Source of the DNA: Flavobacteriaceae bacterium
GTDB taxonomy: Bacteria > Bacteroidota > Bacteroidia > Flavobacteriales > Flavobacteriaceae
Assembly: GCA_016649715.1 (NCBI GenBank)
Contig: JAENXC010000003.1
Span: forward strand, 62,001 to 126,000
Length of the DNA stretch: 64,000 nt
Reading direction: 5' to 3'
The translations under genes were made by a program, and so were the position numbers. Every line of letters begins with the position of its first letter. Within the stretch, counting starts at the first letter, position 1. The notes under the pieces were generated by a model. That model searched no databases, was not told the origin of the DNA, and saw only the letters and a program-made list of their open reading frames with translations. Positions 1 through 64,000 of the stretch are shown here, piece by piece.

Positions 1-796
1 TGTTCGGGGCCCAACCGTGTTCATCATCGCCTATCAAATTTCGTTCTGGGTCTGCTGAAAGTGTTGTTTTACCCGTTCCTGAAAGCCCAAAGAAAATCGC
101 TGTTTCTCCATTATCGCCAACGTTTGCGGAGCAGTGCATTGGCAGGGTGTTTTTGTCTACTGGCATTATAAAATTAAGCGCAGAGAAAATCCCTTTTTTA
201 ATTTCGCCCGTGTAGCCTGTACCGCCAATCAGCGCAATTCTTTTTGTGAAGTTAAGAATTGCGAAATTGTGCTGGCGCGTTCCGTCAACTTCTGGATTCG
301 CCCTAAACTCAGGCACGCTTATAAGGAGCCAATCGGGTTCGAAATTTTTCAATTCACTCTCTGTGGGCCTCAAAAACATATTGAGGGCAAACAAATTGGA
401 CCACGGGTTTTCGGTAATAACACGAATATTCAATTTATAAGTTTCATCGGCGCAGGCATAGCTGTCGCGCACATAAATTTCCTTTTCGGAAAGATACCCC
501 GCAACTTTGTTGTAAAGTGCATCAAACATGTCTGGCGGAAAGGGAATATTTATATTTCCCCACCACACCGTATCGCGCGTAATATCGTCCTTTACTATAA
601 ACCTATCTTTGGGCGATCTGCCTGTAAATTCTCCCGTATCAACAGCGAGGGCGCCACTTGCGGCTTCCTTACCCTGTCCTTTCTGAAGTGTTTCGTCGTG
701 AAGTTCTTTAGAAGAAAGTTGATATTTAACTTTTGCATTTTTGATTCCGTATTTTTCAACAGAAATCGTTTTCGTAGCTTGGTTTTTATCGACCAT
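1..796 (-). CDS. pckA: ATP-dependent phosphoenolpyruvate carboxykinase, N-terminal part (cut by window edge)
   Basis: The enzyme converts oxaloacetate and ATP to phosphoenolpyruvate, CO2 and ADP, the first committed step of gluconeogenesis in the cytosol. I translated the minus strand from ATG at 794-796. About 265 residues are visible before the window ends. They include the ATP-type signatures FTGRSPKDRF near residue 57, MHCSANVG near residue 217, and the kinase-1a P-loop GLSGTGKTTLS followed by the metal-binding IGDDEHGW. The family is usually about 530-540 residues, so roughly half is present. The reading frame is clean, so the missing C-terminus is due to the window boundary and not to truncation. 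A TACTTTTG box lies about 24 bases upstream of the start. Identification is firm. Confidence 0.96.
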   Translation of the reverse strand, partial: MVDKNQATKTISVEKYGIKNAKVKYQLSSKELHDETLQKGQGKEAASGALAVDTGEFTGRSPKDRFIVKDDITRDTVWWGNINIPFPPDMFDALYNKVAGYLSEKEIYVRDSYACADETYKLNIRVITENPWSNLFALNMFLRPTESELKNFEPDWLLISVPEFRANPEVDGTRQHNFAILNFTKRIALIGGTGYTGEIKKGIFSALNFIMPVDKNTLPMHCSANVGDNGETAIFFGLSGTGKTTLSADPERNLIGDDEHGWAPN

Positions 797-819
797 ACCT
801 TTTTAAATTTTGTAGAGTA

Positions 820-827
820 CAAAAGTA
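820..827 (-). promoter_or_regulatory. candidate -7 promoter box of pckA
   Basis: Read on the minus strand this is TACTTTTG, matching the Bacteroidota sigma-A -7 consensus TAnnTTTG, 24 bases before the pckA start. I could not find a convincing TTTG at the -33 position, so support comes from the -7 box and its placement only. Confidence 0.4.
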
Positions 828-865
828 GCAAATCTTAGAGAGATTGAAGAAAATATAAAAAACAT

Positions 866-1264
866 TTATCGCTTCTTTAACGAAAGCATTTTATATGCAA
901 ACCAAAACCAACCAATAATAAACAACAAACCGCCTATAGGAGTTATAAAACCAATCTTGGCGGAATTAAATGGCAAAATTTCGTTGAGCGAAAGCAGATA
1001 AATGGATCCCGAGAAAAAAAGTATTCCTATAATGAAAAGCCAAAAGACGGTTTTTTTAATTTTTATTGGAATGGAAGGTGCCAGTCCCAACACCAAAATA
1101 GCGAGGCAATGGTACATTTGGTAGCGAACGCCAGTTTCAAAAGTATTCAAAGCCGAAGCATCCACTATTTGCTTTAATCCGTGTGCCCCGAAGGCGCCGA
1201 TGGCTATTGTAATTGCCGCCAAAAAAGAAGCGGTTGCCACCATATTTTTATCAAAAACAGTCAT
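866..1264 (-). CDS. DUF423 family small membrane protein
   Basis: This 132-residue integral membrane protein has four hydrophobic segments (roughly residues 8-30, 44-64, 70-90 and 100-125). It carries the family hallmark AIGAFGAHGLK near the N-terminus and a conserved FETGVRYQMYHCLAIL stretch. DUF423/YgdD proteins are inner-membrane proteins of unknown function. The start ATG at 1262-1264 gives the normal family length. It is divergently arranged with the saccharopine dehydrogenase-like gene, and a TAACTTTG box (1312-1319, minus strand) lies between them. The family assignment is confident but the function is unknown. Confidence 0.85.
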   Translation of the reverse strand: MTVFDKNMVATASFLAAITIAIGAFGAHGLKQIVDASALNTFETGVRYQMYHCLAILVLGLAPSIPIKIKKTVFWLFIIGILFFSGSIYLLSLNEILPFNSAKIGFITPIGGLLFIIGWFWFAYKMLSLKKR

Positions 1265-1335
1265 TTTTAAAATTTGGAATTAGTAATTTCGTCCTTTACA
1301 AAATCTATCTCCAAAGTTAACAAAAAACTCCCGGA

Positions 1336-2703
1336 ATGAGAAACATATTAATTATAGGGGCAGGAAGATCTGCCACAAGTTTAATCCGCTATTTACTGGA
1401 TAAAAGCGAAAAAGAAAACCTGTTTATAACCATTGGGGATATTTCCATTCAGTCTGCGCAAAAATTTACTACGGGTAACCCGAATGCCCGCGGTATTATG
1501 CTCGACGTCTTTAACGATGTGCAACGAAAAGAGGCTGTTAAAAACAGCGATTTGGTGATTTCTATGCTACCAGCGCGTTATCATATTGAAGTAGCACGAG
1601 ACTGTATCGAATTTGGAAAACACATGGTTACGGCATCATACATCAGCAAAGAAATGCAAGCGCTGAACCACAAAGCCGAATCTAAGGGATTGATTTTTAT
1701 GAATGAAATAGGCCTCGATCCGGGAGTGGACCACATGAGCGCGATGCAAATTATAGACAGAATTCGCGCCAAAGGTGGAAAAATGCTTCTTTTTGAATCT
1801 TTCTGCGGAGGTTTGATTGCCCCAGAAAGCGATAATAATCTTTGGAATTATAAATTTACATGGAATCCAAGAAACGTAGTTTTGGCAGGACAAGGTGGCG
1901 CTGCGGAATTTATTCAGGAAGGAAAATTCAAGTACATTCCGTACCACCGTCTTTTCCGAAGAACAGAATTCATCAATATTGAAGGTTATGGGAAATTTGA
2001 AGTATTAGCCAATAGAAACTCCCTACAATACCAATCTGTTTACGGACTTGAGAATATCCTTACACTATATCGTGGAACCATAAGAAGAGTTGGTTTTAGC
2101 AAAGCTTGGAATATGTTTGTTCAACTTGGAATGACCGATGACACCTACACAATCCCAGATTCTGAAAACTTGACCTATCGTGAATTTGTAAACTTGTTTT
2201 TGGCCTATTCCCCAACAGATACCGTCGAGCTGAAACTTCGTTATGCCCTGGGAATCGATCAAGACGATTTGATGTGGGAAAAGCTTGAGGAATTGGATGT
2301 TTTTAATAAGAAAAAAACCATTGGCATCAAGAATGCAACTCCGGCTATGGCACTTCAAAAAATACTGGAAGACAAATGGACACTCGCCCCACAGGATAAA
2401 GATATGATAGTGATGTACCATAAATTTGGGTACGAAATTGACGGGAAACAGTATCAAATTGACAGTCATATGACCCTAATTGGTGAAGATCAAACCCACA
2501 CCGCAATGGCAAAAACCGTTGGACTTCCCGTGGCCATTGCCGCTTTGAAAATTTTAAACGAAGAAATAACCACGCCCGGAGTCCAACTTCCAATCGCCAA
2601 AGAAGTTTACGAACCCATCTTAAAGGAACTGAAAGAAAACGGAATTATTTTTCACGAAGAGGAAGTGAAATATTTGGGATATAATCCGGATAATGTGCAT
2701 TAA
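1336..2703 (+). CDS. saccharopine dehydrogenase family oxidoreductase
   Basis: This 455-residue protein has an N-terminal Rossmann fold (IIGAGRSA at residues 6-13) and the saccharopine reductase-type motif GLDPGVDHMSA at 126-136. The C-terminal half resembles the catalytic domain of saccharopine reductases. Known relatives reduce or oxidise the imine bond between lysine and an oxo acid, or act in carboxynorspermidine-type polyamine synthesis. The substrate here cannot be read from the sequence. Many Bacteroidota carry this gene without a full alpha-aminoadipate pathway, and no lysine-pathway neighbours are present. A strong hairpin terminator follows 40 bases after the stop. Confidence 0.85.
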   Translation: MRNILIIGAGRSATSLIRYLLDKSEKENLFITIGDISIQSAQKFTTGNPNARGIMLDVFNDVQRKEAVKNSDLVISMLPARYHIEVARDCIEFGKHMVTASYISKEMQALNHKAESKGLIFMNEIGLDPGVDHMSAMQIIDRIRAKGGKMLLFESFCGGLIAPESDNNLWNYKFTWNPRNVVLAGQGGAAEFIQEGKFKYIPYHRLFRRTEFINIEGYGKFEVLANRNSLQYQSVYGLENILTLYRGTIRRVGFSKAWNMFVQLGMTDDTYTIPDSENLTYREFVNLFLAYSPTDTVELKLRYALGIDQDDLMWEKLEELDVFNKKKTIGIKNATPAMALQKILEDKWTLAPQDKDMIVMYHKFGYEIDGKQYQIDSHMTLIGEDQTHTAMAKTVGLPVAIAALKILNEEITTPGVQLPIAKEVYEPILKELKENGIIFHEEEVKYLGYNPDNVH

Positions 2704-2708
2704 ATAAA

Positions 2709-2731
2709 GTGTTCAGTGTTCAGTGTTCAGT
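2709..2731. repeat. tandem GTTCAGT word repeat
   Basis: The word GTGTTCA is repeated three times just after the stop codon at 2703. It belongs to the degenerate word-repeat class also seen at 22505-22575 and in several other intergenic gaps. No function is evident. Confidence 0.6.
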
Positions 2732-2741
2732 GAAAATTGAC

Positions 2742-2787
2742 AATAAAAACAAAACCCGCAAAAAAAATTGCGGGTTTTGTTTTTATT
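2742..2787. terminator. bidirectional intrinsic terminator
   Basis: A near-perfect 20-bp inverted repeat has a GC core (AACCCGCAA/TTGCGGGTT) framed by A- and T-tracts, so it can act on both strands. It sits between the convergent genes ending at 2703 (+) and 2814 (-). Confidence 0.85.
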
Positions 2788-2813
2788 CGAAAAATCGTAA
2801 ATCAGCAATCCTT

Positions 2814-3509
2814 CTATCTTCTTCCCATGAAAATGGAGATGAAATACAGCAAGGTGGCCAATGACCCAATTGCTGCAACTACATAGGTTCTGGCTGCCCA
2901 CTTTAGGGCGTCTTTTGCGCCGTCGTGTTCCTGTGGAGTAACCATTTTGCTGCTTTCCAGCCAAGCCAACGCTCTGTTGCTAGCGTCGTATTCAACCGGT
3001 AACGTAATAAAAGCAAAAACAGTTGTCGCTGCAAAAAGTAGAATTCCTATGAAAAATACAGTATTCCCCAAAACTCCCATGAAATTCATGGCAGTCATTA
3101 TTAAACCAGCCATAATCACAAAGTTGGACAACTTGCTGGCCACTCCCACAGCCGGAACGATAGCCGAACGCATTTTCAACCAACTGTAAGCTGTGGCGTG
3201 TTGCACGGCGTGACCACATTCGTGGGCTGCGACCGCGGCTGCGGCTGCGTTACGTTGCATATATACGCCTTCGCTTAAGTTTACTGTTTTGTTTGCTGGG
3301 TTGTAATGATCCGTCAACTGACCTGCAACTGAAATTACTTTCACATCGGCAATTCCATTGTCGGAGAGCATTTTTTCGGCAATTTCCTTCCCGCTCATTC
3401 CATTTTGAAGATGGACTTGGCTGTATTCTTTAAATTTGCTTTTCAGTTTGTTGCTTACTAACCAACTTACCAAAAAAATGAGACCTGCAATTATATAGTA
3501 TCCAAACAT
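2814..3509 (-). CDS. YugP-like zinc metallopeptidase, membrane-anchored
   Basis: This 231-residue protein starts with a membrane segment (residues 2-19) and carries the zinc-binding HECGH motif at 96-100 within AAHECGHAVQHA. Hydrophobic segments follow at about 125-145, 150-172 and 208-228. This layout matches the neutral zinc metallopeptidase_2 (YugP) family of about 225-230 residues, whose members are predicted membrane proteases of unknown substrate. The catalytic Glu and both His residues are present, so it should be active. It is a single gene, and its 3' end shares the bidirectional terminator with the convergent upstream gene. Confidence 0.88.
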   Translation of the reverse strand: MFGYYIIAGLIFLVSWLVSNKLKSKFKEYSQVHLQNGMSGKEIAEKMLSDNGIADVKVISVAGQLTDHYNPANKTVNLSEGVYMQRNAAAAAVAAHECGHAVQHATAYSWLKMRSAIVPAVGVASKLSNFVIMAGLIMTAMNFMGVLGNTVFFIGILLFAATTVFAFITLPVEYDASNRALAWLESSKMVTPQEHDGAKDALKWAARTYVVAAIGSLATLLYFISIFMGRR

Positions 3510-3540
3510 AGTTTTTATTGTTTATAGTTTGTTATTTTTC

Positions 3541-3604
3541 TCCGTGTCCTCCGTGCCTCTGTGGTGGATTAAGTTTACCACAGAGGCACGGAGAACACAG
3601 AGGT
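3541..3604. repeat. CTCTGTG/CACAGAG palindromic repeat
   Basis: A 17-bp perfect inverted repeat (CTCCGTGCCTCTGTGGT and its complement) is separated by about 12 bases, with extra CACAGAGG flanking sequence. It lies between the metallopeptidase start and the leuS stop. Related elements occur at 24626-24705 and 40611-40708. Confidence 0.8.
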
Positions 3605-3640
3605 TTTTCAATTACAATACAGCAAATAGTGTGCAAATTT

Positions 3641-6600
3641 TTAGCCTACAATATTCACGATTTTTCCGGGTACGATAATTACCTTTTTCGGCGTTCTCCC
3701 CTCTAAATACTGGGCTGTTTTCTCGTGTGCCATTACGGCAGATTCTATTTCTTCTTTGCTTAAATCCAATGGTAATTCCATCGTGAAACGCATTTTTCCG
3801 TTGAAGGAAATTGGATATTCCTTGCTGCTTTCCACCAAAAATTTCTGTTCAAATTTTGGGAAAGGTGCTGTGGAAATACTTTCCGAATGCCCCAATTTCT
3901 GCCAAAGTTCTTCCGAAATGTGCGGCGCATATGGCGAAATGAGAATTGCCAACGGCTCCAACACTTCCCGCGAATTACAGTTTTGTGCCGAAAGCTCGTT
4001 CACCGCAATCATAAAAGACGAAACCGAAGTATTGAAACTGAAATTCTCAATGTCTTCCTGCGTTTTTTTGATGGTTTTGTGTAATGTCTTCAGTCCCCCC
4101 TGCCCCCCAGAGGGGGGATTTTCGTCAACAAAAAAAGTTTCATCTGGACCGGAATGATACAATTTCCAAAGTTTTTTTAGGAAACCGTGCACGCCAGTAA
4201 TTCCAGCAGTGTTCCACGGTTTTGCCTGCTCCAGCGGCCCGAGAAACATTTCGTACATTCTTAAAGTATCGGCGCCGTATTGCTCACAAATATCATCTGG
4301 GTTTACCACGTTGTATTTGCTTTTGGACATTTTTTCTACTTCGCGGGAAACAAAAAATTTATTACCATTTTCATAATAATAAAGAGCCAATTTATTTGCA
4401 TTTCGCCACTCCAAAAATTTGTCAATATTTAACTTATCGACACCGTCAATCATATTAACATCAACAGGAATGGAAATATATTTAAATAACAAATGACCCT
4501 TTAAAACACTAATAATTTCAGATTTTGCTTCACCTTTTAATCTATTAGCAATTGGATTATTCTCTCCAAAAATATTAGTGAAACTTTCAGGAATATCATT
4601 AAGAATTTGGTCTATAATATTTTTCTCGATATTTTCATCTTTAAACCAATCTGTTGTTTCAGGCAGTAAATTTTTCGAATAGAAGCTCAACTTTACTTTT
4701 ATAGGATGAATTTTCGTTACATTATTTTCATTATAGGGAAGTCCCACAAGCAAGGTTTTAATTTTCGCACTCTCCCCCAAAATCATCCCCTGATTTATCA
4801 GCTTTTTAAAAGGTTCTTCCACATTTACAAAACCGCGGTCGTGCATAAATTTTACCCAAAAACGGCTGTACAATAAATGGCCGGTTGCGTGCTCGCTGCC
4901 GCCAATGTATAAATCCACGTTTTTCCAATAGTTCAACGCTTCTTTTGAGGCGAAAACTTCATCGCGCTTTTCATCTTCCATATATCGGAAAAAGTACCAA
5001 CTACTTCCCGCCCAACCCGGCATAGTATTCAATTCCAAAGGAAAAATATCCTCCCCCGACCCCTCCAAAGGAGGGGAGACGACCTCCTTATTTTTTTCGT
5101 TCCAATACCATTTTTCAGCGCGGCCCAAAGGCGGTTCGCCTTCTTCCGTTGGCAAATATTTTTCAACATCCGGAAGGCGCAATGGCAAACATTCGGTCGG
5201 GATAATTTGCGGCATTCCGTCTTTGTAATAAATCGGGAACGGCTCGCCCCAATACCGCTGCCGACTAAATACGGCATCGCGCAATCGGTAATTTATTTTC
5301 CCTTCGCCAACGCCTTTTTCCTCCAAAGCGGTAATTATTTTTTCGGTGGCTTCGGAATAGTTTAAATCATTTAAAAAGTCGCTGTTGGTAATAATTGTAT
5401 TTTCTTTATCGGAATAAGCTTCCTCAGAAATATCTGCATCCTTAAATATATTCGGGATGGGAAGATTGAAATGTTTTGCAAAATCATAATCGCGCTGGTC
5501 GCCACAGGGAACGCTCATTACAGCACCGGTTCCGTAGCCAGCCAAAACGTAATCGCCAATCCAAATTGGAATTTGTTTTCCGCTGAAAGGATGCTCGGCA
5601 TACGCGCCCGTGAAAACTCCGGTAATGGTTTTCACATCGGCCATTCGTTCGCGCTCGCTTCTTTTTGCGGTTGCTTCAATATAATTTTCAACGGCTTCTT
5701 TTTGCTCAGCAGTTGTGATTTTTGAAACCAAATCGTGCTCCGGCGCCAAAACCATAAAACTTACACCAAAAATAGTGTCGGGCCGAGTTGTAAATACAGG
5801 AATCGTCCCCCTTGCCCCCAAAGGGGGAATATCACTCTGCTCTATACTTTTTGAAATTGTATCTAAGACATTATCCAAGTTTCCAATCACTTCTTCATTG
5901 GTAAATCGAATAACCTTATATCCAAGTTCATTTAAAATTGAAGTTCTTTTTTCATCTTCTTCCTTTTGATTTCCGTGAATTTTTCCGTCAACTTCAATTA
6001 CAAATTTATTTGAGAGACAAACAAAATCAGCTATAAAATCATCTATTAAATGTTGCCTTCTAAATTTGCAACCTAATTTTTTGGACTTCAAATATTCCCA
6101 AAGTATGGCTTCTGCATCAGTTGAATTATTCCTCATATCCTTTGCTCTTTCCAACAATACACGTGAATTATTGCCTCCGGTCATATATCCCGGCCGAGTT
6201 CCTTCCCCTTTGGGGAAGGTTAGGATGGGGAAATTTACCGTTGCTCCCTTACTTCTTCCAATCCAGTTAGTCTGCGAATCCTTCAACGATTGCGGCCAAT
6301 CCAATTCGTTCAAGCCGTCCAATAAACGTTGGGCGTAAGCCGTGATTCGCATACTCCACTGTTTCATCTTTTTGCGGATTACGGGATAACCGCCGCGTTC
6401 GGAAACGCCGTTTATTATTTCGTCATTTGCCAAAACGGTACCCAATTGCGGGCACCAGTTTACTTCTGTTTCGGCCAAATATGTCAGTCTATATTTTAAA
6501 AGGATTTCCTGCTTTTTAATTTCTGAAAAATCAAGCCATTCAAAAGCCGTGAAATGTGTAATTCCTTCATCGCACACTGCGTTTAGGTGGATATTTCCTT

Positions 6601-7159
6601 CCGAAGAAAAAATTCCGCGAAGCTCTTCAATTGAACGGGCTTTGTTCAAATTTGCATCATACCAACTTTCAAAAAGCTGGATGAAAATCCACTGTGTCCA
6701 TTTATAATATTCGGGGTTTGAAGTGCGCACTTCGCGACTCCAATCGAATGAAAAACCTATTCTATCCAATTGTTTGCGATAACCCTCAATTTCATTTCCA
6801 TTCTTATCAACACCACCTTCAATATTCACTTTCGTGGTTTCAGCCGGATGTTGCCCCGTTTGGATTGCATATTGTTCAGCAGGCAAACCAAAAGAATCGT
6901 AGCCCATTGGATGCAAAACATTAAAACCTTGGTGTCGTTTGTAGCGCGCGTAAATATCACTGGCAATGTAGCCGAGCGGATGCCCAACGTGCAAGCCCGC
7001 ACCGGACGGATAGGGAAACATATCCAAAACGTAATATTTTGGTTTTTCACTCTTTCCTTTAACTTCGCTCAGGACAGGGTTTTCGGCCTTAAAAGTTTGG
7101 TTTTCGGCCCAATATTTCTGCCATTTGGCTTCAATATCGTTAAAATGATATTTGCTCAT
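3641..7159 (-). CDS. leuS: leucyl-tRNA synthetase with multiple in-frame insertions, including a DUF559 nuclease domain
   Basis: The enzyme charges tRNA-Leu with leucine in the cytosol and edits misacylated tRNA. The class I signature HVGH is at residues 57-60, the editing-domain TTRPDT at 457-462, the RDYDFA editing motif near 556-561, and KMSKS at 943-947. At 1172 residues it is about 220 longer than the 930-950 I expect for this lineage. The excess is a CCTGAGCG-type repeat (residues 27-36), a DUF559 domain with flanking palindromes (311-453), palindrome-encoded PPLEGSG (697-702) and PPSGGQGG (1015-1022), and a divergent insert before KMSKS (about 797-897). The frame is open throughout, and all catalytic motifs remain. 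It is an essential single-copy gene in most bacteria, so I infer the protein folds and works despite the insertions. It is divergent from ftsX. Confidence 0.95.
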   Translation of the reverse strand: MSKYHFNDIEAKWQKYWAENQTFKAENPVLSEVKGKSEKPKYYVLDMFPYPSGAGLHVGHPLGYIASDIYARYKRHQGFNVLHPMGYDSFGLPAEQYAIQTGQHPAETTKVNIEGGVDKNGNEIEGYRKQLDRIGFSFDWSREVRTSNPEYYKWTQWIFIQLFESWYDANLNKARSIEELRGIFSSEGNIHLNAVCDEGITHFTAFEWLDFSEIKKQEILLKYRLTYLAETEVNWCPQLGTVLANDEIINGVSERGGYPVIRKKMKQWSMRITAYAQRLLDGLNELDWPQSLKDSQTNWIGRSKGATVNFPILTFPKGEGTRPGYMTGGNNSRVLLERAKDMRNNSTDAEAILWEYLKSKKLGCKFRRQHLIDDFIADFVCLSNKFVIEVDGKIHGNQKEEDEKRTSILNELGYKVIRFTNEEVIGNLDNVLDTISKSIEQSDIPPLGARGTIPVFTTRPDTIFGVSFMVLAPEHDLVSKITTAEQKEAVENYIEATAKRSERERMADVKTITGVFTGAYAEHPFSGKQIPIWIGDYVLAGYGTGAVMSVPCGDQRDYDFAKHFNLPIPNIFKDADISEEAYSDKENTIITNSDFLNDLNYSEATEKIITALEEKGVGEGKINYRLRDAVFSRQRYWGEPFPIYYKDGMPQIIPTECLPLRLPDVEKYLPTEEGEPPLGRAEKWYWNEKNKEVVSPPLEGSGEDIFPLELNTMPGWAGSSWYFFRYMEDEKRDEVFASKEALNYWKNVDLYIGGSEHATGHLLYSRFWVKFMHDRGFVNVEEPFKKLINQGMILGESAKIKTLLVGLPYNENNVTKIHPIKVKLSFYSKNLLPETTDWFKDENIEKNIIDQILNDIPESFTNIFGENNPIANRLKGEAKSEIISVLKGHLLFKYISIPVDVNMIDGVDKLNIDKFLEWRNANKLALYYYENGNKFFVSREVEKMSKSKYNVVNPDDICEQYGADTLRMYEMFLGPLEQAKPWNTAGITGVHGFLKKLWKLYHSGPDETFFVDENPPSGGQGGLKTLHKTIKKTQEDIENFSFNTSVSSFMIAVNELSAQNCNSREVLEPLAILISPYAPHISEELWQKLGHSESISTAPFPKFEQKFLVESSKEYPISFNGKMRFTMELPLDLSKEEIESAVMAHEKTAQYLEGRTPKKVIIVPGKIVNIVG
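4091..4119. repeat. class A G/C palindrome inside leuS (copy 1)
   Basis: The stem CCCCCC-AGA-GGGGGG has a C-rich tail on one side. On the leuS strand it encodes ENPPSGGQGGLK (about residues 1013-1024), which looks like an unstructured linker in the tRNA-binding C-terminal part. The frame is kept. It is in the right-type orientation: on the leuS strand the tail follows the hairpin. Confidence 0.85.
4469..4771 (-). other. divergent insert in the LeuRS catalytic domain before KMSKS
   Basis: Residues about 797-897 of LeuRS (AKIKTLLVG onward to about SIPVD) replace what is normally a short stretch of roughly 25-30 residues between LINQGMI-G and the IHVDVN-type motif. The stretch is AT-rich, lysine- and asparagine-rich, has no palindrome and no recognised domain. 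It keeps the frame and is followed by normal LeuRS sequence (SREVEKMSKS). The comparison rests on my memory of the family, so the exact borders are approximate. Confidence 0.55.
5049..5080. repeat. class A G/C palindrome inside leuS (copy 2)
   Basis: The stem CCCCTCC-AAA-GGAGGGG has an adjoining C-rich tail (TCCTCCCCCGA). On the leuS strand it is in the right-type orientation and encodes VVSPPLEGSGED (about residues 693-704), inserted just before the conserved ELNTMPGWAGSSWY motif. The frame is kept. Confidence 0.85.
5801..6229 (-). mobile_element. DUF559 endonuclease cassette inserted in frame into the LeuRS editing domain
   Basis: LeuRS residues 311-453 interrupt the usual join between GRSKGATVNF and VFTTRPDT. 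The middle part (about 332-440) is a complete DUF559 domain, a Vsr-like PD-(D/E)XK nuclease fold. It has the N-terminal RNNSTDAEAILW helix with Glu350, CKFRRQH at 364-370, Asp378 in FIADF, the FVIEVDG core strand (Glu389, Asp391), and the C-terminal GYKVIRFT with Arg418. All expected acidic residues are present, so it could be catalytically active. It is bounded by inverted class A palindromes at 6201-6230 and 5804-5829. No intein splicing motifs are present, so the domain should remain in the mature protein. The mobile nature is inferred. Confidence 0.8.
5804..5829. repeat. class A palindrome, downstream border of the DUF559 cassette
   Basis: Stem CCCCC-AAA-GGGGG with the tail CGTCCCCCTTG. 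On the leuS strand it encodes DIPPLGARGT and lies in the opposite orientation to the copy at 6201-6230, with its tail pointing away from the nuclease. Confidence 0.85.
6201..6230. repeat. class A palindrome, upstream border of the DUF559 cassette
   Basis: Stem CCTTCCCC-TTT-GGGGAAGG followed by the tail TTAGGATGGGG. On the leuS strand it encodes PILTFPKGEGTRP. With the copy at 5804-5829 it forms an imperfect terminal inverted repeat around the nuclease domain. Confidence 0.85.
7057..7079. repeat. CCTGAGCG-type repeat inside the leuS N-terminus
   Basis: On the leuS strand this reads CCTGTCCTGAGCGAAGTTAA and onward and encodes NPVLSEVKGK at residues 27-36, between TFKAE and the conserved KPKYYVLDMFPYPSG. 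It is clearly related to the intergenic copy after ahcY (29015-29039, CCCTGAGCGCAGTCGAAGGG). Confidence 0.75.
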
Positions 7160-7400
7160 TATAATTATTTCAGGTAAAAAAAGAACTCCTACGCTGAAGC
7201 TTCGGAGATTGCGGACAAATTTACTGCTATTGTACGAAATGCCATTAACATTTTTAGAAAGTATGCTAAATTACAAATCGGGCATTCCGTCTTTCCTTTT
7301 AAAAAAAATAACGAATAAAGACGAAAGTCAAAACTTTAAACGTTGTTTAGTGCAAGATGCAAAATTACTTGTATTTTTACCACAAAATTCTCCAATTCCT

Positions 7401-8279
7401 ATGAGTTCTTCTTTTGAAAAATACCAAAAACGCAGGTTGATTTCTTCCTATTTTTCAGTGGTTATCAGTATTTCGCTGGTGCTTTTTCTGTTGGGATTGT
7501 TGGGATTACTGGTTTTGAATTCAAAAAAAGTGGCGGATTATTTTAAAGAACAAATTGCCATAACCGTTTTTCTGAAAGACAGCGCAAAAGAGGTGGAAAT
7601 CACACAGCTTAAGCAGAGCCTAGCTTTGGCCGAATACACAAAATCCGCAACCTTCGTCTCAAAAGAAGATGCCGCCAAGGAACACCAAGAAACCTTAGGC
7701 GAAAATTTTATAGAATATCTGGGTGAAAACCCTCTACAGAACAGCATTGACGTTTATATTTTGGCAGATTACGTGACGCCGCAAAAAATGGAGGAAATTA
7801 CCAACGAGCTGAAAGGCAAGAATTTTGTGGACGACGTGATTTATGACAAGCCTCTAATTGTGCAACTTACCGAAAACGTAAAACGCATCAGTTTTTGGGT
7901 TTTGGTAATCAGCGGAATTTTCACATTTATTGCGGTATTGCTTATAAACAGTAGCATTCGGCTTTCCATTTACGCAAAGCGGTTTACTATAAAAACGATG
8001 CAAATGGTAGGTGCGACCAAAAAATTTATTCGGCAGCCTTTTGTTTGGAAAAGCGTCCGTTTTGGAATAATCGGTGCCATTGTGGCGATGATTGGGATGG
8101 GATTGGTGCTTTATTACCTCAACCAAAGTTTTCCGCAGTTGCAACTGTTGGGCGACCCCGTTTTACTTGCTATTCTTTTTGTTTTTATACTTTTAATGGG
8201 CATACTCATAACTTGGATAAGTACTTTTATAGCCACGCAACGCTTTTTGAATTTGCGTACGGACGATTTGTACTATTAA
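7401..8279 (+). CDS. ftsX: FtsX-like cell division ABC permease
   Basis: FtsX pairs with the ATPase FtsE at the divisome and controls peptidoglycan hydrolases. The 292-residue protein has a cytoplasmic N-terminus (MSSSFEKYQKRR), a first membrane segment at about 17-40, a large extracytoplasmic domain with the typical TVFLKDS and SATFVSKEDA stretches, and three C-terminal membrane segments. I chose ATG at 7401 because the conserved start MSSSFEKYQKRRLISSYFS follows it directly. The upstream in-frame extension covers the intergenic leuS promoter region and looks non-coding. It heads a co-directional cluster with DUF3098, uppP and truB, a widely conserved Bacteroidota arrangement. FtsE is not in the window. 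Confidence 0.92.
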   Translation: MSSSFEKYQKRRLISSYFSVVISISLVLFLLGLLGLLVLNSKKVADYFKEQIAITVFLKDSAKEVEITQLKQSLALAEYTKSATFVSKEDAAKEHQETLGENFIEYLGENPLQNSIDVYILADYVTPQKMEEITNELKGKNFVDDVIYDKPLIVQLTENVKRISFWVLVISGIFTFIAVLLINSSIRLSIYAKRFTIKTMQMVGATKKFIRQPFVWKSVRFGIIGAIVAMIGMGLVLYYLNQSFPQLQLLGDPVLLAILFVFILLMGILITWISTFIATQRFLNLRTDDLYY

Positions 8280-8282
8280 GCC

Positions 8283-8306
8283 CCTAGCCCCGCCGCGGCG
8301 GGGGAA
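8283..8306. repeat. class B palindrome, intergenic
   Basis: CCCCGCCGCGGCGGGG-type palindrome between ftsX and the DUF3098 gene, within the presumed operon. It resembles the CCTGCC..GGCAGG family found in frame in four genes. Confidence 0.65.
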
Positions 8307-8375
8307 TTGGCGCATTCAAAAAATGAAAAACACAACTTGGAACTTTTGAACTAGAAACCTGAAACCTTTAAAAAA

Positions 8376-8639
8376 ATGGGAAAGAAAAAACGAAAAGAGG
8401 AAAGAAAACAGGAATTTGTTTTCCATCGAAAAAACTACAAGTTTATGCTCATCGGCATTGCGTTTATCGCCCTTGGCTTCATTTTGATGACCGGTGGCGG
8501 AAGCGATGACCCCAACGTTTTCAACCCAGAGATATACAATTGGCGCCGCATTCGTTTGGCCCCAGCACTGGTTTTACTTGGTTTCGCCATTGAAGTGTAT
8601 GCCATTTTGTTGAAACCCGATAGCAAAAAAGAAAATTAG
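8376..8639 (+). CDS. DUF3098 family membrane protein
   Basis: This 87-residue protein has a basic N-terminus (MGKKKRKEERK) and two membrane segments (about 23-41 and 62-80). The connecting loop contains GGGSDDPNVFNPEIYN-WRRI, the usual DUF3098 signature. The function is unknown. Its fixed position between ftsX and uppP in Bacteroidota suggests a role in the cell envelope or division. Its stop codon overlaps the GTG start of uppP by one base (TAGTG), which implies translational coupling. Confidence 0.88.
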   Translation: MGKKKRKEERKQEFVFHRKNYKFMLIGIAFIALGFILMTGGGSDDPNVFNPEIYNWRRIRLAPALVLLGFAIEVYAILLKPDSKKEN

Positions 8640-9424
8640 TGGATACGTTACAAGCCATCGTTCTTGCCATTATTGAAGGTTTAACTGAATTTTTGCCCGT
8701 TTCTTCCACGGGGCATATGATTATCGCTTCTTCCTTTTTTGGGATTGCGCACGATGATTTTACCAAACTTTTTACCATCGTTATCCAGCTCGGAACTATT
8801 ATGAGCGTTGTGGTTTTGTACTTTAAACGCTTCTTCCAAAGCATGGATTTTTATTATAAACTTTTTGTTGCCTTTCTTCCCGCTGTGTTTTTAGGATTAA
8901 TGTTGAGTGATTTTATTGATAGCCTTTTGGAAAACCCAATTACCGTTGCGGTTTCATTGATTATTGGTGGATTTATTCTTTTGAAAGTAGACGATTGGTT
9001 TGGCGATGGCGAACAAACCGAAATCTCCTATTTAACTGCTCTCAAAATTGGTTTTTTTCAATGTTTGGCAATGATTCCGGGCGTTTCAAGAAGTGGAGCG
9101 AGCATAGTGGGCGGGATGAGCCAAAAACTATCGCGTACCGTGGCTGCGGAATTTTCATTCTTTTTGGCAATTCCAACGATGCTCGGGGCAACAGTGAAAA
9201 AAAGTTACGACTATTACGAAGCGGGTTTCCAACTTTCTTCGGAACAAGCAAATATGTTGATTATTGGAAATGTTGTCGGTTTTGTGGTTGCTTTGATTGC
9301 CATAAAATCTTTTATTACTTATTTGAGCAAACACGGTTTCAAAATATTCGGTTATTATAGGATTATCGCCGGAATCGCTGTTTTGTTGATCCACTTTTTT
9401 GTTCAAGAACTTACCGTTATTTAA
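8639..9424 (+). CDS. uppP: undecaprenyl-diphosphate phosphatase
   Basis: UppP (BacA) dephosphorylates undecaprenyl diphosphate at the outer face of the inner membrane, recycling the lipid carrier for peptidoglycan and other polymers. The 261-residue protein is polytopic and has both active-site motifs, EGLTEFLPVSSTGH at 13-26 and PGVSRSGAS at 147-155. The start is GTG, overlapping the previous stop by one base. The stop overlaps the truB start by one base (TAATG). This tight packing argues for a single transcript with ftsX, DUF3098 and truB. Confidence 0.96.
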   Translation: MDTLQAIVLAIIEGLTEFLPVSSTGHMIIASSFFGIAHDDFTKLFTIVIQLGTIMSVVVLYFKRFFQSMDFYYKLFVAFLPAVFLGLMLSDFIDSLLENPITVAVSLIIGGFILLKVDDWFGDGEQTEISYLTALKIGFFQCLAMIPGVSRSGASIVGGMSQKLSRTVAAEFSFFLAIPTMLGATVKKSYDYYEAGFQLSSEQANMLIIGNVVGFVVALIAIKSFITYLSKHGFKIFGYYRIIAGIAVLLIHFFVQELTVI

Positions 9425-10113
9425 TGACTGCAGAAGATTACAAAGAGGGCCAGGTTATTTTAATAGACAAACCGTTGGAATGGACTTCCTTCCAAGCGGT
9501 AAATAAAGTGCGGTGGTTGATCCGAAAATCCTTCGGAATAAAAAAAATAAAAGTGGGTCACGCGGGAACACTTGATCCATTGGCAACGGGGCTTTTGATA
9601 ATTTGCACTGGAAAGCTCACAAAACAAATAGACACCTATCAAGCGCAGGAAAAGGAATATACTGGCACTTTCACTTTGGGCGCAACCACGCCAAGCTACG
9701 ATCTTGAAACCGAAATTGATCGCACTTTTGATATTTCAGGAATAACTTCTGAAAAAATAAAACAAACCACAAAGCAGTTTTTAGGTGAAATACGGCAACA
9801 ACCGCCCGTTTTTTCGGCATTGAAAAAAGATGGAATACGCCTTTATGAATATGCAAGAAGCGGGGAAGATGTGGAAATTCCCTACAGAAACGTTACTATT
9901 TCAGAATTTGAAATAATGAAGATTGAGCTTCCAAAAATAGATTTTCGAGTGGTTTGCAGCAAAGGCACCTATATCCGTTCGTTGGCGAACGATTTCGGAA
10001 AAGTTTTAGAAAATGGCGCCCATCTTTCTGCTTTGAGAAGAACTAAGATTGGAGAATTTTCCGTAGAAAATGCTGTTGGAATTGAGCAGTTTGAAGCTTC
10101 CCTACCAAGTTAA
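9424..10113 (+). CDS. truB: tRNA pseudouridine(55) synthase
   Basis: TruB converts U55 in the T-loop of tRNAs to pseudouridine. The 229-residue protein has the conserved IDKPLEWTSFQAV motif near 14-26, the catalytic motif GHAGTLDPLATG with Asp51 as nucleophile, a second conserved block RQQPPVFSALKKDG, and the CSKGTYIRSLANDFG motif. It lacks the extra C-terminal PUA domain of longer versions, which is common in Bacteroidota. It is the last gene of the ftsX operon, with its ATG overlapping the uppP stop. Confidence 0.96.
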   Translation: MTAEDYKEGQVILIDKPLEWTSFQAVNKVRWLIRKSFGIKKIKVGHAGTLDPLATGLLIICTGKLTKQIDTYQAQEKEYTGTFTLGATTPSYDLETEIDRTFDISGITSEKIKQTTKQFLGEIRQQPPVFSALKKDGIRLYEYARSGEDVEIPYRNVTISEFEIMKIELPKIDFRVVCSKGTYIRSLANDFGKVLENGAHLSALRRTKIGEFSVENAVGIEQFEASLPS

Positions 10114-10184
10114 AATATAGCTAATACGGCTTTAATTTTCAAAAGGTTTATGGAATTTTGCAAAAATTTTCAGTACTTGCAATA

Positions 10185-10910
10185 ATGAATTTTAATTATT
10201 CATATCGGGCTTTTCTTATAACCTCACTTCTCACGGGCTGTTTGGTGCTACTTCTTTACAGCATAAAACTCTCCAAAAATCAGGTAGAAAACAATGAAAA
10301 AAGCTATGATGTAGTTATGGCTCCTGAAGATTTATTGCCCGAAGATATTGCCATTGCGGAGCTTACGCCCTTAAAAGTAAAGGTAGAAACCAACCGAGCG
10401 TACAACGAAGCCGAAAAATTCATTTCTTCCGTAGAAAACGATAATGAAGAAATTACGGAAACCACCGAGGGCAAACTTCAGGAAATGAACGATGCAATGG
10501 AAGATTCAAAAAATAGCGATAACGGCACTGGCACAACTGTTTTAACAAAACCTGAAAAAGAAAAAAAGAAGAAACTTTCCAACAGTGAAAGTGGCAAGAA
10601 CAGTGAAGCCATTGTAAAAGGCGGGAACCGCAACACCACGATTAGCTACCAATTGGTAAACCGAAAAGACATAGCATTGCCCAATCCCGTTTATACTTGT
10701 TACGGCTCTGGAAAGGTGGTGATAAATATTGAAGTGAACAATCTTGGCAAAGTAGAGAAGAATTCTTATAACAAAACGGCTTCCTCCACTACTAATGAAT
10801 GTCTGATTGACGCGGCAATGGAATATTCCCTGCAGGCGCGTTTCACTACCGATGCCTCAAAAGCGAAACAATTGGGGACCATTACTTTTAATTTTCCAGG
10901 ACAACTTTAA
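10185..10910 (+). CDS. membrane-anchored TonB-like periplasmic protein, unassigned
   Basis: I start at ATG 10185 (MNFNYSYRAFLIT) because the signal-anchor segment follows directly. The upstream TTG adds only nine poorly supported residues. The 241-residue protein has a membrane anchor at about 9-27, a long acidic then lysine-rich charged linker (about 60-145) and a C-terminal domain beginning LPNPVYTCYGSGKVVINIEVN. That domain resembles a TonB C-terminal fold with two cysteines. This architecture recalls energy transducers, but no ExbB/ExbD partners are nearby, so a TonB role is only inferred. Confidence 0.6.
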   Translation: MNFNYSYRAFLITSLLTGCLVLLLYSIKLSKNQVENNEKSYDVVMAPEDLLPEDIAIAELTPLKVKVETNRAYNEAEKFISSVENDNEEITETTEGKLQEMNDAMEDSKNSDNGTGTTVLTKPEKEKKKKLSNSESGKNSEAIVKGGNRNTTISYQLVNRKDIALPNPVYTCYGSGKVVINIEVNNLGKVEKNSYNKTASSTTNECLIDAAMEYSLQARFTTDASKAKQLGTITFNFPGQL

Positions 10911-10936
10911 ATAAGTAATCAGTAAAATTTAAAAAT

Positions 10937-11506
10937 ATGAATCCAGAAAAAGTGCGCTGTGAGTGGTGCGGGACAGATCCGCTATATATGAAATACCACG
11001 ATGAGGAATGGGGCGTGCCCGTGAAGGACGACAGAACACTTTTTGAATTTCTGCTTTTGGAAACTTTTCAAGCAGGATTGAGTTGGATTACCATTCTTCT
11101 GAAACGCGAAAATTTCAGGGAAGCATTTGATGGTTTCAACTATAAAAAGATCGCGGAATACAACCAATCCAAAATTGACTCATTGCTTCAAAACGAAGGG
11201 ATTATCCGCAATAAACTGAAAGTCCATTCCGCAATTACAAATGCCCAGGCATTTATGGAAATTCAAAAGGAATTCGGAAGTTTTAGTTATTATATCTGGC
11301 GTTTTGTGGATAATAAACCCTTGAAAAATACCCTAAAATCGCACGAAGATGCTCCCGCTACCACTGTGCTTAGCGATGCTGTGAGCAAAGATTTAAAGAA
11401 ACGCGGTTTCAAATTTGTGGGAAGCACCGTGGTTTATGCGCATTTACAGGCCACAGGGATGGTGAACGACCACATTGAAAGTTGCTTCCGTTATCACGAG
11501 GTGTGA
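10937..11506 (+). CDS. tag: DNA-3-methyladenine glycosylase I
   Basis: Tag removes 3-methyladenine from alkylated DNA to start base-excision repair. The 189-residue protein has the family opening CEWCGTDPLYMKYHDEEWG and the FLLLETFQAGLSW helix-hairpin-helix region. The four zinc ligands expected from E. coli Tag are all in place: Cys8, His21, and near the end His179 and Cys183. The length is normal. It runs into the convergent gene at 11507 with no gap. Confidence 0.95.
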   Translation: MNPEKVRCEWCGTDPLYMKYHDEEWGVPVKDDRTLFEFLLLETFQAGLSWITILLKRENFREAFDGFNYKKIAEYNQSKIDSLLQNEGIIRNKLKVHSAITNAQAFMEIQKEFGSFSYYIWRFVDNKPLKNTLKSHEDAPATTVLSDAVSKDLKKRGFKFVGSTVVYAHLQATGMVNDHIESCFRYHEV

Positions 11507-11854
11507 TTATTTCAGAATAGTAACTTTTTTGGGATTCGCTGAACTTCCAGCCGCAACCGCCTTTAAAGTTTGGTTGTATTGTTGGGCAAGTTCAGGATCC
11601 GTATTTTTTTCTTCCGAAAATAATTTTTGAAACCAAGACAACGCTTTTCCGTATTCACTTTTGAAGTAATATGCCGTTGCCAATTTTTTATAAATGAAAG
11701 GAGTTCCGTAGCCTTCCTCTACCACTTGTTCGTAAACCCGAACTACATCAATATCTTTATTAACGTCAGTTTTGTGCGGACTTGTTTGTGAAAAAGAAAA
11801 GGTTGAAATACTTGCGAATAGCAAAAAGGCCAGCAGGTTTTGCTTAGTAATCAT
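11507..11854 (-). CDS. small secreted TPR-like protein, paralogue 1
   Basis: This 115-residue protein has a cleavable signal peptide (about 1-22, ending FSFSQ). It has a single tetratricopeptide-like unit (TPFIYKKLATAYYFKSEYGKALSWFQKLF). It resembles the N-terminal TPR segment of longer Bacteroidota OmpA-family proteins of the gliding/T9SS type, but has no OmpA domain. It is about 60 percent identical by eye to the next gene, pointing to tandem duplication. The function is unknown. Confidence 0.7.
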   Translation of the reverse strand: MITKQNLLAFLLFASISTFSFSQTSPHKTDVNKDIDVVRVYEQVVEEGYGTPFIYKKLATAYYFKSEYGKALSWFQKLFSEEKNTDPELAQQYNQTLKAVAAGSSANPKKVTILK

Positions 11855-12016
11855 CGGGGAAATTGAGTTTAAAGCGAACGCTTGCTGTTTTAACGGGATT
11901 GCAGTTGTCCTCCAGGTTTGTTGCGCAGAAAACTAAAAAAAATCCAATATATTGCCGCACCCAATAAAATTTAACAAAATAAGGGTTTATCTTTTTTAAA
12001 AAAGAATTTTGACGTT

Positions 12017-12352
12017 CTAAATTTTAACTACAGCGTCAGAAGTTTTGCTTGCCTTAACAGCTTTTAGTGTTTGTTGATAGCGCTGGGCAATTTCAGGATC
12101 TGCGTTTTTTTCGGCTTCGGAAAGCTTTTCGAACCAGATCAAAGCATTCTTGTATTCATTTCTGAAATAATACGCATTCGCCAAATTTTTGTAAATAAAT
12201 GGCGTGCCGTAGCCTTCTTGGACCACTTGTTCGTACGCGCGGACCACATCAATATCTTTATTGACGTCGGTTTTAGTGCTAGTTTGGGAAAAGGAAACGG
12301 TGCTAATTCCTGCAAATAGCAGAAACGCAAGTAGGTTGGACTTGAATTTCAT
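12017..12352 (-). CDS. small secreted TPR-like protein, paralogue 2
   Basis: This 111-residue protein has a signal peptide and the same TDVNKDIDVVR-YEQVV-EGYGTPFIYK core and TPR helix pair as its neighbour at 11507-11854. The two lie head to tail with a 162-base gap, in which I see no further gene. The C-termini differ (KTSDAVVKI here, SANPKKVTILK in the other). The most likely role is a periplasmic scaffold or a remnant of an OmpA-type protein. I cannot name the function. Confidence 0.7.
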   Translation of the reverse strand: MKFKSNLLAFLLFAGISTVSFSQTSTKTDVNKDIDVVRAYEQVVQEGYGTPFIYKNLANAYYFRNEYKNALIWFEKLSEAEKNADPEIAQRYQQTLKAVKASKTSDAVVKI

Positions 12353-12434
12353 TTGGGGCTAAAAATTTAATAAACAAACAGCTGCAGTATTGTAGGTTTA
12401 CAGCTATTGGTTTTGGTTAATAATGTAAAAAAAC

Positions 12435-12464
12435 AAAAAAAACCACAATAATTTGTGGTTTTTC
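12435..12464 (-). terminator. intrinsic terminator of the deiminase gene
   Basis: The inverted repeat AAAAACCACAA/TTGTGGTTTTT with a 4-base loop lies 30 bases beyond the stop at 12494 and runs into a T-tract on the minus strand. Confidence 0.75.
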
Positions 12465-12493
12465 GGAAAAATATTATTTTCTAATTGAAACAT

Positions 12494-14242
12494 TTACAGC
12501 TTAATAACTTTTTTATGGATTTTCCCAAAGTCGCCTTCAAAGCTTACAAGCAACGTTCCCTGCCAGTTTTGGTCAAGGTCCAACGTTATTTTTCCATTGC
12601 CATTTTCAACTTTGGCTTCATATAATTTTTGACCTAAAAGGTTGAATATTTTCACATTTACAGGGCCCTGAATGGTATTCATATTAAACGATACTTGTCC
12701 AGTAGTTGGGTTTGGATAGGCTGCTGAAATATGGTTTTGAGCCCACTCATCTGCCGAAAGATTTTCCACTTGAATGGTCCAATAGCCTTCCGGAGCCACA
12801 ATGGGACGGTTCAATTCTTTCCCACTAATGGCTTTTGCCCAAATATAATATTGAATGTTCGCAGTGGTGTTTGGAATGGTAAAATCTGCCATCCAATTAT
12901 CGCTGTTGGATGGTGACATTTCTATTTCGTTATAGACAGTAGCACCTTCTTCACGCCAAAAAACCTTTGCCTGTGCCACTAGAGATATGTGTTTAATCAT
13001 TGCTTCAATGCTTACGGTACTTCCAACATTGGCTTCATCAATGGGTTGATGCACAATCCAAAGCGGATCGGCAACGCCAATGGTATGCGTAATGCAATGA
13101 ATGGCTCCTAAGGAATTGATTAAGTTTTCCCCTGCATTGTCCACATCTATACCCACCACGTTGTAACCTGGCAACATTTCCTGATATTGTGCCAAGGCTG
13201 GCGCATCAACTTCTGGGCGATAGGTTGGAACCATAATTGTTTTGTTTACGAAAACCGCATTGCTATAAGTATTGTATGGACCGCCCGTATTTGGATAGTT
13301 TCCACCTGTACTTGGCGGCGCATCTATCCATTCAATATTGTAAGGCGTGCCAAAAGGCGATTGAAAATTGTCCAAAACATATTGAATATTTGCCTCAATC
13401 TGCGGACCATCAGCCACTCCTGTTGGGTATTTGCTGACGAGAATTGTTTCTTCATCCAGCAATTTCATATGCATATCAATGTGATGGATTTGATCATATG
13501 GTAGCGTTTGCATCTTTACAAAACGGTTGATGCCCATATATTCATGCATAATTCCGTCTATTTGCGCTTCCGTTTTAACGCTTACGCCGTAAGGATTTCC
13601 AGCGGCATTTTCGTTCAAAATCAGGTTTGAGGCAAAGGCATTTCCCAAACCGTCGCTCATATAGTTTCCGCCAGTGTTTACCAAATCATTGGTTCCGGAA
13701 TTGGTTGTGTAGAGTGGAATACCGGCTTGCGCGGCGTGTGCTATGGGCATCACGTCATCATTTGGGCGGGGGCGGTTGTAGATCCAATCGGTAAGGGCAA
13801 GTTCGCCCACATCGTCCGAATAGATAGTGTTTCCGGCGTAATCGCGAATCCAAATACTGTCCCACGGAACATTTAAAAAAGTAACATTTGTAATATCTAC
13901 CCCATTAGTGGTCAAGTAATTAGAAACCGAAGCCTGGTTTTGGGTGGTGATCATCACTTCACATTCCTGCACCCCGGCCTGTACTATTTGCCGAAGAATA
14001 TTTGGGTAAGAAGGATTCCAAGTAACCAACAGATATTTCACCTCTTCCCACTCAGCAGCGGCGCGAACGGGGCCCGAGGGTGGCAACGTAATTTGTGGAC
14101 TTTTAAACTGAAAATCCGAAATTAGACCTTTCTCTGTTTCGGTTAGGTTGTGGGGAAGGTTTTGTTTTTCCTGCGAAATGGCGAATGTGGTTTGCAAAGC
14201 CATCAACAATACCAAGAGGTATTTTGTGTATTTATTTTTCAT
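12494..14242 (-). CDS. agmatine/peptidylarginine deiminase family enzyme, T9SS-secreted
   Basis: This 582-residue protein has a signal peptide (about 1-23), then a guanidine-modifying PAD_porph catalytic domain. The expected catalytic residues are visible: Asp134 in WIRDYAG, the HHIDMHMK block near 253-260, and Cys383 in LGAIHCITHTIG. A beta-sandwich-like region follows. The last 75 residues form a type A T9SS sorting domain (AAYPNPTTGQVSF to IHKKVIKL). The protein is therefore likely exported and either bound to the surface or released. It may deiminate peptidyl-arginine, free arginine or agmatine; the sequence does not decide which. Confidence 0.9.
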   Translation of the reverse strand: MKNKYTKYLLVLLMALQTTFAISQEKQNLPHNLTETEKGLISDFQFKSPQITLPPSGPVRAAAEWEEVKYLLVTWNPSYPNILRQIVQAGVQECEVMITTQNQASVSNYLTTNGVDITNVTFLNVPWDSIWIRDYAGNTIYSDDVGELALTDWIYNRPRPNDDVMPIAHAAQAGIPLYTTNSGTNDLVNTGGNYMSDGLGNAFASNLILNENAAGNPYGVSVKTEAQIDGIMHEYMGINRFVKMQTLPYDQIHHIDMHMKLLDEETILVSKYPTGVADGPQIEANIQYVLDNFQSPFGTPYNIEWIDAPPSTGGNYPNTGGPYNTYSNAVFVNKTIMVPTYRPEVDAPALAQYQEMLPGYNVVGIDVDNAGENLINSLGAIHCITHTIGVADPLWIVHQPIDEANVGSTVSIEAMIKHISLVAQAKVFWREEGATVYNEIEMSPSNSDNWMADFTIPNTTANIQYYIWAKAISGKELNRPIVAPEGYWTIQVENLSADEWAQNHISAAYPNPTTGQVSFNMNTIQGPVNVKIFNLLGQKLYEAKVENGNGKITLDLDQNWQGTLLVSFEGDFGKIHKKVIKL

Positions 14243-14363
14243 GTGAATAGTGAATTGTGGAATACGAAGATAGGTTTTTAAATTATTTCATCTGAAAAAA
14301 TATAAAAGAGTTTGAACTACAATATATTGAAAAATATGTTTGGCATTCCAAATGGTAGCCAAA

Positions 14364-15002
14364 TCAAGAAAGAATCTTCAAAAATTCTTTCCTATAAATC
14401 TCCTCCGCCCCCAAACTTTCTAAATGTTCATTATAAAGCTGGCAGTCAATAAATTTATAATTTTTATTTTTTACATATTCCGAAAGATAATAAAAAGCCA
14501 CTTTTGAAGCATCGCTCTTCAAACTGAACATACTCTCGCCACAAAACACTTTTTTCTGCGGAAGTTCTATTCCGTAAATTCCCCCAACGAGTTTTGCATC
14601 TTCCCAGACCTCGATGGAAATAGCGTGTCCAGCTTCGTGCATTGCAATGTAAGCTTCCTGCATTTCTTGGGTTATCCAAGTTCCGCCTTGTCCTTTTCGA
14701 GGAACAGTAGCGCAATTTTTAATGACCTCCCCAAAATTTTGGTTGAAAGTGACTTTGAGTTTTTCGCTCTTTAAAGTTTTCCGAAGACTTTTGGAAACCT
14801 TGAATTTTTCAGGAAACAAAACCATCCGTAGATCTGGGCTCCACCAAAGAATAGGCTGGCCGGCTTCAAACCACGGAAAAATCCCTGAATTGTATGCGAG
14901 CAACAAACGCTCCACAGAAAGGTCGCCGCCAATGGCCAGCATTCCATCAATGGTAGCTTCTGAAGGTTTTGGAAACCAAAGTTTTTCAGTAAGAATAATC
15001 AT
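14364..15002 (-). CDS. aat: leucyl/phenylalanyl-tRNA-protein transferase
   Basis: Aat transfers Leu or Phe from charged tRNA to proteins with N-terminal Arg or Lys, marking them for ClpS/ClpAP degradation (N-end rule). The 212-residue protein has the usual opening WFPKPSEAT, the GGDLSVERLLLAYNSGIFPWFE block, WWSPDLRMVLFPE, and the conserved WITQEMQEAYIAMHEAGHAISIEVWE, GGIYGIELPQKKVFCGESMFS and FIDCQLYNEHLESLGAEEI motifs. The length is typical for Bacteroidota. Confidence 0.96.
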   Translation of the reverse strand: MIILTEKLWFPKPSEATIDGMLAIGGDLSVERLLLAYNSGIFPWFEAGQPILWWSPDLRMVLFPEKFKVSKSLRKTLKSEKLKVTFNQNFGEVIKNCATVPRKGQGGTWITQEMQEAYIAMHEAGHAISIEVWEDAKLVGGIYGIELPQKKVFCGESMFSLKSDASKVAFYYLSEYVKNKNYKFIDCQLYNEHLESLGAEEIYRKEFLKILS

Positions 15003-15066
15003 TAAAAATCCTTAGAGAGATAGGTTTTCATGTATTAAACACAGATTTGATTAACAAACCCATAAA

Positions 15067-15489
15067 TTAACATTCAAGAAGAATTATTTTATTTGAATAA
15101 TCCAAAGTAATTTTAAATTTCGGGGAAAAGAAATTTGTGCCAAGTAATATTATTGAATCCATTGAATCCACGCAATTTACCATTATCTTGGAAACACGTT
15201 TAAGGGGCTCATTGCTTTTATCCTTTAAAATTAAAATGTCAATGGGATATTCCCAAACTTTTGTGGCTTCGCCTGACACACCATAAATCTTCGAGATTGA
15301 GTTGGAGTCTTTTACAATATCAATTTTCAAGGCTTTGAAAAAAACAATTGGAAACACGGTAACATCGGCACCCGTATCTACTAGACCGTTCGTAATAAGT
15401 AGCTTTCCAGTTTTGGAATCTTGAATGGCAATGGGAAACATAGGCCTAAAAACCCCTCGTTCTTCAGTAAAGGGATAAACTGCCTTCAA
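15067..15489 (-). CDS. retropepsin-like aspartic protease domain protein
   Basis: This 140-residue single-domain protein has the aspartic protease active-site motif VDTGADVTVFP (Asp38-Thr-Gly-Ala) and a second hydrophobic IILLGTNFF block near 113-121 that matches the flap/psi-loop half. Retropepsins work as homodimers with one DTG per subunit, and the length fits. I take TTG at 15489 as start. It overlaps the TGA of the upstream small gene (TTGA), suggesting coupled translation. Free-standing bacterial retropepsins are poorly characterised, and the target is unknown. Confidence 0.7.
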   Translation of the reverse strand: MKAVYPFTEERGVFRPMFPIAIQDSKTGKLLITNGLVDTGADVTVFPIVFFKALKIDIVKDSNSISKIYGVSGEATKVWEYPIDILILKDKSNEPLKRVSKIMVNCVDSMDSIILLGTNFFSPKFKITLDYSNKIILLEC

Positions 15490-15668
15490 AATACAAATGT
15501 CAAATTGGGGTTTGGAACAAAAACTATTTTATAGATTTTTCCCGTAGCTTCGGCTATCCTGTTTACCTCAATAAAGTCATTCCCTTTCACGATAATCTTA
15601 CCATTTGTAATTTCTACTGCTTTATAGCTGATTATCGGCTCTTCGTTTTTTGAATCTTTAGGCGTCAT
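15486..15668 (-). CDS. small protein translationally coupled to the retropepsin gene
   Basis: This is a 60-residue soluble protein from ATG at 15668 (MTPKDSKNEEPI); the TTG two codons upstream is less likely. It has no recognised motif. It contains two beta-strand-like stretches (YKAVEITNGKIIVKG and KIYKIVFVPN) and could be a partner or antitoxin-like regulator of the protease encoded next. Its TGA stop overlaps the downstream TTG start. I do not recognise the family. Confidence 0.5.
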   Translation of the reverse strand: MTPKDSKNEEPIISYKAVEITNGKIIVKGNDFIEVNRIAEATGKIYKIVFVPNPNLTFVF

Positions 15669-15685
15669 ACTCAATATATTATATT

Positions 15686-16063
15686 TTAAAAAGGAAGATC
15701 ATCGTGTTCTTCGTCGTTAACATCGTCCGCTGGCTCAAAAGCTTCTGCCGGTGGCATTGGCGGCATATCGCTACTTCCCGCTGCTTGTGATACATTCTCA
15801 ACACGCCAGCCTTGAATACTGTTGAAATATTTGGTCTCGCCCTGTGGGTTCACCCACTCACGACCGCGAACGTTAAAGCTTACTTTTACGTCCTGTCCCA
15901 CTTTATAACTATTCAATAAATCAGTTTTGTCCTGTACAAATTCAATCATTATAACTTGTGGATACTGTTCTTCTGTGGTAATTACCAACTCCCGTTTCCT
16001 GAAACCATTGTTGCCGTATTCTTTGGTTTCGTCTATCATTTTGATTTTTCCTTGTAGTTCCAT
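15686..16063 (-). CDS. DUF3127 family protein
   Basis: This 125-residue protein has the single-strand-binding-like OB core of DUF3127: KIMDETKEYG-NGFRKRELVITT, then QDVKVSFNVRGREW and a TKYFNSIQGWRVE strand. It ends in a disordered proline-rich and very acidic tail (DDVNDEEHDDLPF) resembling an SSB C-terminal tip. The tip suggests binding to DNA-metabolism partners, though this is inferred. DUF3127 proteins are common in Bacteroidota with no established function. Confidence 0.82.
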   Translation of the reverse strand: MELQGKIKMIDETKEYGNNGFRKRELVITTEEQYPQVIMIEFVQDKTDLLNSYKVGQDVKVSFNVRGREWVNPQGETKYFNSIQGWRVENVSQAAGSSDMPPMPPAEAFEPADDVNDEEHDDLPF

Positions 16064-16140
16064 TGTTTTAATATTTATTCTTTATTGTTATTTTTTATTT
16101 TGTTTTCTTATTGAATAATTGCACGCAATAAATCACTTGC

Positions 16141-17016
16141 CTACTGATTCCCCAGCAAAACTTTCCACGCTTCTACTATTTTTCCTTCGCACAGAAATTG
16201 TTGTGCTTTTTTATGGATTGCTTCATTATTTTTGGAAGCAACTAATTTTTTAAGTTCTTTCGAAGCATTTATAAAGGTATTAATTTCTTCCGAATTTGGA
16301 AAATTTTCTACATTGCCCAACATTCCCAAATCATTTCCTGTCAATACTTTGCTATTGCGAATTTCTTCGTGAAGGCTATCCACCCCAATTCCCAATGTTG
16401 TTATTGGCTTTGGCACTTCAAAAAGCCCCGCTTTGGCGCGGCTGTACCAATTGCCGCCAAGACGGGAAACCGTATCAATTTTAAAAGGGTCAATGCTGCC
16501 ATCTTCAGCTAAAATTTCTTCTTTTATATGAAGTTTTACCACTTCACAAATTACCAAATTGCCTGCACCGCCTTCTTTTCCGAGCGCAATAACTTGGTTC
16601 ACCCTACATTCCAATTGAACGGGAGCTTCGGCCACTCGGGGTGGTTTTACCATTTCGGAAGCCAATTCAGTAAAACCAGCTTTTGTGAATTCGTTTATAT
16701 CTTTGGCATATTCGGTTGAAGAAAGCGAAACTTGGTGCACCATTTCAAAACTCACAATGTTTATAACCACTTCGGGCACTTGCAAAACGTTTTCGTAAGT
16801 GTGTTTCGTGGTATTGTCACGACCTCGACGCGCTGGCGAAAATACCAAGATTGGCGGCCGTGCACTAAAAACATTAAAAAAACTGAAGGGCGAAAGGTTT
16901 ACGTTTCCCTCGCTGTCAACGGTGCTGGCAAAGCATATAGGCCTTGGTGCAACTGCTCCCAAAAGGTAGCCGTGCAGTTTTCTTGTGGAAAGTTCGTGTG
17001 GTTCAATAGAAATCAT
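16141..17016 (-). CDS. flavin reductase family protein
   Basis: This 291-residue protein has an N-terminal FMN-binding split-barrel domain. The typical motifs are GAVAPRPICFASTVDSEGNVNLSPFSFFNVFSARPP (in parts), the PPILVFSP strand, and a C-terminal LGGNWYSRA stretch. Relatives use FMN as a prosthetic group or reduce it with NAD(P)H. No monooxygenase partner is adjacent. A C-terminal helical extension (about 220-291) is not part of the core domain. The start ATG at 17016 lies a few bases after a TACATTTG box, implying a very short leader. Confidence 0.85.
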   Translation of the reverse strand: MISIEPHELSTRKLHGYLLGAVAPRPICFASTVDSEGNVNLSPFSFFNVFSARPPILVFSPARRGRDNTTKHTYENVLQVPEVVINIVSFEMVHQVSLSSTEYAKDINEFTKAGFTELASEMVKPPRVAEAPVQLECRVNQVIALGKEGGAGNLVICEVVKLHIKEEILAEDGSIDPFKIDTVSRLGGNWYSRAKAGLFEVPKPITTLGIGVDSLHEEIRNSKVLTGNDLGMLGNVENFPNSEEINTFINASKELKKLVASKNNEAIHKKAQQFLCEGKIVEAWKVLLGNQ

Positions 17017-17114
17017 TGGCTACAAATGTACCCAAAGATTATAGCTTGTAAAAACTTGATTGTACAATAATATCAACATATTTGCTTTATATTTATTCAG
17101 GAAAAAAATTCTTT

Positions 17115-18269
17115 ATGTTGCGTAAAAAAACATTCACCCGTTGGGGTTTTATTTTGGCTTCTCTTATTGTTATCAGCCTTATATTGTGGAATACGTATGT
17201 GTTTTTCACACAATTAAAGGCGAATGAACGCACGAAAATGGAGATTTGGGCTGTTGCTCAGGAGGAATTGGAACAAAGTTTAGAGGGCACAGGAAATTCT
17301 GTAAGCGAAACTGCGCTGACCATCATAAGGAGCAATAGCACCACGCCGATGATTCTCCACACCCTGAAAGAAGACAACTATGAAGGCAGGAACATTGAAG
17401 ATGCGGTTCTGAAAAACGAAAATGCCCGAAAAAAGAAAATCAATCAATTTATTTCGGAATACCAACCCATTGAAGTTAAATATAAAGACCAAGTACTTTC
17501 GGTAATTTACTTTGGAAACTCACCGCTGATCAATAAGCTGAAATATTATCCAGCAGCTTTGATTTTAATTCTATTCCTTTTCATTTTAGCGATTTACCTC
17601 TTTTACAAAACCTCCAAATCTGCTGAGCAGAACAGGCTCTGGGCAGGAATGGCGAAGGAAACGGCACACCAGATTGGCACCCCACTTTCCTCTTTGGTGG
17701 GCTGGACGGAAATTTTAAAAAGTGAAAACGTAAACCCGGAATATATTGTTGAAATGGAGAAGGACATTTCCCGATTGGAAACCATTACAGACCGTTTTTC
17801 AAAAATTGGTTCTATACCAAAACTAGAGCAGCACGATTTGGTTGAAGAAACAAAAGCTACTTTTTATTACTTGCAAAAACGCACCTCAAAACTCATAAAT
17901 TTTCAGCTCAACGTACCCAGAAAACCCATTTATGTTGAAATGAACCCGCAACTTTTCAGCTGGACTATTGAAAATTTGGTAAAAAACGGCATCGATGCTA
18001 TGAAGGGAAAAGGCAAAATAACTATCTCCATCGAACAGAATTCAAAATATGCGTTGGTGCATATAACCGACACTGGAAAAGGATTGACAAAAAGTGAATT
18101 CCGAAAAATATTTACGCCCGGACACACCACCAAAAAACGAGGCTGGGGCTTGGGTCTTTCATTGGCAAAACGTATTATTGAAGAATATCACAACGGAAAA
18201 ATCCGTGTTTTGAAAAGCACCCCAAACCAAGGCACAACAATGGAAATTGCACTAAAGACCGAAAGTTAA
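17115..18269 (+). CDS. membrane sensor histidine kinase
   Basis: This 384-residue kinase has two membrane segments (about 11-31 and 146-164) enclosing a periplasmic sensor region of some 110 residues. The HisKA-type motif AHQIGTPLSSL has the phospho-acceptor His185. The ATPase domain has N-box NLVKNGIDAM, G1-type DTGKGLTKSEF and G2-type GWGLGLSLAKRI. I start at ATG 17115 (MLRKKTFTRW); the upstream extension reads intergenic DNA. No response regulator follows; the next gene is a small CxxC protein. The partner and signal are unknown. Confidence 0.9.
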   Translation: MLRKKTFTRWGFILASLIVISLILWNTYVFFTQLKANERTKMEIWAVAQEELEQSLEGTGNSVSETALTIIRSNSTTPMILHTLKEDNYEGRNIEDAVLKNENARKKKINQFISEYQPIEVKYKDQVLSVIYFGNSPLINKLKYYPAALILILFLFILAIYLFYKTSKSAEQNRLWAGMAKETAHQIGTPLSSLVGWTEILKSENVNPEYIVEMEKDISRLETITDRFSKIGSIPKLEQHDLVEETKATFYYLQKRTSKLINFQLNVPRKPIYVEMNPQLFSWTIENLVKNGIDAMKGKGKITISIEQNSKYALVHITDTGKGLTKSEFRKIFTPGHTTKKRGWGLGLSLAKRIIEEYHNGKIRVLKSTPNQGTTMEIALKTES

Positions 18270-18271
18270 CA

Positions 18272-18619
18272 ATGAAACATAGAACCCACACACTACACAC
18301 AGCACGTTTAAATAATAATTGTCCAACATGTTTTGGAACAGATGGCCTAGAAATCACTTTTACACAGGAAGAGAAAGAAACGCCATTCTTCAAAAAACCA
18401 GCGACACAAATAGACGAAAAACTGTATTGCCATACTTGCAAAAACAACATTTACCCCGTAAACTGGACCGAGGATATTGAGCGAGTTTTCGACTACAACA
18501 AAAAAATAGCGGAAACCAATAAACAATATTTAAAGGTAAAACCGCTATTTTATATTTTGACTGTTGTGGCAATTGTTTTGTTTGCCGCTGTGGTTTATAT
18601 TTTGATTCCTAAGATTTAA
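18272..18619 (+). CDS. small membrane protein with two CxxC motifs
   Basis: This 115-residue protein lies 2 bases after the histidine kinase stop. It carries CPTC near residue 16 and CHTC near residue 53, which together could bind one zinc as a split zinc ribbon. A single C-terminal membrane segment follows (about 90-111). The kinase and this protein are probably co-transcribed, so it may be an accessory of that signalling system. I do not recognise the family. The 3' end overlaps the convergent HIT gene by 11 bases. Confidence 0.65.
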   Translation: MKHRTHTLHTARLNNNCPTCFGTDGLEITFTQEEKETPFFKKPATQIDEKLYCHTCKNNIYPVNWTEDIERVFDYNKKIAETNKQYLKVKPLFYILTVVAIVLFAAVVYILIPKI

Positions 18620-19004
18620 GTTTTTCGGAAATTGCTTCGGCCAAAAATTCAAATTCCTCTGAGGTCATTTTCACTTTTTTGGTGAAACGCATATCGTCCA
18701 TTTCGTTCAGCGGAATAAGATGTACGTGCACGTGTGGAACTTCTAAACCTACCACGGCCATCCCCACGCGTTTGCAGGGAACGGTTTTTTCCAGTGCACT
18801 GGCCACTTTTCTGGAAAACTGCATCAGTTGCAGATACATATGTTCACCCATATCAAAAATCTTGTCAATTTCTACTTTTGGGACGCAGAGCGTATGTCCT
18901 TTGGCGTTTGGATTTATGTCCAAAAAAGCGATGAAATTATCGTCCTCGGCAATTTTGTAACAAGGAATTTCGCCTTCAATAATTTGTGTGAAAATAGAAG
19001 CCAT
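18609..19004 (-). CDS. HIT family nucleotide hydrolase
   Basis: This 131-residue protein has the histidine triad HVHVHLIPL (91-95 for HxHxH) and the upstream conserved FLDINPNAKGHTLCVPK. Members hydrolyse phosphoramidates or dinucleoside polyphosphates through a nucleotidyl-histidine intermediate. The length and motifs fit the Hint/HIT branch. It lies 2 bases downstream of greA on the same strand, so the two form an operon, an arrangement common in Bacteroidota. Confidence 0.93.
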   Translation of the reverse strand: MASIFTQIIEGEIPCYKIAEDDNFIAFLDINPNAKGHTLCVPKVEIDKIFDMGEHMYLQLMQFSRKVASALEKTVPCKRVGMAVVGLEVPHVHVHLIPLNEMDDMRFTKKVKMTSEEFEFLAEAISEKLKS

Positions 19005-19006
19005 AT

Positions 19007-19483
19007 TTAATCTCTTGAAATTTTCAATATTTCGAATTTAAGCACCCCATTGGGCACTTTTATTTCAGCTATTTCGTCTTTTTGCTTTCCTAACAATCCC
19101 TTACCGATAGGAGAATCAACGGAAATTTTTCCGGTTTTAAGATCGGCTTCGCTTTGCGCCACTAACTTATAGGTCATCTCCATTCCGTTATTTTGGTTCT
19201 TGATTTTCACGGTGGAATGAACCAAAACTTTGCTTAAATCCAGTTGCGACTCATCTATCAAACGGGCATTCGCTAGAACTTCTTCCATTTTTGCTATACG
19301 CATTTCCAGCATTCCCTGCGCTTCTTTGGCAGCGTCATATTCAGCATTTTCGCTTAAATCGCCCTTGTCGCGGGCTTCGGCGATAGCGTTGGAAGCTCTT
19401 GGACGCTCCACATCGCGCAGTTGGCCCACTTCTTCCCTCAATTTTTTTAATCCTTCGGCAGTGTAATAAGATACTTTACTCAT
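19007..19483 (-). CDS. greA: transcription elongation factor GreA
   Basis: GreA rescues backtracked RNA polymerase by stimulating transcript cleavage. The 158-residue protein has the N-terminal coiled coil with the acidic tip region (ARDKGDLSENAEYDAAKEAQ) containing the catalytic acidic pair, and a C-terminal FKBP-like domain (DSPIGKGLLGKQKDEI, VPNGVLKFEIL). The leader of about 120 bases carries two small hairpins (see 19484-19611). It is followed by the HIT gene. Confidence 0.96.
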   Translation of the reverse strand: MSKVSYYTAEGLKKLREEVGQLRDVERPRASNAIAEARDKGDLSENAEYDAAKEAQGMLEMRIAKMEEVLANARLIDESQLDLSKVLVHSTVKIKNQNNGMEMTYKLVAQSEADLKTGKISVDSPIGKGLLGKQKDEIAEIKVPNGVLKFEILKISRD

Positions 19484-19611
19484 AACTTCATCGTTTGTGT
19501 ATGCAGAACATACATATCCTTTAATATAACAAAATCCCGACTCGTGGCGGGACTCACTTTAATAAATTGAAAAAATCCCATGCGCTGACGGGATTCTGTT
19601 CCACAAATATA
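19484..19611 (-). promoter_or_regulatory. greA leader with candidate promoter and two hairpins
   Basis: A TATATTTG -7 box (19604-19611, minus strand) is followed by two short hairpins: AATCCC/GGGATT with a T-tract, then TCCCG/CGGGA with TTTTG. Each looks like a weak terminator, so attenuation of greA is possible. They may equally be decayed repeats. Confidence 0.35.
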
Positions 19612-19672
19612 CTAAAAATTTACTTGTTGTGTAATTTGTTGTAATTTTGGCCTTAAAATTTAGTTGTTTCAA

Positions 19673-20110
19673 ATGAAAAATAAATCTCTCTTCCTTTTAA
19701 TCTGCGTTTTGACGCTTTCCTGCTGTACCAAAAGTGACGAAAAACAACAGCGAAACCCGTATTTAATAGATCCTGCGGTAAGCTTGAACCTGAACTTGAA
19801 CCTTCCGGAGTACAACCCACTGAAATTTCCGGGCAATTATGTGATTACGCCCCAAGGAATTAAAGGGATTGTGGTTTACTGTGCCAGTGAGACTCTTTAT
19901 TTTGCCTTCGACCTTACAGACCCAAATCACGCGCCCAGCGACTGCTCCCGAATGGTTTTGGATGGAATTATTGCCAGTTGCCCCTGCCAAAATGATACAA
20001 ATAAATATTACATAACTTCGGGCCAGCACACAACAGAGCCCGACTCCAAATACCCAATGCAAGCTTACCGTGCTGAGCGCAATGGAAATAATATTGTTAT
20101 CAGCAACTAA
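19673..20110 (+). CDS. Rieske-fold-like lipoprotein, unassigned
   Basis: This 145-residue protein from ATG 19673 has a lipoprotein signal ending LTLSCC. The rest (PGNYVITPQGIKGIVVYC, APSDCSRMVLDG, CPCQNDTNKYYITSGQ) has the order of a Rieske ferredoxin-like fold found in Bacteroidota lipoproteins. The cluster-binding residues are altered: Cys pairs occur, but the CxH boxes are not complete. It is probably a fold relative without a normal 2Fe-2S cluster. It converges on the TonB receptor gene with a 14-base gap. The fold assignment is tentative. Confidence 0.5.
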   Translation: MKNKSLFLLICVLTLSCCTKSDEKQQRNPYLIDPAVSLNLNLNLPEYNPLKFPGNYVITPQGIKGIVVYCASETLYFAFDLTDPNHAPSDCSRMVLDGIIASCPCQNDTNKYYITSGQHTTEPDSKYPMQAYRAERNGNNIVISN

Positions 20111-20124
20111 TTTTCATTTATATT

Positions 20125-22338
20125 CTAAAACTTCACGGTAGCACCAATTAAAAAATTAATTGTAGCCTGCGGATAATAGCCCGCACCTTCAACAGTAGTA
20201 ACAGTTCCCGGATTACTATAATCATCATCATACGTATAAAAATAGCCGTTGGAAATATGTTTCACGTTGAAAATATTGTTCACCAAAGCCGAAAAAACCA
20301 CTTCTTTTATCCACGGAAGTGTATCCAAAGTGTAAACTATATTTAAATCATTTATGAAATAACTGTCCAGTTTTGAGGCTTCACTGTCAATATTGCCCAT
20401 ATACTGTTCACCCACAAATTTTGAAAGGAAACCTAATTGCAATTTTTTGATTGGAGAATATTCCAACATATTTCCTGCAACAACCGAAGGTGAAAAAGAA
20501 ATATTTGTGCTGCCAAGATTTACCAATTCACCATCCCGAGAAGTGACGAAATCTACATTTTTATTGGTACTCAAAGCAATATTAGGAAGAGTTCTCAAAT
20601 TTTTCAAAAGCTGTATTTCAGCATCAACTTCAAGTCCCAATCGGTAGCTTTTTCCGCTGCTGGTTCGTAAACCCGCGCCAACATCATTCAATTCGCCGGA
20701 AAGCACTAATTGATCTTTGTAATTCATATAGAAAATATTGGCGTTCACCTTTGTTCTTCCTGCCCGTCCGGCAGGCGGGTCAGATACAAAACGATAGCCA
20801 AGTTCAAAATCATCCAGTTTTTCAGGTGTGATAATTCCTTGTTCGTAATCGTTTCGGGAAGGCTCGCGGTGTGCTTTTCCGTAGGAAAAATAGAATTGGT
20901 TAGAAGTATTGAATTTATAGGTCAATCCAGCTTTTGGATTGAAAAATGAATAGTTTTCATCCACATTCAGCAGCATTAAATCGGAAGTTATTCCCGAGGT
21001 TTTATAATTCAAAAACCTCCCCTGCAAATCGCCAAAAACGCTCCATTTTTCATTAATTCTATACGTAGCTTTTGAAAAAATGGTAAATTCACTTTTCTCG
21101 CCATTTCCTTCATAATAACGATCGCGAATCTCGGAATTACTGGCGTAGCGGGCCCAAATCACTTCGCCGTAGTGATCTCCTTCGTAATAACTATAAAAAG
21201 CTCCGCCCGTAAAATCTATTTTATCATTTTTGTAATTCACGTTTGCATTGGCGGCGTAAAAATGGTTGTCCAACCAACGGCGGCGGATTAAATCCGTGGT
21301 ATTTATCGTGTCGCCGCCAATTTCAATCGGTTCGAAACCATACGTTTTAAATTTTTCGTCTTCTTTGTATTGTTCAAAATAACCTTTTCCTTTTGTGTAA
21401 TTGAAAGAAACATTTGTGTTCCAATTGTTGTTGAAACGCTGGTTCCAAAACAATTGATAGTGGTCCTGCGCATAATTATCCACTTCGTTATCATAAAACC
21501 GAATGTTTCCTTCTTCATCGGTGTACATTCCCGCGGTGTTGAAAGTTCTATCATTTTTAAGTTTTTCGGGATCTTCCAAACCGTTCCACGACTGATAGGT
21601 TTCTTCCCGTCCGCCAAAAACCAAAGCTTTTATCAATGTATTTCTATTGACAAAAGCTCCCTGCAAAAAATACGATTTCAAGTCTGAACTGGCTCTGTCA
21701 ATATACCCATCAGATTTGATGGTTGACAACCTTCCCGCTAATTCAAAATGGTCGGAAAGCAAGCCAGTGCTGAACTTGATGTTGTGTTTATGCGTATTAT
21801 AACTTCCGAAGGAATTTGCAATTTCACCATAAGCTTCATCTGAAACTGCATCGCTCAACAAGTTCAAGCTCGCGCCAAAAGCTCCCGAACCATTAGTGGA
21901 AGTTCCCACGCCACGTTGCAATTGGAGGCTTTGCACCGAAGAAGTAAAATCGGGCAAATTCACCCAAAACGTCCCTTGGCTTTCGGAATCGTTATACGGA
22001 ATGCCGTTTAGTGTAACATTCACACGTGAAGCATCGCTCCCGCGAACCCGAATATAGGTATAACCTACGCCCCCACCAGCATCGCTTGTTGTGACGACGG
22101 AAGGCAGATAGTTAAGCATGTACGGAATGTCCTGCCCAAGATTTCGTTTTTCAAGTTCCTCTTTGTCGAGGTTTGAGTGGGTGATAGGCGAATCTGCATC
22201 CACGCGAACGGCCTTCACCAAAACTTCGTCCAAGGTCTCAATTTTCGTAGAATCCTGTGATTTTGTCTGCGGAATTTCCTGTGCAGAAATCGTGAAAAAA
22301 AGTGAAGCAAAAACTGCTGAAATCAATAACTTTTTCAT
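20125..22338 (-). CDS. TonB-dependent outer-membrane receptor, predicted thiamine transporter
   Basis: This 737-residue protein has a signal peptide (about 1-19, ISAQ), a plug domain (about 30-150: LDEVLVKAVR, RVRGSDASRVNVTLNGIPYND, LQLQRGVGTSTNG) and a 22-strand-type barrel ending in a TINFLIGATVKF terminal strand. It lies directly behind a TPP riboswitch, so thiamine or a precursor is the likely substrate. TPP-controlled TonB receptors are known in Bacteroidota. An in-frame class B palindrome (20756-20782) adds PPAGRAGR near residue 520, probably in a loop. Substrate choice rests on the riboswitch. Confidence 0.9.
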   Translation of the reverse strand: MKKLLISAVFASLFFTISAQEIPQTKSQDSTKIETLDEVLVKAVRVDADSPITHSNLDKEELEKRNLGQDIPYMLNYLPSVVTTSDAGGGVGYTYIRVRGSDASRVNVTLNGIPYNDSESQGTFWVNLPDFTSSVQSLQLQRGVGTSTNGSGAFGASLNLLSDAVSDEAYGEIANSFGSYNTHKHNIKFSTGLLSDHFELAGRLSTIKSDGYIDRASSDLKSYFLQGAFVNRNTLIKALVFGGREETYQSWNGLEDPEKLKNDRTFNTAGMYTDEEGNIRFYDNEVDNYAQDHYQLFWNQRFNNNWNTNVSFNYTKGKGYFEQYKEDEKFKTYGFEPIEIGGDTINTTDLIRRRWLDNHFYAANANVNYKNDKIDFTGGAFYSYYEGDHYGEVIWARYASNSEIRDRYYEGNGEKSEFTIFSKATYRINEKWSVFGDLQGRFLNYKTSGITSDLMLLNVDENYSFFNPKAGLTYKFNTSNQFYFSYGKAHREPSRNDYEQGIITPEKLDDFELGYRFVSDPPAGRAGRTKVNANIFYMNYKDQLVLSGELNDVGAGLRTSSGKSYRLGLEVDAEIQLLKNLRTLPNIALSTNKNVDFVTSRDGELVNLGSTNISFSPSVVAGNMLEYSPIKKLQLGFLSKFVGEQYMGNIDSEASKLDSYFINDLNIVYTLDTLPWIKEVVFSALVNNIFNVKHISNGYFYTYDDDYSNPGTVTTVEGAGYYPQATINFLIGATVKF
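20756..20782. repeat. class B palindrome in frame in the TonB receptor
   Basis: The stem CCTGCC/GGCAGG lies within CTTCCTGCCCGTCCGGCAGG and encodes SDPPAGRAGRTK on the gene strand, where related receptors read straight from FVSD to TKVN (by my recollection). The frame is kept. Confidence 0.75.
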
Positions 22339-22397
22339 TCGTAAAAATATTTTATACGAATAAAAGGGGCGTTATTCTTTGTTGGTTAAGGTTTTAC

Positions 22398-22443
22398 ATA
22401 AAAAACCCTGAAAATAGTGCTTCGCGCAATATTACAGGGGTTC
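22398..22443 (-). terminator. riboswitch-controlled intrinsic terminator
   Basis: On the minus strand AACCCCTG and CAGGGTTTTTT flank a 22-base loop region, giving a stem followed by a T-tract just downstream of the TPP aptamer and about 60 bases before the receptor start. This is the expected expression platform for transcription termination when TPP is bound. Confidence 0.65.
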
Positions 22444-22451
22444 CTATTTGT

Positions 22452-22598
22452 TTTCCCTTGGCGGCATTACCCGCCCAGGTTCTTTGGGTATAATCTCAGC
22501 TTCTTCGAGTTCAGAGTTCAGAGTTATGAGTTATGAGTTAAAAAACTCTGAACTCATAACTCATAACTCATAACTAAAATCTGCACCCCTTTGAGATG
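22452..22598 (-). promoter_or_regulatory. TPP (THI-box) riboswitch with enlarged P3 arm
   Basis: On the minus strand the conserved blocks appear in order: AGGGGTGCAG, then GCTGAGATTATACCC, GAACCTGGGCGGGTAATGCC and GCCAAGGGA. These are the TPP-aptamer signatures for the pyrimidine and pyrophosphate sensor arms. The P3 segment between GGGGTGC and CTGAGA is extended to about 80 bases by a GTTATGA-type inverted repeat. A TATCTTTG box lies just upstream and a terminator hairpin just downstream. It should repress the TonB receptor when TPP is plentiful. Confidence 0.92.
22505..22575. repeat. GTTATGA inverted word repeat forming the riboswitch P3 arm
   Basis: Tandem copies of GAGTTATGA/GTTCAGA words form inverted arms. 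An 18-base arm at 22522-22539 is perfectly complementary to AACTCATAACTCATAACT at 22551-22568 and again at 22558-22575. It sits exactly in the variable P3 region of the TPP aptamer. Confidence 0.85.
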
Positions 22599-22603
22599 TT
22601 CGG

Positions 22604-22611
22604 CAAAGATA
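22604..22611 (-). promoter_or_regulatory. candidate promoter of the TPP riboswitch-TonB receptor transcript
   Basis: Minus-strand TATCTTTG matches TAnnTTTG, with a TTTG 21 bases upstream (22633-22636 on the plus strand as CAAA). Transcription would begin right at the riboswitch 5' end. Confidence 0.55.
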
Positions 22612-22665
22612 GCTATTTTAAATTCCAAATATCAAATCCCAAATCCCGAATTAACAAATCTCGAA

Positions 22666-23070
22666 TCACTCCAAGTCTGGCGGTTTGCGGTTGGATTTTT
22701 TTAGGGCGTGTTCCTTTTTGGATTTTAATCGCCTTTCGATTGCGCCTTTTAATGGCTTCGTTTTTTTTCGGGGTTTTGCAACTTTCAGGTTTTTTTGAAG
22801 TAATTCAACCAATCTTTCAATGACGATAGCTTTGTTGCGGTGTTGGCTTCTGGTTTCGCCACATTGAAGGGAAATGATTCCTTCGGAAGAAATTTTTGTA
22901 GATAGTTTAGCCCGAAGTCTTTCTTTTTCAGTTTCTGAAATCGCTTCGGAATCTTCCAAATTAAAGGAAACCTCCACCTTTGAAGCCGTTTTGTTTACGT
23001 GCTGCCCACCCGGTCCGCTACTGCGGATGGCTTTAAAAGTAAGTTCAGATATTAAAATCTCCGTGTTCAT
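22666..23070 (-). CDS. arfB: ArfB/YaeJ-type peptidyl-tRNA hydrolase (ribosome rescue)
   Basis: ArfB hydrolyses peptidyl-tRNA on stalled ribosomes that lack a stop codon. The 134-residue protein has the release-factor motif SSGPGGQHVNKTASKVEV with the catalytic GGQ, and a basic C-terminal tail (KPRKKTKPLKGAIERRLKSKKEHALKK) of the kind that enters the empty mRNA channel. I start at ATG 23070 (MNTEILISELTF). It overlaps the DUF4301 stop by four bases (ATGA), so the longer upstream frame is an artefact. Confidence 0.9.
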   Translation of the reverse strand: MNTEILISELTFKAIRSSGPGGQHVNKTASKVEVSFNLEDSEAISETEKERLRAKLSTKISSEGIISLQCGETRSQHRNKAIVIERLVELLQKNLKVAKPRKKTKPLKGAIERRLKSKKEHALKKSNRKPPDLE

Positions 23071-24590
23071 TTGGGCTGGTGCACTTCGTTCAAAAGGTCG
23101 TTTACGGTTTTCACAGGGTTGAAAGTGATGAGCGGCACTTCCACAAAAACCGTGTTCCAGTCTGCCATGGCGCCATTCCAAAGTCCAGGAAGTTCCAATG
23201 CTTTTATTGGTTTTCCTTGGTGTGATTTCTCTGAAATAAAACCTGCATCCGAATCTGAAAATTTCAGCAAATCATATTTTTCACTTTTATTATTACGCAC
23301 GCCACAAACCAAATCCACAGGATTGAAGTGCGTAGCTTTTTCAACCAGAGTTTTTTGTTGTGGGTTGTTGGTGTCCATCTGCAACATCTCCACAATTTGA
23401 TAGGAAAGATTGCCATTTTTGTCCTTTACAAGAAATGGCCCGCCGCCTGGAGCACCCGTGTTTTTAACCACGCCACAAACACGAATGGGACGTTCCAGAA
23501 TTTTTAGAAGTATTTCCTTAACTGCTGAAATGTTTTGAATTTTTAATTCCGAAGAAATAAATTCGGAAGCATTTTTCAATAGTTCCGCGGAAGGATTTTC
23601 GGAATGGAGTTTTTCAACAAACCCAAAAATCTTCTTTTGAAGCGAAATCAATTTTCCAGCCAGAACTTTTTTCTGAAAGGCGATAGTTTCCACATAATTT
23701 TCCGAAACCACATTGTCAATATTTTTGATGAAAATGATGTCGGCATCCACATCATTTAGGTTTTCCAGCAGCGCTCCGTGGCCGGAAGGACGGAAAACCA
23801 AATTCCCGCTTTCATCCAAAAAAACTTCATTTTGCGGTGTTGCGGCAATAGTATCGGTTTTCTTTTTCTGAAAGGAATAAGTAATTTTAAAACGAACGCC
23901 AGTTTTCTTTTCAACTAAATGTTTTATTTCATCAAACCACTTTTTGAATCTTTTCTCGTGACCTTCGGAAACAGTGAAATGTAGGTTTGCAACACCCTTG
24001 GAAGTTACGTAAAAGGCCGTTTCATACAATTGTTCACCAAAAGCAGTTACATAATTTTCTCCGTATTTATGAAAAGGGACCAATCCTTTGGGAGTATTGT
24101 TGAAGTTCAGACCTGTTTCTTCAAGCATTTCCTGGACGAACAAATAATATTTCTTTCCCTTTTCAAATGTTTTGAAATCACGGTATTTTACTTCCAATTC
24201 CCAAAAAACCAAATCTGAAAAAGCAAATTTTTCGATTGAGTCAAAGAATACTTTTAAATTTTCATTTTCTTCCTTTTGGAGAAAAGACTCAATTTCAAGT
24301 TTTGGTTCATAATTTTCCAAAAACTGATGCAAAAACTCGAACATACGCGTGGCGGCACCGGAAGCTGGAACAAATTTCAGCAAATCGAGTTTGTCTTTTT
24401 CAACTTCGAAAAGATTGGCAAAATGCTGTTGTTCTTTTTCTGAAAATACTTCAATTCCATTCTCGGTTGACGCAGCTTCCGCCACATTTGCAAATGGAAT
24501 TCCATTCTTAAATATTTGGAGTTGGCCTTTAACACTGGCTTCGGAAAGACCGTGAGCTTTTATTTGTTGTATGTTCTTTTCAGTAAACAT
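23067..24590 (-). CDS. DUF4301 family protein
   Basis: This 507-residue cytosolic protein matches DUF4301, recognisable from the N-terminal FVPASGAATRMFEFL block, GLVPFHKYGE, FRPSGHGALLENLNDVDADIIFIKNIDNV and CGVVKNTGAPGGGPF. The GAATRM and RPSGHGALLENL stretches resemble sugar-nucleotidyltransferase elements, so nucleotide-sugar binding is possible. The biochemical function is not established. It overlaps arfB by four bases. The preceding gene is the NadR-like kinase, from which it is separated by a repeat element. Confidence 0.88.
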   Translation of the reverse strand: MFTEKNIQQIKAHGLSEASVKGQLQIFKNGIPFANVAEAASTENGIEVFSEKEQQHFANLFEVEKDKLDLLKFVPASGAATRMFEFLHQFLENYEPKLEIESFLQKEENENLKVFFDSIEKFAFSDLVFWELEVKYRDFKTFEKGKKYYLFVQEMLEETGLNFNNTPKGLVPFHKYGENYVTAFGEQLYETAFYVTSKGVANLHFTVSEGHEKRFKKWFDEIKHLVEKKTGVRFKITYSFQKKKTDTIAATPQNEVFLDESGNLVFRPSGHGALLENLNDVDADIIFIKNIDNVVSENYVETIAFQKKVLAGKLISLQKKIFGFVEKLHSENPSAELLKNASEFISSELKIQNISAVKEILLKILERPIRVCGVVKNTGAPGGGPFLVKDKNGNLSYQIVEMLQMDTNNPQQKTLVEKATHFNPVDLVCGVRNNKSEKYDLLKFSDSDAGFISEKSHQGKPIKALELPGLWNGAMADWNTVFVEVPLITFNPVKTVNDLLNEVHQPK

Positions 24591-24625
24591 TCTGTGCTAT
24601 GTATAATTTTTTCTTCGTAGATTCT

Positions 24626-24705
24626 CTGTGTTTTGTCTCTGCGAAACTCTGTGTAATAGCTATAACGCAGAGTTGCACAGAGAACCGCAGAGGTTCACGG
24701 AGAGT
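24626..24705. repeat. CTCTGTG/CACAGAG intergenic repeat reaching into a stop codon
   Basis: An imperfect inverted repeat is built from CTCTGTG, CTCTGCG and CACAGAG words. The core 24636-24681 is nearly identical to 40639-40685. Its right end contains the last codons and the TGA stop of the NadR-like gene (stop at 24695). Confidence 0.85.
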
Positions 24706-25252
24706 TTGATTTCTGCAATCGGTCAATAATTTCAACTGCTCTATTAAATCGTTCTTTTTTATTTCCCTTTAAAATTTCATAGGGGAAATTCTGTTTTTTC
24801 AATTCGGCCTCAAAAATACGGAACATTTCTTCCCTATTGTTTGGTCGGTCGCGCAAAATGTCCGGTTCCCAAGGCGTGTCAATATATGTCAAAAAATAGA
24901 TGCTGTACTTATTTCCCGCCACGGCGGGCAGGTTGGTTGCTTCGGTTTTAATTTCAGAAGGGCAAAATCCGTTGTAATAGTATTCGGAATACACTTTCAG
25001 TTCCAGCAAATTGGTATCGCAAATGAGTAGATTTTTAACTTTTTTCGAAGCTTCATTTTCGAGTTTCATCTGTCCATCGGCCATGGGCAAAAGGTCTTCT
25101 TTTGCAATCAATTTCTTTTCATCATCCCACTTTTTTTGAAGGTATTCACGCATATATTCGGGCACCCAAAGTGTGTTGTAATGTTCCGCCAATTGCTTTG
25201 CCAACGTGGTTTTGCCCGTAGATTCGGGACCGTATAGAACCACTTTTATCAA
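24695..25252 (-). CDS. NadR-like P-loop nucleoside kinase, possibly acting on thiamine
   Basis: This P-loop protein of about 185 residues has the Walker A motif YGPESTGKTTLAKQLAEHY and conserved WVPEYMREYL, typical of the NadR ribosylnicotinamide-kinase domain. It has no adenylyltransferase domain. I favour TTG at 25252 (giving IKVVLYGPEST), which overlaps the PnuC stop as TTGA. The ATG at 25294 would overlap PnuC by 46 bases. Its neighbours PnuC and a thiamine-binding protein, plus a TPP riboswitch nearby, suggest it may trap vitamin by phosphorylation: thiamine or nicotinamide riboside. A class B palindrome adds NLPAVAG in frame, and the last codons derive from a repeat. Confidence 0.7.
   Translation of the reverse strand: MIKVVLYGPESTGKTTLAKQLAEHYNTLWVPEYMREYLQKKWDDEKKLIAKEDLLPMADGQMKLENEASKKVKNLLICDTNLLELKVYSEYYYNGFCPSEIKTEATNLPAVAGNKYSIYFLTYIDTPWEPDILRDRPNNREEMFRIFEAELKKQNFPYEILKGNKKERFNRAVEIIDRLQKSNSP
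24914..24934. repeat. class B palindrome in frame in the NadR-like kinase
   Basis: CCCGCCACGGCGGGCAGG, with stem CCCGCC/GGCGGG, encodes TNLPAVAGNKY on the gene strand, in front of the conserved SIYFLTYIDTPWEPD. The frame is preserved. Confidence 0.7.
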
Positions 25253-25887
25253 TTCAGCAAGCTGGTTTCGGGTATGTTCAGGTTTTTCTTCCAAGCGCGG
25301 TATCCGTAAATGGCAATAATAGTGAATAAAAAGTATTGGAACGATGTAAAAACGAGTCCTTTATATAGGTACAAAGGAATGGAAATGATGTCTCCAATGA
25401 TCCAATACGTCCAGTTTTCGAGTTTCTTTTTCGCCATAAGCCACATTCCCACAAAGAAAATGGCTGTTGTAACCGTGTCTACATAAGCAGTCCAACTGTT
25501 CCATTTTTCATAAAATTCATAAACTGCGAAAACGCAAATAAGTGTTGCAATAAATATGAAAATTGAAGCTTTTTGTTCCTTTTTCGTGGTTTTTGTGATT
25601 GGCGTATAATGTGTTTCATCCACTTTTCGGGTCCAAATGTACCAACCGTAAATGCTCATTGCGAAGTAATACCCGTTAATCATCATATCGCCCAAAAGCC
25701 CATATATAGCGAGGATGTAAACAAAAATCGCAGTGCTAACTATCCCAGTTGGGTAAACAAGAATATTGTCCTGCTTGGCATACCAAACACTCAAAAATCC
25801 AAAAATAACGGCAATGATTTCCAAGGTTACCAAATAGACTGGAATGTCTTTGTACTGCGCAAAAAACCAATCAAAAATGGGGCTCAT
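25249..25887 (-). CDS. pnuC: PnuC/PnuT-type vitamin transporter
   Basis: PnuC-family permeases carry nicotinamide riboside, thiamine or riboflavin across the inner membrane by facilitated diffusion driven by intracellular phosphorylation. The 212-residue protein has seven to eight hydrophobic segments and the family signature VYPTGIVSTAIFVYI, followed by NGYYFAMSIYGWYIW. The C-terminal part has the WTYWIIGDIISIPLYLYKGL block. The surrounding genes favour thiamine (PnuT), but the sequence alone does not exclude nicotinamide riboside. It overlaps the upstream thiamine-binding gene by 17 bases and the kinase downstream. Confidence 0.9.
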   Translation of the reverse strand: MSPIFDWFFAQYKDIPVYLVTLEIIAVIFGFLSVWYAKQDNILVYPTGIVSTAIFVYILAIYGLLGDMMINGYYFAMSIYGWYIWTRKVDETHYTPITKTTKKEQKASIFIFIATLICVFAVYEFYEKWNSWTAYVDTVTTAIFFVGMWLMAKKKLENWTYWIIGDIISIPLYLYKGLVFTSFQYFLFTIIAIYGYRAWKKNLNIPETSLLN

Positions 25888-26131
25888 AGTCGCTTCTGTC
25901 AGATTTTACAATTTTTATGTAAAGCAAACCTCTTTCCACAGCTTCCAAAGCAATTTTCATTTCTTTTTGAAGCAGATTCATCACTGTATCATAATCCCCA
26001 TAAACTTGTGTGCTAAGTGGGTTTTCCAATACTGTAAGCCCAGAATTGCGAAGACTTTTAATGAAATTGATGATTGCGGGTTCAAAATCGTCCTGTAATG
26101 GCGTTAGGGTTAATTCTACTGAGATTTCCAT
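25871..26131 (-). CDS. MTH1187/YkoF-type thiamine-binding protein
   Basis: This 86-residue protein matches the MTH1187 (thiamine_BP) fold: VELTLTPLQDDFEPAIINFIKSLRNSGLTVLENPLSTQVYGDYDTVMNLLQKEM (in parts). Related YkoF proteins bind hydroxymethylpyrimidine or thiamine. It is the first gene of a tightly overlapping trio with PnuC and the NadR-like kinase, so these probably act together in vitamin capture. No TPP riboswitch is visible in the 114-base gap upstream; that gap holds an inverted word repeat instead. Confidence 0.8.
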   Translation of the reverse strand: MEISVELTLTPLQDDFEPAIINFIKSLRNSGLTVLENPLSTQVYGDYDTVMNLLQKEMKIALEAVERGLLYIKIVKSDRSDYEPHF

Positions 26132-26142
26132 TGTTTATATTT

Positions 26143-26247
26143 TAAATTCCAAAAAACAAATTCCAAATTCCAAAGGTAACTTAATTGAAGATTTTAGTGG
26201 AAATATGAAACAGTTTTTGGAATTTGGTTTTTTGAGATTTGGAATTT
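26143..26247. repeat. AATTCCAAA inverted word repeat
   Basis: AAATTCCAAAAAACAAATTCC-type words at 26143-26180 are mirrored by GGAATTTGGTTTTTTGAG-type words at 26213-26247, so the gap between GGGP synthase and the thiamine-binding gene can fold into a long hairpin. Similar words occur at 22613-22670. Confidence 0.65.
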
Positions 26248-26938
26248 ACTCAAAAGCTGTTCCCATAACAACCATATCTGCCCCAGCGTTGTATGCGGCT
26301 TGCTTTTGTGTTTCGGTTTTTATACCGCCGCCAACTATCAAAGGTATCTTGATAACTTTTTTTACTTCTGAAATGATTTCGGGTTTTATCGGAAATTTAG
26401 CCCCGCTTCCTGCTTCCAAATAAATTAGTTTGGCTCCCATAAATTGTCCGGCCAAAGCTGTGTTTACAATCAGTTCAAGGTTTTCCTGCGGAAGTGGTTC
26501 TGTTTGGGTCACTTTTGAAACTGCGGAATCGTTTCCGCCATCAATTAAAATATAGCCAGTGGGAATAATTTCCAACGAAGAATCTCTCAGTTTTGAAATT
26601 GATTTTACTTGCTGACCAACCAAATATTCAGCATTTCTTCCCGAAAGCAATGTTAAAAACAAAAGTGCATCCGCAAAAGGTGTAATATGGGAATGGTCCC
26701 CGGGAAACAGAAAAATGGGAAGTTTCGTTTTAACTTTCAGTGCTTTTAGCGTTACTTCCGTTTTGCCATTTGCAACTGTGCTTCCACCTACAAAAAGATG
26801 GGTGGTTTCCTTCGGTATTTTTTTTAGAAATAAATTCGTTTCAGAAATATTGAATTTATCGGGATCTATCAAAATGGCAAGTTGCTTTTCTTTTTCAGCA
26901 ACTGATTTTAGAAAAGATTTGTAAAACGGTCCTTCCAT
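26246..26938 (-). CDS. geranylgeranylglyceryl/heptaprenylglyceryl phosphate synthase
   Basis: The enzyme joins a polyprenyl diphosphate to sn-glycerol-1-phosphate to form an ether lipid precursor. This 230-residue TIM-barrel has AILIDPDKFN at the N-terminus, the YLEAGSGAKFPI substrate-binding block and the phosphate-binding VGGGIKTETQ and ADMVVMGTAFE loops. This is the group II GGGPS type known in Bacteroidota. I start at ATG 26938; the preceding TTG is less likely. It begins three bases after the phosphopantetheinyl transferase stop, so the two are co-transcribed. Confidence 0.92.
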   Translation of the reverse strand: MEGPFYKSFLKSVAEKEKQLAILIDPDKFNISETNLFLKKIPKETTHLFVGGSTVANGKTEVTLKALKVKTKLPIFLFPGDHSHITPFADALLFLTLLSGRNAEYLVGQQVKSISKLRDSSLEIIPTGYILIDGGNDSAVSKVTQTEPLPQENLELIVNTALAGQFMGAKLIYLEAGSGAKFPIKPEIISEVKKVIKIPLIVGGGIKTETQKQAAYNAGADMVVMGTAFE

Positions 26939-26941
26939 CAA

Positions 26942-27577
26942 CTATTCTTCAGAAATGAGGGCATAGGCACAAGTGAATTCCTCGAATTCGAGAAAATCTA
27001 CATTGTATTTTTGCTGTTTATCCTCGTAAGTTACGGTAGCCGTGGTTTTAGTTTCATCGAGCCTAAAATCTTCAACATAAATATGTTCCAAAAAACTCAC
27101 CCCTTTTTCCGCAAAACTCTTATAAAGTGATTCCTTGGCACACCAGACAATAGTGAGTTTTCGCATTAAAGCATCATCGTTTGCCATGGTCCGGTATTCC
27201 TCAATGGGTGTGAATTTATGGGCGATTCTTAGAATTTTATTTCGCTGCTTTTCAATATCAATACCTACTTCAATATCACTAATGATTATCGCTGAAAAGT
27301 TAAAGGAATGTGTAATGGAAATGTGCTTATCGCCCGTTAAATGCGGCTTTCCGTTTTCATCGTAATACAAATCGAAGTCTGTATATCCTTCCAAAGCCAT
27401 CAAATGGCGAATGCTCATAAAGCCGCGGCGGTGCAGCTCGCTTTTCATGTTGTTCACACGGTTTGCACAGTTTTCGGTAAGTTGAATTCCTTCGGAAAGT
27501 GCTTCAAAAGACTCCTCAATCTTCCATATGAAGACTTTAGTGTGTGGATTTACTGTTATAGTTTTGTAAAGTGGCAT
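26942..27577 (-). CDS. 4'-phosphopantetheinyl transferase superfamily protein
   Basis: This enzyme moves the phosphopantetheine arm of CoA onto carrier proteins. The 211-residue protein from ATG 27577 (MPLYKTITV) has the magnesium-binding VGIDIEK motif and the C-terminal WCAKESLYKS motif of the Sfp/HetI group, plus the N-terminal HRRGFMSIRHLM region. The longer upstream frame reads through a palindromic repeat (PHRRAGS) and is not credible. A TATCTTTG box at 27674-27681 (minus strand) could start this operon. The length suits the Sfp type. The carrier-protein target is not known. Confidence 0.88.
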   Translation of the reverse strand: MPLYKTITVNPHTKVFIWKIEESFEALSEGIQLTENCANRVNNMKSELHRRGFMSIRHLMALEGYTDFDLYYDENGKPHLTGDKHISITHSFNFSAIIISDIEVGIDIEKQRNKILRIAHKFTPIEEYRTMANDDALMRKLTIVWCAKESLYKSFAEKGVSFLEHIYVEDFRLDETKTTATVTYEDKQQKYNVDFLEFEEFTCAYALISEE

Positions 27578-27673
27578 AAACTTTTGAAGGATATTATGTA
27601 CTTTTGCAATCGGAAAATCCGAAAGAAATTTGGATAAATATTTAATCGACCCTGCCCTACGGTGGGGCTTCAG

Positions 27674-27681
27674 CAAAGATA
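27674..27681 (-). promoter_or_regulatory. candidate -7 box for the PPTase-GGGPS operon
   Basis: Minus-strand TATCTTTG, about 97 bases before the phosphopantetheinyl transferase start, in the divergent gap with ahcY. No good -33 partner was found. Confidence 0.35.
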
Positions 27682-27687
27682 ACAAAT

Positions 27688-29004
27688 ATGCAAACTAAAA
27701 ATGTGCCTTACACGGCGTTTAAAGTAAAAGATATTTCCCTGGCAGACTGGGGAAGAAAAGAAATTGAGCTCGCCGAAGCAGAAATGCCGGGACTTATGAG
27801 CTTGCGTGAAGAATACGGAAAAGAGCAGCCTTTGAAAGGCGCGCGAATTGCCGGATGTCTTCACATGACCATCCAAACAGCTGTACTTATTGAAACTTTG
27901 AAAGCTTTGGGAGCCGAAGTTACTTGGAGTTCTTGCAACATTTTTTCCACCCAAGACCACGCCGCTGCTGCAATTGCCGCTGCTGGATTTCCAGTTTACG
28001 CTTGGAAAGGAATGACTGAAGAAGAATTTGATTGGTGCATTGAGCAAACGCTTTTCTTTGGCGAAGATCGCAAACCATTAAACATGATTCTTGACGATGG
28101 TGGCGATTTAACTAATATGGTTTTGGACAAATATCCAGAACTTGCTGCTGGCGTAAAAGGTATTTCTGAAGAAACTACTACTGGTGTCCACAGATTGTAC
28201 GAACGCGTGAAAAAAGGCACATTGCCTATGCCAGCTATCAACATTAATGATAGCGTTACCAAAAGTAAATTCGACAATAAATACGGTTGTCGTGAAAGTG
28301 CTGTGGATGCAGTGCGCCGCGCGACCGATATAATGATGGCCGGAAAACGCGTTGTTGTTTGCGGTTATGGTGATGTTGGTAAAGGTACTGCCGCTTCTTT
28401 TAAAGGTGCAGGAAGTATCGTTACCGTCACGGAAATTGACCCGATTTGTGCGCTACAAGCTGCAATGGACGGTTTTGAAGTGAAAAAATTGGAAACTGTT
28501 ATTGGCAATGCCGATATCATAATCACAACTACTGGAAACAAAGACATCGTTCGCGCAGAACATTTTGAAGCGATGAAAGACAAAACCATAGTTTGTAACA
28601 TTGGGCATTTTGACAACGAAATTGCTGTAGCTTGGTTGAAGAAAAACCACGGAAATACGCACGTTGAAATCAAGCCACAGGTTGATAAATACACTATTAA
28701 TGGAAAAGACATCATTCTTTTGGCGGAAGGCCGTTTGGTAAATCTTGGTTGTGCCACAGGCCACCCAAGTTTTGTGATGAGTAACTCTTTCACCAACCAA
28801 ACTTTAGCACAAATAGAGCTTTGGAAAAACGGTGAAAACTATGAAAACGAAGTGTATATGCTTCCAAAACATTTGGATGAAAAGGTAGCAAAACTTCACC
28901 TTGAGAAAATTGGGGTTGAGCTTACCGAGCTTTCCAAAGAACAAGCCGATTATATTGGTGTAACTGTTGAAGGGCCTTTTAAACCGGAGTATTACAGATA
29001 TTAA
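27688..29004 (+). CDS. ahcY: adenosylhomocysteinase
   Basis: AhcY hydrolyses S-adenosylhomocysteine to adenosine and homocysteine, removing the product that inhibits methyltransferases. The 438-residue protein has the substrate-binding [15 protein letters not shown] and [18 protein letters not shown] blocks, the NAD-binding [17 protein letters not shown] Rossmann motif, and the C-terminal [10 protein letters not shown] tail that completes the partner subunit's site. The length is typical for Bacteroidota. It is followed by a repeat, a terminator and the vsr gene. Confidence 0.98.
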
Positions 29005-29014
29005 TAACCGAAAT

Positions 29015-29039
29015 GTCACCCTGAGCGCAGTCGAAGGGA
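29015..29039. repeat. CCTGAGCG-type repeat after ahcY
   Basis: GTCACCCTGAGCGCAGTCGA with GGGA following forms a partly palindromic unit (CCCT..AGGG). It is the intergenic relative of the copy inside leuS at 7057-7079. Confidence 0.7.
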
Positions 29040-29051
29040 CTTTTTTAAATA

Positions 29052-29083
29052 ATGAAACCCTTGCAGTTATGTTAGGGTTTTTT
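29052..29083 (+). terminator. intrinsic terminator of ahcY
   Basis: AAACCCT/AGGGTTT stem with a loop of about 12 bases followed by seven T residues, 50 bases after the ahcY stop. Confidence 0.7.
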
Positions 29084-29134
29084 TGTGAAAAATAGTTAAC
29101 TTTTACCAAGCTTAGATTATTCTAAATTTATTTG

Positions 29135-29608
29135 ATGATGGCTTATGAGGAAGAAAAAATAAAAGTCCCAAGATTTAACGAAGAATCCGGCTTCTATACC
29201 ACAAAAAAACGCTCAAAAATGATGAGCAAAATTCGTGGTAAGAATACGAAGCCAGAACTACTCTTCCAAAAAGCACTTTGGAAAAAAGGCATTCGTTATC
29301 GCGTTGACAACAAAAAACTTCCTGGAAAACCTGATGTTTCCATTCAAAAATACAAACTTGCCATTTTTATTGATGGCGAATTTTGGCACGGTTACAATTG
29401 GCCAGAACGGAAAGAAACTTTAAAAAGCAATAGAGGTTTTTGGATTCCAAAGATTGAGCGGAATATGCAGCGAGATTGCGAAGTTATCAACCAATTAGAA
29501 GAAATGGGCTATACCGTTTTTCGTTTTTGGACGAATGAAATAAAGACTAACTTAGACAGGTGCATCAAGGATATATTGGTTTATATAAATACTGGACAAA
29601 ATGATTAA
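29135..29608 (+). CDS. vsr: very short patch repair (Vsr) endonuclease
   Basis: Vsr nicks DNA 5' of a T:G mismatch made by deamination of 5-methylcytosine. The roughly 157-residue protein has the family N-terminus KRSKMMSKIRGKNTKPE, LPGKPDVSIQKYKLAIFIDGEFWHG with the catalytic Asp, and the C-terminal WIPKIERNMQRD and GYTVFRFWTNEI. Start is ATG 29135 or 29138. Vsr normally sits beside a cytosine methyltransferase, but none is within the window. It overlaps the aminotransferase start by 8 bases, an odd placement in a metabolic group, and it may have been acquired. Confidence 0.93.
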   Translation: MMAYEEEKIKVPRFNEESGFYTTKKRSKMMSKIRGKNTKPELLFQKALWKKGIRYRVDNKKLPGKPDVSIQKYKLAIFIDGEFWHGYNWPERKETLKSNRGFWIPKIERNMQRDCEVINQLEEMGYTVFRFWTNEIKTNLDRCIKDILVYINTGQND

Positions 29609-30770
29609 TTCAAAATTACCAAACATTGAAACCTCCATCTTCTCCGTAATGAGCAAAATGGCGACCGAACACAATGCCATAAACCTTTCCCAGGGCTTTC
29701 CAAATTTCCCCAGCGATCCGACTTTGAATGCTTTGGTGGACCAAGCAATGCGCGATGGTTTTAATCAATATGCTCCAATGCAAGGCGATTTTGAGCTGCG
29801 GATGGAAATTTCAAAAAAGATCGAAAACCTTCACAATCACTTTTACAATCCCGAAACTGAAATTACGATAACTGCTGGAGCAACCCAAGCTATTTTCACC
29901 ATAATTGCTGCAACTATTTCCAAAGGAGACGAAGTTATAATTTTCACTCCAGCCTATGATTGTTATACCCCAACAGTGGAATTGTTTGGCGGAAAAGTGG
30001 TTCCCATTCAACTGAAACCTCCATTTTATACAGTGGATTGGAAGGAAGTTGCCGATAAAATTTCCTGCCATCCGGCAGGCACGGCTTCAAAAACGAAAAT
30101 GATAATCATCAATTCGCCTCACAACCCAAGTGGAATGTTATTTTCTGAAGACGATATGCTGGAATTGCAACGATTGACAGAAAAAAATGATTTATTGGTT
30201 TTAAGCGATGAAGTTTATGAACACATCATTTTTGATGGAAATGTGCACCAAAGCGCCTCAAAATTTGAAGCTTTGGCAGCGCGAAGTTTTATTACGGCCT
30301 CCTTCGGCAAAACGTTTCACAACACAGGTTGGAAAATGGGGTATTGTGCAGCTCCGAAAAAGCTGATGAAAGAATTTCAAAAAGTGCATCAATTCATTGT
30401 TTTTTGTGTTAACCATCCTTTTCAAAAAGCATTTGCAACTTATTTAAAAGATGCAAACCACTATTTAAAACTTTCAGATTTCTATCAACAGAAACGCGAT
30501 TTCTTTTTACATTTAATGGAAGGTTCCAACTTCAAAATTATTCCTTCAAAAGGTACGTATTTTCAAATGTTGGATTTTTCAGAAATTTCCAATGAAAGTG
30601 ATATCGCTTTTGCGGAAAGGCTTACGAAGGATTTCAAAATTGCAACCATCCCAACTTCGGTATTCAATGAAGGCGGAAAAGATTTTAAACAAATACGGGT
30701 TTGTTTTGCGAAAACCGATGAAACATTGGCAGAAGCGGCAATAATTTTAAAAAAAATTAATTCTCAATAA
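29601..30770 (+). CDS. methionine aminotransferase (class I/II, PLP-dependent)
   Basis: This 389-residue fold-type I aminotransferase resembles E. coli YbdL and MtnE-type enzymes that aminate the methionine-salvage oxo acid 2-oxo-4-methylthiobutyrate using glutamine. Visible are LSQGFPNFPSDP, the TAGATQAIF block, the INSPHNPSG motif, SDEVYEHI, and SASFGKTF-type PLP lysine (ASFGKTFHNTGWKMGY). A class B palindrome inserts CHPAGTAS between ADKIS and KTKMIIINSPHNPSG (30062-30083). The next gene, an omega-amidase, would remove the oxoglutaramate made by a glutamine transaminase. Confidence 0.88.
   Translation: MINSKLPNIETSIFSVMSKMATEHNAINLSQGFPNFPSDPTLNALVDQAMRDGFNQYAPMQGDFELRMEISKKIENLHNHFYNPETEITITAGATQAIFTIIAATISKGDEVIIFTPAYDCYTPTVELFGGKVVPIQLKPPFYTVDWKEVADKISCHPAGTASKTKMIIINSPHNPSGMLFSEDDMLELQRLTEKNDLLVLSDEVYEHIIFDGNVHQSASKFEALAARSFITASFGKTFHNTGWKMGYCAAPKKLMKEFQKVHQFIVFCVNHPFQKAFATYLKDANHYLKLSDFYQQKRDFFLHLMEGSNFKIIPSKGTYFQMLDFSEISNESDIAFAERLTKDFKIATIPTSVFNEGGKDFKQIRVCFAKTDETLAEAAIILKKINSQ
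30062..30083. repeat. class B palindrome in frame in the aminotransferase
   Basis: TTCCTGCCATCCGGCAGGCA, with stem CCTGCC-ATCC-GGCAGG, encodes SCHPAGTA just before the conserved KTKMIIINSPHNPSG. About 8 residues are added and the frame is kept. Confidence 0.75.
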
Positions 30771-30772
30771 AA

Positions 30773-31573
30773 ATGGACAATTCTTTAAAAATAACAATTA
30801 TCCAAAGCGAACTCCATTGGGAAAACGCTACGGCAAACAGAAAGATGTTTTCTGAAAAAATCCAAAATATTGAAGGCGAAACCGATTTGATTGTGCTTCC
30901 CGAAATGTTCACCACAGGATTTTCAATGAATGCTGAAAAACTTGCGGAGCCAAACAATGGAGAAACTTTAAATTGGATGATTTCCGAAGCAAAAAAACAT
31001 AATGTTGCAATTACGGGAAGTGTTATAATTTTCGACCCGTCTGTTGGCGAGGCAGGAGAAAACAATTTTTACAATCGTTTATTTTTCGTTTTTCCAAATG
31101 GAGATTATAAAAAATATGACAAAAAACACACTTTCACTTTAGCCAAGGAAAACGAAACCTACACCGCGGGAAACGAACGACTGATTGTGGATTACAAAGG
31201 TTGGAAAATCTGTCCGTTGGTTTGTTACGACCTGCGTTTTCCCGTTTGGGCACGAAACACGGAAGATTATGATGTTTTGATTTACGTTGCCAATTGGCCC
31301 AAAACACGAATCGTAGCTTGGGACACATTGCTCCGCGCCCGCGCCATTGAAAATATGGCGTACTGCATTGGTGTAAATCGGGTAGGTTTTGATGACAATG
31401 GCCACGAATACATTGGTCATTCCGCAGTTTATGATGTTCTGGGCGAAAGGATTTCCTTAGCTTCTTTTGAAAAGGAATTTTTTGAAACCGTATTATTAAG
31501 TAAAGAACACATTGAAAACAACCGAAAACATCTTCAGTTTTTGAATGACAGGGATCATTTCACTTTAAAGTAA
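30773..31573 (+). CDS. omega-amidase / carbon-nitrogen hydrolase
   Basis: This 266-residue nitrilase-superfamily enzyme has the Glu-Lys-Cys triad: Glu in VLPEMFTTGFS, Lys in YDKKHTFTLA, and Cys in PLVCYDLRFPVWAR. Omega-amidases hydrolyse 2-oxoglutaramate or 2-oxosuccinamate to the oxo acid and ammonia. Two bases separate it from the aminotransferase, so the pair forms a glutamine transaminase/omega-amidase unit, consistent with methionine salvage. The end overlaps the convergent lipoprotein gene by 14 bases. Confidence 0.92.
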   Translation: MDNSLKITIIQSELHWENATANRKMFSEKIQNIEGETDLIVLPEMFTTGFSMNAEKLAEPNNGETLNWMISEAKKHNVAITGSVIIFDPSVGEAGENNFYNRLFFVFPNGDYKKYDKKHTFTLAKENETYTAGNERLIVDYKGWKICPLVCYDLRFPVWARNTEDYDVLIYVANWPKTRIVAWDTLLRARAIENMAYCIGVNRVGFDDNGHEYIGHSAVYDVLGERISLASFEKEFFETVLLSKEHIENNRKHLQFLNDRDHFTLK

Positions 31574-33161
31574 AAGTTTCATTCAAGCTCCAGTTGGCGC
31601 GCACTTCAATCTGTTTGGGGTAATAGATTATCTTTTCGGGCTGCAAACGGTTTAGGAAACTTCCGGTGTCCCATCTTCCGTTTTGATTGTCGTCGTAAAT
31701 GATTCTTAAAAAATATTTAGCGGGGGAAAGTTCATCAAAAAACACATTTTTGTTTTCGGTCAAGAATTCTTCCGCCACCACATTGTATTTGCTGTCCACC
31801 ATTTGCACGATTATGGGGAAACGGTTTACATTCACCAATGTAAGATTGATAGTTCCGTAATCTGAGGCAGGACGCGTGTTCACATTAAATTGAAGTGTGT
31901 CGTTGGTCTTCTCAAAAAAATCTGTCAATGCTCCGGGATACAATTTTAAGGCATAACTTTTATCTTCTTGTTTTGGGAAATAGACTTCGGCCCAGTTATA
32001 CTTTTTGTTCAATTTTATGGTGGTTTCCACCAGCGAGGAATCTTTCGCCATTACCTGAAATTTTTCGACATCAAATGAAACCAACGGAGTGTTGGAGCTC
32101 AATTTAAAAGTGTCTTTCAGCTTTAATGTCCCCGTTTTTATCGCTGAAATTTTTAGCGAATCTTTATAAAGTTCTCGCATCCGCACGATGGCTGTGTCAA
32201 TTCTATTACCGTTCGCAACTTTAAAAATCAGTGAGTCGGTTTTTAGGGCAGGTTTAAACCAATAGTGAAGTGTGTCCTTTTTTTCGTCCTTAAAAGTTGT
32301 GGAAACATAGTCCTGTGGCACTTCGGAAAGTAATTCGATATTTAAATCAGCTCGGCCTTCATACCCAAAAACTATGTGGTTTTTACCAATTTGACTGGGG
32401 CGCGCAAATTTATAATCGGGTGTTTCCTTGAAAAGCGTCATTGAATATATGGAATCCGAAGGAACGGAAATCAGTTCTTTCACAAACCCAATTTTATCGT
32501 TTTTCGGCTGAAAGATGTAGTCGTTATTTTTATCTTTCAAAGCGAGCAATAGATATTTTCCTTCCTTTAAATTGGTCAGCTCAAAAGTGCCCGTACTGTC
32601 TGTGGTAACGGTTATATAAGTTGGTTTTTCTGAATAAATCAAGGAATCCTTAAAAGTTTCGTTTGCTTCATATAGCATCACGGTTGTTGGAATTTCGGGA
32701 GCAATAAGCTGTGCATCCATCACTTTTCCCGAAAGTTTCAAACTATCAATATAACTTCCGGTTGAAAAAACATATTTAAAATATTCAAACTCGTTCGCTT
32801 CATTGTTGTCCATAATACTTTTTCCGAAGTTGAAGGAATAGGTAGTATTCGGTTTTAAGGTGTCCAACAATTTTATTTTTAGTGTTTTTGAAGTACTTAG
32901 CGGAGTAATGATCGGTGCAAACTTCATGGGTGGCGAAATGATGAGCTGCTTGTCTAAATCTTTCAACTTAATGTATTCGTCAAAACGGATTTCAATTTCA
33001 TTGCCAGTAAAATTGATGCTGTAGTTTTCGGGACTGCTCCGTACAATTACTGGCGGAATGATGTCCCGCGGCCCACCAGAAGGAGTTCCCTTTTTTGCGC
33101 AGTCCAAAAAAGAAAGCATGAACAGCAATGCGATAGGTATATAAAGGAGACGGTGTTTCAA
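31560..33161 (-). CDS. Ig-like (Big_5) domain lipoprotein
   Basis: This 533-residue protein is predicted to be lipid-anchored. With TTG 33161 as start (KHRLLYIPIALLFMLSFLDC) a clean lipobox ends at Cys21. The N-terminal domain (GGPRDIIPPVIVRSSPENYSINF onward to about residue 115) is the Ig-like Big_5 type. Later comes a carboxypeptidase-regulatory-like strand region (KLSGKVMDA, GKYLLLALKDKNNDYIF), and the C-terminal end repeats that theme (DDNQNGRWDTGSF). It is conserved in Flavobacteriia next to various genes, and its role is unknown. The longer frame from 33206 translates a word repeat and is rejected. Confidence 0.85.
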   Translation of the reverse strand: MKHRLLYIPIALLFMLSFLDCAKKGTPSGGPRDIIPPVIVRSSPENYSINFTGNEIEIRFDEYIKLKDLDKQLIISPPMKFAPIITPLSTSKTLKIKLLDTLKPNTTYSFNFGKSIMDNNEANEFEYFKYVFSTGSYIDSLKLSGKVMDAQLIAPEIPTTVMLYEANETFKDSLIYSEKPTYITVTTDSTGTFELTNLKEGKYLLLALKDKNNDYIFQPKNDKIGFVKELISVPSDSIYSMTLFKETPDYKFARPSQIGKNHIVFGYEGRADLNIELLSEVPQDYVSTTFKDEKKDTLHYWFKPALKTDSLIFKVANGNRIDTAIVRMRELYKDSLKISAIKTGTLKLKDTFKLSSNTPLVSFDVEKFQVMAKDSSLVETTIKLNKKYNWAEVYFPKQEDKSYALKLYPGALTDFFEKTNDTLQFNVNTRPASDYGTINLTLVNVNRFPIIVQMVDSKYNVVAEEFLTENKNVFFDELSPAKYFLRIIYDDNQNGRWDTGSFLNRLQPEKIIYYPKQIEVRANWSLNETFTLK

Positions 33162-33269
33162 AAGAGTTAATTGTTTTTTGTTAAAAGTTAATTGTGGAGC
33201 AACCAACTAGATTCTTCAAAATTAAACAATAACCACTAACCATTAACAATTAACCTTTAACAATTAACC
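33162..33269. repeat. TTAACAATTAAC word repeat
   Basis: GTTAATTG/CAATTAAC words occur several times in both orientations (33168-33195 and 33222-33269), giving a foldable intergenic repeat. A similar stretch lies at 60828-60858. Confidence 0.65.
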
Positions 33270-33270
33270 T

Positions 33271-33933
33271 TTATGTCGTGGCGATTGTAGCAATACTGAT
33301 GCTCACATTTTCGCCTTTCAGCAATTGCAGCGCACATTTTTCCAGCGTGGCGCCCGTGGTAATAATATCGTCCACCAACAAAACGTGTTTGTTTTTAATT
33401 ACTTCCAGATTTTGAATGGAGAATACTTCTTCGGTCTCAAAACGAAGTATCCGTGTCTTGAAAACCTGCGATCCGGTTTTAGAGATTTTTATCAAAACGT
33501 CATCCCGATACGGAACATTCAAAGCCAAGGCTATTTCCTTTCCAAAACCTTCCACTTGGTTGTAACCACGCTTTTTCAGTTTCTGTTTGTGTAGCGGCAC
33601 GGGAATTACAATATCTATTTCGTTATACTCTGGGATTTCAGCCAGTTCCGCACCCATCCATTTTCCGAAGAAAGAGCTTATTTCTTTCCGACCTCGGTAT
33701 TTTAGATTGTGCAACAATTCCTGTGACAGCCCTCTTTTCTGAAAATAAATGGCCGTTGTGGCATTTTTTACCAAAAACCTTCCATAAAATTTATCCTTCA
33801 ACATCTTGCTCCCTGTTTTATGAAATGCCGCTATGGGAAGTGAATGGATGCAGTCTAAACAAAGCAGCTCCTCTCCCTTGAGAAGCTGCTCTTTACAGCC
33901 CACACAGACTTTTGGAAAAAGAAGATTTAACAT
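33271..33933 (-). CDS. comF: ComF family phosphoribosyltransferase-like protein
   Basis: This 220-residue protein has the ComF layout: an N-terminal four-cysteine zinc motif (CVGC and CLDC, residues about 11-28) and a type I phosphoribosyltransferase domain with the PRPP-binding VLLVDDIITTGATLEKCA. ComF is required for uptake of single-stranded DNA during natural competence in several bacteria. No other competence gene is nearby. The length and motifs are normal. Confidence 0.93.
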   Translation of the reverse strand: MLNLLFPKVCVGCKEQLLKGEELLCLDCIHSLPIAAFHKTGSKMLKDKFYGRFLVKNATTAIYFQKRGLSQELLHNLKYRGRKEISSFFGKWMGAELAEIPEYNEIDIVIPVPLHKQKLKKRGYNQVEGFGKEIALALNVPYRDDVLIKISKTGSQVFKTRILRFETEEVFSIQNLEVIKNKHVLLVDDIITTGATLEKCALQLLKGENVSISIATIATT

Positions 33934-34016
33934 ACTTTATGAATTTTTATCATTTTATAAACGTTTGTTAAAGAAATACCTACCTACATTTGCCGTTCAA
34001 ACTTAACATACTTACT

Positions 34017-34904
34017 ATGAGTACTGAAAACGAAAACAATAGTGGCAAATTCAAGATCCTTATTGGGGTTCTCTCGGTTTTGCTTATTGCCCTGGCGGTT
34101 TATACCGTAACCTTGTTCAACGACAATAAATCTACGATTTCCAGTCTGGAAACGCAAAAAGCAGATATTGAACAGGAACTAGAAGGTTTGATTGCCAATT
34201 ATGACGAAGTAATCAAGGATAACGAATTGAAAGACAAAGATCTGCTCGCTGCGCGGGAAAGAATCACTGTGCTTCTGGATTCGGTAAAAGATGCGGAAGC
34301 AAATGTTGGATTAATCAACAGGTATAAAATTGAAATAGGCAAACTAAAGAATGAACGCATTATGCTTTTCAAACGTGCCGATAGCTTAATAGCTGCCAAC
34401 AGGCAACTTGCCAACGAGCGCGACAGCACTTCCACAGAACTTGCCAACACCCGAATGGTCGTAGATTCCGTTAGCCAAGAAAATATGTCGATGAACGAAA
34501 CTATCAAAAAAGGTTCCGTTGTTAAAGCTACAGACCTTCGTGGGGAAGCCGTTATCATCAGAAACAATGGAAAGGTAGTCGACACAAAACGCTCAAGCCG
34601 AGCAGATAAAATTAGAGCATGTTTTACTTTAACTCCAAATGCAATCGCTCAAAAGGGCGATAGGATTCTTTACGTACAAATCATAAACCCAAAAGGTAAA
34701 ATGATGGGCGACAATACCGTGAAACAATTTGAGGATAAAAACCTGAATTACAGCGCATCAACAAATGTTTTTTATGAAAATGACGAACTGGATGTTTGTA
34801 TTCTCGTAAACGCTTCAGAAGCCAATCTTGTTGAAGGAAGATATACCATCAATCTTTTTGATGGCCCCAACCAAATTGCCACAAGCACAATGGAACTCAA
34901 GTAG
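34017..34904 (+). CDS. coiled-coil membrane-anchored protein, conserved hypothetical
   Basis: This 295-residue protein from ATG 34017 has a short cytoplasmic N-terminus, one membrane segment (about 12-32), a coiled coil from about 40 to 170 with many KLKNER and ERITVLL heptads, and a C-terminal beta domain (about 180-295) with the strands RILYVQIINPKGKMMG and ASEANLVEGRYTINLFDGPN. The layout suggests a periplasmic scaffold or sensor. I do not recognise a named family. Its TAG stop abuts the class A palindrome element at 34904-35014. Confidence 0.65.
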   Translation: MSTENENNSGKFKILIGVLSVLLIALAVYTVTLFNDNKSTISSLETQKADIEQELEGLIANYDEVIKDNELKDKDLLAARERITVLLDSVKDAEANVGLINRYKIEIGKLKNERIMLFKRADSLIAANRQLANERDSTSTELANTRMVVDSVSQENMSMNETIKKGSVVKATDLRGEAVIIRNNGKVVDTKRSSRADKIRACFTLTPNAIAQKGDRILYVQIINPKGKMMGDNTVKQFEDKNLNYSASTNVFYENDELDVCILVNASEANLVEGRYTINLFDGPNQIATSTMELK

Positions 34905-35014
34905 TCCCACTGCCCCCAAAGGGGAATCAAATTATCTTGAAAAACCATTGCACTAAGTGCAATGGTTTTTTTCTTTGGAAAAAACAGCCTCCCCCTTTGG
35001 GGGTTGGGGGGACT
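34904..35014. mobile_element. miniature element with inverted class A palindromes around a hairpin
   Basis: A left arm GTCCCACTGCCCCCAAAGGG (34904-34927) and a right arm CCCCCTTTGGGGGTTGGGGG (34988-35014) are inverted copies of the class A palindrome with tails pointing outward, just as around the DUF559 cassette in leuS. Between them lies a near-perfect hairpin (34940-34972). No coding region is inside. It resembles a non-autonomous MITE-like copy. That interpretation is inferred. Confidence 0.6.
34940..34972 (+). terminator. intrinsic terminator
   Basis: AAAACCATTGCACT-AAG-TGCAATGGTTTTTTT: a perfect GC-containing stem with a T-tract, 36 bases after the stop at 34904. Confidence 0.85.
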
Positions 35015-35030
35015 TTCCTATTTTTGCGCT

Positions 35031-36569
35031 ATGGCAAACAATGAAGATCAATTCAAAAAAGTGGTCTCCCACGCAAAGGAGTACGGTTTTATTTTTGCAT
35101 CCAGCGAAATCTACGACGGCCTTAGTGCCGTTTACGACTACGCCCAAAACGGGGTGGAACTAAAGAAAAACATTCGCGAATATTGGTGGCGCAGCATGGT
35201 GTATATGCACCAAAACATTGTGGGCATAGATTCCGCAATATTGATGCACCCCACAACTTGGAAGGCTTCTGGCCATGTGGACGCTTTCAACGACCCATTG
35301 ATAGACAACAAAGATTCCAAAAAACGCTACCGCGCAGATGTGCTCATTGAAGATTACGCTGAAAAACTTTATCAGAAAGCCCAAAAGGAAATTGAAAAAG
35401 CAAAAAACCGTTTTGGCGATAGCTTTGATGAAGAACAGTTTGCAACAACCAATCCACGTGTCGTAAAATATCTTGATGAACAGCGCACCGTTTTGGAAAG
35501 AATGGCGCGTTCGCTCGAAAAAGAGGATTTGGCAGACGTAAAAGCATTGATTGAAGAGCTTGAAATTGCCGATCCTGATACAGGTTCAAAAAATTGGACT
35601 GAAGTGCGGCAATTCAACCTTATGTTTGGAACAAAATTGGGTGCTTCTGCAGACAGCGCGATGGATCTTTACCTTCGTCCAGAAACCGCCCAAGGCATTT
35701 TTGTAAACTTTTTAAACGTGCAAAAAAGTGGAAGGATGAAAATTCCCTTTGGAATTGCGCAAACTGGAAAAGCTTTTAGAAACGAAATAGTTGCCCGACA
35801 ATTCATTTTCAGAATGCGCGAGTTTGAACAGATGGAAATGCAATTTTTCGTTCGTCCGGGCGAGGAACTGAAATGGTACGAATACTGGAAAGAAATTCGC
35901 CTAAAATGGCATCTTTCCCTGGGAATGGGCGCAGAAAACTACCGCTTTCACGACCACGAAAAACTAGCACATTACGCCAATGCCGCGACAGATATTGAAT
36001 TCAACTTCCCCTTCGGTTTTAAGGAATTGGAAGGAATCCATTCCCGAACCGATTTTGATTTGAAAGCGCACGAAAAATTCTCTGGAAAAAAATTACAGTT
36101 TTTTGACCCGGAACTCAATGAAAGCTATGTGCCGTATGTAGTTGAAACATCCATCGGACTTGACAGAATGTTCCTAGCCGTTTTGAGCAATTCGCTTCAA
36201 GATGAAACTTTAGAGGATGGAAGTGTGCGCACTGTTTTGAAAATTCCAGCAATATTAGCTCCCGTAAAAGCTGCCGTTCTTCCTTTGATAAAAAGGGATG
36301 GCCTGCCGGAAATTGCACAAAAAATAATCGACGATCTGCAGTGGGATTACAACGTTATTTATGATGAAAAAGATGCTGTGGGAAGACGTTACCGGCGTCA
36401 AGATGCTTTGGGAACACCTTTCTGCATAACCGTGGACCACCAAACTATAGAAGACAATACGGTAACCATTCGCTATCGCGATACGATGGAGCAGGAACGA
36501 ATTTCTATTAGTGAAATTTCAGAAAAAATGAAGGAAACCATTTCATACAAAAACTGGCTTTCCGAATAA
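35031..36569 (+). CDS. glyS: glycyl-tRNA synthetase (homodimeric class II)
   Basis: GlyRS charges tRNA-Gly. The 512-residue protein is the dimeric alpha2 type found in Bacteroidota, not the alpha-beta GlyQ/GlyS form. Visible are the N-terminal GFIFASSEIYDGLSAVYDYAQNG, SGHVDAFNDPLIDNK, motif 1/2 region RPETAQGIFVNF, FGIAQTGKAFRNEI and FRMREFEQMEMQFF, motif 3 PYVVETSIGLDRM, and the C-terminal anticodon-binding domain (about 400-512). ATG 35031 (MANNEDQF) is the conserved start; the longer frame upstream reads through a palindrome. A strong terminator follows. Confidence 0.97.
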   Translation: MANNEDQFKKVVSHAKEYGFIFASSEIYDGLSAVYDYAQNGVELKKNIREYWWRSMVYMHQNIVGIDSAILMHPTTWKASGHVDAFNDPLIDNKDSKKRYRADVLIEDYAEKLYQKAQKEIEKAKNRFGDSFDEEQFATTNPRVVKYLDEQRTVLERMARSLEKEDLADVKALIEELEIADPDTGSKNWTEVRQFNLMFGTKLGASADSAMDLYLRPETAQGIFVNFLNVQKSGRMKIPFGIAQTGKAFRNEIVARQFIFRMREFEQMEMQFFVRPGEELKWYEYWKEIRLKWHLSLGMGAENYRFHDHEKLAHYANAATDIEFNFPFGFKELEGIHSRTDFDLKAHEKFSGKKLQFFDPELNESYVPYVVETSIGLDRMFLAVLSNSLQDETLEDGSVRTVLKIPAILAPVKAAVLPLIKRDGLPEIAQKIIDDLQWDYNVIYDEKDAVGRRYRRQDALGTPFCITVDHQTIEDNTVTIRYRDTMEQERISISEISEKMKETISYKNWLSE

Positions 36570-36597
36570 ATTTTTTAGTGATTATTTTTATATTTCG

Positions 36598-36630
36598 AAG
36601 GAGGATAACATTGGTTTATCCTCCTTTTTT
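36598..36630 (+). terminator. intrinsic terminator of glyS overlapping the next gene's stop
   Basis: AAGGAGGATAA/TTATCCTCCTT stem with a 7-base loop and T-tract. The right arm contains the TAA stop and last Lys-Gly-Gly codons of the convergent lipoprotein gene (36616-37005). Confidence 0.85.
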
Positions 36631-37005
36631 CATATCGATTACTTGAGCTGGGGTGGCTTTGTCGCATCGGTTCATCCGCTCAAGCCCCCCAAACTTTATC
36701 CACACTTTTTGCCCGTCTTTTTTGTATTTTTCTTCTAGATTGATGGGGTCCAAATAATAAAATTCCATCTTGTCGCCCGGCATTTGTATGGTATAGGGAC
36801 AGTCGCCTTCCTTGTCGGAATAAACAATAGTGCCCAACAAATATCCCGCAGCAATCATTTTTTGAGGGTTCATGATTTCGTTATTTTCAATGGTTTCAAC
36901 AATTGTAGTAGTTTCCGAAGTGGAAGTGGTTTCGGTTTGTTTTTTCGTAGTGCCACAGGAAAGGATGAATGCTGAGAATATTAGGAGTGTTGTTTTTAAA
37001 AACAT
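36616..37005 (-). CDS. small lipoprotein, conserved hypothetical
   Basis: This 129-residue protein from ATG 37005 has a lipoprotein signal (FLKTTLLIFSAFILSC, Cys18), a Thr/Ser/Glu-rich linker (about 20-45) and a small beta domain with two cysteines (GDCPYTIQM and RMNRCDKATP). I recognise no named family. The longer frame upstream to 37128 overlaps the next gene and is not credible. Its last codons form one arm of the glyS terminator. The role is unknown; periplasmic or outer-membrane attachment is likely. Confidence 0.7.
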   Translation of the reverse strand: MFLKTTLLIFSAFILSCGTTKKQTETTSTSETTTIVETIENNEIMNPQKMIAAGYLLGTIVYSDKEGDCPYTIQMPGDKMEFYYLDPINLEEKYKKDGQKVWIKFGGLERMNRCDKATPAQVIDMKKGG

Positions 37006-37042
37006 TTTTTTAGGTTTTAAATGATTGATGAAGATACAACTT

Positions 37043-40000
37043 TTAAAAATACGCCCGCAACTGGATACTGCCCGTATGCACCATTTTGGTGGTTTCACTT
37101 TTTCTTCCGAAATAGGAAAGATTGGCATCCAAATATTTCGTTATTCGCTTTTGAAAAAGCATACGCCATGTAAAGTTGGTTCCGGGCTGCAAACCTTCCA
37201 ACATTTGGTAGGCCACTGGCGAAAAAGGACTTCCTTCAAACTTATTGTCAATATAATTGAATTCCCCATTGATTGAAACCTTTTCCGCATTGGTATAAGC
37301 GAAGGAAAAACCAACGGTTTGCTGGTTTAAATTTTCCATTTCACCCAATTGGTTGTTTTGGTTAGCAAATTCATAAAAAATATCAAAACGCGCTTGTTGA
37401 TTGAACAAATAGGAAATTTTCGGATTGAATTCATACGAATCCAAACGATAATTTCGGTTCGCAAAACTTTCTGAAAGACTCTCATTACTTCCCGTTGCGC
37501 CCTTTAAATTCAACAACCAACTCTCCCAGAATTTATGGTTGAAGTTTAGTTGATGGCTTTTAAGATCATTTCGCTGTAAACCTACCGCCAACAAGTTATC
37601 CGCAGAAGTGGAAATAAAAGTGTAGCTCGTAGTAAAATGCTGTTTCCCACGGTTAAAAAACAAAGCATTTCTGAAATTCAGCGTCAATCCCAACTGGTCA
37701 TCGCCGCCATCTTCAAAAGGATTTATATTGAAGCCATCGTTTCTCCGCTTCACTTTTCGGTCCAAAACGTAGGAAGTTTGATTATAAAAATGTGAAAGAA
37801 CCTTTTTAAAACCTTCTTTATTCGACCATTTTTGGGGATTCAAGGTGAGGATTTGACTGAATTTATTCTGCCGGATTTTCAAAAATATCTGGTTGGGAAG
37901 CAATATCCGAATGTACTCAGCTTGGTCCTGAAATTGTGCAATTTCAAATTCCTCCAACTCTTGGATTCCATTGTTGTTATAATCAATCCAAGTGTAAACG
38001 CCCTGCCCCGGATCGGTTTTTATATATGTGAATTCCTGTTGCGGAATTACCCCGCTGTTAGATTCCAAAGTGGTGTTCCATCGTATCCCGCCATCAAACA
38101 GCGCTTGATTGTATAGAATCCGCGAATTTAGTGATCGCTCCGTTTCGCCAGTAATAGTTACGAAAGGCGTTGAACCGGTTGTAGGCGATCCATCATTCCC
38201 AATCGGCTCATATTTTAAAGTTCTATAATTCGCAAAAGCGGAAAGCTGTGTGTTTTCAGTATTTATTAGTGTCGACTTCAAATAATAGGTGTTGGACGAA
38301 TTTACTTTTTGAAGCATCTTTTTCCGAATACTATCATTCACCCGAAATTGGTACCCAGCTTCCACAAATACTTTGGTACTGTCGCCAATGCCCGAAAACA
38401 CCTCAAAAGCACTGAACTTTTGGCTTATAGGCGAAATGCTATCGCGGGAAACATCTTTTATTTGGTTGTTCTCCAAAGCCACTTTTCCGCCCACCCAAGC
38501 TTTTTCAAACGAATAAGTTGTGGTGTTGTTCAGCCTGAAAAATTTAGAGGAAATGGAATCTGCTTTACTGTTCAAAAAACTTCCATAAGTCAACAATCTC
38601 AGCTTCTTCAGCTTTATAGCTGAAGAAATTACGTGCCGCGTACCGTTGAAATTTTCAGAATAATTCAAATTTTGAAATTCATAACGGCCACCGCCTATTT
38701 TTGGATGCGAAACCTCAACTCCCGAAATTACGAAGCTTTGATTGCCCATTGGATTGATGAGGTTCCAATCGCGGTTGAATTCAATATTGTAAAGTCTTTC
38801 AACGGTCCGGAAATCTTTCTGAACAAAATCCAAAGAGCCAAAAGCATCCACTTTCAGTGTATCTGCCGTTGTCAAAACACGTTGTTTAAAAGCCAATCTT
38901 CCTGCAAATCCGTCATTGTTGCCATCGTCAATATCGCTGAAAAGGTTAAGGTCGTTTTGGCTGCCCGCTACTTCAAAATCTATTTTTGTTTTTTCCGAAG
39001 GGTGAAAACTTCCGTTAAGGCCGCCAACCTGTATTTTTACAGGCGCATTCAACCGAATGACAGGCTCATAATTGCCTTGAGGAACGCCATTCACTGGAGC
39101 CACATATTCAAAAATACGGCTGATGGCATTGGTATTATTTATTACATAATTGCCGTTATGGTTACCAACCAGCGAAAAACGCACACTGAAAAGTTCGTCT
39201 TCGGGATTGTTTGAAAACACGAAAACTTCTTCGCCATTTATGATTTCTTTTTTATAAAGAATTTTGTTTACGGAATAGGTGTCGGGGATGGCCGAAGGAG
39301 CAGTCATCAAATCCTTATTATCGCCTGCGGCCTTTAAAATTGCCACTTGTTCTTCGGAAAGATTTTGTTGCAGCGGCTGATTTTTTGCATCGTTTTCGGA
39401 ATATATATACACTCCCAAATCCAGTTTATCGCTCGTATAATTTCCACCCCCGTAGCCAATGAAACGGGTATAACTTCGGTCGGTATATTGATATTCCACC
39501 GAAATCCGCATATTGCTGGTTATTGGATAGGTTGGGTTGAATTTCAGTTCGCCAGCATTGTAATCTATTACGTAATCTTCGTTTTCGCCACGTCTCAAAA
39601 GTAAGCCGTTCACATAAACCCGCTCACTGCCCGAAACCACCAAAATATACAGTTCGCCGTTGGGACCGACCAATTTATACGGCCCTTGGTTTCCTTCCTG
39701 CCCAATAAATTCACTTTTTGAAAAAACGCCCCGCACCAAAGCGCCCGAAGCAAAAGCTGAAATTTTGGAACCGTCTTTATTCTTAAATGTTCCGCCAAGC
39801 GAGATTCCCTGGACTTTTTTGGTAAACCTTCCGAAGTAACTATTGTTGTTTTGCAAATCAATATCACCCGCTCGGATGTTCCAATTTTCGCCAAAAAGCT
39901 CGATGAAAATTTGGTCAAATTCATTCAAACTTTGCGAATACCCACCTTCCTGTGTTGGAATGTTTGCATCTTGAATGGAGGCGCGAATGGAAACTTTATC

Positions 40001-40507
40001 GCTCAATTTTCCAGTGATTTGAAGGTCCAAATCACTGTTGACCACAGCGTTTTGATTGTTCCCAATAGTTATACCGCGAGAGATGCTACCCGAAGTGTTT
40101 AACCCATCAAAAGGTGTAAAAACATTATTATTGGTGCTTTCCTGTAGCGAATAAAGTTTGTCCATTTGCCCCGTATTTTTAACTATAATTTTTGGGTCGA
40201 GGGCGAAATAATCCCGCGTTAAAAAATCTGGGTATTGTAGATATTGAACAGTCAGCGAATCCTGTTGTTGTTGTAGTTCTTCGGAAAAAATAAGGATTCC
40301 TTTTTTGAAATCTATCCGATAACTGAAGGGGTCCGGCGAATTTCCTTCTCCATCGAGAATAACGAAACGCTTTGGGTTTATGCCCACACTATCCAAAACC
40401 ACGGTATCTTTTACCGCGACTTTTTTTTCTTTATAATTTGAAGTAATATCCTGCGCATAGCCGATGGCGGCCATAAAAAAGAGGAAAACAAACAAGGATA
40501 ACTTCAT
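37043..40507 (-). CDS. large outer-membrane beta-barrel protein, conserved hypothetical
   Basis: This 1154-residue exported protein has a signal peptide (about 1-19, IGYAQ). An N-terminal globular region (about 20-130) has YRIDFKKGILIFSEELQQQQDSLTVQYL. The remainder is a long series of amphipathic strands typical of a large outer-membrane beta-barrel (LSDKVSIRASIQDANIPTQEGG, ISVEYQYTDRSYTRFIGYGGG), with a terminal aromatic residue (SIQLRAYF). ATG 40507 is preferred over the TTG at 40510. The family is widespread in Bacteroidota; it has no TonB plug and no SusD partner. I cannot name a function. Confidence 0.72.
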   Translation of the reverse strand: MKLSLFVFLFFMAAIGYAQDITSNYKEKKVAVKDTVVLDSVGINPKRFVILDGEGNSPDPFSYRIDFKKGILIFSEELQQQQDSLTVQYLQYPDFLTRDYFALDPKIIVKNTGQMDKLYSLQESTNNNVFTPFDGLNTSGSISRGITIGNNQNAVVNSDLDLQITGKLSDKVSIRASIQDANIPTQEGGYSQSLNEFDQIFIELFGENWNIRAGDIDLQNNNSYFGRFTKKVQGISLGGTFKNKDGSKISAFASGALVRGVFSKSEFIGQEGNQGPYKLVGPNGELYILVVSGSERVYVNGLLLRRGENEDYVIDYNAGELKFNPTYPITSNMRISVEYQYTDRSYTRFIGYGGGNYTSDKLDLGVYIYSENDAKNQPLQQNLSEEQVAILKAAGDNKDLMTAPSAIPDTYSVNKILYKKEIINGEEVFVFSNNPEDELFSVRFSLVGNHNGNYVINNTNAISRIFEYVAPVNGVPQGNYEPVIRLNAPVKIQVGGLNGSFHPSEKTKIDFEVAGSQNDLNLFSDIDDGNNDGFAGRLAFKQRVLTTADTLKVDAFGSLDFVQKDFRTVERLYNIEFNRDWNLINPMGNQSFVISGVEVSHPKIGGGRYEFQNLNYSENFNGTRHVISSAIKLKKLRLLTYGSFLNSKADSISSKFFRLNNTTTYSFEKAWVGGKVALENNQIKDVSRDSISPISQKFSAFEVFSGIGDSTKVFVEAGYQFRVNDSIRKKMLQKVNSSNTYYLKSTLINTENTQLSAFANYRTLKYEPIGNDGSPTTGSTPFVTITGETERSLNSRILYNQALFDGGIRWNTTLESNSGVIPQQEFTYIKTDPGQGVYTWIDYNNNGIQELEEFEIAQFQDQAEYIRILLPNQIFLKIRQNKFSQILTLNPQKWSNKEGFKKVLSHFYNQTSYVLDRKVKRRNDGFNINPFEDGGDDQLGLTLNFRNALFFNRGKQHFTTSYTFISTSADNLLAVGLQRNDLKSHQLNFNHKFWESWLLNLKGATGSNESLSESFANRNYRLDSYEFNPKISYLFNQQARFDIFYEFANQNNQLGEMENLNQQTVGFSFAYTNAEKVSINGEFNYIDNKFEGSPFSPVAYQMLEGLQPGTNFTWRMLFQKRITKYLDANLSYFGRKSETTKMVHTGSIQLRAYF

Positions 40508-40610
40508 CAACTATAAAACTAAACGTTTGGGTTTTTATTTTGTCGGTTATTTTGTGATAACCTTTTGCGAATTTTTTAGGGTAAAAATACAATCTTATTT
40601 ACTTTAGCAA

Positions 40611-40708
40611 CGCAAACCCTCTGTGTAACTCCGTGGTTCTCTGCGAAACTCTGTGAAATAGATATAACGCAGAGTTGCACAGAGAAATACACAGAGAACC
40701 GCAGAGAA
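40611..40708. repeat. CTCTGTG/CACAGAG intergenic repeat
   Basis: An imperfect inverted repeat of CTCTGTG, CTCTGCG and CACAGAG words sits immediately before xth. The core 40639-40685 is almost identical to 24636-24681. The third, shorter relative is at 3541-3604. Confidence 0.85.
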
Positions 40709-40721
40709 AAAAACTTCAATT

Positions 40722-41507
40722 TTGAAAATAATCTCATACAACGTAAACGGAATACGCGCTGCAATGCGCAAAGGATTTATTGAATGGCTTATGGCCGCAA
40801 ACCCTGATGTTATCTGCCTTCAAGAAACAAAAGCCAATTTTGACCAAGTGGAAATCGAGGAAATTGAAAAGGCTGGATATCCTTATCATTATTGGTACAG
40901 TGCTGTAAAAAAAGGGTACAGTGGCGTTGCAATTCTTTCAAAAATAAAACCGAACCACGTTGAGTACGGCACCGGCATTGAATATATGGACGCCGAAGGA
41001 AGAAACCTCCGGCTGGATTTTGACGATGCCCGCCTGCCGGCGGGGCAGGTTTCGGTTATGAGTCTGTATTTGCCCAGCGGCACGAACATAGACCGTTTGG
41101 AACACAAGTTCACGTATATGGCCGATTTTCAGAAGTATGTTGACAATCTAAAAAAAGAAAATCCCAACTTGGTGATTTGCGGTGACTACAACATTTGTCA
41201 CGAAGCGATAGATATTCACGATCCCGTTCGAAATAAAAATGTTTCTGGTTTTTTACCTGTTGAAAGAAAGTGGTTAGACGGGTTTATGAAAAGCGGGTTT
41301 ATAGACAGTTTCCGTCATTTCAATAAAGAACCGGATAATTACACTTGGTGGAGTTATCGTGCTAACTCCCGGAACAACAATAAAGGCTGGCGGATAGATT
41401 ATAATTTGGTTTCGGAGCCATTGTTGAAAAACTTAAAACGCGCCGTTATTTTGCCCGAGGCAATGCACAGTGACCATTGTCCACATTTGGTGGAACTGGA
41501 ATTTTAA
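40722..41507 (+). CDS. xth: exodeoxyribonuclease III
   Basis: This AP endonuclease/3'-exonuclease acts in base-excision repair. The 261-residue protein starts at TTG 40722 (KIISYNVNGIRAAM). It has CLQETKA with the metal-binding Glu, the CGDYNICHEAIDIHD active-site block, the DGFMKSGFIDSFR stretch, RIDYNLVS and the final MHSDHCPHL with the catalytic His. An in-frame class B palindrome adds ARLPAGQ between RLDFDD and VSVMSLYLPSG. The start lies just after a repeat, so the promoter may be within or before it. Confidence 0.95.
   Translation: MKIISYNVNGIRAAMRKGFIEWLMAANPDVICLQETKANFDQVEIEEIEKAGYPYHYWYSAVKKGYSGVAILSKIKPNHVEYGTGIEYMDAEGRNLRLDFDDARLPAGQVSVMSLYLPSGTNIDRLEHKFTYMADFQKYVDNLKKENPNLVICGDYNICHEAIDIHDPVRNKNVSGFLPVERKWLDGFMKSGFIDSFRHFNKEPDNYTWWSYRANSRNNNKGWRIDYNLVSEPLLKNLKRAVILPEAMHSDHCPHLVELEF
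41028..41050. repeat. class B palindrome in frame in xth
   Basis: CCCGCCTGCCGGCGGGGCAG, with stem CCTGCC/GGCAGG, encodes ARLPAGQ. This is 21 bases (7 codons) that would leave RLDFDDVSVMS when removed. Confidence 0.75.
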
Positions 41508-41512
41508 TAGGA

Positions 41513-41536
41513 GTTAGACCTCATAGGTCTAAAACT
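41513..41536. repeat. small perfect palindrome after xth
   Basis: TTAGACCTCATAGGTCTAA is a hairpin with a 5-base loop, 6 bases after the xth stop. It lacks a T-tract, so a terminator role is unlikely. Confidence 0.5.
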
Positions 41537-41563
41537 AAAAAGATTGATGGAATTGAATTAGTT

Positions 41564-42928
41564 CTAAACAAACGCACTATATCCCGTAATGGCTCTTCCC
41601 ACAATCAACGAGTTGATTTCTTTTGTGCCTTCGTAACTGTAAATAGCTTCGGCATCGGCCACAAAACGGGCAACGTCATATTCCAGCAAAATTCCATTTC
41701 CGCCCATAACTTCACGGGCCTGACTAACCACGTCTCGAGTTCGCATACTGCAGAAAACTTTTGCGAGCGAGGCGTGTTCATCCGTTAATAAACCTTCATC
41801 CTGCAGTTCCGAAAGGCGGTAACACATAGTTTGCATCGCCGTCAAGTTGGCGACCATTTCAACCAAATGATTTTGAACCAACTGAAACGAAGCAATCGGT
41901 TTTCCAAATTGTTCACGCTTTTTAGTGTATTTCAGTGCAGCTTCATAAGCACCACGAGCACAACCCACGGCTTGCCAAGCTACGCCAGCTCGGGTCATTC
42001 TCAGCACTTTTGCAGTGTCTTTAAAGGAATCGCATTTTTGAAGTCTATCGCTTTCCGGTACGCGGCATTCGGTCATTGTTATCAGTGCATTTTGCACGGT
42101 TCGGAGCGCCATTTTGTTCTCAATTTTTTCAGCTTTAAAACCAGGGTTTCCTTTTCGCACCAAAAAACCTTTTACTTGGTCCGAAGCTTCATCACGGGCC
42201 CAAATGATGGTAACATCAGCAAAAGTGGCATTTCCGATCCACTTTTTCTGTCCGTTTAAAACCCATTCATCACCTTCCTGCCTGCAAGTGGTTCCCAAAC
42301 CGCCCGCAACCGCGGAACCCACTTCAGGCTCAGTCAGACCAAAGGCGCCAATAAGTTCCATTCTTGCCATTTTAGGAAGCCATTCTTGTTTTTGTTCATC
42401 ACTTCCGCAGATATATATAGAGCCCATAGCCAAGCCGCTATGTACCCCGAAAAATGTGGAAATGGAAACATCCACACGGGCAAGTTCCATTGCTATTATT
42501 CCTTCCATCACATAATTTTCATTAGGTGTTCCGTAACCTTCATAGGTAAGCCCACAGATATTTAATTCTGCCATTTTCGGAATAATTTGAAAGGGAAATT
42601 CGGCTTTGTTCCAGTATTCATTGGCTATCGGCTTTATTTCGTCTTCCATAAAATTGCGGACTTTTAATTGAAGTTCGCGTTGTTCGGGACTTAATTTTAA
42701 AGCTAAATCGTAAAAATCACCATCAATAGGTGGCAATTTATGTTGCCCTTTTTTTTCGCCTTTGTGTTTCAGCATTTTCATCAAACCAGCTAATTGACGA
42801 TCGTCGAGCTCGCCCACGGTTTTCAAAATTTCAGAAAGATCTACTTTTTGCGAAAGTTTCCCAAGCGCATCGAGGTCAATTTCCTGCATTAAATGAATAG
42901 TCTGTTTGATTTTCGAAAAGATGGACAT
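41564..42928 (-). CDS. acyl-CoA dehydrogenase, glutaryl-CoA dehydrogenase-like
   Basis: This 454-residue FAD-dependent enzyme has an extra N-terminal helical segment of about 80 residues before the normal acyl-CoA dehydrogenase fold begins near LSPEQRELQLKVRNFM. Signatures are ELIGAFGLTEPEVGS, the GQKKWIGNATFADV FAD-binding region, the middle LRTVQNALI and REQFGKPIASFQL, and the C-terminal QVMGGNGILLEYDVARF-type block (here REVMGGNGILLEYD), followed by AIYSYEGT with the catalytic Glu expected there. The closest family resemblance is glutaryl-CoA dehydrogenase, but the substrate is not certain. Confidence 0.88.
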   Translation of the reverse strand: MSIFSKIKQTIHLMQEIDLDALGKLSQKVDLSEILKTVGELDDRQLAGLMKMLKHKGEKKGQHKLPPIDGDFYDLALKLSPEQRELQLKVRNFMEDEIKPIANEYWNKAEFPFQIIPKMAELNICGLTYEGYGTPNENYVMEGIIAMELARVDVSISTFFGVHSGLAMGSIYICGSDEQKQEWLPKMARMELIGAFGLTEPEVGSAVAGGLGTTCRQEGDEWVLNGQKKWIGNATFADVTIIWARDEASDQVKGFLVRKGNPGFKAEKIENKMALRTVQNALITMTECRVPESDRLQKCDSFKDTAKVLRMTRAGVAWQAVGCARGAYEAALKYTKKREQFGKPIASFQLVQNHLVEMVANLTAMQTMCYRLSELQDEGLLTDEHASLAKVFCSMRTRDVVSQAREVMGGNGILLEYDVARFVADAEAIYSYEGTKEINSLIVGRAITGYSAFV

Positions 42929-42942
42929 GATGTGAGTTTTTA

Positions 42943-42972
42943 AATCGAAATCGAAAATGAAATCGAAACTTA
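42943..42972. repeat. AAATCGAAA word repeat
   Basis: Four copies of the word AAATCGAAA/AAATGAAATCG occur just upstream of the acyl-CoA dehydrogenase start, in the same class of short word repeats seen elsewhere. Confidence 0.5.
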
Positions 42973-43011
42973 AAGATAAGGGTACGTAAATTTTAAAAGG
43001 CTAAAAAAAAG

Positions 43012-44148
43012 TTAATTTGAAGGCAACGGTTTTATTGCGGTTTCATTTACGTAGCCTTTCAAACTAGTAGCTGTTTGAATGTGAAACCACTTTTGATTTT
43101 TGCCCAAAACGATGATTGTATCGTTTTTTTTCAAGCTTCCAAATTGCTTAAAAACGGATGCCGGCCCTTTCCGAATATCCACTCGATTTTTTAAAGAAAC
43201 CGCCTTTTTTACGGACGAAGGTATTTCGTTAGTTTGAATTTCTGTCTTTTTGATGAATGAAAGCGGATTTACGGCACCCTTTGATTTATAAATTCCAAAA
43301 TGGAGATGCGACGGAAGGTCTTTGGCATTGCCTGTGTTTCCCACAAAACCAATGGTGTCGCCAATTTTCAATTTTTCTCCTTCGAAAACCGCAATGCTGT
43401 CTAAATGCGCGTAATATATTCTTTTCCCAAAAAGGTCATCGCGAAGCCAAACCTGTTTTCCCCCGAAACCGTGGTCGCCAACGGAAGCAATCACTCCATC
43501 GGTAATCGCGATAACCGGAGTACCGCGATCCGCAAAAATATCGATCCCTTCGTGGGAGCGGCTTCCGGTATCGCGCGGATCTGCCCAAAAACCTTGAATG
43601 CTTTTATTGCTGCCGCCAATTACCGGGAAAACGTAAAGCGGCTCGGCAAAAATTTTCAGGACAAAAGGAAATTGCAATTGCATTTGCGGTTGCACAATAA
43701 CTTTATAAAAGCCGGATTTTTCAATTTCTTGTGAAAGGGTAGATTGCTTGTCCTCGGAACTTTTCAAAAGTTTAAAAGACTTCAGTGATTCATTTTCAGC
43801 TTGAAAAAGGTCTACAAAAACCAAGGCAGAATCGGGTTGTTTTTCTACTTGAACTACAATGCGTTCCCCTTCTTTCAACTGAATGTTATAACTGTAAACA
43901 TTGAAATTTTCTTCAGTAAAAACGCCACTTTCGGAATAAGGCAGCGTTATTTGAAGACTGTCGCGTTTCGCATTTTCAAATGCATTTTTCCATTGAAGTA
44001 AAAGCGAATCATTTTTGGGAAAATTAGCTTCGTAAACTTCGCGAGCGGTTTGTTGTACAATTACCTCAGCAGCATTTTGAATCTCTTCTTTGCAGCTGGA
44101 GATACTTATTCCCAAAAGAATTAAAGTGATAAAAAAACTTTGCTTCAT
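43012..44148 (-). CDS. M23 family peptidase lipoprotein with SH3 domain
   Basis: This 378-residue lipoprotein (Cys19 in ISISSC) has a helical and beta N-terminal region to about residue 165, then an M23/LytM domain. The zinc ligands are seen in RSHEGIDIFADRGTPV and the HLHFGIY motif. A C-terminal SH3b domain (about 318-378: VDIRKGPASVFKQFGSLKKNDTIIVLGK) is present. LytM domains cleave peptidoglycan cross-bridges or regulate other hydrolases. All visible metal ligands are intact. Function in wall remodelling is inferred. It stands alone between the acyl-CoA dehydrogenase and radA. Confidence 0.92.
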   Translation of the reverse strand: MKQSFFITLILLGISISSCKEEIQNAAEVIVQQTAREVYEANFPKNDSLLLQWKNAFENAKRDSLQITLPYSESGVFTEENFNVYSYNIQLKEGERIVVQVEKQPDSALVFVDLFQAENESLKSFKLLKSSEDKQSTLSQEIEKSGFYKVIVQPQMQLQFPFVLKIFAEPLYVFPVIGGSNKSIQGFWADPRDTGSRSHEGIDIFADRGTPVIAITDGVIASVGDHGFGGKQVWLRDDLFGKRIYYAHLDSIAVFEGEKLKIGDTIGFVGNTGNAKDLPSHLHFGIYKSKGAVNPLSFIKKTEIQTNEIPSSVKKAVSLKNRVDIRKGPASVFKQFGSLKKNDTIIVLGKNQKWFHIQTATSLKGYVNETAIKPLPSN

Positions 44149-44181
44149 AGCGGTGCTAAAGTAACGGAAATTGTGTCAAAA

Positions 44182-45543
44182 TCAACCAAAAAGATGATGC
44201 ACCACATCGTGCACTTTCGCCACTTTAATGATATTTATATGAAAATTGTGCTTTGGGATTTTGCAGTATTTTGAAACAACTATTGATGTGAACCCAAGTT
44301 TTTCGGCTTCCAAAATGCGTTGCTCCACGCGGGTAACGGGGCGCACTTCCCCCGCCAAACCAACCTCGGCTGCAAAGCAAAGGCGCTTGTCTATGGCTAT
44401 GTCAATATTTGAGGAAAGCACGGCGGCCACAACTGCGAGATCTATTGCTGGATCGTCCACAGTGATTCCGCCAGTTACATTCAAAAAAACATCTTTTGCA
44501 CCGAGTTTAAAGCCAGCTCTTTTTTCCAAAACGGCGAGAATCATATTTAATCTTTTTGCATTGTAGCCTGTGGCGCTTCGTTGCGGTGTGCCGTAGACAG
44601 CGCTGCTCACCAAGGCCTGAATTTCAATCATCAACGGACGCATGCCCTCCAAAGTTGCCGATATTGCGGTGCCACTTAAATCTTCATCATTTTTTGAAAT
44701 CAATATTTCCGAAGGATTTGAAACCTCTCTCAAACCACTGCCCTGCATTTCGTATATGCCGAGTTCATTGGTACTTCCGAAGCGATTTTTATTGGCACGG
44801 AGGATTCTGTAAATGTGGTTTCGGTCGCCTTCAAACTGCAAAACCGTATCTACCATATGTTCCAAAATTTTTGGTCCGGCAATGTTTCCATCCTTGGTAA
44901 TATGGCCAATCAAAATAACGGGTGTTGCGGTTTCTTTTGCAAATTTTATAAGCTCTGCGGCGGTTTCCCGAATTTGTGAAATGCTTCCGGCGGTGCTATC
45001 AATAGAATCTGTGTGCAAGGTTTGTATGGAATCTATCACCACGATATCCGGTTCAATTTCCTCAATACTCCTGAAAATATTTTGGGTTTTTGTTTCGGTT
45101 AAAATGAAACAGTTTTCAGAAATTGGCTGGATGCGTTCGGCACGCATTTTTATTTGTTGGGCGCTTTCTTCGCCTGAAACATAGAGCGTTTTATAGGGTA
45201 GTTGCAGTGCGATTTGAAGCATCAACGTGCTTTTTCCAATTCCGGGTTCACCGCCCAAAAGTGTGAGCGAGCCGGGAACCAACCCACCGCCGAGCACACG
45301 GTTCAGCTCGTTGTCCTTTGTGTTCAGCCTCGCTTCGGCTTGGGTTGAAATTTCTGAAATACGTTGCGGTTTCGATATTCTTTTTGAAGTGTTTTCAGAA
45401 GATTTCCAACTTACTTTTTCGGCTTTTTGGATTACTTCCTCAGCAATGGTGTTCCATTCTTTGCAGGAATTGCACTGCCCTTGCCATTTGGCAAATTGTG
45501 CGCCGCAGTTCTGGCAGAAAAAAGTGGTTTTCGTTTTGACCAA
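44182..45543 (-). CDS. radA: DNA repair protein RadA
   Basis: RadA drives branch migration in homologous recombination and acts in DNA uptake and repair. The 453-residue protein starts at TTG 45543 with the four-cysteine zinc finger (Cys10, 13, 24, 27). The RecA-like core follows: Walker A GGEPGIGKSTLML, Walker B DIVVIDSIQTL, the RadA-specific KNRFG motif in RANKNRFGSTNELG, and a C-terminal Lon-protease-like P-loop domain (VAAVLSSNIDIAIDKRLCFAAEVGLAGEVRPV). It is divergent from the TPR histidine kinase with a 45-base gap. Confidence 0.97.
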   Translation of the reverse strand: MVKTKTTFFCQNCGAQFAKWQGQCNSCKEWNTIAEEVIQKAEKVSWKSSENTSKRISKPQRISEISTQAEARLNTKDNELNRVLGGGLVPGSLTLLGGEPGIGKSTLMLQIALQLPYKTLYVSGEESAQQIKMRAERIQPISENCFILTETKTQNIFRSIEEIEPDIVVIDSIQTLHTDSIDSTAGSISQIRETAAELIKFAKETATPVILIGHITKDGNIAGPKILEHMVDTVLQFEGDRNHIYRILRANKNRFGSTNELGIYEMQGSGLREVSNPSEILISKNDEDLSGTAISATLEGMRPLMIEIQALVSSAVYGTPQRSATGYNAKRLNMILAVLEKRAGFKLGAKDVFLNVTGGITVDDPAIDLAVVAAVLSSNIDIAIDKRLCFAAEVGLAGEVRPVTRVEQRILEAEKLGFTSIVVSKYCKIPKHNFHINIIKVAKVHDVVHHLFG

Positions 45544-45588
45544 TGGATTTATTATTATATTATATCTTTGAAAGAAATATCCCCACTG

Positions 45589-47607
45589 ATGAAACGTTTG
45601 TTAACCATTTGTATATTTCTTTTTTTCAGTAATATTATTTCTTCCCAAGTAAATCAGCAGCATACAAAAATAGCGAAATTAAAATCCAAAATTGCACAAT
45701 CTGAAAACGCTGAAAAATTAAAATGGCTGGACAGTCTTAACATTTTCATCGTTAAAAACACACAAAAAAGTGCAGATTCAGTATTGCGTATTTCTGTGAA
45801 CTATGCACTGCAATTGGATTCGCTCAATTACGCTGGAGCGCATCTTGCCGATTTAATGGACAATCTGAATAATATAGACGGACAACCAGAAGTTTCATTG
45901 CAGGAATTTTCAAAATACAAGTATTTTATAAAAAATATTACAGATGCAAAGGTACTTGCGAAAATATATCTGAACGTTGGCGATAGCTATTTTTATTTAA
46001 GAGAGTATGAAACTTCCAATCAATATTACGACTCTACCCAAGTGTTTGCCAAGAGCGGCAATGCAAAAAGGCTCTTGGCACTTGCCATTATGTACAAAGC
46101 AGGAACTTTGGGAAACGAAGGCAGTTTTGCTGAATCCTCCAAGAATTTGCAGGAAGCAGCAAAGATTTTTTCAGAAATAGGCGATACCTCGAATATCATT
46201 AGTGCCAAAAATTCGCTTTCCATATTATACAGTAAAAATTCATTTTTTAAAGAGGCGAAAGCAGAAAGGGACGAAGCTATCGTACTTGCCAAGAAAATAA
46301 AAAGTTATGGGCATTTGGTTTCTTTTTACTACAATGCCGCAACCGATGCCCAAAAAATCGGCAACCATGAGCTTCAAATTAAAAATTTAAAAGAAAGCTT
46401 TGAATTTGCGAAAAAATCAAAATACTTTGCCCTTTATGAGTCTCCTATTTTGGCGGGATTTGTTTCGGCATATTCCCAAGAGGGAAACATAGCTGAAGCA
46501 GAAAAATATTTTAAAGAACTTACACAAAACCCAGAAAACATAACAGGGAGCAAAGAAGAAGATTACCTTAATGCTTTAAAGCATCTGGCTTTCGCCATAA
46601 AAGATTTTCAGGGCGCGCTGCGTTATGGACAACAACACTTGGCCCTGAAACGGAAAAATACTTCTTTTGAAGATACAATGGGTGCTGAAAAATTCCTGTC
46701 AAATGTATATGAAGCGCTCGGCAATGATACAAAGGCATTGGTGCATTTTAAAAACTATCAAAATATAAAGGATTCCATTTCCAATATTCAAAATGTAAAA
46801 GCCCTAAGTTATTACCAAACAATATACGAAACCGAAAAAAGAGACCTCAAAATAAAGGGCCAACAGAGCGACATAGCTTTGCTGGACGCCGAGAATCGCC
46901 AAAAGACTCAATGGATGCTTTTTGGAGGTCTTGGTCTAATAGGGTTTTTCGGCTTTATAATATTGGTGCGTTCCGTGAACAATGCCAAAAAACGGCAAAG
47001 GCTTCAAGAATCGTTTTCCCAAGGTTTAATTAAAGCCCAGGAAGATGAACGCACACGAGTAGCACGCGAACTTCACGACAGTGTGGGTCAAAAATTGATG
47101 CTCCTTACCAAAAAAACCAAAACAATTGGAAATCTGGAAATGGAATCCTTGGCCAGCGATACTTTAACGGAATTGCGGACAATTTCGCGTGGGCTGCATC
47201 CCGCCAATTTGGAACGCCTTGGCCCCTCTGCCGCCATAAAGGCTATGATAAACGAGATAGACACAAATACCAATATATTTTTTACGCACGAAATTGAAGA
47301 CATAGACGCTTTGTTAAGCAAAGAAGCATCGCTACATTTGTATAGAATAATACAGGAAGTGCTGAACAATATGGTAAAACATGCAGATGCTAAGGCAGCT
47401 TCCGTTATTATAGAAAAAAAGAAAAACACAATTGAAACCACCATTTCTGACAACGGAAAAGGTTTCGAGCATGCCGAAATAGTTAAAACCAGTGCAAGCC
47501 TTGGCATGAAAACTTTGTTGGAGCGGGCAAAAATCTTGCAATCAAAAATTGATATAAAAAGCCAAGTTAATCAAGGAACCACCGTTTCATTAATTATACC
47601 CGTTTAA
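45589..47607 (+). CDS. TPR-sensor histidine kinase (HisKA_3 type)
   Basis: This 672-residue protein from ATG 45589 has a signal peptide (MKRLLTICIFLFFSNIISSQ), a periplasmic tetratricopeptide region (about 30-440), one membrane segment (about 442-460 of this protein: WMLFGGLGLIGFFGFIILV), and a cytosolic kinase. The kinase has the HisKA_3 motif RVARELHDSVGQKLMLL with the acceptor His, then NMVKHADAKAASVII and SDNGKGFEH ATPase motifs. The long frame upstream of 45589 covers the divergent gap and radA, so it is not real. The next gene, a LuxR regulator, follows with no gap and is the obvious partner. Confidence 0.93.
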   Translation: MKRLLTICIFLFFSNIISSQVNQQHTKIAKLKSKIAQSENAEKLKWLDSLNIFIVKNTQKSADSVLRISVNYALQLDSLNYAGAHLADLMDNLNNIDGQPEVSLQEFSKYKYFIKNITDAKVLAKIYLNVGDSYFYLREYETSNQYYDSTQVFAKSGNAKRLLALAIMYKAGTLGNEGSFAESSKNLQEAAKIFSEIGDTSNIISAKNSLSILYSKNSFFKEAKAERDEAIVLAKKIKSYGHLVSFYYNAATDAQKIGNHELQIKNLKESFEFAKKSKYFALYESPILAGFVSAYSQEGNIAEAEKYFKELTQNPENITGSKEEDYLNALKHLAFAIKDFQGALRYGQQHLALKRKNTSFEDTMGAEKFLSNVYEALGNDTKALVHFKNYQNIKDSISNIQNVKALSYYQTIYETEKRDLKIKGQQSDIALLDAENRQKTQWMLFGGLGLIGFFGFIILVRSVNNAKKRQRLQESFSQGLIKAQEDERTRVARELHDSVGQKLMLLTKKTKTIGNLEMESLASDTLTELRTISRGLHPANLERLGPSAAIKAMINEIDTNTNIFFTHEIEDIDALLSKEASLHLYRIIQEVLNNMVKHADAKAASVIIEKKKNTIETTISDNGKGFEHAEIVKTSASLGMKTLLERAKILQSKIDIKSQVNQGTTVSLIIPV

Positions 47608-48258
47608 ATGATTGACAAAAAAAACGTTTCCATTGTTATTGCAGATGACCACCCAATGATCCTCAAAGGATTAAATGACGAATTAAAGACTAACAGTTAT
47701 AACGTTGTGGGACAAGCTGAAAGTGGTATAGAAGCGTTGGAACTTATTTTGGCACATACGCCCACGCTCGCGTTATTGGACATAGATATGCCCGGTTTTA
47801 CAGGTTTTGAGGTAATAAAAATAGCAAAAGAAAAGGAGGTGGACACCAAGTTTATAGTGCTTTCCTTTCACAAAGAACACGATTATATCTCTCAGGCCAA
47901 AGCACTTCAGATAAATGGTTATTTGCTTAAGGAAGATTCTTTTTCTGAAATTGAGCATTGTATCAAAAATGTCTTGGACGGTCAAATATATTTCAGTAGC
48001 TCTTTTGAACCTGCTTCAATACGAAGTGTTTCGGAAGAATTAAAAAAAATTGAACATTTAACTTCTTCCGAAAAAACCATTTTAAAATTGGTGGCAAAAC
48101 AAATGAGAAGCAACGAAATAGCAGAAATGCTTTCCATTTCAACACGCACGGTTGAAAAACACCGAAGCAACATAATTACAAAGCTTGAGATTGAAAACAG
48201 CACCAACTCACTTAACAGTTGGGCATATCTTTATAAAAACATAATCAAAGATCTTTAG
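47608..48258 (+). CDS. LuxR-family response regulator
   Basis: This 216-residue NarL/FixJ-type regulator has an N-terminal receiver with Asp13/Asp14 and the phospho-acceptor Asp58 in LLDIDMPG, and a C-terminal helix-turn-helix (LTSSEKTILKLVAKQMRSNEIAEMLSISTRTVEKHRSNII). It begins at the base after the histidine kinase stop, so the pair is one operon and probably one signalling system. The target genes are not evident. Its stop lies only 2 bases from the convergent esterase-like gene. Confidence 0.95.
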   Translation: MIDKKNVSIVIADDHPMILKGLNDELKTNSYNVVGQAESGIEALELILAHTPTLALLDIDMPGFTGFEVIKIAKEKEVDTKFIVLSFHKEHDYISQAKALQINGYLLKEDSFSEIEHCIKNVLDGQIYFSSSFEPASIRSVSEELKKIEHLTSSEKTILKLVAKQMRSNEIAEMLSISTRTVEKHRSNIITKLEIENSTNSLNSWAYLYKNIIKDL

Positions 48259-48260
48259 GC

Positions 48261-49409
48261 TCAATATCCAAAATCAGCTTTAATTTTATCTGCTCGGTCC
48301 AGCAATGTGTCTATGGTTATAAAATCCACTTCTTGCTTGTCATAAGCACCTTGGAAGATTTTCATCGCTTTTTTGGGTTCTCCGGTTTCTTCGTAAAAGC
48401 GTCCTAAATAATAATCACCGAGCACTGTGTCTGGGTATTGCTTTTTCGCAAGCGTCGCTATTTCGCGTAAGGATTCCCATTGGTTTCTTTTTTCGGAAGC
48501 AGTTGCGGCGGCAATAAAATCGTTCACGCGAATGTTGTTAGTTATCCCGAAGAGGTCTTCAATCACTTTATATTTATCCAAAAGATATTGACTGATTGGC
48601 GTGTCCAATTTCAAAAGTACATCGGTAAATTCCTTTTTGCTGATAGGCCTATAGACCGAAAATATTTTTTCCAAGGCGTTTGGAATGCCACGGCCGCCAA
48701 GGGAGTAATGGGTTGCACCGTCAAAGTTGTCATAATAATAATTGAAGGATTTGCTCTTCAGGGCACTGAGTTGTGTATTTAAGCTTTCGGCAGATTCCAT
48801 TAAGCCTTTTATGTCGTCGGTTCCAGTGGCCAAGTAATAAAATATTTTTCCGCGGATGTTCGGGATGCGTTCCACAAGCCGTTCTTCCATCATCGGTGCC
48901 ATATCTGGGCTCAGATTGATGTATCCATTCAACAGCGGTGGGTCCTTAAAAAGATAATAGTTCAGAAAATTTGCCGTAAAATCGTGCCCAACACCAATAA
49001 TGAATTTTGCCGTGCGGTATTTTTTGTCAATATAAGGTATGAGTTCCATCCCTATAAATTCAAAAAACTGGGCACCTTTTTCACCGGGCATAAAGGTTTC
49101 ATTGTTATAAGCGCAATCGTCATAGCGCGAATTGCCCTGCATAATCCCAACCACAATAGATTCGGGCATATCTTCCCAATAGCTGGAATAATCAACGTTT
49201 CCAGCAACTGGTTCAAAGAGATAATCGGCGTCCAGCACCAAAACGATGGGGTATTTTTTTTCGGTATTCGTTTCGTAATTTCGGGGAAGCTGGATTTTCA
49301 ACTTCCGGGATTCCCCGAGTTTGGCAGAGTTGAATTCTTCGTAAATAATTTGGGAGAAAGAAGCGTAATTAATAAAAGCGCAAAAAGCAAAAAGTAGGAT
49401 TTTTTTCAT
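48261..49409 (-). CDS. esterase-fold secreted protein lacking the serine nucleophile
   Basis: This 382-residue protein has a signal peptide (about 1-19, FSQ) and an esterase/enterochelin-esterase-like alpha/beta-hydrolase domain (about 22-260; YPIVLVLDADYLF, GMELIPYIDKKYRTAKF). A helical C-terminal part (about 265-382) has TPR-like helices. The nucleophile-elbow motif, usually GHSxGG, reads GHDFTA here (Gly141-His-Asp143), so the usual Ser is replaced by Asp. A His (GATHYSLGG) remains. It may be a pseudoenzyme or use another mechanism. It is convergent with the LuxR regulator. Confidence 0.75.
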   Translation of the reverse strand: MKKILLFAFCAFINYASFSQIIYEEFNSAKLGESRKLKIQLPRNYETNTEKKYPIVLVLDADYLFEPVAGNVDYSSYWEDMPESIVVGIMQGNSRYDDCAYNNETFMPGEKGAQFFEFIGMELIPYIDKKYRTAKFIIGVGHDFTANFLNYYLFKDPPLLNGYINLSPDMAPMMEERLVERIPNIRGKIFYYLATGTDDIKGLMESAESLNTQLSALKSKSFNYYYDNFDGATHYSLGGRGIPNALEKIFSVYRPISKKEFTDVLLKLDTPISQYLLDKYKVIEDLFGITNNIRVNDFIAAATASEKRNQWESLREIATLAKKQYPDTVLGDYYLGRFYEETGEPKKAMKIFQGAYDKQEVDFITIDTLLDRADKIKADFGY

Positions 49410-49488
49410 TGTTGGGGTTTTTTAATCTTCGGAAAGATAACAAATTTTGGATTTGTGTACTTTTTCAGAAGAAAAAATAAACCGATAA

Positions 49489-50460
49489 TTACAGTTTTAG
49501 CCGTTTTCTATTGTAAAGGGGAAGCACAACCAACGAAAGTACCCCAAAGAAAACTATGGAAGCAATGTTTGAAATCCAAACAATCCATCCAAAAGCAACG
49601 CCCACGGTTTTGGCAATTCCGAAAACAGTTAAAATACCTGCAACGGCAGCGGGATAGGTGCCAAAACCACTATTTGTGAAAGCGAACGTAAAACTGCCCA
49701 CCACAAAAGTGATGATGATGGTTCCGAAAGGAATGTTTGTTGTATCTGGCAAGGCGTGCAGCGCGGTGTAAAAAGAAAGCAGGTAGAGTCCCCAAATAAT
49801 AAAGGTGTGAAAAAGGAAAGCTCCTTTTTTCCGCATTTTCAAAATACTGAAAATACCTTCTTTTAAACCGATTATAATATTTTTCAGTTTCTTGTTAATG
49901 TTCGATTTTGAAAATTTAAGGTAAAGCGGAATGCTTACGGCAATAAAAATTAATCCGAAGATAATCATATAAAGAAATGACTTCGGCATGCTTCCGGCCA
50001 CATATTCAAATAACACATCAAACTTTATAATAAGTGCCAAAACGGTAAAAAACAATAGGAAAATAAGATCGACAATCCTTTCAGAAATAATGGTGCCGAA
50101 TCCTTTTTGGAAAGGGACACCTTCATATTTATCCAAAATGATGCCCCGAGAAAACTCGCCACTTTTCGGGATAAAAATGTTCATTAAATAAGCCACTGAA
50201 ACTGCCATAAAATTGTTGGCTAGTTTGGTTTTATAGCCCAAGGGTTCCAACATAAAATTCCAACGGTAGGAGCGCGAAATATGGCTGAGCACACTGAACG
50301 CAACCGAAAGCAACACAAAACCGTAGTTTGCATCGGCAAAATACTTTTGGGTTTCTTCAAGTTGTTGGGGCGTGAAAGATTGGTAGATGTACCAAATCAA
50401 AAATACACCCAATCCGAGCGGGATTGCAATCTGTAAAAATTTTGAAAGAGAGCGGCTCAA
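49489..50460 (-). CDS. UPF0104/lysylphosphatidylglycerol synthase transmembrane-like protein
   Basis: This 323-residue protein has about eight membrane segments and the family block FMAVSVAYLMNIFIPKSGEFSRG (flippase/LPG_synthase_TM family). It starts at TTG 50460 (MSRSLSKFLQIAIPLGLG), one base beyond the panD stop, so it is probably the last gene of a panC-panD operon. It lacks the soluble MprF-type synthase domain, so it resembles the translocation domain alone. The function is unassigned. Confidence 0.85.
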   Translation of the reverse strand: MSRSLSKFLQIAIPLGLGVFLIWYIYQSFTPQQLEETQKYFADANYGFVLLSVAFSVLSHISRSYRWNFMLEPLGYKTKLANNFMAVSVAYLMNIFIPKSGEFSRGIILDKYEGVPFQKGFGTIISERIVDLIFLLFFTVLALIIKFDVLFEYVAGSMPKSFLYMIIFGLIFIAVSIPLYLKFSKSNINKKLKNIIIGLKEGIFSILKMRKKGAFLFHTFIIWGLYLLSFYTALHALPDTTNIPFGTIIITFVVGSFTFAFTNSGFGTYPAAVAGILTVFGIAKTVGVAFGWIVWISNIASIVFFGVLSLVVLPLYNRKRLKL

Positions 50461-50461
50461 A

Positions 50462-50812
50462 TTAGCGGAGTAAATTAGTTTCCTCGTCGGGGAAAACCAT
50501 TGCGGGCTTGAAAACTTTGGCCTCTTCCAGTTCCATCAGCGCATACGCGATGAGGATGAGCACATCGCCCGGAACCACGCGCCTGGCGGCGGCGCCGTTC
50601 AACGTGATTTCGCCACTGTTGCGCGGGCCAGGAATGGCGTAGGTTTCAAGACGTTCGCCATTGTTGTTGTTTACTATTTGGACTTTTTCGCCTTCAATAA
50701 TGTTGGCGGCGTCCATCAAATCTTCATCAATAGTGATGCTGCCTATATAGTTTAGGTCGGCCCCGGTAACTTTTACCCTATGGATTTTAGATTTTACTAC
50801 GTGTATTTGCAT
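50462..50812 (-). CDS. panD: aspartate 1-decarboxylase
   Basis: PanD makes beta-alanine from aspartate for pantothenate synthesis. The 116-residue proenzyme has the self-cleavage site GSITID (Gly24/Ser25, within [19 protein letters not shown]) that generates the pyruvoyl cofactor. The C-terminal block [22 protein letters not shown] is typical. It lies 12 bases downstream of panC, as expected for the pantothenate pathway. Confidence 0.97.
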
Positions 50813-50824
50813 GGCGCAAAGATA

Positions 50825-51670
50825 TTAATTTAATGGCATATTATCTATCAGCCTAACTTCGCCCACAAAAGCTGCTATAAAGGCCCTGTATTTCGATCCT
50901 TTATTCTTTCGTTTTGCGGTTTTAAGGGTTTTCTCGTTGGCAATTTCAAAATATTCCAATTTCAAGTTGGTGTTTTGCAAAAACTGTTCCGCAACCAAGG
51001 CATTTAAATCTGCAATGGAAGTGGAGCTGAATTTTTCCTGTACTTCCTTCAATGTTTTATAAATCAGGGTTGCTTCCTCAAATTGCTTTACGCTTAGTCG
51101 TTTGTTCCGAGAACTCATTGCAAGTCCGTTCGTTTCCCTTAAAATGGGGCATCCCACTATTTTTACGGGAAGCTTTTCAACAGCGACCAATTTTTTTACA
51201 ATCTGAAATTGCTGAAAATCCTTTTCGCCAAAATAGGCGTTCTGCGGTTTTATTATTTTGAAGAATTTCTCGAGAATTGTTCCCACTCCGTCAAAATGTC
51301 CTTTGCGGTGTTTGCCTTCCATTTCGTTTTCGAGGCCGTTAAAATTGTGTTTTTTTGCTGAAACTGAACCCTCGTATAAATCTGAAACCTCTGGCAAATA
51401 GACAATCACTTCGCCTTTAATGATTTTCAAAAGAGAAATATCATCTTCTGGGGTACGTGGATATTTTTGAAGATCTGCGCTGTTGTTGAACTGGGTTGGG
51501 TTTACAAAAATGCTTACCACAACCAAATCATTTTCACTTAAAGCTTTCTTTACCAAGGAGATATGCCCATTATGCAATGCACCCATCGTTGGCACAAAAC
51601 CTATTTTGTTATTCTTGTTTCCAGAAGACAAGGCCTGAACCAATGACTCTTTCTGGGTATATATCACCAT
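50825..51670 (-). CDS. panC: pantothenate synthetase
   Basis: PanC joins pantoate and beta-alanine using ATP. The 281-residue protein has the HIGH-like motif MGALHNGHISLV, the FVNPTQFNNSADLQKYPRTPEDD block, and the KMSKS-like MSSRNKRLS. A TATTTTTG box (51691-51698, minus strand) lies 21 bases before the start. panD and the UPF0104 gene follow. Confidence 0.97.
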   Translation of the reverse strand: MVIYTQKESLVQALSSGNKNNKIGFVPTMGALHNGHISLVKKALSENDLVVVSIFVNPTQFNNSADLQKYPRTPEDDISLLKIIKGEVIVYLPEVSDLYEGSVSAKKHNFNGLENEMEGKHRKGHFDGVGTILEKFFKIIKPQNAYFGEKDFQQFQIVKKLVAVEKLPVKIVGCPILRETNGLAMSSRNKRLSVKQFEEATLIYKTLKEVQEKFSSTSIADLNALVAEQFLQNTNLKLEYFEIANEKTLKTAKRKNKGSKYRAFIAAFVGEVRLIDNMPLN

Positions 51671-51690
51671 AAAATTGCTTTAAGAGCGGG

Positions 51691-51698
51691 CAAAAATA
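51691..51698 (-). promoter_or_regulatory. candidate -7 box of panC
   Basis: Minus-strand TATTTTTG matches TAnnTTTG, 21 bases before the panC ATG. Confidence 0.45.
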
Positions 51699-51729
51699 AT
51701 ATATTAAAGACAATCTACATAAATTTTCG

Positions 51730-51737
51730 TAATTTTG
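51730..51737 (+). promoter_or_regulatory. candidate -7 box of the GT5-like gene
   Basis: TAATTTTG matches TAnnTTTG. A small hairpin GCCTCAATGCTTTGAGGC follows in the leader at 51752-51769. Confidence 0.4.
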
Positions 51738-51801
51738 CGTGTTTTTAAGCGCCTCAATGCTTTGAGGCCAATTCCGAAATAATACTTTAAAACCCCAATA
51801 G

Positions 51802-52611
51802 ATGAAAGATAAAAGAGTCTTGTATGTGTCTTCCGAAGTAATACCTTACCTTCCCGAGACCGAGATTTCTTCAATGTCGTTTGAAGCTCCCCGAATGATA
51901 AACAACAATGGCGGACAAATAAGAATCTTTATGCCTCGCTACGGCAATATTAACGAAAGGAGGCACCAACTGCACGAAGTTATCCGTCTTTCCGGGATGA
52001 ACCTTGTGATAAATGATTTGGATATGCCCTTAATAATTAAGGTTGCTTCCATCCCCAAAGAGCGCATACAGGTTTATTTTATCGATAATGAGGATTACTT
52101 TAAAAGAAAAGCAACGTATGCTGATGAAGAAGGAAACTTATACAAAGATAATGACGAGCGCGCCATTTTCTTCGCCAAAGGAGTAATAGAAACCGTGAAA
52201 AAACTGAATTGGGCCCCAGATATTATTCACGTTCACGGCTGGTTGGCTGCCTTTCTTCCTTTATATTTAAGAAACTACTACGGCAACGAGCCTTTGTTTG
52301 AAAACAGCAAAATAGTTACTTCTGTGTACAATCAAGGCTTCGAAGGTTCGTTAGCTAAAAACACCATTGACAAAGTTAGGTATGACGCCATAGATGACGA
52401 TGCCATTGCTGAACTTGAAGAACCAAATTATGTGAATTTGATGAAGATTGCCATCAAAAATTCGGATGCAATAATCATTGGTTCCGAGGAAATTCCAAAG
52501 GAGCTGGAGGAATATCTTAACACAATTGATAAACCTGTGTTAAAATATCACAATATGGAAAATTTTTCCCAAGCATATTTAGATTTTTACAGCACTAAAG
52601 TTTTAAAATAA
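51802..52611 (+). CDS. truncated-type glycogen synthase (GT5) domain protein
   Basis: This 269-residue protein resembles the N-terminal half of bacterial glycogen/starch synthase: VLYVSSEVIPYLPE, RIFMPRYG, APDIIHVHGWLAAFLPLYLRNYY and VTSVYNQGFEG. The C-terminal GT1-like half is absent. The ADP-glucose-binding KTGGL, expected near residue 14-20, reads ETEIS, so normal synthase activity is doubtful. This short form is common in Bacteroidota ahead of DUF4270 and glmS, suggesting a conserved but different role. Confidence 0.8.
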   Translation: MKDKRVLYVSSEVIPYLPETEISSMSFEAPRMINNNGGQIRIFMPRYGNINERRHQLHEVIRLSGMNLVINDLDMPLIIKVASIPKERIQVYFIDNEDYFKRKATYADEEGNLYKDNDERAIFFAKGVIETVKKLNWAPDIIHVHGWLAAFLPLYLRNYYGNEPLFENSKIVTSVYNQGFEGSLAKNTIDKVRYDAIDDDAIAELEEPNYVNLMKIAIKNSDAIIIGSEEIPKELEEYLNTIDKPVLKYHNMENFSQAYLDFYSTKVLK

Positions 52612-52677
52612 ATTCTTCAACATTCACAATGAAATGTACACCAAACGTTTCACTTATAACACAATAACATTTTAAAG

Positions 52678-54219
52678 ATGAAAATTAAAAGTTTGCTGCC
52701 CATAGCCGGCACTATTTTATTTATAATAATTGCCTTGTCCTCTTGTCAAGAAGACATTAGCACTATTGGTTCCGGACTTTTGGGAGATGAAACCCCAAAC
52801 GGTATTTTGGACGATTCACAGACAGTCATTTCCTATAGCAGAAAGCTCGGACCGCTGCAAAGCAACAGATTGCCGGCATACCAACTTGGGGTTTACAACG
52901 ACCCGGTTTATGGAAAATCTACCATCAATATGCTCTCCCAACTCACTTTGGAAAAAAGCAATCCAACTTTTGGAGAAAATGCCGTATTGGACAGTGTTTT
53001 TGTCTACCTGCCCTATTTTAGCACTGCAACAACAGTAGATAGCACCACCACCTACGTACTGGATTCCATCTATGGCGCTTCGCCAATAAACGTTTCCGTA
53101 CTTACTTCTAATTATTTTTTAAGGGATTACGACCCAAACAGCAATTTTGAAGAGTTTCAAAATTACTACACCAACCAAGGCCCAACTTTTGAAGAATATT
53201 TAGGAACTGAATTGGGTGCTGTTGAAAATTTTACCCCCAACGATAGAGGGTTTATTTTAAATACAAACACGGACAAAAAAGAAAAACTTGCACCGGGACT
53301 CCGCATAAAACTGGATTCTACCTTTTTTCAGGAGAAAATTATAAAAATGGAAGGAAAGGAGGAATTGTGGAACAACAATAACTTCAAAAATTATCTAAGA
53401 GGAATTTATTTTAAAGTAAACTCCCCTACCAACGACGGAAGCCTTTTCATTTTTGATGCGTCCAAAGCTCACGTTGCTATTTATTATAGTTTTGATAACG
53501 AAATTGACCCCACCTTGCGGGACTTGGGCGTCTTCAAATTGAATTTGGGAGGCATTAACGTGAACACTTTCCAAAACCTATTGCCTTTACAAATTCAAAC
53601 TGCCGTGGCCAACCCCAATATTCAAACTGGGAATGAAAACCTTTACTTGCGCGGTGGCGATGGTATTATTTCGGTAGTCGAACTTTTTGGAAAAGACAAT
53701 GACAATAATGGTGTGGCGGATGAGTTGCAAGAGCTTCGCAGTAAAAAATGGATTGTCAACGAGGCAAACCTCATCTTTTATGTGAACCAGAATTTAATGG
53801 TTGGAGGTGCCACCGAGCCAGAAAGGATTATGATTTACGACCTTAAAAACAGCAACGTTTTGGTCGATTATATCCTCGATCCCACCAACGGCCAGCCCCC
53901 TGTTGATGCTTTTGTCAATCACTTTGGCAAATTGCAAAGAGGCAGTGATGGCAATGGAGAATATTACAAACTGAAAATTACCAATCACATCAGCAATCTT
54001 ATCAATAAAGACAGTACCAATGTGCCTTTGGGAATAGTGGTTTCACAAAATGTTGCAATCCGTACCACCCAAAAACTTCAAAACCCAATGGAACCCAGTA
54101 TTGAGCAAGTTCCGTCCAGTTGCGTTGTTTCGCCCGAAGGAACCATTCTTTATGGAAACGCCACCCCAAACCAAGAAAAAAGATTAAAGCTCCAAATTTA
54201 TTATACTGAACCAAAATAA
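52678..54219 (+). CDS. DUF4270 family lipoprotein
   Basis: This 513-residue lipoprotein (signal ending LSSC, Cys23) has the DUF4270 N-terminal block QEDISTIGSGLLGDETPNGILDD, followed by a long beta-rich body (YQLGVYNDPVYGKSTINMLSQLTLE) and the C-terminal VVSPEGTILYGNA. DUF4270 proteins are surface or periplasmic and of unknown function. It is flanked by the GT5-like gene and glmS in the same order seen in many Flavobacteriia, which suggests a link to envelope polysaccharide or amino-sugar supply. Confidence 0.9.
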   Translation: MKIKSLLPIAGTILFIIIALSSCQEDISTIGSGLLGDETPNGILDDSQTVISYSRKLGPLQSNRLPAYQLGVYNDPVYGKSTINMLSQLTLEKSNPTFGENAVLDSVFVYLPYFSTATTVDSTTTYVLDSIYGASPINVSVLTSNYFLRDYDPNSNFEEFQNYYTNQGPTFEEYLGTELGAVENFTPNDRGFILNTNTDKKEKLAPGLRIKLDSTFFQEKIIKMEGKEELWNNNNFKNYLRGIYFKVNSPTNDGSLFIFDASKAHVAIYYSFDNEIDPTLRDLGVFKLNLGGINVNTFQNLLPLQIQTAVANPNIQTGNENLYLRGGDGIISVVELFGKDNDNNGVADELQELRSKKWIVNEANLIFYVNQNLMVGGATEPERIMIYDLKNSNVLVDYILDPTNGQPPVDAFVNHFGKLQRGSDGNGEYYKLKITNHISNLINKDSTNVPLGIVVSQNVAIRTTQKLQNPMEPSIEQVPSSCVVSPEGTILYGNATPNQEKRLKLQIYYTEPK

Positions 54220-54228
54220 ACCCCGCTT

Positions 54229-56076
54229 ATGTGTGGAATTGTAGGCTATATTGGCAAAAGAGAAGCATACCCAATCATTATGAACGGTTTGAAACGTTTG
54301 GAATACCGGGGCTATGACAGTGCAGGAATTGCACTTTTTGACGGAACTGACATCCAACTTTGCAAAACAAAAGGCAAGGTTGCAAATCTTGAGGAAAAAG
54401 CCGAAAAGGAAATTTCACGCAAAGGAAACCTTGGCATTGGCCACACCCGCTGGGCAACACACGGTGTGCCCAACGATGTAAACAGCCACCCACACTACTC
54501 CAACAGCGGCGATTTGGTCATCATCCACAACGGAATCATTGAAAATTATGATTCCCTTAAAAAGGAATTGATAAAACGTGGCTACACCTTTTCTTCCGAT
54601 ACAGATACTGAAGTATTAGTAAACCTTATTGAGGATATTCAAATAAACGAAAATGTAAAACTTGGAAAAGCTGTTCAAATAGCTTTGAACCAAGTGGTGG
54701 GAGCCTATGCCATCGCACTTTTCGACAAAAAGAAACCCGATGAAATCGTGGTGGCAAAACTTGGTAGCCCACTGGCCATAGGCATTGGCGAAGACGAATT
54801 TTTCGTTGCCAGCGATGCTTCCCCTTTTATTGAATTCACCAACAACGCCATCTATTTGGAAGATGAAGAAATGGCAATCATCCGCCTTGGGCGCGATGTT
54901 AAGGTTCGTAAAATAAAGGATGACAAATTGGTTGCGCCCTACATTCAAGAGCTTCAGCTTAATTTGGAGCAAATTGAAAAAGGCGGTTACTACCACTTTA
55001 TGCTTAAGGAAATTCACGAGCAGCCTTCAGTTATAAAAGATACATACCGTGGCCGATTGCTTGCCGAACAAGGCATTGTAAGGCTTGGAGGATTGGAGGA
55101 TTATATTGAAAAATTCATCAACGCAGATCGCATTATCATTGTGGCCTGCGGAACTTCTTGGCACGCCGGTTTGGTGGCTGAATATATTTTTGAAGATCTG
55201 GTTCGCATTCCCGTTGAAGTGGAATACGCTTCCGAATTTCGGTACCGCAACCCAATTATTTCAGAAAAAGATGTGGTCATCGCCATTTCACAAAGTGGTG
55301 AAACTGCCGATACGCTCGCCGCTATAAAGCTCGCGAAATCAAAAGGCGCATTCGTCTATGGAATCTGTAACGTTGTGGGCTCCACCATTTCAAGGGAAAC
55401 CCACAGCGGAACCTATACGCACGCCGGGCCTGAAATTGGCGTTGCTTCAACCAAAGCATTCACTACACAGATTACTGTTTTGGCAATGATAGCCCTGCGC
55501 TTGGCTAAAGCGAAAGGAACCATCAGCCATCGTGATTTTATGCTTTATTTGCGGGAATTGGAACTCATCCCAAACCACGTGGAAGAAGCTCTGAAGACCG
55601 AAGACAAAATAAAAGAAATAGCCGCAGTATTTAAAAACGTTCGCAATTTCCTTTATTTGGGAAGAGGTTACAACTTCCCAGTAGCCTTGGAAGGTGCTTT
55701 AAAACTAAAGGAAATTTCATACATCCACGCAGAAGGCTACCCTGCTGCCGAAATGAAACACGGCCCCATCGCCCTTATTGACGAGCAAATGCCCGTGGTG
55801 GTTATTGCAATAAAAAGCGACCATTATGACAAAGTGGTGAGCAACATTCAAGAAATTAAGGCTCGCAAAGGAAAAATTATAGCAGTAGTTTCAAAAGGCG
55901 ACACTGCGGTCAGAGAGCTGGCAGACTACGTGATGGAAGTGCCGCACACCCCAGAGGCGTTATCGCCATTGGTGACAACCATTCCGTTGCAATTGTTGGC
56001 ATACCACATTGCCGTAATGCTTGGCAGAAACGTGGACCAACCTCGGAATTTGGCGAAGTCGGTTACGGTAGAGTAG
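54229..56076 (+). CDS. glmS: glutamine-fructose-6-phosphate aminotransferase
   Basis: GlmS makes glucosamine-6-phosphate from fructose-6-phosphate and glutamine, the entry to peptidoglycan and LPS amino sugars. The 615-residue protein has the N-terminal nucleophile Cys2 (MCGIVGYIGKREAYPI), glutaminase motifs GIGHTRWATHGVPN and HNGIIENYDSLK, and two SIS isomerase domains (CGTSWHAGLVAEYIFE; LGRGYNFPVALEGALKLKEISYIHAEGYPAAEMKHG). It ends with the conserved LAKSVTVE. It lies 9 bases after the DUF4270 stop, suggesting one operon. Confidence 0.98.
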   Translation: MCGIVGYIGKREAYPIIMNGLKRLEYRGYDSAGIALFDGTDIQLCKTKGKVANLEEKAEKEISRKGNLGIGHTRWATHGVPNDVNSHPHYSNSGDLVIIHNGIIENYDSLKKELIKRGYTFSSDTDTEVLVNLIEDIQINENVKLGKAVQIALNQVVGAYAIALFDKKKPDEIVVAKLGSPLAIGIGEDEFFVASDASPFIEFTNNAIYLEDEEMAIIRLGRDVKVRKIKDDKLVAPYIQELQLNLEQIEKGGYYHFMLKEIHEQPSVIKDTYRGRLLAEQGIVRLGGLEDYIEKFINADRIIIVACGTSWHAGLVAEYIFEDLVRIPVEVEYASEFRYRNPIISEKDVVIAISQSGETADTLAAIKLAKSKGAFVYGICNVVGSTISRETHSGTYTHAGPEIGVASTKAFTTQITVLAMIALRLAKAKGTISHRDFMLYLRELELIPNHVEEALKTEDKIKEIAAVFKNVRNFLYLGRGYNFPVALEGALKLKEISYIHAEGYPAAEMKHGPIALIDEQMPVVVIAIKSDHYDKVVSNIQEIKARKGKIIAVVSKGDTAVRELADYVMEVPHTPEALSPLVTTIPLQLLAYHIAVMLGRNVDQPRNLAKSVTVE

Positions 56077-56148
56077 ATATTTAAGATTTATGAAGTCCAC
56101 TTTTTAAAGTTATTTTTTTGTAAATTGAACCATAAACAAAGTGGTAAT

Positions 56149-56271
56149 ATGGAAAATATATTTAGTAATTATGGAATCGAAATTGTTGTAGGAATGATTG
56201 TTTCTGTTCTTGTATTTATTTTTCTAAGAGTTATTTATTTTGGTTGCATCAAGAAAGAATCAGAAAATTAA
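56149..56271 (+). CDS. 40-residue single-pass membrane peptide, unassigned
   Basis: This is an open frame of 40 codons from ATG 56149 (MENIFSNYGIEIVVG) with one hydrophobic segment of about 20 residues (IVVGMIVSVLVFIFLRVIYF) and a short polar tail with one Cys (GCIKKESEN). It lies in the otherwise gene-poor gap after glmS. I recognise no family. The clean hydrophobic design makes it a plausible small membrane protein, but no ribosome-binding or promoter signal supports it. Confidence 0.4.
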   Translation: MENIFSNYGIEIVVGMIVSVLVFIFLRVIYFGCIKKESEN

Positions 56272-56630
56272 TTATGTTAATTAGATTTTTATCTGAAATG
56301 TAAGGTGTGGTATCCACCCTCTTTAAATGAAAGTATCACCGTTGAGTATTTATAAAGGGTCAAATTAGATTACCCTTCTTCCTAAATCAAAATCAGTCTA
56401 TTTTATATTGGTTATTTTACCCCTTTGAAAAAAGAAAACTACCTACAAATTTCAAAACAGGAATGTAATTAAACTCAATTGAGGCTGGAATCATTATGTC
56501 TGTAATTGTTGAGTAGAGGCAGGATTTAAAATTCTGATTCCCTTTACTTCTATTTCTGCTTACAAAAAGTTGATTCAGACTGTCGTAACTTCGTGGTTCG
56601 TTTTTAAAATTAAATTGATACTTTTAAATC
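56272..56630. other. gene-poor intergenic stretch
   Basis: About 360 bases with no credible open reading frame on either strand, no riboswitch signature and no repeat of the families described. It may hold the promoter of the sulfotransferase gene, but I saw no good TAnnTTTG box close to it. Confidence 0.6.
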
Positions 56631-57347
56631 ATGAAAGTCATCAACCTCATTTCCGGACCTCGAAATCTTTCAACAGCACTTATGTATTCCTTCGCGCAGC
56701 GCGAAGATGTTACGGTTTTGGACGAACCTTTTTACGGCTATTACCTTCAAAATGCTTCTTTGAAAAACAAACATCCCTCACAAAAGGAAATCCTTCAAAC
56801 TATGGAGTTGAAAGAGGAAAAAGTAGTAGAAGCAATAAATTCACTTTCAGAAAAGCAAAATGTATTCGTAAAAGGAATGGCGCATCATTATTTGACTGAT
56901 TCGCCATCTTTTATTCTGAATTGGGAAAACGTGATTCTAATTCGCCATCCCAAAAAGTTGATTGCTTCCTTTTCAAAAGTGATTCACACCCCAACTTTGA
57001 ACGATATCGGCTTAAAAAAAGCTTCGGAACTGTTTTTATTTCTGAAGAAAAACGGAAAAACACCAATAGGAATTGATAGCGACGAACTTTTAAAAAACCC
57101 AGAATCGTATCTCATAAAACTTTGCAATTTATTAGATATTCCTTTTTCCAAAAAAATGCTTCGGTGGAAAAAAGGCGGAATACCGGAAGATGGAATTTGG
57201 GCAACACATTGGTACGGCAATGTTCACAATAGTGAAGGATTCGCTTTACAGAATAGCAGTTCACAACCCTTGCCCGAACATCTGAAACCTTTGCTTGAAG
57301 AGGCCTTGCCATATTATGAAACCTTAAAAAATAATATTTTAATATAA
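56631..57347 (+). CDS. sulfotransferase-fold family protein
   Basis: This 238-residue P-loop-like protein has the opening LISGPRNLSTALMYSFAQR (PAPS 5'-phosphosulfate-binding-like) and a later NVILIRHPKKLIASFSK block resembling the 3'-phosphate-binding Arg/Ser motif of sulfotransferases. Relatives sit beside class IV aminotransferases in several bacteria, as here (gap of 63 bases). The acceptor is unknown. Conserved pairing suggests a small metabolic pathway, but the product cannot be read from the sequence. Confidence 0.75.
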   Translation: MKVINLISGPRNLSTALMYSFAQREDVTVLDEPFYGYYLQNASLKNKHPSQKEILQTMELKEEKVVEAINSLSEKQNVFVKGMAHHYLTDSPSFILNWENVILIRHPKKLIASFSKVIHTPTLNDIGLKKASELFLFLKKNGKTPIGIDSDELLKNPESYLIKLCNLLDIPFSKKMLRWKKGGIPEDGIWATHWYGNVHNSEGFALQNSSSQPLPEHLKPLLEEALPYYETLKNNILI

Positions 57348-57410
57348 AAGGAAGTTCTTTCAATTTAACATCCCCTTTACCGATAACTGATAACTCACAA
57401 CTGATAAATT

Positions 57411-58304
57411 ATGCTTCAAAAATCCAACCCAAAAAACGACAACATTCAAGTTTTTATAAAAGACAAACTATATCCGCGCAGCGAAGCCAAAGTCTCGGTT
57501 TTTGACAGCTCGGTGCAGGGCGGTGATGCGGTTTGGGAAGGTTTACGCGTTTATCCCAAGGGCGTGGTGTGTTTGGACAAACACTTGACCCGTCTGCACG
57601 AATCTGCTAAAACATTGGCATTCACAGATATTCCTTCCAAAGAATTCATCAAAAAAGCAATAAAACAAACCCTCGATGCCAACGGAATGAATGACGATAC
57701 ACACATCCGTTTAACTTTGACGCGAGGCGAAAAAATAACCAGCGGCATGGACCCGCGACTCAACCAAAATGGTTCCTGCCTCATTGTTTTGGCGGAATGG
57801 AAACCCTTGGTTTACGACAACGATCACGGCATAAAAGTGATAAGTACCAGTCAAAGACGCAACTCGCCACAATTTTTGGACAGCAAAATACACCACAACA
57901 ATTTGCTCAATAATATTATCGCTAAAATCCAAGCCAACGTTGCCGGAAAAGACGCAGGGTTAATGCTGGACGACCGTGGTTTTGTGGCTGAACTGAACGG
58001 CAGCAACCTGTTTATAGTAAAAAACGGAAAAGTTTTTACGCCATTTGCTCACGCCTGCCTTCCAGGAATCACGAGAAATTCGGTGATTGAGATGTGTCAA
58101 AAAAACGATATCGAAATCACCGAAGCAGATTTAACGCTCTCGCAATTCTATAACGCCAACGGGGTTTTAGCAACGGGAACGATGGGTGAATTAACACCAA
58201 TTGTTGAAATTGACGGACGAAGCATTTCCAAAGATGATACGCTTCAGAAAAGAATTATAGCCCTTTTTTCAAAAGAGGTTCGAGGATTGTGTGAGAAACT
58301 CTGA
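57411..58304 (+). CDS. aminotransferase class IV (branched-chain or D-amino-acid type)
   Basis: This 297-residue PLP enzyme of fold type IV has AKVSVFDSSVQGGDAVWEGLRVY at the N-terminus, the DSKIHHNNLLNNIIAKIQAN helix, MLDDRGFVAELNGSNLFIVKNG and the GTMGELTPIVEIDGR C-terminal motif with the usual PLP-phosphate loop. It matches the IlvE/Dat superfamily, but the length and details do not fix the substrate. It is placed directly behind the sulfotransferase-like gene, so the two are probably co-transcribed. Confidence 0.88.
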   Translation: MLQKSNPKNDNIQVFIKDKLYPRSEAKVSVFDSSVQGGDAVWEGLRVYPKGVVCLDKHLTRLHESAKTLAFTDIPSKEFIKKAIKQTLDANGMNDDTHIRLTLTRGEKITSGMDPRLNQNGSCLIVLAEWKPLVYDNDHGIKVISTSQRRNSPQFLDSKIHHNNLLNNIIAKIQANVAGKDAGLMLDDRGFVAELNGSNLFIVKNGKVFTPFAHACLPGITRNSVIEMCQKNDIEITEADLTLSQFYNANGVLATGTMGELTPIVEIDGRSISKDDTLQKRIIALFSKEVRGLCEKL

Positions 58305-58364
58305 TTTTTTAAACCTGACATGTTTGTGCCTACAATAATCTCAAAGTTCAATTTTCAATTTTTA

Positions 58365-58538
58365 TTATTTGAAAGTAAGTTCTCCTAATTTGCTTTTATA
58401 TTCCGTTATTTTTAGTTCTTTTCCTGTTTTGTCGTTGTAGAACGTTCTGCCGTTTTCGGTAGCAATCAAAAGGCCAAACACGGCCCTAAAAAAGACGAGC
58501 CCAGTGTTATTGGCCTGTATGAAAAGAAATCTATTCAC
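58365..58538 (-). CDS. small ORF overlapping the ribF 3' end
   Basis: A 57-codon frame starts at GTG 58538, inside the last codons of ribF (stop 58531), and ends at 58365. It begins NRFLFIQANN, has a short hydrophobic stretch (TGLVFFRAVFGLLIA) and continues ENGRTFYNDKTGKELKITEY. The GTG overlap with ribF is the kind seen for coupled genes. I recognise no family. It might be a degraded fragment. Confidence 0.35.
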   Translation of the reverse strand: MNRFLFIQANNTGLVFFRAVFGLLIATENGRTFYNDKTGKELKITEYKSKLGELTFK

Positions 58539-59463
58539 GTTTCATTAAGAATTGTTTTGCAAAATTTTCATCTTTTACTATTTCTTGTCGAAGTATTTCA
58601 ACAGAATTGAATGTTTCCTCATCGCGGATGAATTTTATAAATTGGATAGTAATTTCCTTTCCGTACAAATCTTTATTGAAATCCAGAAAATGTGTTTCAA
58701 TGGTTTTTTCTTTGCCCCCAACGGTGGGGTTAGTGCCAATGCTGGTTATTCCAAAGATTTCTTCGCCCTCAATTAAAGATTGAACAATATAAACGCCATT
58801 TTTCGGAACGAGCTTGTAGTTTTCCTTCAACTTTAGGTTTGCAGTAGGATACTTAATGGTGCGGCCGATGGCTTTTCCGCGGACCACTTCGCCGGAAATC
58901 ATGAATTTGTAGCCCAAATAAATGTTTGCGGTTTCTATATCGCCTTCGTTCAACGCTTTTCTAATTTTTGTAGAACTTATGGCCACATTGTCAATTTCTT
59001 CTGCCGAAATTTCTTCCACTTCAAAATTATAAGTTCTTCCAAATTCCTTTAAATCTTCAATGTTCGAGGTCCTATTTCTTCCGAAGCGGTGGTCGTAACC
59101 GATGATTATTTTTTTCGCCTTTAATCTGTTTACCAAAATATCACGCACATATTCCAAAGCGGTCAACCGTGAGAAAGCATGGGTAAAAGGATGGATTACC
59201 AAATGGTCCAGACCTGTGTTCTCAAGGAGTTCGGCTCGTTCTTCAATGGTATTTATCAGTTTCATTTCTGAATCTTGCTGAAGTACCATCCGCGGATGCG
59301 GAAAAAAAGTTAGGACAACGGAATCCAGGTTTTCCTTCTTGGCCGTTTCTACCAAACGCTCCAAAATGGCTTTATGGCCAATGTGAACGCCGTCAAAAGT
59401 GCCAATGGTGACCACGCTCTGGCGGTCGTTTTTATATGCGGAAGCGGCCAAATATTTCTTCAA
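58531..59463 (-). CDS. ribF: bifunctional riboflavin kinase/FAD synthetase
   Basis: RibF phosphorylates riboflavin to FMN and adenylates it to FAD. The 310-residue protein starts at TTG 59463. It has the N-terminal nucleotidyltransferase HIGH-like motif VVTIGTFDGVHIGH, the KKIIIGYDHRFGRNR block with the second nucleotide motif, SSTKIRKALNEGDI, and the C-terminal kinase domain (GKAIGRTIKYPTANL, SIGTNPTVGG, IETHFLDFNKDLYG). The gap to the pth stop is two bases. The PTVGG sequence coincides with a small G/C palindrome but belongs to the conserved motif. Confidence 0.96.
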   Translation of the reverse strand: MKKYLAASAYKNDRQSVVTIGTFDGVHIGHKAILERLVETAKKENLDSVVLTFFPHPRMVLQQDSEMKLINTIEERAELLENTGLDHLVIHPFTHAFSRLTALEYVRDILVNRLKAKKIIIGYDHRFGRNRTSNIEDLKEFGRTYNFEVEEISAEEIDNVAISSTKIRKALNEGDIETANIYLGYKFMISGEVVRGKAIGRTIKYPTANLKLKENYKLVPKNGVYIVQSLIEGEEIFGITSIGTNPTVGGKEKTIETHFLDFNKDLYGKEITIQFIKFIRDEETFNSVEILRQEIVKDENFAKQFLMKRE

Positions 59464-59465
59464 AA

Positions 59466-60098
59466 TCAGTTTCCGTTAAAGGTGTTCATCGTGATGTTCA
59501 TTCCCGCGAGTGCGAATGATTCTATAATTTTATTACTCAATTCTAACCGCTCTGGCAATTGTTTTTCCTCATCCGCTTCCCATTCGCCTAAAACATAATC
59601 TACTTGTCTTCCTTTTGAAAAAGCATCGCTTATTCCAAATCGGAATCGGTTGTAAGTAGCGGTCTGCAAGGTGTTTTGAATATCTTTCAATCCATTGTGG
59701 CCCCCATCGCTTCCTTTGGTTTTTATGCGAATGGTTCCGAAGGCCAAATTTAAATCGTCTGCAATTACAAGCATATTTTCCAAAGGAATTTTCTCTTTAT
59801 CGAGCCAGTAATTTACTGCCTTTCCGCTTAAATTCATATACGTACTTGGTTTCAGAAAAACAAAAGTCCGCCCTTTCACTTTATGTGAAGAGACGTCGCC
59901 CAACTTAGCGGTTTCCCACGAAAGTGAATTTTTTTCGGCATAAAAATCCACAATCTTAAAGCCGATATTGTGGCGGGTGTTTGCATATTTTGGGCCAATG
60001 TTGCCCAATCCTACAATAAGAAATTTTTTCATGGAATCTTCTTCGGTACTAATTTGGTCAGCTTTTGCTGAAAATAATTTTCTGAGAAACGGCAACAT
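59466..60098 (-). CDS. pth: peptidyl-tRNA hydrolase
   Basis: Pth releases tRNA from peptides dropped from ribosomes. The 210-residue protein from ATG 60098 has a short basic N-terminal extension (MLPFLRKLFSAKADQ) before the conserved KKFLIVGLGNIGPKYANTRHNIGF with the catalytic His. Then follow MNLSGKAVNYWL and the DDLNLAFGTIRIKTKGSDGGHNGLK block. The alternative ATG at 60032 would give the standard-length core (MKKFLIVGL); the extension is common in Flavobacteriia, so I keep the longer start. It follows rplY. Confidence 0.95.
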   Translation of the reverse strand: MLPFLRKLFSAKADQISTEEDSMKKFLIVGLGNIGPKYANTRHNIGFKIVDFYAEKNSLSWETAKLGDVSSHKVKGRTFVFLKPSTYMNLSGKAVNYWLDKEKIPLENMLVIADDLNLAFGTIRIKTKGSDGGHNGLKDIQNTLQTATYNRFRFGISDAFSKGRQVDYVLGEWEADEEKQLPERLELSNKIIESFALAGMNITMNTFNGN

Positions 60099-60122
60099 CT
60101 TTTTTGTATTCTTGGGTAAAAA

Positions 60123-60156
60123 TAAAAAAAGCACCCCGAATTAACTGGATGCTTTT
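60123..60156 (-). terminator. intrinsic terminator of rplY
   Basis: On the minus strand AAAAGCATCC pairs with GGGGTGCTTTTTTT around a 9-base loop, 25 bases beyond the rplY stop. Confidence 0.7.
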
Positions 60157-60179
60157 CACTTATCTTTAAAAAGAAGAAT

Positions 60180-60824
60180 TTATGCTTCAGCTGCAGCTTC
60201 AGCAGTTTCTTCATCTCCTTCAGCAGCAGCTTCTACGCCTTCTGCGCCTTCAGTTTCTTCTTCAACTTCGTCCACAATGGCGACACGTGAAGTTCTAACT
60301 TGGCAGATAACGGTGTTATCTGGGTGCATAATCTTGAAATTATCGGTTTTAATTTCGGTAATGTACATTTTGCTTCCAATGCGCATTTCGGCAATGTCTG
60401 CATCAATAAAATCTGGAAGATTTTCTGGCAATGCCTTTACACGAAGTTTACGGGTAACAATACGCAATGTACCACCACTACGAACACCACGGGCATTTCC
60501 GGTGGTTCGTACAGGTATTTCCATAGTAACTTCTTTATCATCAAAAATTTGGTAAAAATCGATGTGAAGTATACGATCGGTTACAGGATGAAATTGTATA
60601 TCCTGTAGGATGGCAGTTACTTTTGTGCCTCCCAGATTAATTACAACGGTGTGTACGTCTGGAGTGTAAACCAAGTTTTTAAATGCAATTTCTTCTGCTG
60701 AAAAACTAATTGGTTCATTCCCTCCGTAAACTACGCAAGGAACCATTCCAGCATTACGTAGGGCTTTCGTTGCCTTTTTGCCCACGCTTTCTCTTTGTGA
60801 TCCTTTAATTGTAATTGATTTCAT
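60180..60824 (-). CDS. rplY: 50S ribosomal protein L25 (Ctc form)
   Basis: L25/Ctc binds 5S rRNA in the large subunit. The 214-residue protein has the N-terminal L25 domain ([32 protein letters not shown] and [21 protein letters not shown]) and the Ctc C-terminal domain ([27 protein letters not shown]-type, here [11 protein letters not shown]). It ends in a long Glu/Ala-rich acidic tail ([19 protein letters not shown]), typical of Bacteroidota. A TATCTTTG box at 60909-60916 lies upstream. The operon continues with pth and ribF. Confidence 0.97.
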
Positions 60825-60827
60825 TTT

Positions 60828-60860
60828 GTAAAAGTTAATTGTTAAAAGTTAAAAGTTAAT
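60828..60860. repeat. TTAATTGTTAAAAGTTAA word repeat in the rplY leader
   Basis: GTTAATTGTTAAAAGTTAAA and a further GTTAAT copy stand directly before the rplY start. They are the same words as at 33162-33269. Confidence 0.6.
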
Positions 60861-60908
60861 GGTGTGGCATTTTACGGCCTACTTTCATTACCCCTTTTTT
60901 AGGGACGG

Positions 60909-60916
60909 CAAAGATA
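60909..60916 (-). promoter_or_regulatory. candidate -7 box of rplY
   Basis: Minus-strand TATCTTTG (TAnnTTTG) lies about 85 bases before the rplY start. No TTTG at -33 was found. Confidence 0.4.
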
Positions 60917-60973
60917 TAGTTTATTTTGGATTTACGAATTACGAATTACGAATTTTTCTTTCGGCGATAAAAG

Positions 60974-60998
60974 TTCCCCCTTCGGGGGTTAGGGGGCT
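60974..60998. repeat. class A palindrome, intergenic, before the prs stop
   Basis: TTCCCCCTTCGGGGGTTAGG with a further GGGG: stem CCCCC-TTC-GGGGG plus a G-rich tail, right-type orientation on the plus strand. It ends 1 base before the prs stop codon. Confidence 0.75.
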
Positions 60999-60999
60999 A

Positions 61000-61938
61000 T
61001 TACATCAAAAACTTGCCGCTGATGGATTTATTGGCGTTTACGCTCAACATTACGTCCGCGAAAAGTTTGGCACAGCTTATTACCTTAATTTTACTGCTAG
61101 GTTTTGTGGGGATTGAATCTGAAACAATCAATTCCAATAGTTGTGATTTTTCAATGCGTTCATACGCATTTCCCGAAAGAAGCGGATGCGTACAAACCGC
61201 ACGAACGCTCAATGCGCCGCGCTCCATCATCAAATCGGCAGCAGTGGTAAGGGTTCCGGCGGTGTCTACCATGTCGTCCACGAGCACTACGTTTTTGCCT
61301 TGCACGTCGCCGATGAGTTCCATATGTGAGATTATATTGGCCTTTTCACGCTGTTTGTAGCAGATAACCACGTCACTGTTCAAAAATTTTGAATAGGCAT
61401 ACGCCCGTTTTGACCCTCCCATATCTGGCGAAGCGATGGTTAGATTGTCAAGGTTTAGACTTCTTAAATAGGGAAGAAATATAGTGGAAGCAAAAAGATG
61501 GTCCACAGGTTTTTCAAAAAATCCTTGAATTTGGTCAGCGTGCAAATCCATAGTGATGATTCGGGTTGCCCCAGCCGTTTCGAGCATTTTGGCAACCAAT
61601 TTTGCTGCAATGGGAACACGTGGCTTGTCTTTTCTATCTTGACGAGCCCAACCAAAATAGGGCAATACCGCCGTAATGTGTCTTGCAGAAGCGCGTTTTG
61701 CTGCATCAATCATCAACAAAAGCTCCATTAAATGGTCGCTATTTGGAAAAGTGGACCCTATGAGAAAAACGCGGCTGCCACGAACGGATTCTTCAAAAGA
61801 AGGTTGGAATTCGCCATCGCTATAATGGGCGGTAATAACTTTACCCAATGATATTCCGAAGGCTTCCGCAATATCCTTTGCGAGGGCTTCACTTTGTTTG
61901 CAGGCAAAAATCTTGGGGTCTGGCGCAATGGTTGACAT
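61000..61938 (-). CDS. prs: ribose-phosphate pyrophosphokinase
   Basis: Prs makes PRPP from ribose-5-phosphate and ATP for nucleotide, His and NAD synthesis. The 312-residue protein has the conserved IGSTFPNSDHLMELLLMIDA, YFGWARQDRKD, MDLHADQIQGFFEKPVDHLFA and the PRPP-binding VVLVDDMVDTAGTLTTAA loop. The C-terminal regulatory part is present and the length is normal. A TACCTTTG box (61962-61969, minus strand) is 24 bases upstream. Confidence 0.98.
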   Translation of the reverse strand: MSTIAPDPKIFACKQSEALAKDIAEAFGISLGKVITAHYSDGEFQPSFEESVRGSRVFLIGSTFPNSDHLMELLLMIDAAKRASARHITAVLPYFGWARQDRKDKPRVPIAAKLVAKMLETAGATRIITMDLHADQIQGFFEKPVDHLFASTIFLPYLRSLNLDNLTIASPDMGGSKRAYAYSKFLNSDVVICYKQREKANIISHMELIGDVQGKNVVLVDDMVDTAGTLTTAADLMMERGALSVRAVCTHPLLSGNAYERIEKSQLLELIVSDSIPTKPSSKIKVISCAKLFADVMLSVNANKSISGKFLM

Positions 61939-61961
61939 ACTATGGATTGTTAATTAGGTTG

Positions 61962-61969
61962 CAAAGGTA
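61962..61969 (-). promoter_or_regulatory. candidate -7 box of prs
   Basis: Minus-strand TACCTTTG (TAnnTTTG) lies 24 bases before the prs ATG, giving a short leader. Confidence 0.45.
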
Positions 61970-62038
61970 AATATTAATACGAAGCACTTTTTAAAAAAAT
62001 ACCTTTTATATATTTTCAGTAAATTACAAATATTTGTT

Positions 62039-62046
62039 TATTTTTG
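62039..62046 (+). promoter_or_regulatory. candidate -7 box of tRNA-Leu
   Basis: TATTTTTG matches TAnnTTTG and lies 10 bases upstream of the tRNA 5' end. Confidence 0.45.
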
Positions 62047-62056
62047 CCTCCCGTTT

Positions 62057-62138
62057 GCTCGAGTGGCGGAATTGGTAGACGCGCTGGATTCAAAATCCAG
62101 TGTTTTAGGACGTGCGGGTTCGATTCCCGCCTCGAGTA
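62057..62138 (+). tRNA. tRNA-Leu (anticodon CAA)
   Basis: The acceptor stem GCTCGAG pairs with CTCGAGT (G1:T72 wobble). A D-arm with GGTAGAC follows. The anticodon arm CTGGA-TTCAAAA-TCCAG gives the anticodon CAA (reads UUG). A long variable arm typical of Leu tRNAs and a GCGGG-TTCGATT-CCCGC T-arm complete it. CCA is not encoded. It is followed by a hairpin terminator. The neighbourhood of prs is otherwise unrelated. Confidence 0.95.
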
Positions 62139-62140
62139 CA

Positions 62141-62172
62141 AAAGCTTCAACTATATGTTGAGGCTTTTTTTA
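62141..62172 (+). terminator. intrinsic terminator of tRNA-Leu
   Basis: AAAGCTTCAAC pairs with GTTGAGGCTTT around a 5-base loop and runs into a T-tract, directly behind the tRNA. Confidence 0.8.
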
Positions 62173-62297
62173 TTTTATGGAGATTTTATTTCTTTATTCA
62201 GATTTTAATTAAATTATATCTGCTTCCAAATTTTAACAGTATCTTTCCTATAAAGTTTTTTTGTGTAATTACCTTTAAGTTACTCAATCTAAAATTA

Positions 62298-64000
62298 ATG
62301 TCGAAAAAACTAAACCAACTGGAAGCCACCGCCATTTGTGGCAATGATATTAGTTCTTCTTGTTTATATGTTTCGGCGCTCGCCATTTTCTATGCCGGTC
62401 AATATGCTTGGATTTCGCTTTTAATGGTTGCGGGCGTTTTGTTCTTATTCAGAAAAATTTATGGCGAAGTGGTTGGCGCTTTACCTTTAAATGGTGGTGC
62501 TTACAATGCCCTTCTAAACACTACAAAAAAATCCACAGCCTCGGTTGCAGCAGCTTTAACAGTGCTTTCTTATATGGCAACGGCAGTACTTTCTGCCAGT
62601 GAAGCAGTTAAATATGCGCACAGTGTTTGGGATGCAATTCCCGTGTTTTATGTAACAATCGCGCTTTTGTTGGTATTTATGGGGTTAGTAATTATAGGAA
62701 TAGGTGAATCTTCAAAAGTGGCGGTCTTTATTTTTCTTTTCCATCTTTTTTCATTGACTCTTCTCTGCGGGTTCTGTCTCTATTTTTTTTTCAGCAATGG
62801 TTTTGAAACTTTGATTGCAAATTTTAAAATGCCTGTTGGCGGTAGTATAACGATGGCACTCTTTTTTGGCTTTTCAGCAGCAATGCTTGGTATTAGCGGA
62901 TTTGAAAGTTCAGCAAATTACGTTGAGGAACAGCAGCCAGGCGTTTTCCCAAAAACCTTGCGCAATATGTGGATTGTGGTAAGCATTTTCAATCCACTTA
63001 TCGCCTTTCTTGCGCTGGGACTGCTTCCTCAGGAAGTGGTAAACAACAACCAGGACGCACTGCTCTCTTTTCTTGGCGAAACATCGGGCGGCCATTGGCT
63101 CTCCTTTTTAATTGGTATAGACGCGGCATTGGTTTTGAGCGGGGCAGTGCTTACCTCCTACGTTGGTGTGGGTGGACTGATGGAGCGCATGGCACTGGAT
63201 AGGGTGCTTCCGAGTTTTCTATTGATTAGAAACAAAAATAAAAGTCCCTACCTAATCTTTATATTATTCTTCGCACTCTGCACCTCCATTTTACTGGTAA
63301 CCCACGGAGATTTACCTTCATTGGCTGGAGTTTATACTATTGCCTTTCTTTCAGTGATGGTGCTTTTTGGAGTCGGAAACCTTTTATTGAAACTTAACAG
63401 AAAGCATCTGCCAAGGCCCGAGCGGGCTTCCTATTTGGCCGTTTTTATTGCAATTGCCTCGGTTATTGCCGCATTGTTGGGAAACATATTCTTGAATCCC
63501 GAGTTTTTGGCTACCTTTTTTGAATATCTAGTCCCAACACTTTTTGTGGTCTTTTTTATGCTTTATCATCACTATATATTGAAAGCTGCACTTCTCTTTA
63601 TAGATTATATTGCTCCCGATAATAGCAAATTTTTTAAGAACTGGAAACGCATTACCAAAAACAGGCTGCAGGAATTGACGGGCAAGCAATTTGTATTTTT
63701 CACAAATAACGACAACGTGGAAACAATTAACAAAGTGATGCTTTACATAAAGAACAACGAACCCACCAAAAGGCTGAAAATTGTGGCTGTACTCGATGAA
63801 GGAATGGTGGTCGCCAACAATCTAAAAAAAGATGTGGAAGTGCTTGACCGCGCTTATCCGGACATAAAAATTCAATTTGTGGAAGAGCCGGGTGTATTTG
63901 GCCCAGAAAAAATCAATGAACTATCAAAACGATGGCATATCCCCATCAACTTTATGTTTATTGGTGCGCCGGGAGAACGATTTCCGTATAGGGTGCAACA
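62298..64000 (+). CDS. APC-superfamily amino acid permease (cut by window edge)
   Basis: From ATG 62298 an open frame of at least 567 codons runs off the window. The first 435 or so residues carry about 12 membrane segments in the APC pattern (ATAICGNDISSSCLYVSALA; FFGFSAAMLGISGFESSANYVEEQQPG; TSYVGVGGLMERMALDRVLP). A soluble C-terminal domain follows (from about IDYIAPDNSKFFKN) whose KIVAVLDEGMVVANN and GVFGPEKINELSKRW strands suggest a USP-like or regulatory fold. The substrate is not certain. Confidence 0.88.
   Translation, partial: MSKKLNQLEATAICGNDISSSCLYVSALAIFYAGQYAWISLLMVAGVLFLFRKIYGEVVGALPLNGGAYNALLNTTKKSTASVAAALTVLSYMATAVLSASEAVKYAHSVWDAIPVFYVTIALLLVFMGLVIIGIGESSKVAVFIFLFHLFSLTLLCGFCLYFFFSNGFETLIANFKMPVGGSITMALFFGFSAAMLGISGFESSANYVEEQQPGVFPKTLRNMWIVVSIFNPLIAFLALGLLPQEVVNNNQDALLSFLGETSGGHWLSFLIGIDAALVLSGAVLTSYVGVGGLMERMALDRVLPSFLLIRNKNKSPYLIFILFFALCTSILLVTHGDLPSLAGVYTIAFLSVMVLFGVGNLLLKLNRKHLPRPERASYLAVFIAIASVIAALLGNIFLNPEFLATFFEYLVPTLFVVFFMLYHHYILKAALLFIDYIAPDNSKFFKNWKRITKNRLQELTGKQFVFFTNNDNVETINKVMLYIKNNEPTKRLKIVAVLDEGMVVANNLKKDVEVLDRAYPDIKIQFVEEPGVFGPEKINELSKRWHIPINFMFIGAPGERFPYRVQ

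Follow-up and report, generated by a model that had tools for sequence, protein, structure and literature searches.

The window analysed here, a stretch of 64,000 nucleotides from a Flavobacteriaceae genome, carries a leuS gene for leucyl-tRNA synthetase (LeuRS) that an ORF scan reads on the reverse strand as a single uninterrupted frame of 1172 codons (Table 1). The encoded protein passes the bacterial LeuRS equivalog leuS_bact despite an insert, with 894 bits spread over several stretches against a cut-off of 548, and in the profile scan LeuRS models match on either side of a DUF559 domain (PF04480) that Pfam places at residues 336-439 (E = 2.9e-34; 117.6 bits against a curated cut-off of 20.6). 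The insert core has a GC content of 0.294 (29.4%) versus 0.41-0.42 across the host gene. An earlier sequence-only reading of this DNA had described a full DUF559 domain in frame within LeuRS; the unbroken ORF, the Pfam match and the unfilled relatives that bound the insert at about residues 311-453 confirm the leuS insert as it was observed.

The same reading had named E350, D378, E389, D391 and R418 as present, and all five were found. Across 117 DUF559 domains, aligned from a subset of the genus and family matches (119 rows, of which two come from a single broken copy, L180), these residues are conserved at 100%, 100%, 99%, 98% and 96%, respectively, and the nuclease domain is under purifying selection. 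The conserved acidic active-site residues and the predicted fold of the LeuRS insert both point to membership of the Vsr-like DUF559 family. In the structural model, 183 residues of the host editing domain match 4k47 at 1.3 Å with the insert present, and the insert hangs on two low-confidence linkers. This supports the surface-hairpin placement suggested earlier, with the insert predicted to sit at the hairpin tip and the editing domain to fold normally around the nuclease.

Table 1. Positions of leuS, its insert and associated palindromes in the window
Feature	Position	Strand	Basis or remark
leuS, leucyl-tRNA synthetase, host of the insert	3641..7159	-	ORF, 1172 aa; leuS_bact equivalog
Whole insert, LeuRS residues ~311-453, between two editing-domain strands	5801..6229	-	comparison with 20 unfilled leuS genes of the genus
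DUF559 / Vsr-like nuclease domain, residues 337-438 (E350, D378, E389, D391, H395)	5846..6151	-	Pfam, conservation, predicted fold
5' tether of the nuclease, residues 316-328	6176..6214	-	model confidence < 50
3' tether of the nuclease, residues 443-449	5813..5833	-	model confidence < 50
5' boundary palindrome, CCTTCCCC-AAA-GGGGAAGG	6201..6219	-	fold z -1.3 against shuffles
3' boundary palindrome, CCCCC-TTT-GGGGG, with third block GGGGG	5805..5828	-	dispersed family, 24 exact copies in the genome
Second in-frame leuS palindrome (peptide SPPLEGSGED), loop before PLELNTMPG	5048..5077	-	without nuclease
Third in-frame leuS palindrome (peptide PPSGGQGG)	4094..4117	-	without nuclease
Inverted pair of the dispersed palindrome, MITE-like, mostly between two ORFs	34904..35013	+	without nuclease; fold z -5.5

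The insert was also said to lack intein motifs, and this stands: no intein (Hint splicing) family appears in the Pfam scan at E <= 0.01, and no intron family in an Rfam scan of positions 3500-7400 at E <= 1, and housing of the insert in an intein or intron was rejected on these scans. The Rfam scan returned 10 rows, all under the gathering score, of which eight fall on an inverted repeat at 3540-3602; the other two are a lncRNA family at 6077-6181 and whalefall-1 on the palindrome at 5048. Production of a separate nuclease from an internal start is unlikely, the methionine before the domain (YMTGG) being Leu, Glu, Arg, Gln or His in other copies.

Each end of the insert is a palindrome, a feature absent from the sequence-only reading. 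The folding energy of the single boundary palindromes is unremarkable against shuffles (z -1.2 to -1.3). Two further palindromes lie in frame in leuS without a nuclease, and the loop that holds the first of them, before PLELNTMPG, contains a DUF559 domain in the LeuRS of Nonlabens antarcticus (L281, identified as LeuRS by profile scan) and Ilyomonas limi (L239). The near-perfect inverted repeat at 3540-3602 (CTCCGTG...CACGGAG) lies immediately 3' of leuS. The LeuRS N-terminal peptide VLSEVKGKSEK (window 7043-7075, reverse strand), mostly missing from L013 and L019, may be another in-frame repeat.

Palindromes around the nuclease and across genomes

Hairpins were surveyed around 117 DUF559 rows from the genus and family (two being pieces of one broken copy), counting as strong those with a score of at least 21. 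On the 5' and the 3' side alike, 33% of flanks have a strong hairpin, versus 2.0% of 1145 control windows from the same loci; both flanks have one in 22% of rows versus 0.04% expected. The same threshold gives 30% (5'), 39% (3') and 21% (both) for 67 embedded copies of a second set that overlaps the first in part, with 1.4% of 728 controls; at a score of 19, a threshold chosen post hoc, the values are 67%, 61% and 48% versus 3.9% of controls. At a score of 21, hairpins are missing from the 5' flanks (0%) of the 10 free-standing copies of this second set and present in 10% of their 3' flanks.

Among the three-base loops of embedded copies, A-rich ones predominate at the 5' end (27:3; second set, 49:2) and T-rich ones at the 3' end (2:27; second set, 6:42), a bias absent from free-standing copies (8:7 and 13:12), which by inspection have palindrome types specific to their subfamilies. 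Opposite loop polarity is what is expected of inverted ends, and it may in part come from reading-frame constraint. Over all 115 copies, the two flanks of one DUF559 copy are more similar to each other than flanks of different loci are (24.7 versus 18.1; free-standing copies, 26.2 versus 19.1). For leuS (21.2 versus 21.4) and recG (17.4 versus 19.1) this excess is missing, which leaves no ground for claiming matched ends at these two sites.

The tripartite palindrome CCCCCNNNGGGGGNNNGGGGG occurs in 24 exact copies in the window's genome, and its reversed pattern in none. Two copies lie within leuS and, by inspection, most others fall outside long frames or at their ends. In the 28 genomes of the genus, with counts entered by hand, the number of tripartite palindromes tracks that of embedded DUF559 copies (Spearman 0.74, a value that ignores relatedness among the genomes), and is independent of free-standing DUF559 copies (0.05). 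Once two palindromes per embedded element are subtracted, the median is still 8 in the 13 carriers and 1 in the 15 other genomes (p = 1.5e-4; p = 2.5e-4 without three incomplete genomes, kinship again being ignored). One genome, G026, has 16 palindrome copies and no embedded nuclease; it has what reads as a scar in recG and a metH with two palindromes.

The nuclease could be passive cargo, with other machinery such as Y1/RAYT transposases or general recombination spreading the palindromes and the nuclease hitch-hiking between two of them. Palindromes without a nuclease, inverted pairs included, do lie in many places, and Y1 transposase matches occur in 16 of the 28 genus genomes. However, palindrome number follows the embedded nucleases and not the Y1 matches (Spearman 0.10), five genomes without any Y1 match (G003, G011, G012, G016 and G026) carry 6-16 palindromes, and the nuclease is under purifying selection. 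We therefore judge passive carriage unlikely, though it is the strongest competitor of a nuclease that moves its own palindrome-ended unit.

Host genes beyond leuS

The embedding in leuS is not an isolated case, which corrects the earlier picture: open frames of at least 346 codons contain 33 of the 101 DUF559 matches found in the family sample. Free-standing genes account for 72 of the 117 unbroken copies sampled across genus and family. The genus is probably Aequorivita: over 3500 bases, locus L007 of G023, a genome of the genus, is identical to locus L256, which is named Aequorivita todarodis. Within the genus, a single site in each of three genes is patchily occupied, with empty alleles in relatives: the leuS site is filled in 8 of 28 genomes, the recG site in 6 of 27 and the metH site in 2 of 22. 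For recG, 16 genomes have a clean empty site with the motif LWHKN[ED]YPPH, and four keep only residues that we read from the sequence as a scar (L364, L368, L371 and L381, the last with an in-frame stop besides, in G004), while L382 has a different short sequence there. For metH, 15 sites are clean and one locus is partial, and four loci (L393, L394, L396 and L408) hold two inverted palindromes without a nuclease. No target-site duplication could be defined.

The list of hosts is extended by a scan that used aligned embedded copies as the query and a single genome per species (84,980 species). Among the best 80 loci, 68 lie in open frames of at least 300 codons, some of them ended by a contig edge, a share that is biased because the query aligned embedded copies only. 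By motif, these 68 comprise the leuS hairpin (25), recG (12), ileS (4), recB-like genes (3), gmk (3), the first and second metH sites (2 each), the second leuS loop (2), valS (2), recJ (2), ispF (2) and one each of rlmB, hisD, ABC-F, Type ISP and acs; four have no host label (L246, L261, L266 and L269). Host labels are mostly motif-based, and 19 ORFs, 16 of them from the best 80 loci, were scanned with profiles. One set returned IleRS, ValRS, MetH, RecJ, acetate-CoA ligase, Gmk, IspF and ABC-F, and the other RecG, MetH, HemD, HisD, a PALP enzyme, LeuRS twice, Type ISP and Gmk; the RecB-like (L227) and RlmB (L238) assignments score below the curated cut-off. Cases at the end of a gene (gmk, ispF, rlmB, hemD, hisD and the PALP enzyme) may be read-through of adjacent genes and not true fusions.

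A fusion useful to its hosts, benefiting LeuRS and the others through defence, RNA cleavage or enzyme-tied repair, is very improbable: some ten unrelated genes, from aminoacyl-tRNA synthetases to recJ and acs, are struck internally, closely related species differ in its presence, and the same sites also hold scar-like and nuclease-less versions.

DUF559 is found at E <= 1e-20 in 159 of 395 Bacteroidota genomes. Carriage by plasmids or phages was rejected: a search of 72,556 plasmid records at E <= 1e-15 gave 24 matches, none reaching 60% identity, and 3 of 50,697 phage records match at 32-39% identity. Viral contigs gave 72 loci, the closest of which, L286, is by motif a ValRS fusion and is probably host DNA.

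DUF559 also lies beside palindrome-like peptides inside HsdR-like Type I restriction proteins (L427 and L432, by motif) and Type ISP enzymes (L242 by Pfam, L418 by motif). The second DUF559 gene of the window's genome (L002, G000:C56:9074-12391) stands free between cysD-like and cysN-like genes, flanked by CCCCAACCCTAAAGGG repeats.

Ancestry of the leuS insert

The 20 genus genomes without DUF559 at the leuS site provide the empty sites that the sequence-only reading had proposed to look for. In the family sample of 199 genomes the insert occurs 15 times without a stop and once broken; among the matches listed in a search of the same genomes for insert-free LeuRS, most are unbroken across the site. 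Some unfilled sites are not original, holding short peptides that resemble translated dispersed repeats, such as the one at window position 29015. This repeat, GTCACCCTGAGCGCAGTCGAAGG (29015-29037, forward strand), has translation-like peptides (NVTLGSVEGS, SSAVEK) in the leuS hairpin of L107, L109, L014 and L018. The hairpin resembles a hot spot, with unrelated repeat-like peptides (KIQNSEFKI, MSYELGVGETSSHIPHPSSLEI, IASEAKQS) in unfilled relatives (L012-L030, L093-L121). One leuS insert labelled Paceibacterota (L279) may be a binning error.

A quick tree was built for 69 LeuRS (22 filled and 47 unfilled; G014 and the unreadable L118 left out); its 28 unfilled members from other genera were the top-scoring ones and no random sample. 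On it the filled state changes 16 times, at least 9 of the changes being forced by starred branches. Shuffled labels give a mean of 18.9 changes, and 38 of 500 shuffles have as few as the observed 16, so occupancy is scattered almost at random over the host tree.

The inserts have a history of their own. The leuS site of the genus holds two insert lineages, and between the window and G008 the host flanks are 91% identical and the inserts 55%. With 21 filled leuS genes (the long-branched L179 omitted), each alignment rejects the topology of the other: p-AU is 2.3e-6 for the host topology on the insert alignment and 4e-54 for the insert topology on the host alignment. In a tree of the 117 domains, based on only 105 columns and with 40 of 114 inner branches unresolved, the leuS (22), recG (9), metH (6) and hisD (1) copies form one clade (99/91), apart from a separate clade of hemD-linked copies. 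The metH copies (100/99) and the recG copies (100/98) are each a clade, and in the best tree both are nested among the leuS copies (fork 95/71; metH with one leuS copy 97/86).

That many genera are filled at an identical site might suggest a single old entry into leuS followed by vertical inheritance and repeated losses, without recent movement. The identities of insert and host are correlated (r = 0.42), and monophyly of the leuS copies, which the best tree does not recover, is not rejected on its 105 columns (AU p = 0.343). Set against the rejected host topology, the contrast with G008 and the position of the metH and recG copies among those of leuS, these points leave purely vertical descent slightly less credible even than a useful fusion. 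The conflicting trees and the empty sites instead support the earlier proposal that a mobile nuclease invaded the gene without stopping its translation, though recombination of leuS segments without nuclease action could also give conflicting trees. An assembly or annotation artefact can be dismissed, even though the window's genome is a draft of 71 contigs: the same leuS site is filled in eight of the 28 genomes of the genus, including the single-contig assemblies G005 and G009, the architecture is shared by independent assemblies and the nuclease is under purifying selection, so the chimera that the sequence-only reading had considered does not hold.

A probable protein-embedded element and its relatives

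Taken together, we consider it probable that the insert is a copy of a selfish element consisting of two inverted GC-rich palindromes and a Vsr-like (DUF559) nuclease, which settles in frame in loops of core genes. Because of this in-frame position, the element would be expressed together with its host gene. The nuclease, predicted to be active, may cut either its own palindromes or alleles without the element; repair by recombination would then copy the element into the cut allele, giving a homing-like spread within a site. The patchy occupancy, the conflict between trees and the kinship to a homing endonuclease all point towards such cutting of empty alleles, and the nested host clades towards occasional transfer of the palindrome-ended unit to a new gene. 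By residing in frame, the element would secure both its expression and a target that is conserved, and an imprecise loss would disrupt the host gene; loss of the element could leave an in-frame palindrome as a scar. Reaching further, we tentatively suggest a new class of mobile elements across Bacteroidota, protein-embedded, palindrome-ended, free of splicing and mobilised by their own DUF559 nuclease, which would also move the nuclease-less palindromes of the family. As part of the same tentative reading, the in-frame homes of this class would include aminoacyl-tRNA synthetases, methionine synthase, recombination enzymes and others.

The embedded nuclease shares its enzyme family with the EDxHD (Vsr-like) homing endonucleases such as I-Bth0305I, and in this respect the DUF559 of the insert is related to a known homing endonuclease. 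That protein (3r3p) is named as a mobile intron protein, whereas the predicted nuclease in leuS is neither housed in an intron or intein nor free-standing; it remains in the host protein, in frame and bounded by palindromes. With Vsr and free-standing DUF559 nucleases such as VsrA it has the domain in common; the leuS, recG, metH and hisD copies differ from the free-standing ones in forming their own clade and in the opposite loop polarity of their ends.

Rickettsia palindromic elements (RPE) are described as palindromic DNA of about 150 bp lying in frame in unrelated genes and encoding a conserved peptide (PMC10969869). The leuS-type element likewise inserts palindromic DNA in frame into unrelated genes, but, at about 430 bp, it includes a nuclease domain and has Bacteroidota hosts. 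To our knowledge, RPE have no enzyme of their own, and we know of no settled mobiliser for them. REP sequences are short dispersed palindromes linked to RAYT (Y1) transposase genes and so are likewise tied to the gene of a DNA-processing enzyme. Their partner is an HUH/Y1 transposase, whereas the gene flanked here encodes a Vsr-like DUF559 nuclease, palindrome number is independent of Y1 matches and copies also lie within coding frames.

The titles and abstract openings retrieved in searches of open-licence literature make no mention of in-frame DUF559 insertion or of a link between DUF559 and palindromes. The element shares its enzyme family with the EDxHD homing endonucleases and its habit with RPE, but has an enzyme of its own and no splicing element. 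Homing endonucleases are thought to persist in essential genes mainly by way of introns or inteins; here a related nuclease appears to persist by remaining part of the protein, placed in loops where an additional domain is tolerated. If this is true, DUF559 becomes a candidate for the enzyme that spreads in-frame palindromic repeats, and overlong LeuRS, IleRS, ValRS, MetH and RecG proteins annotated in Bacteroidota may hold a parasite, not a new function.

Elsewhere in the window, on the same contig as leuS, a Vsr-like gene at 29132-29608 (forward strand) has only a weak C-terminal DUF559 match and is presumably a true Vsr; a Vsr-like gene also lies some 25-32 kb from leuS, on the same contig, in G003, G005 and G008. 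Two direct repeats of 149 nt (11625-11773 and 12126-12274) are 78% identical, and a 49-nt repeat has copies at 24636-24684 and 40638-40686 that are 96% identical.
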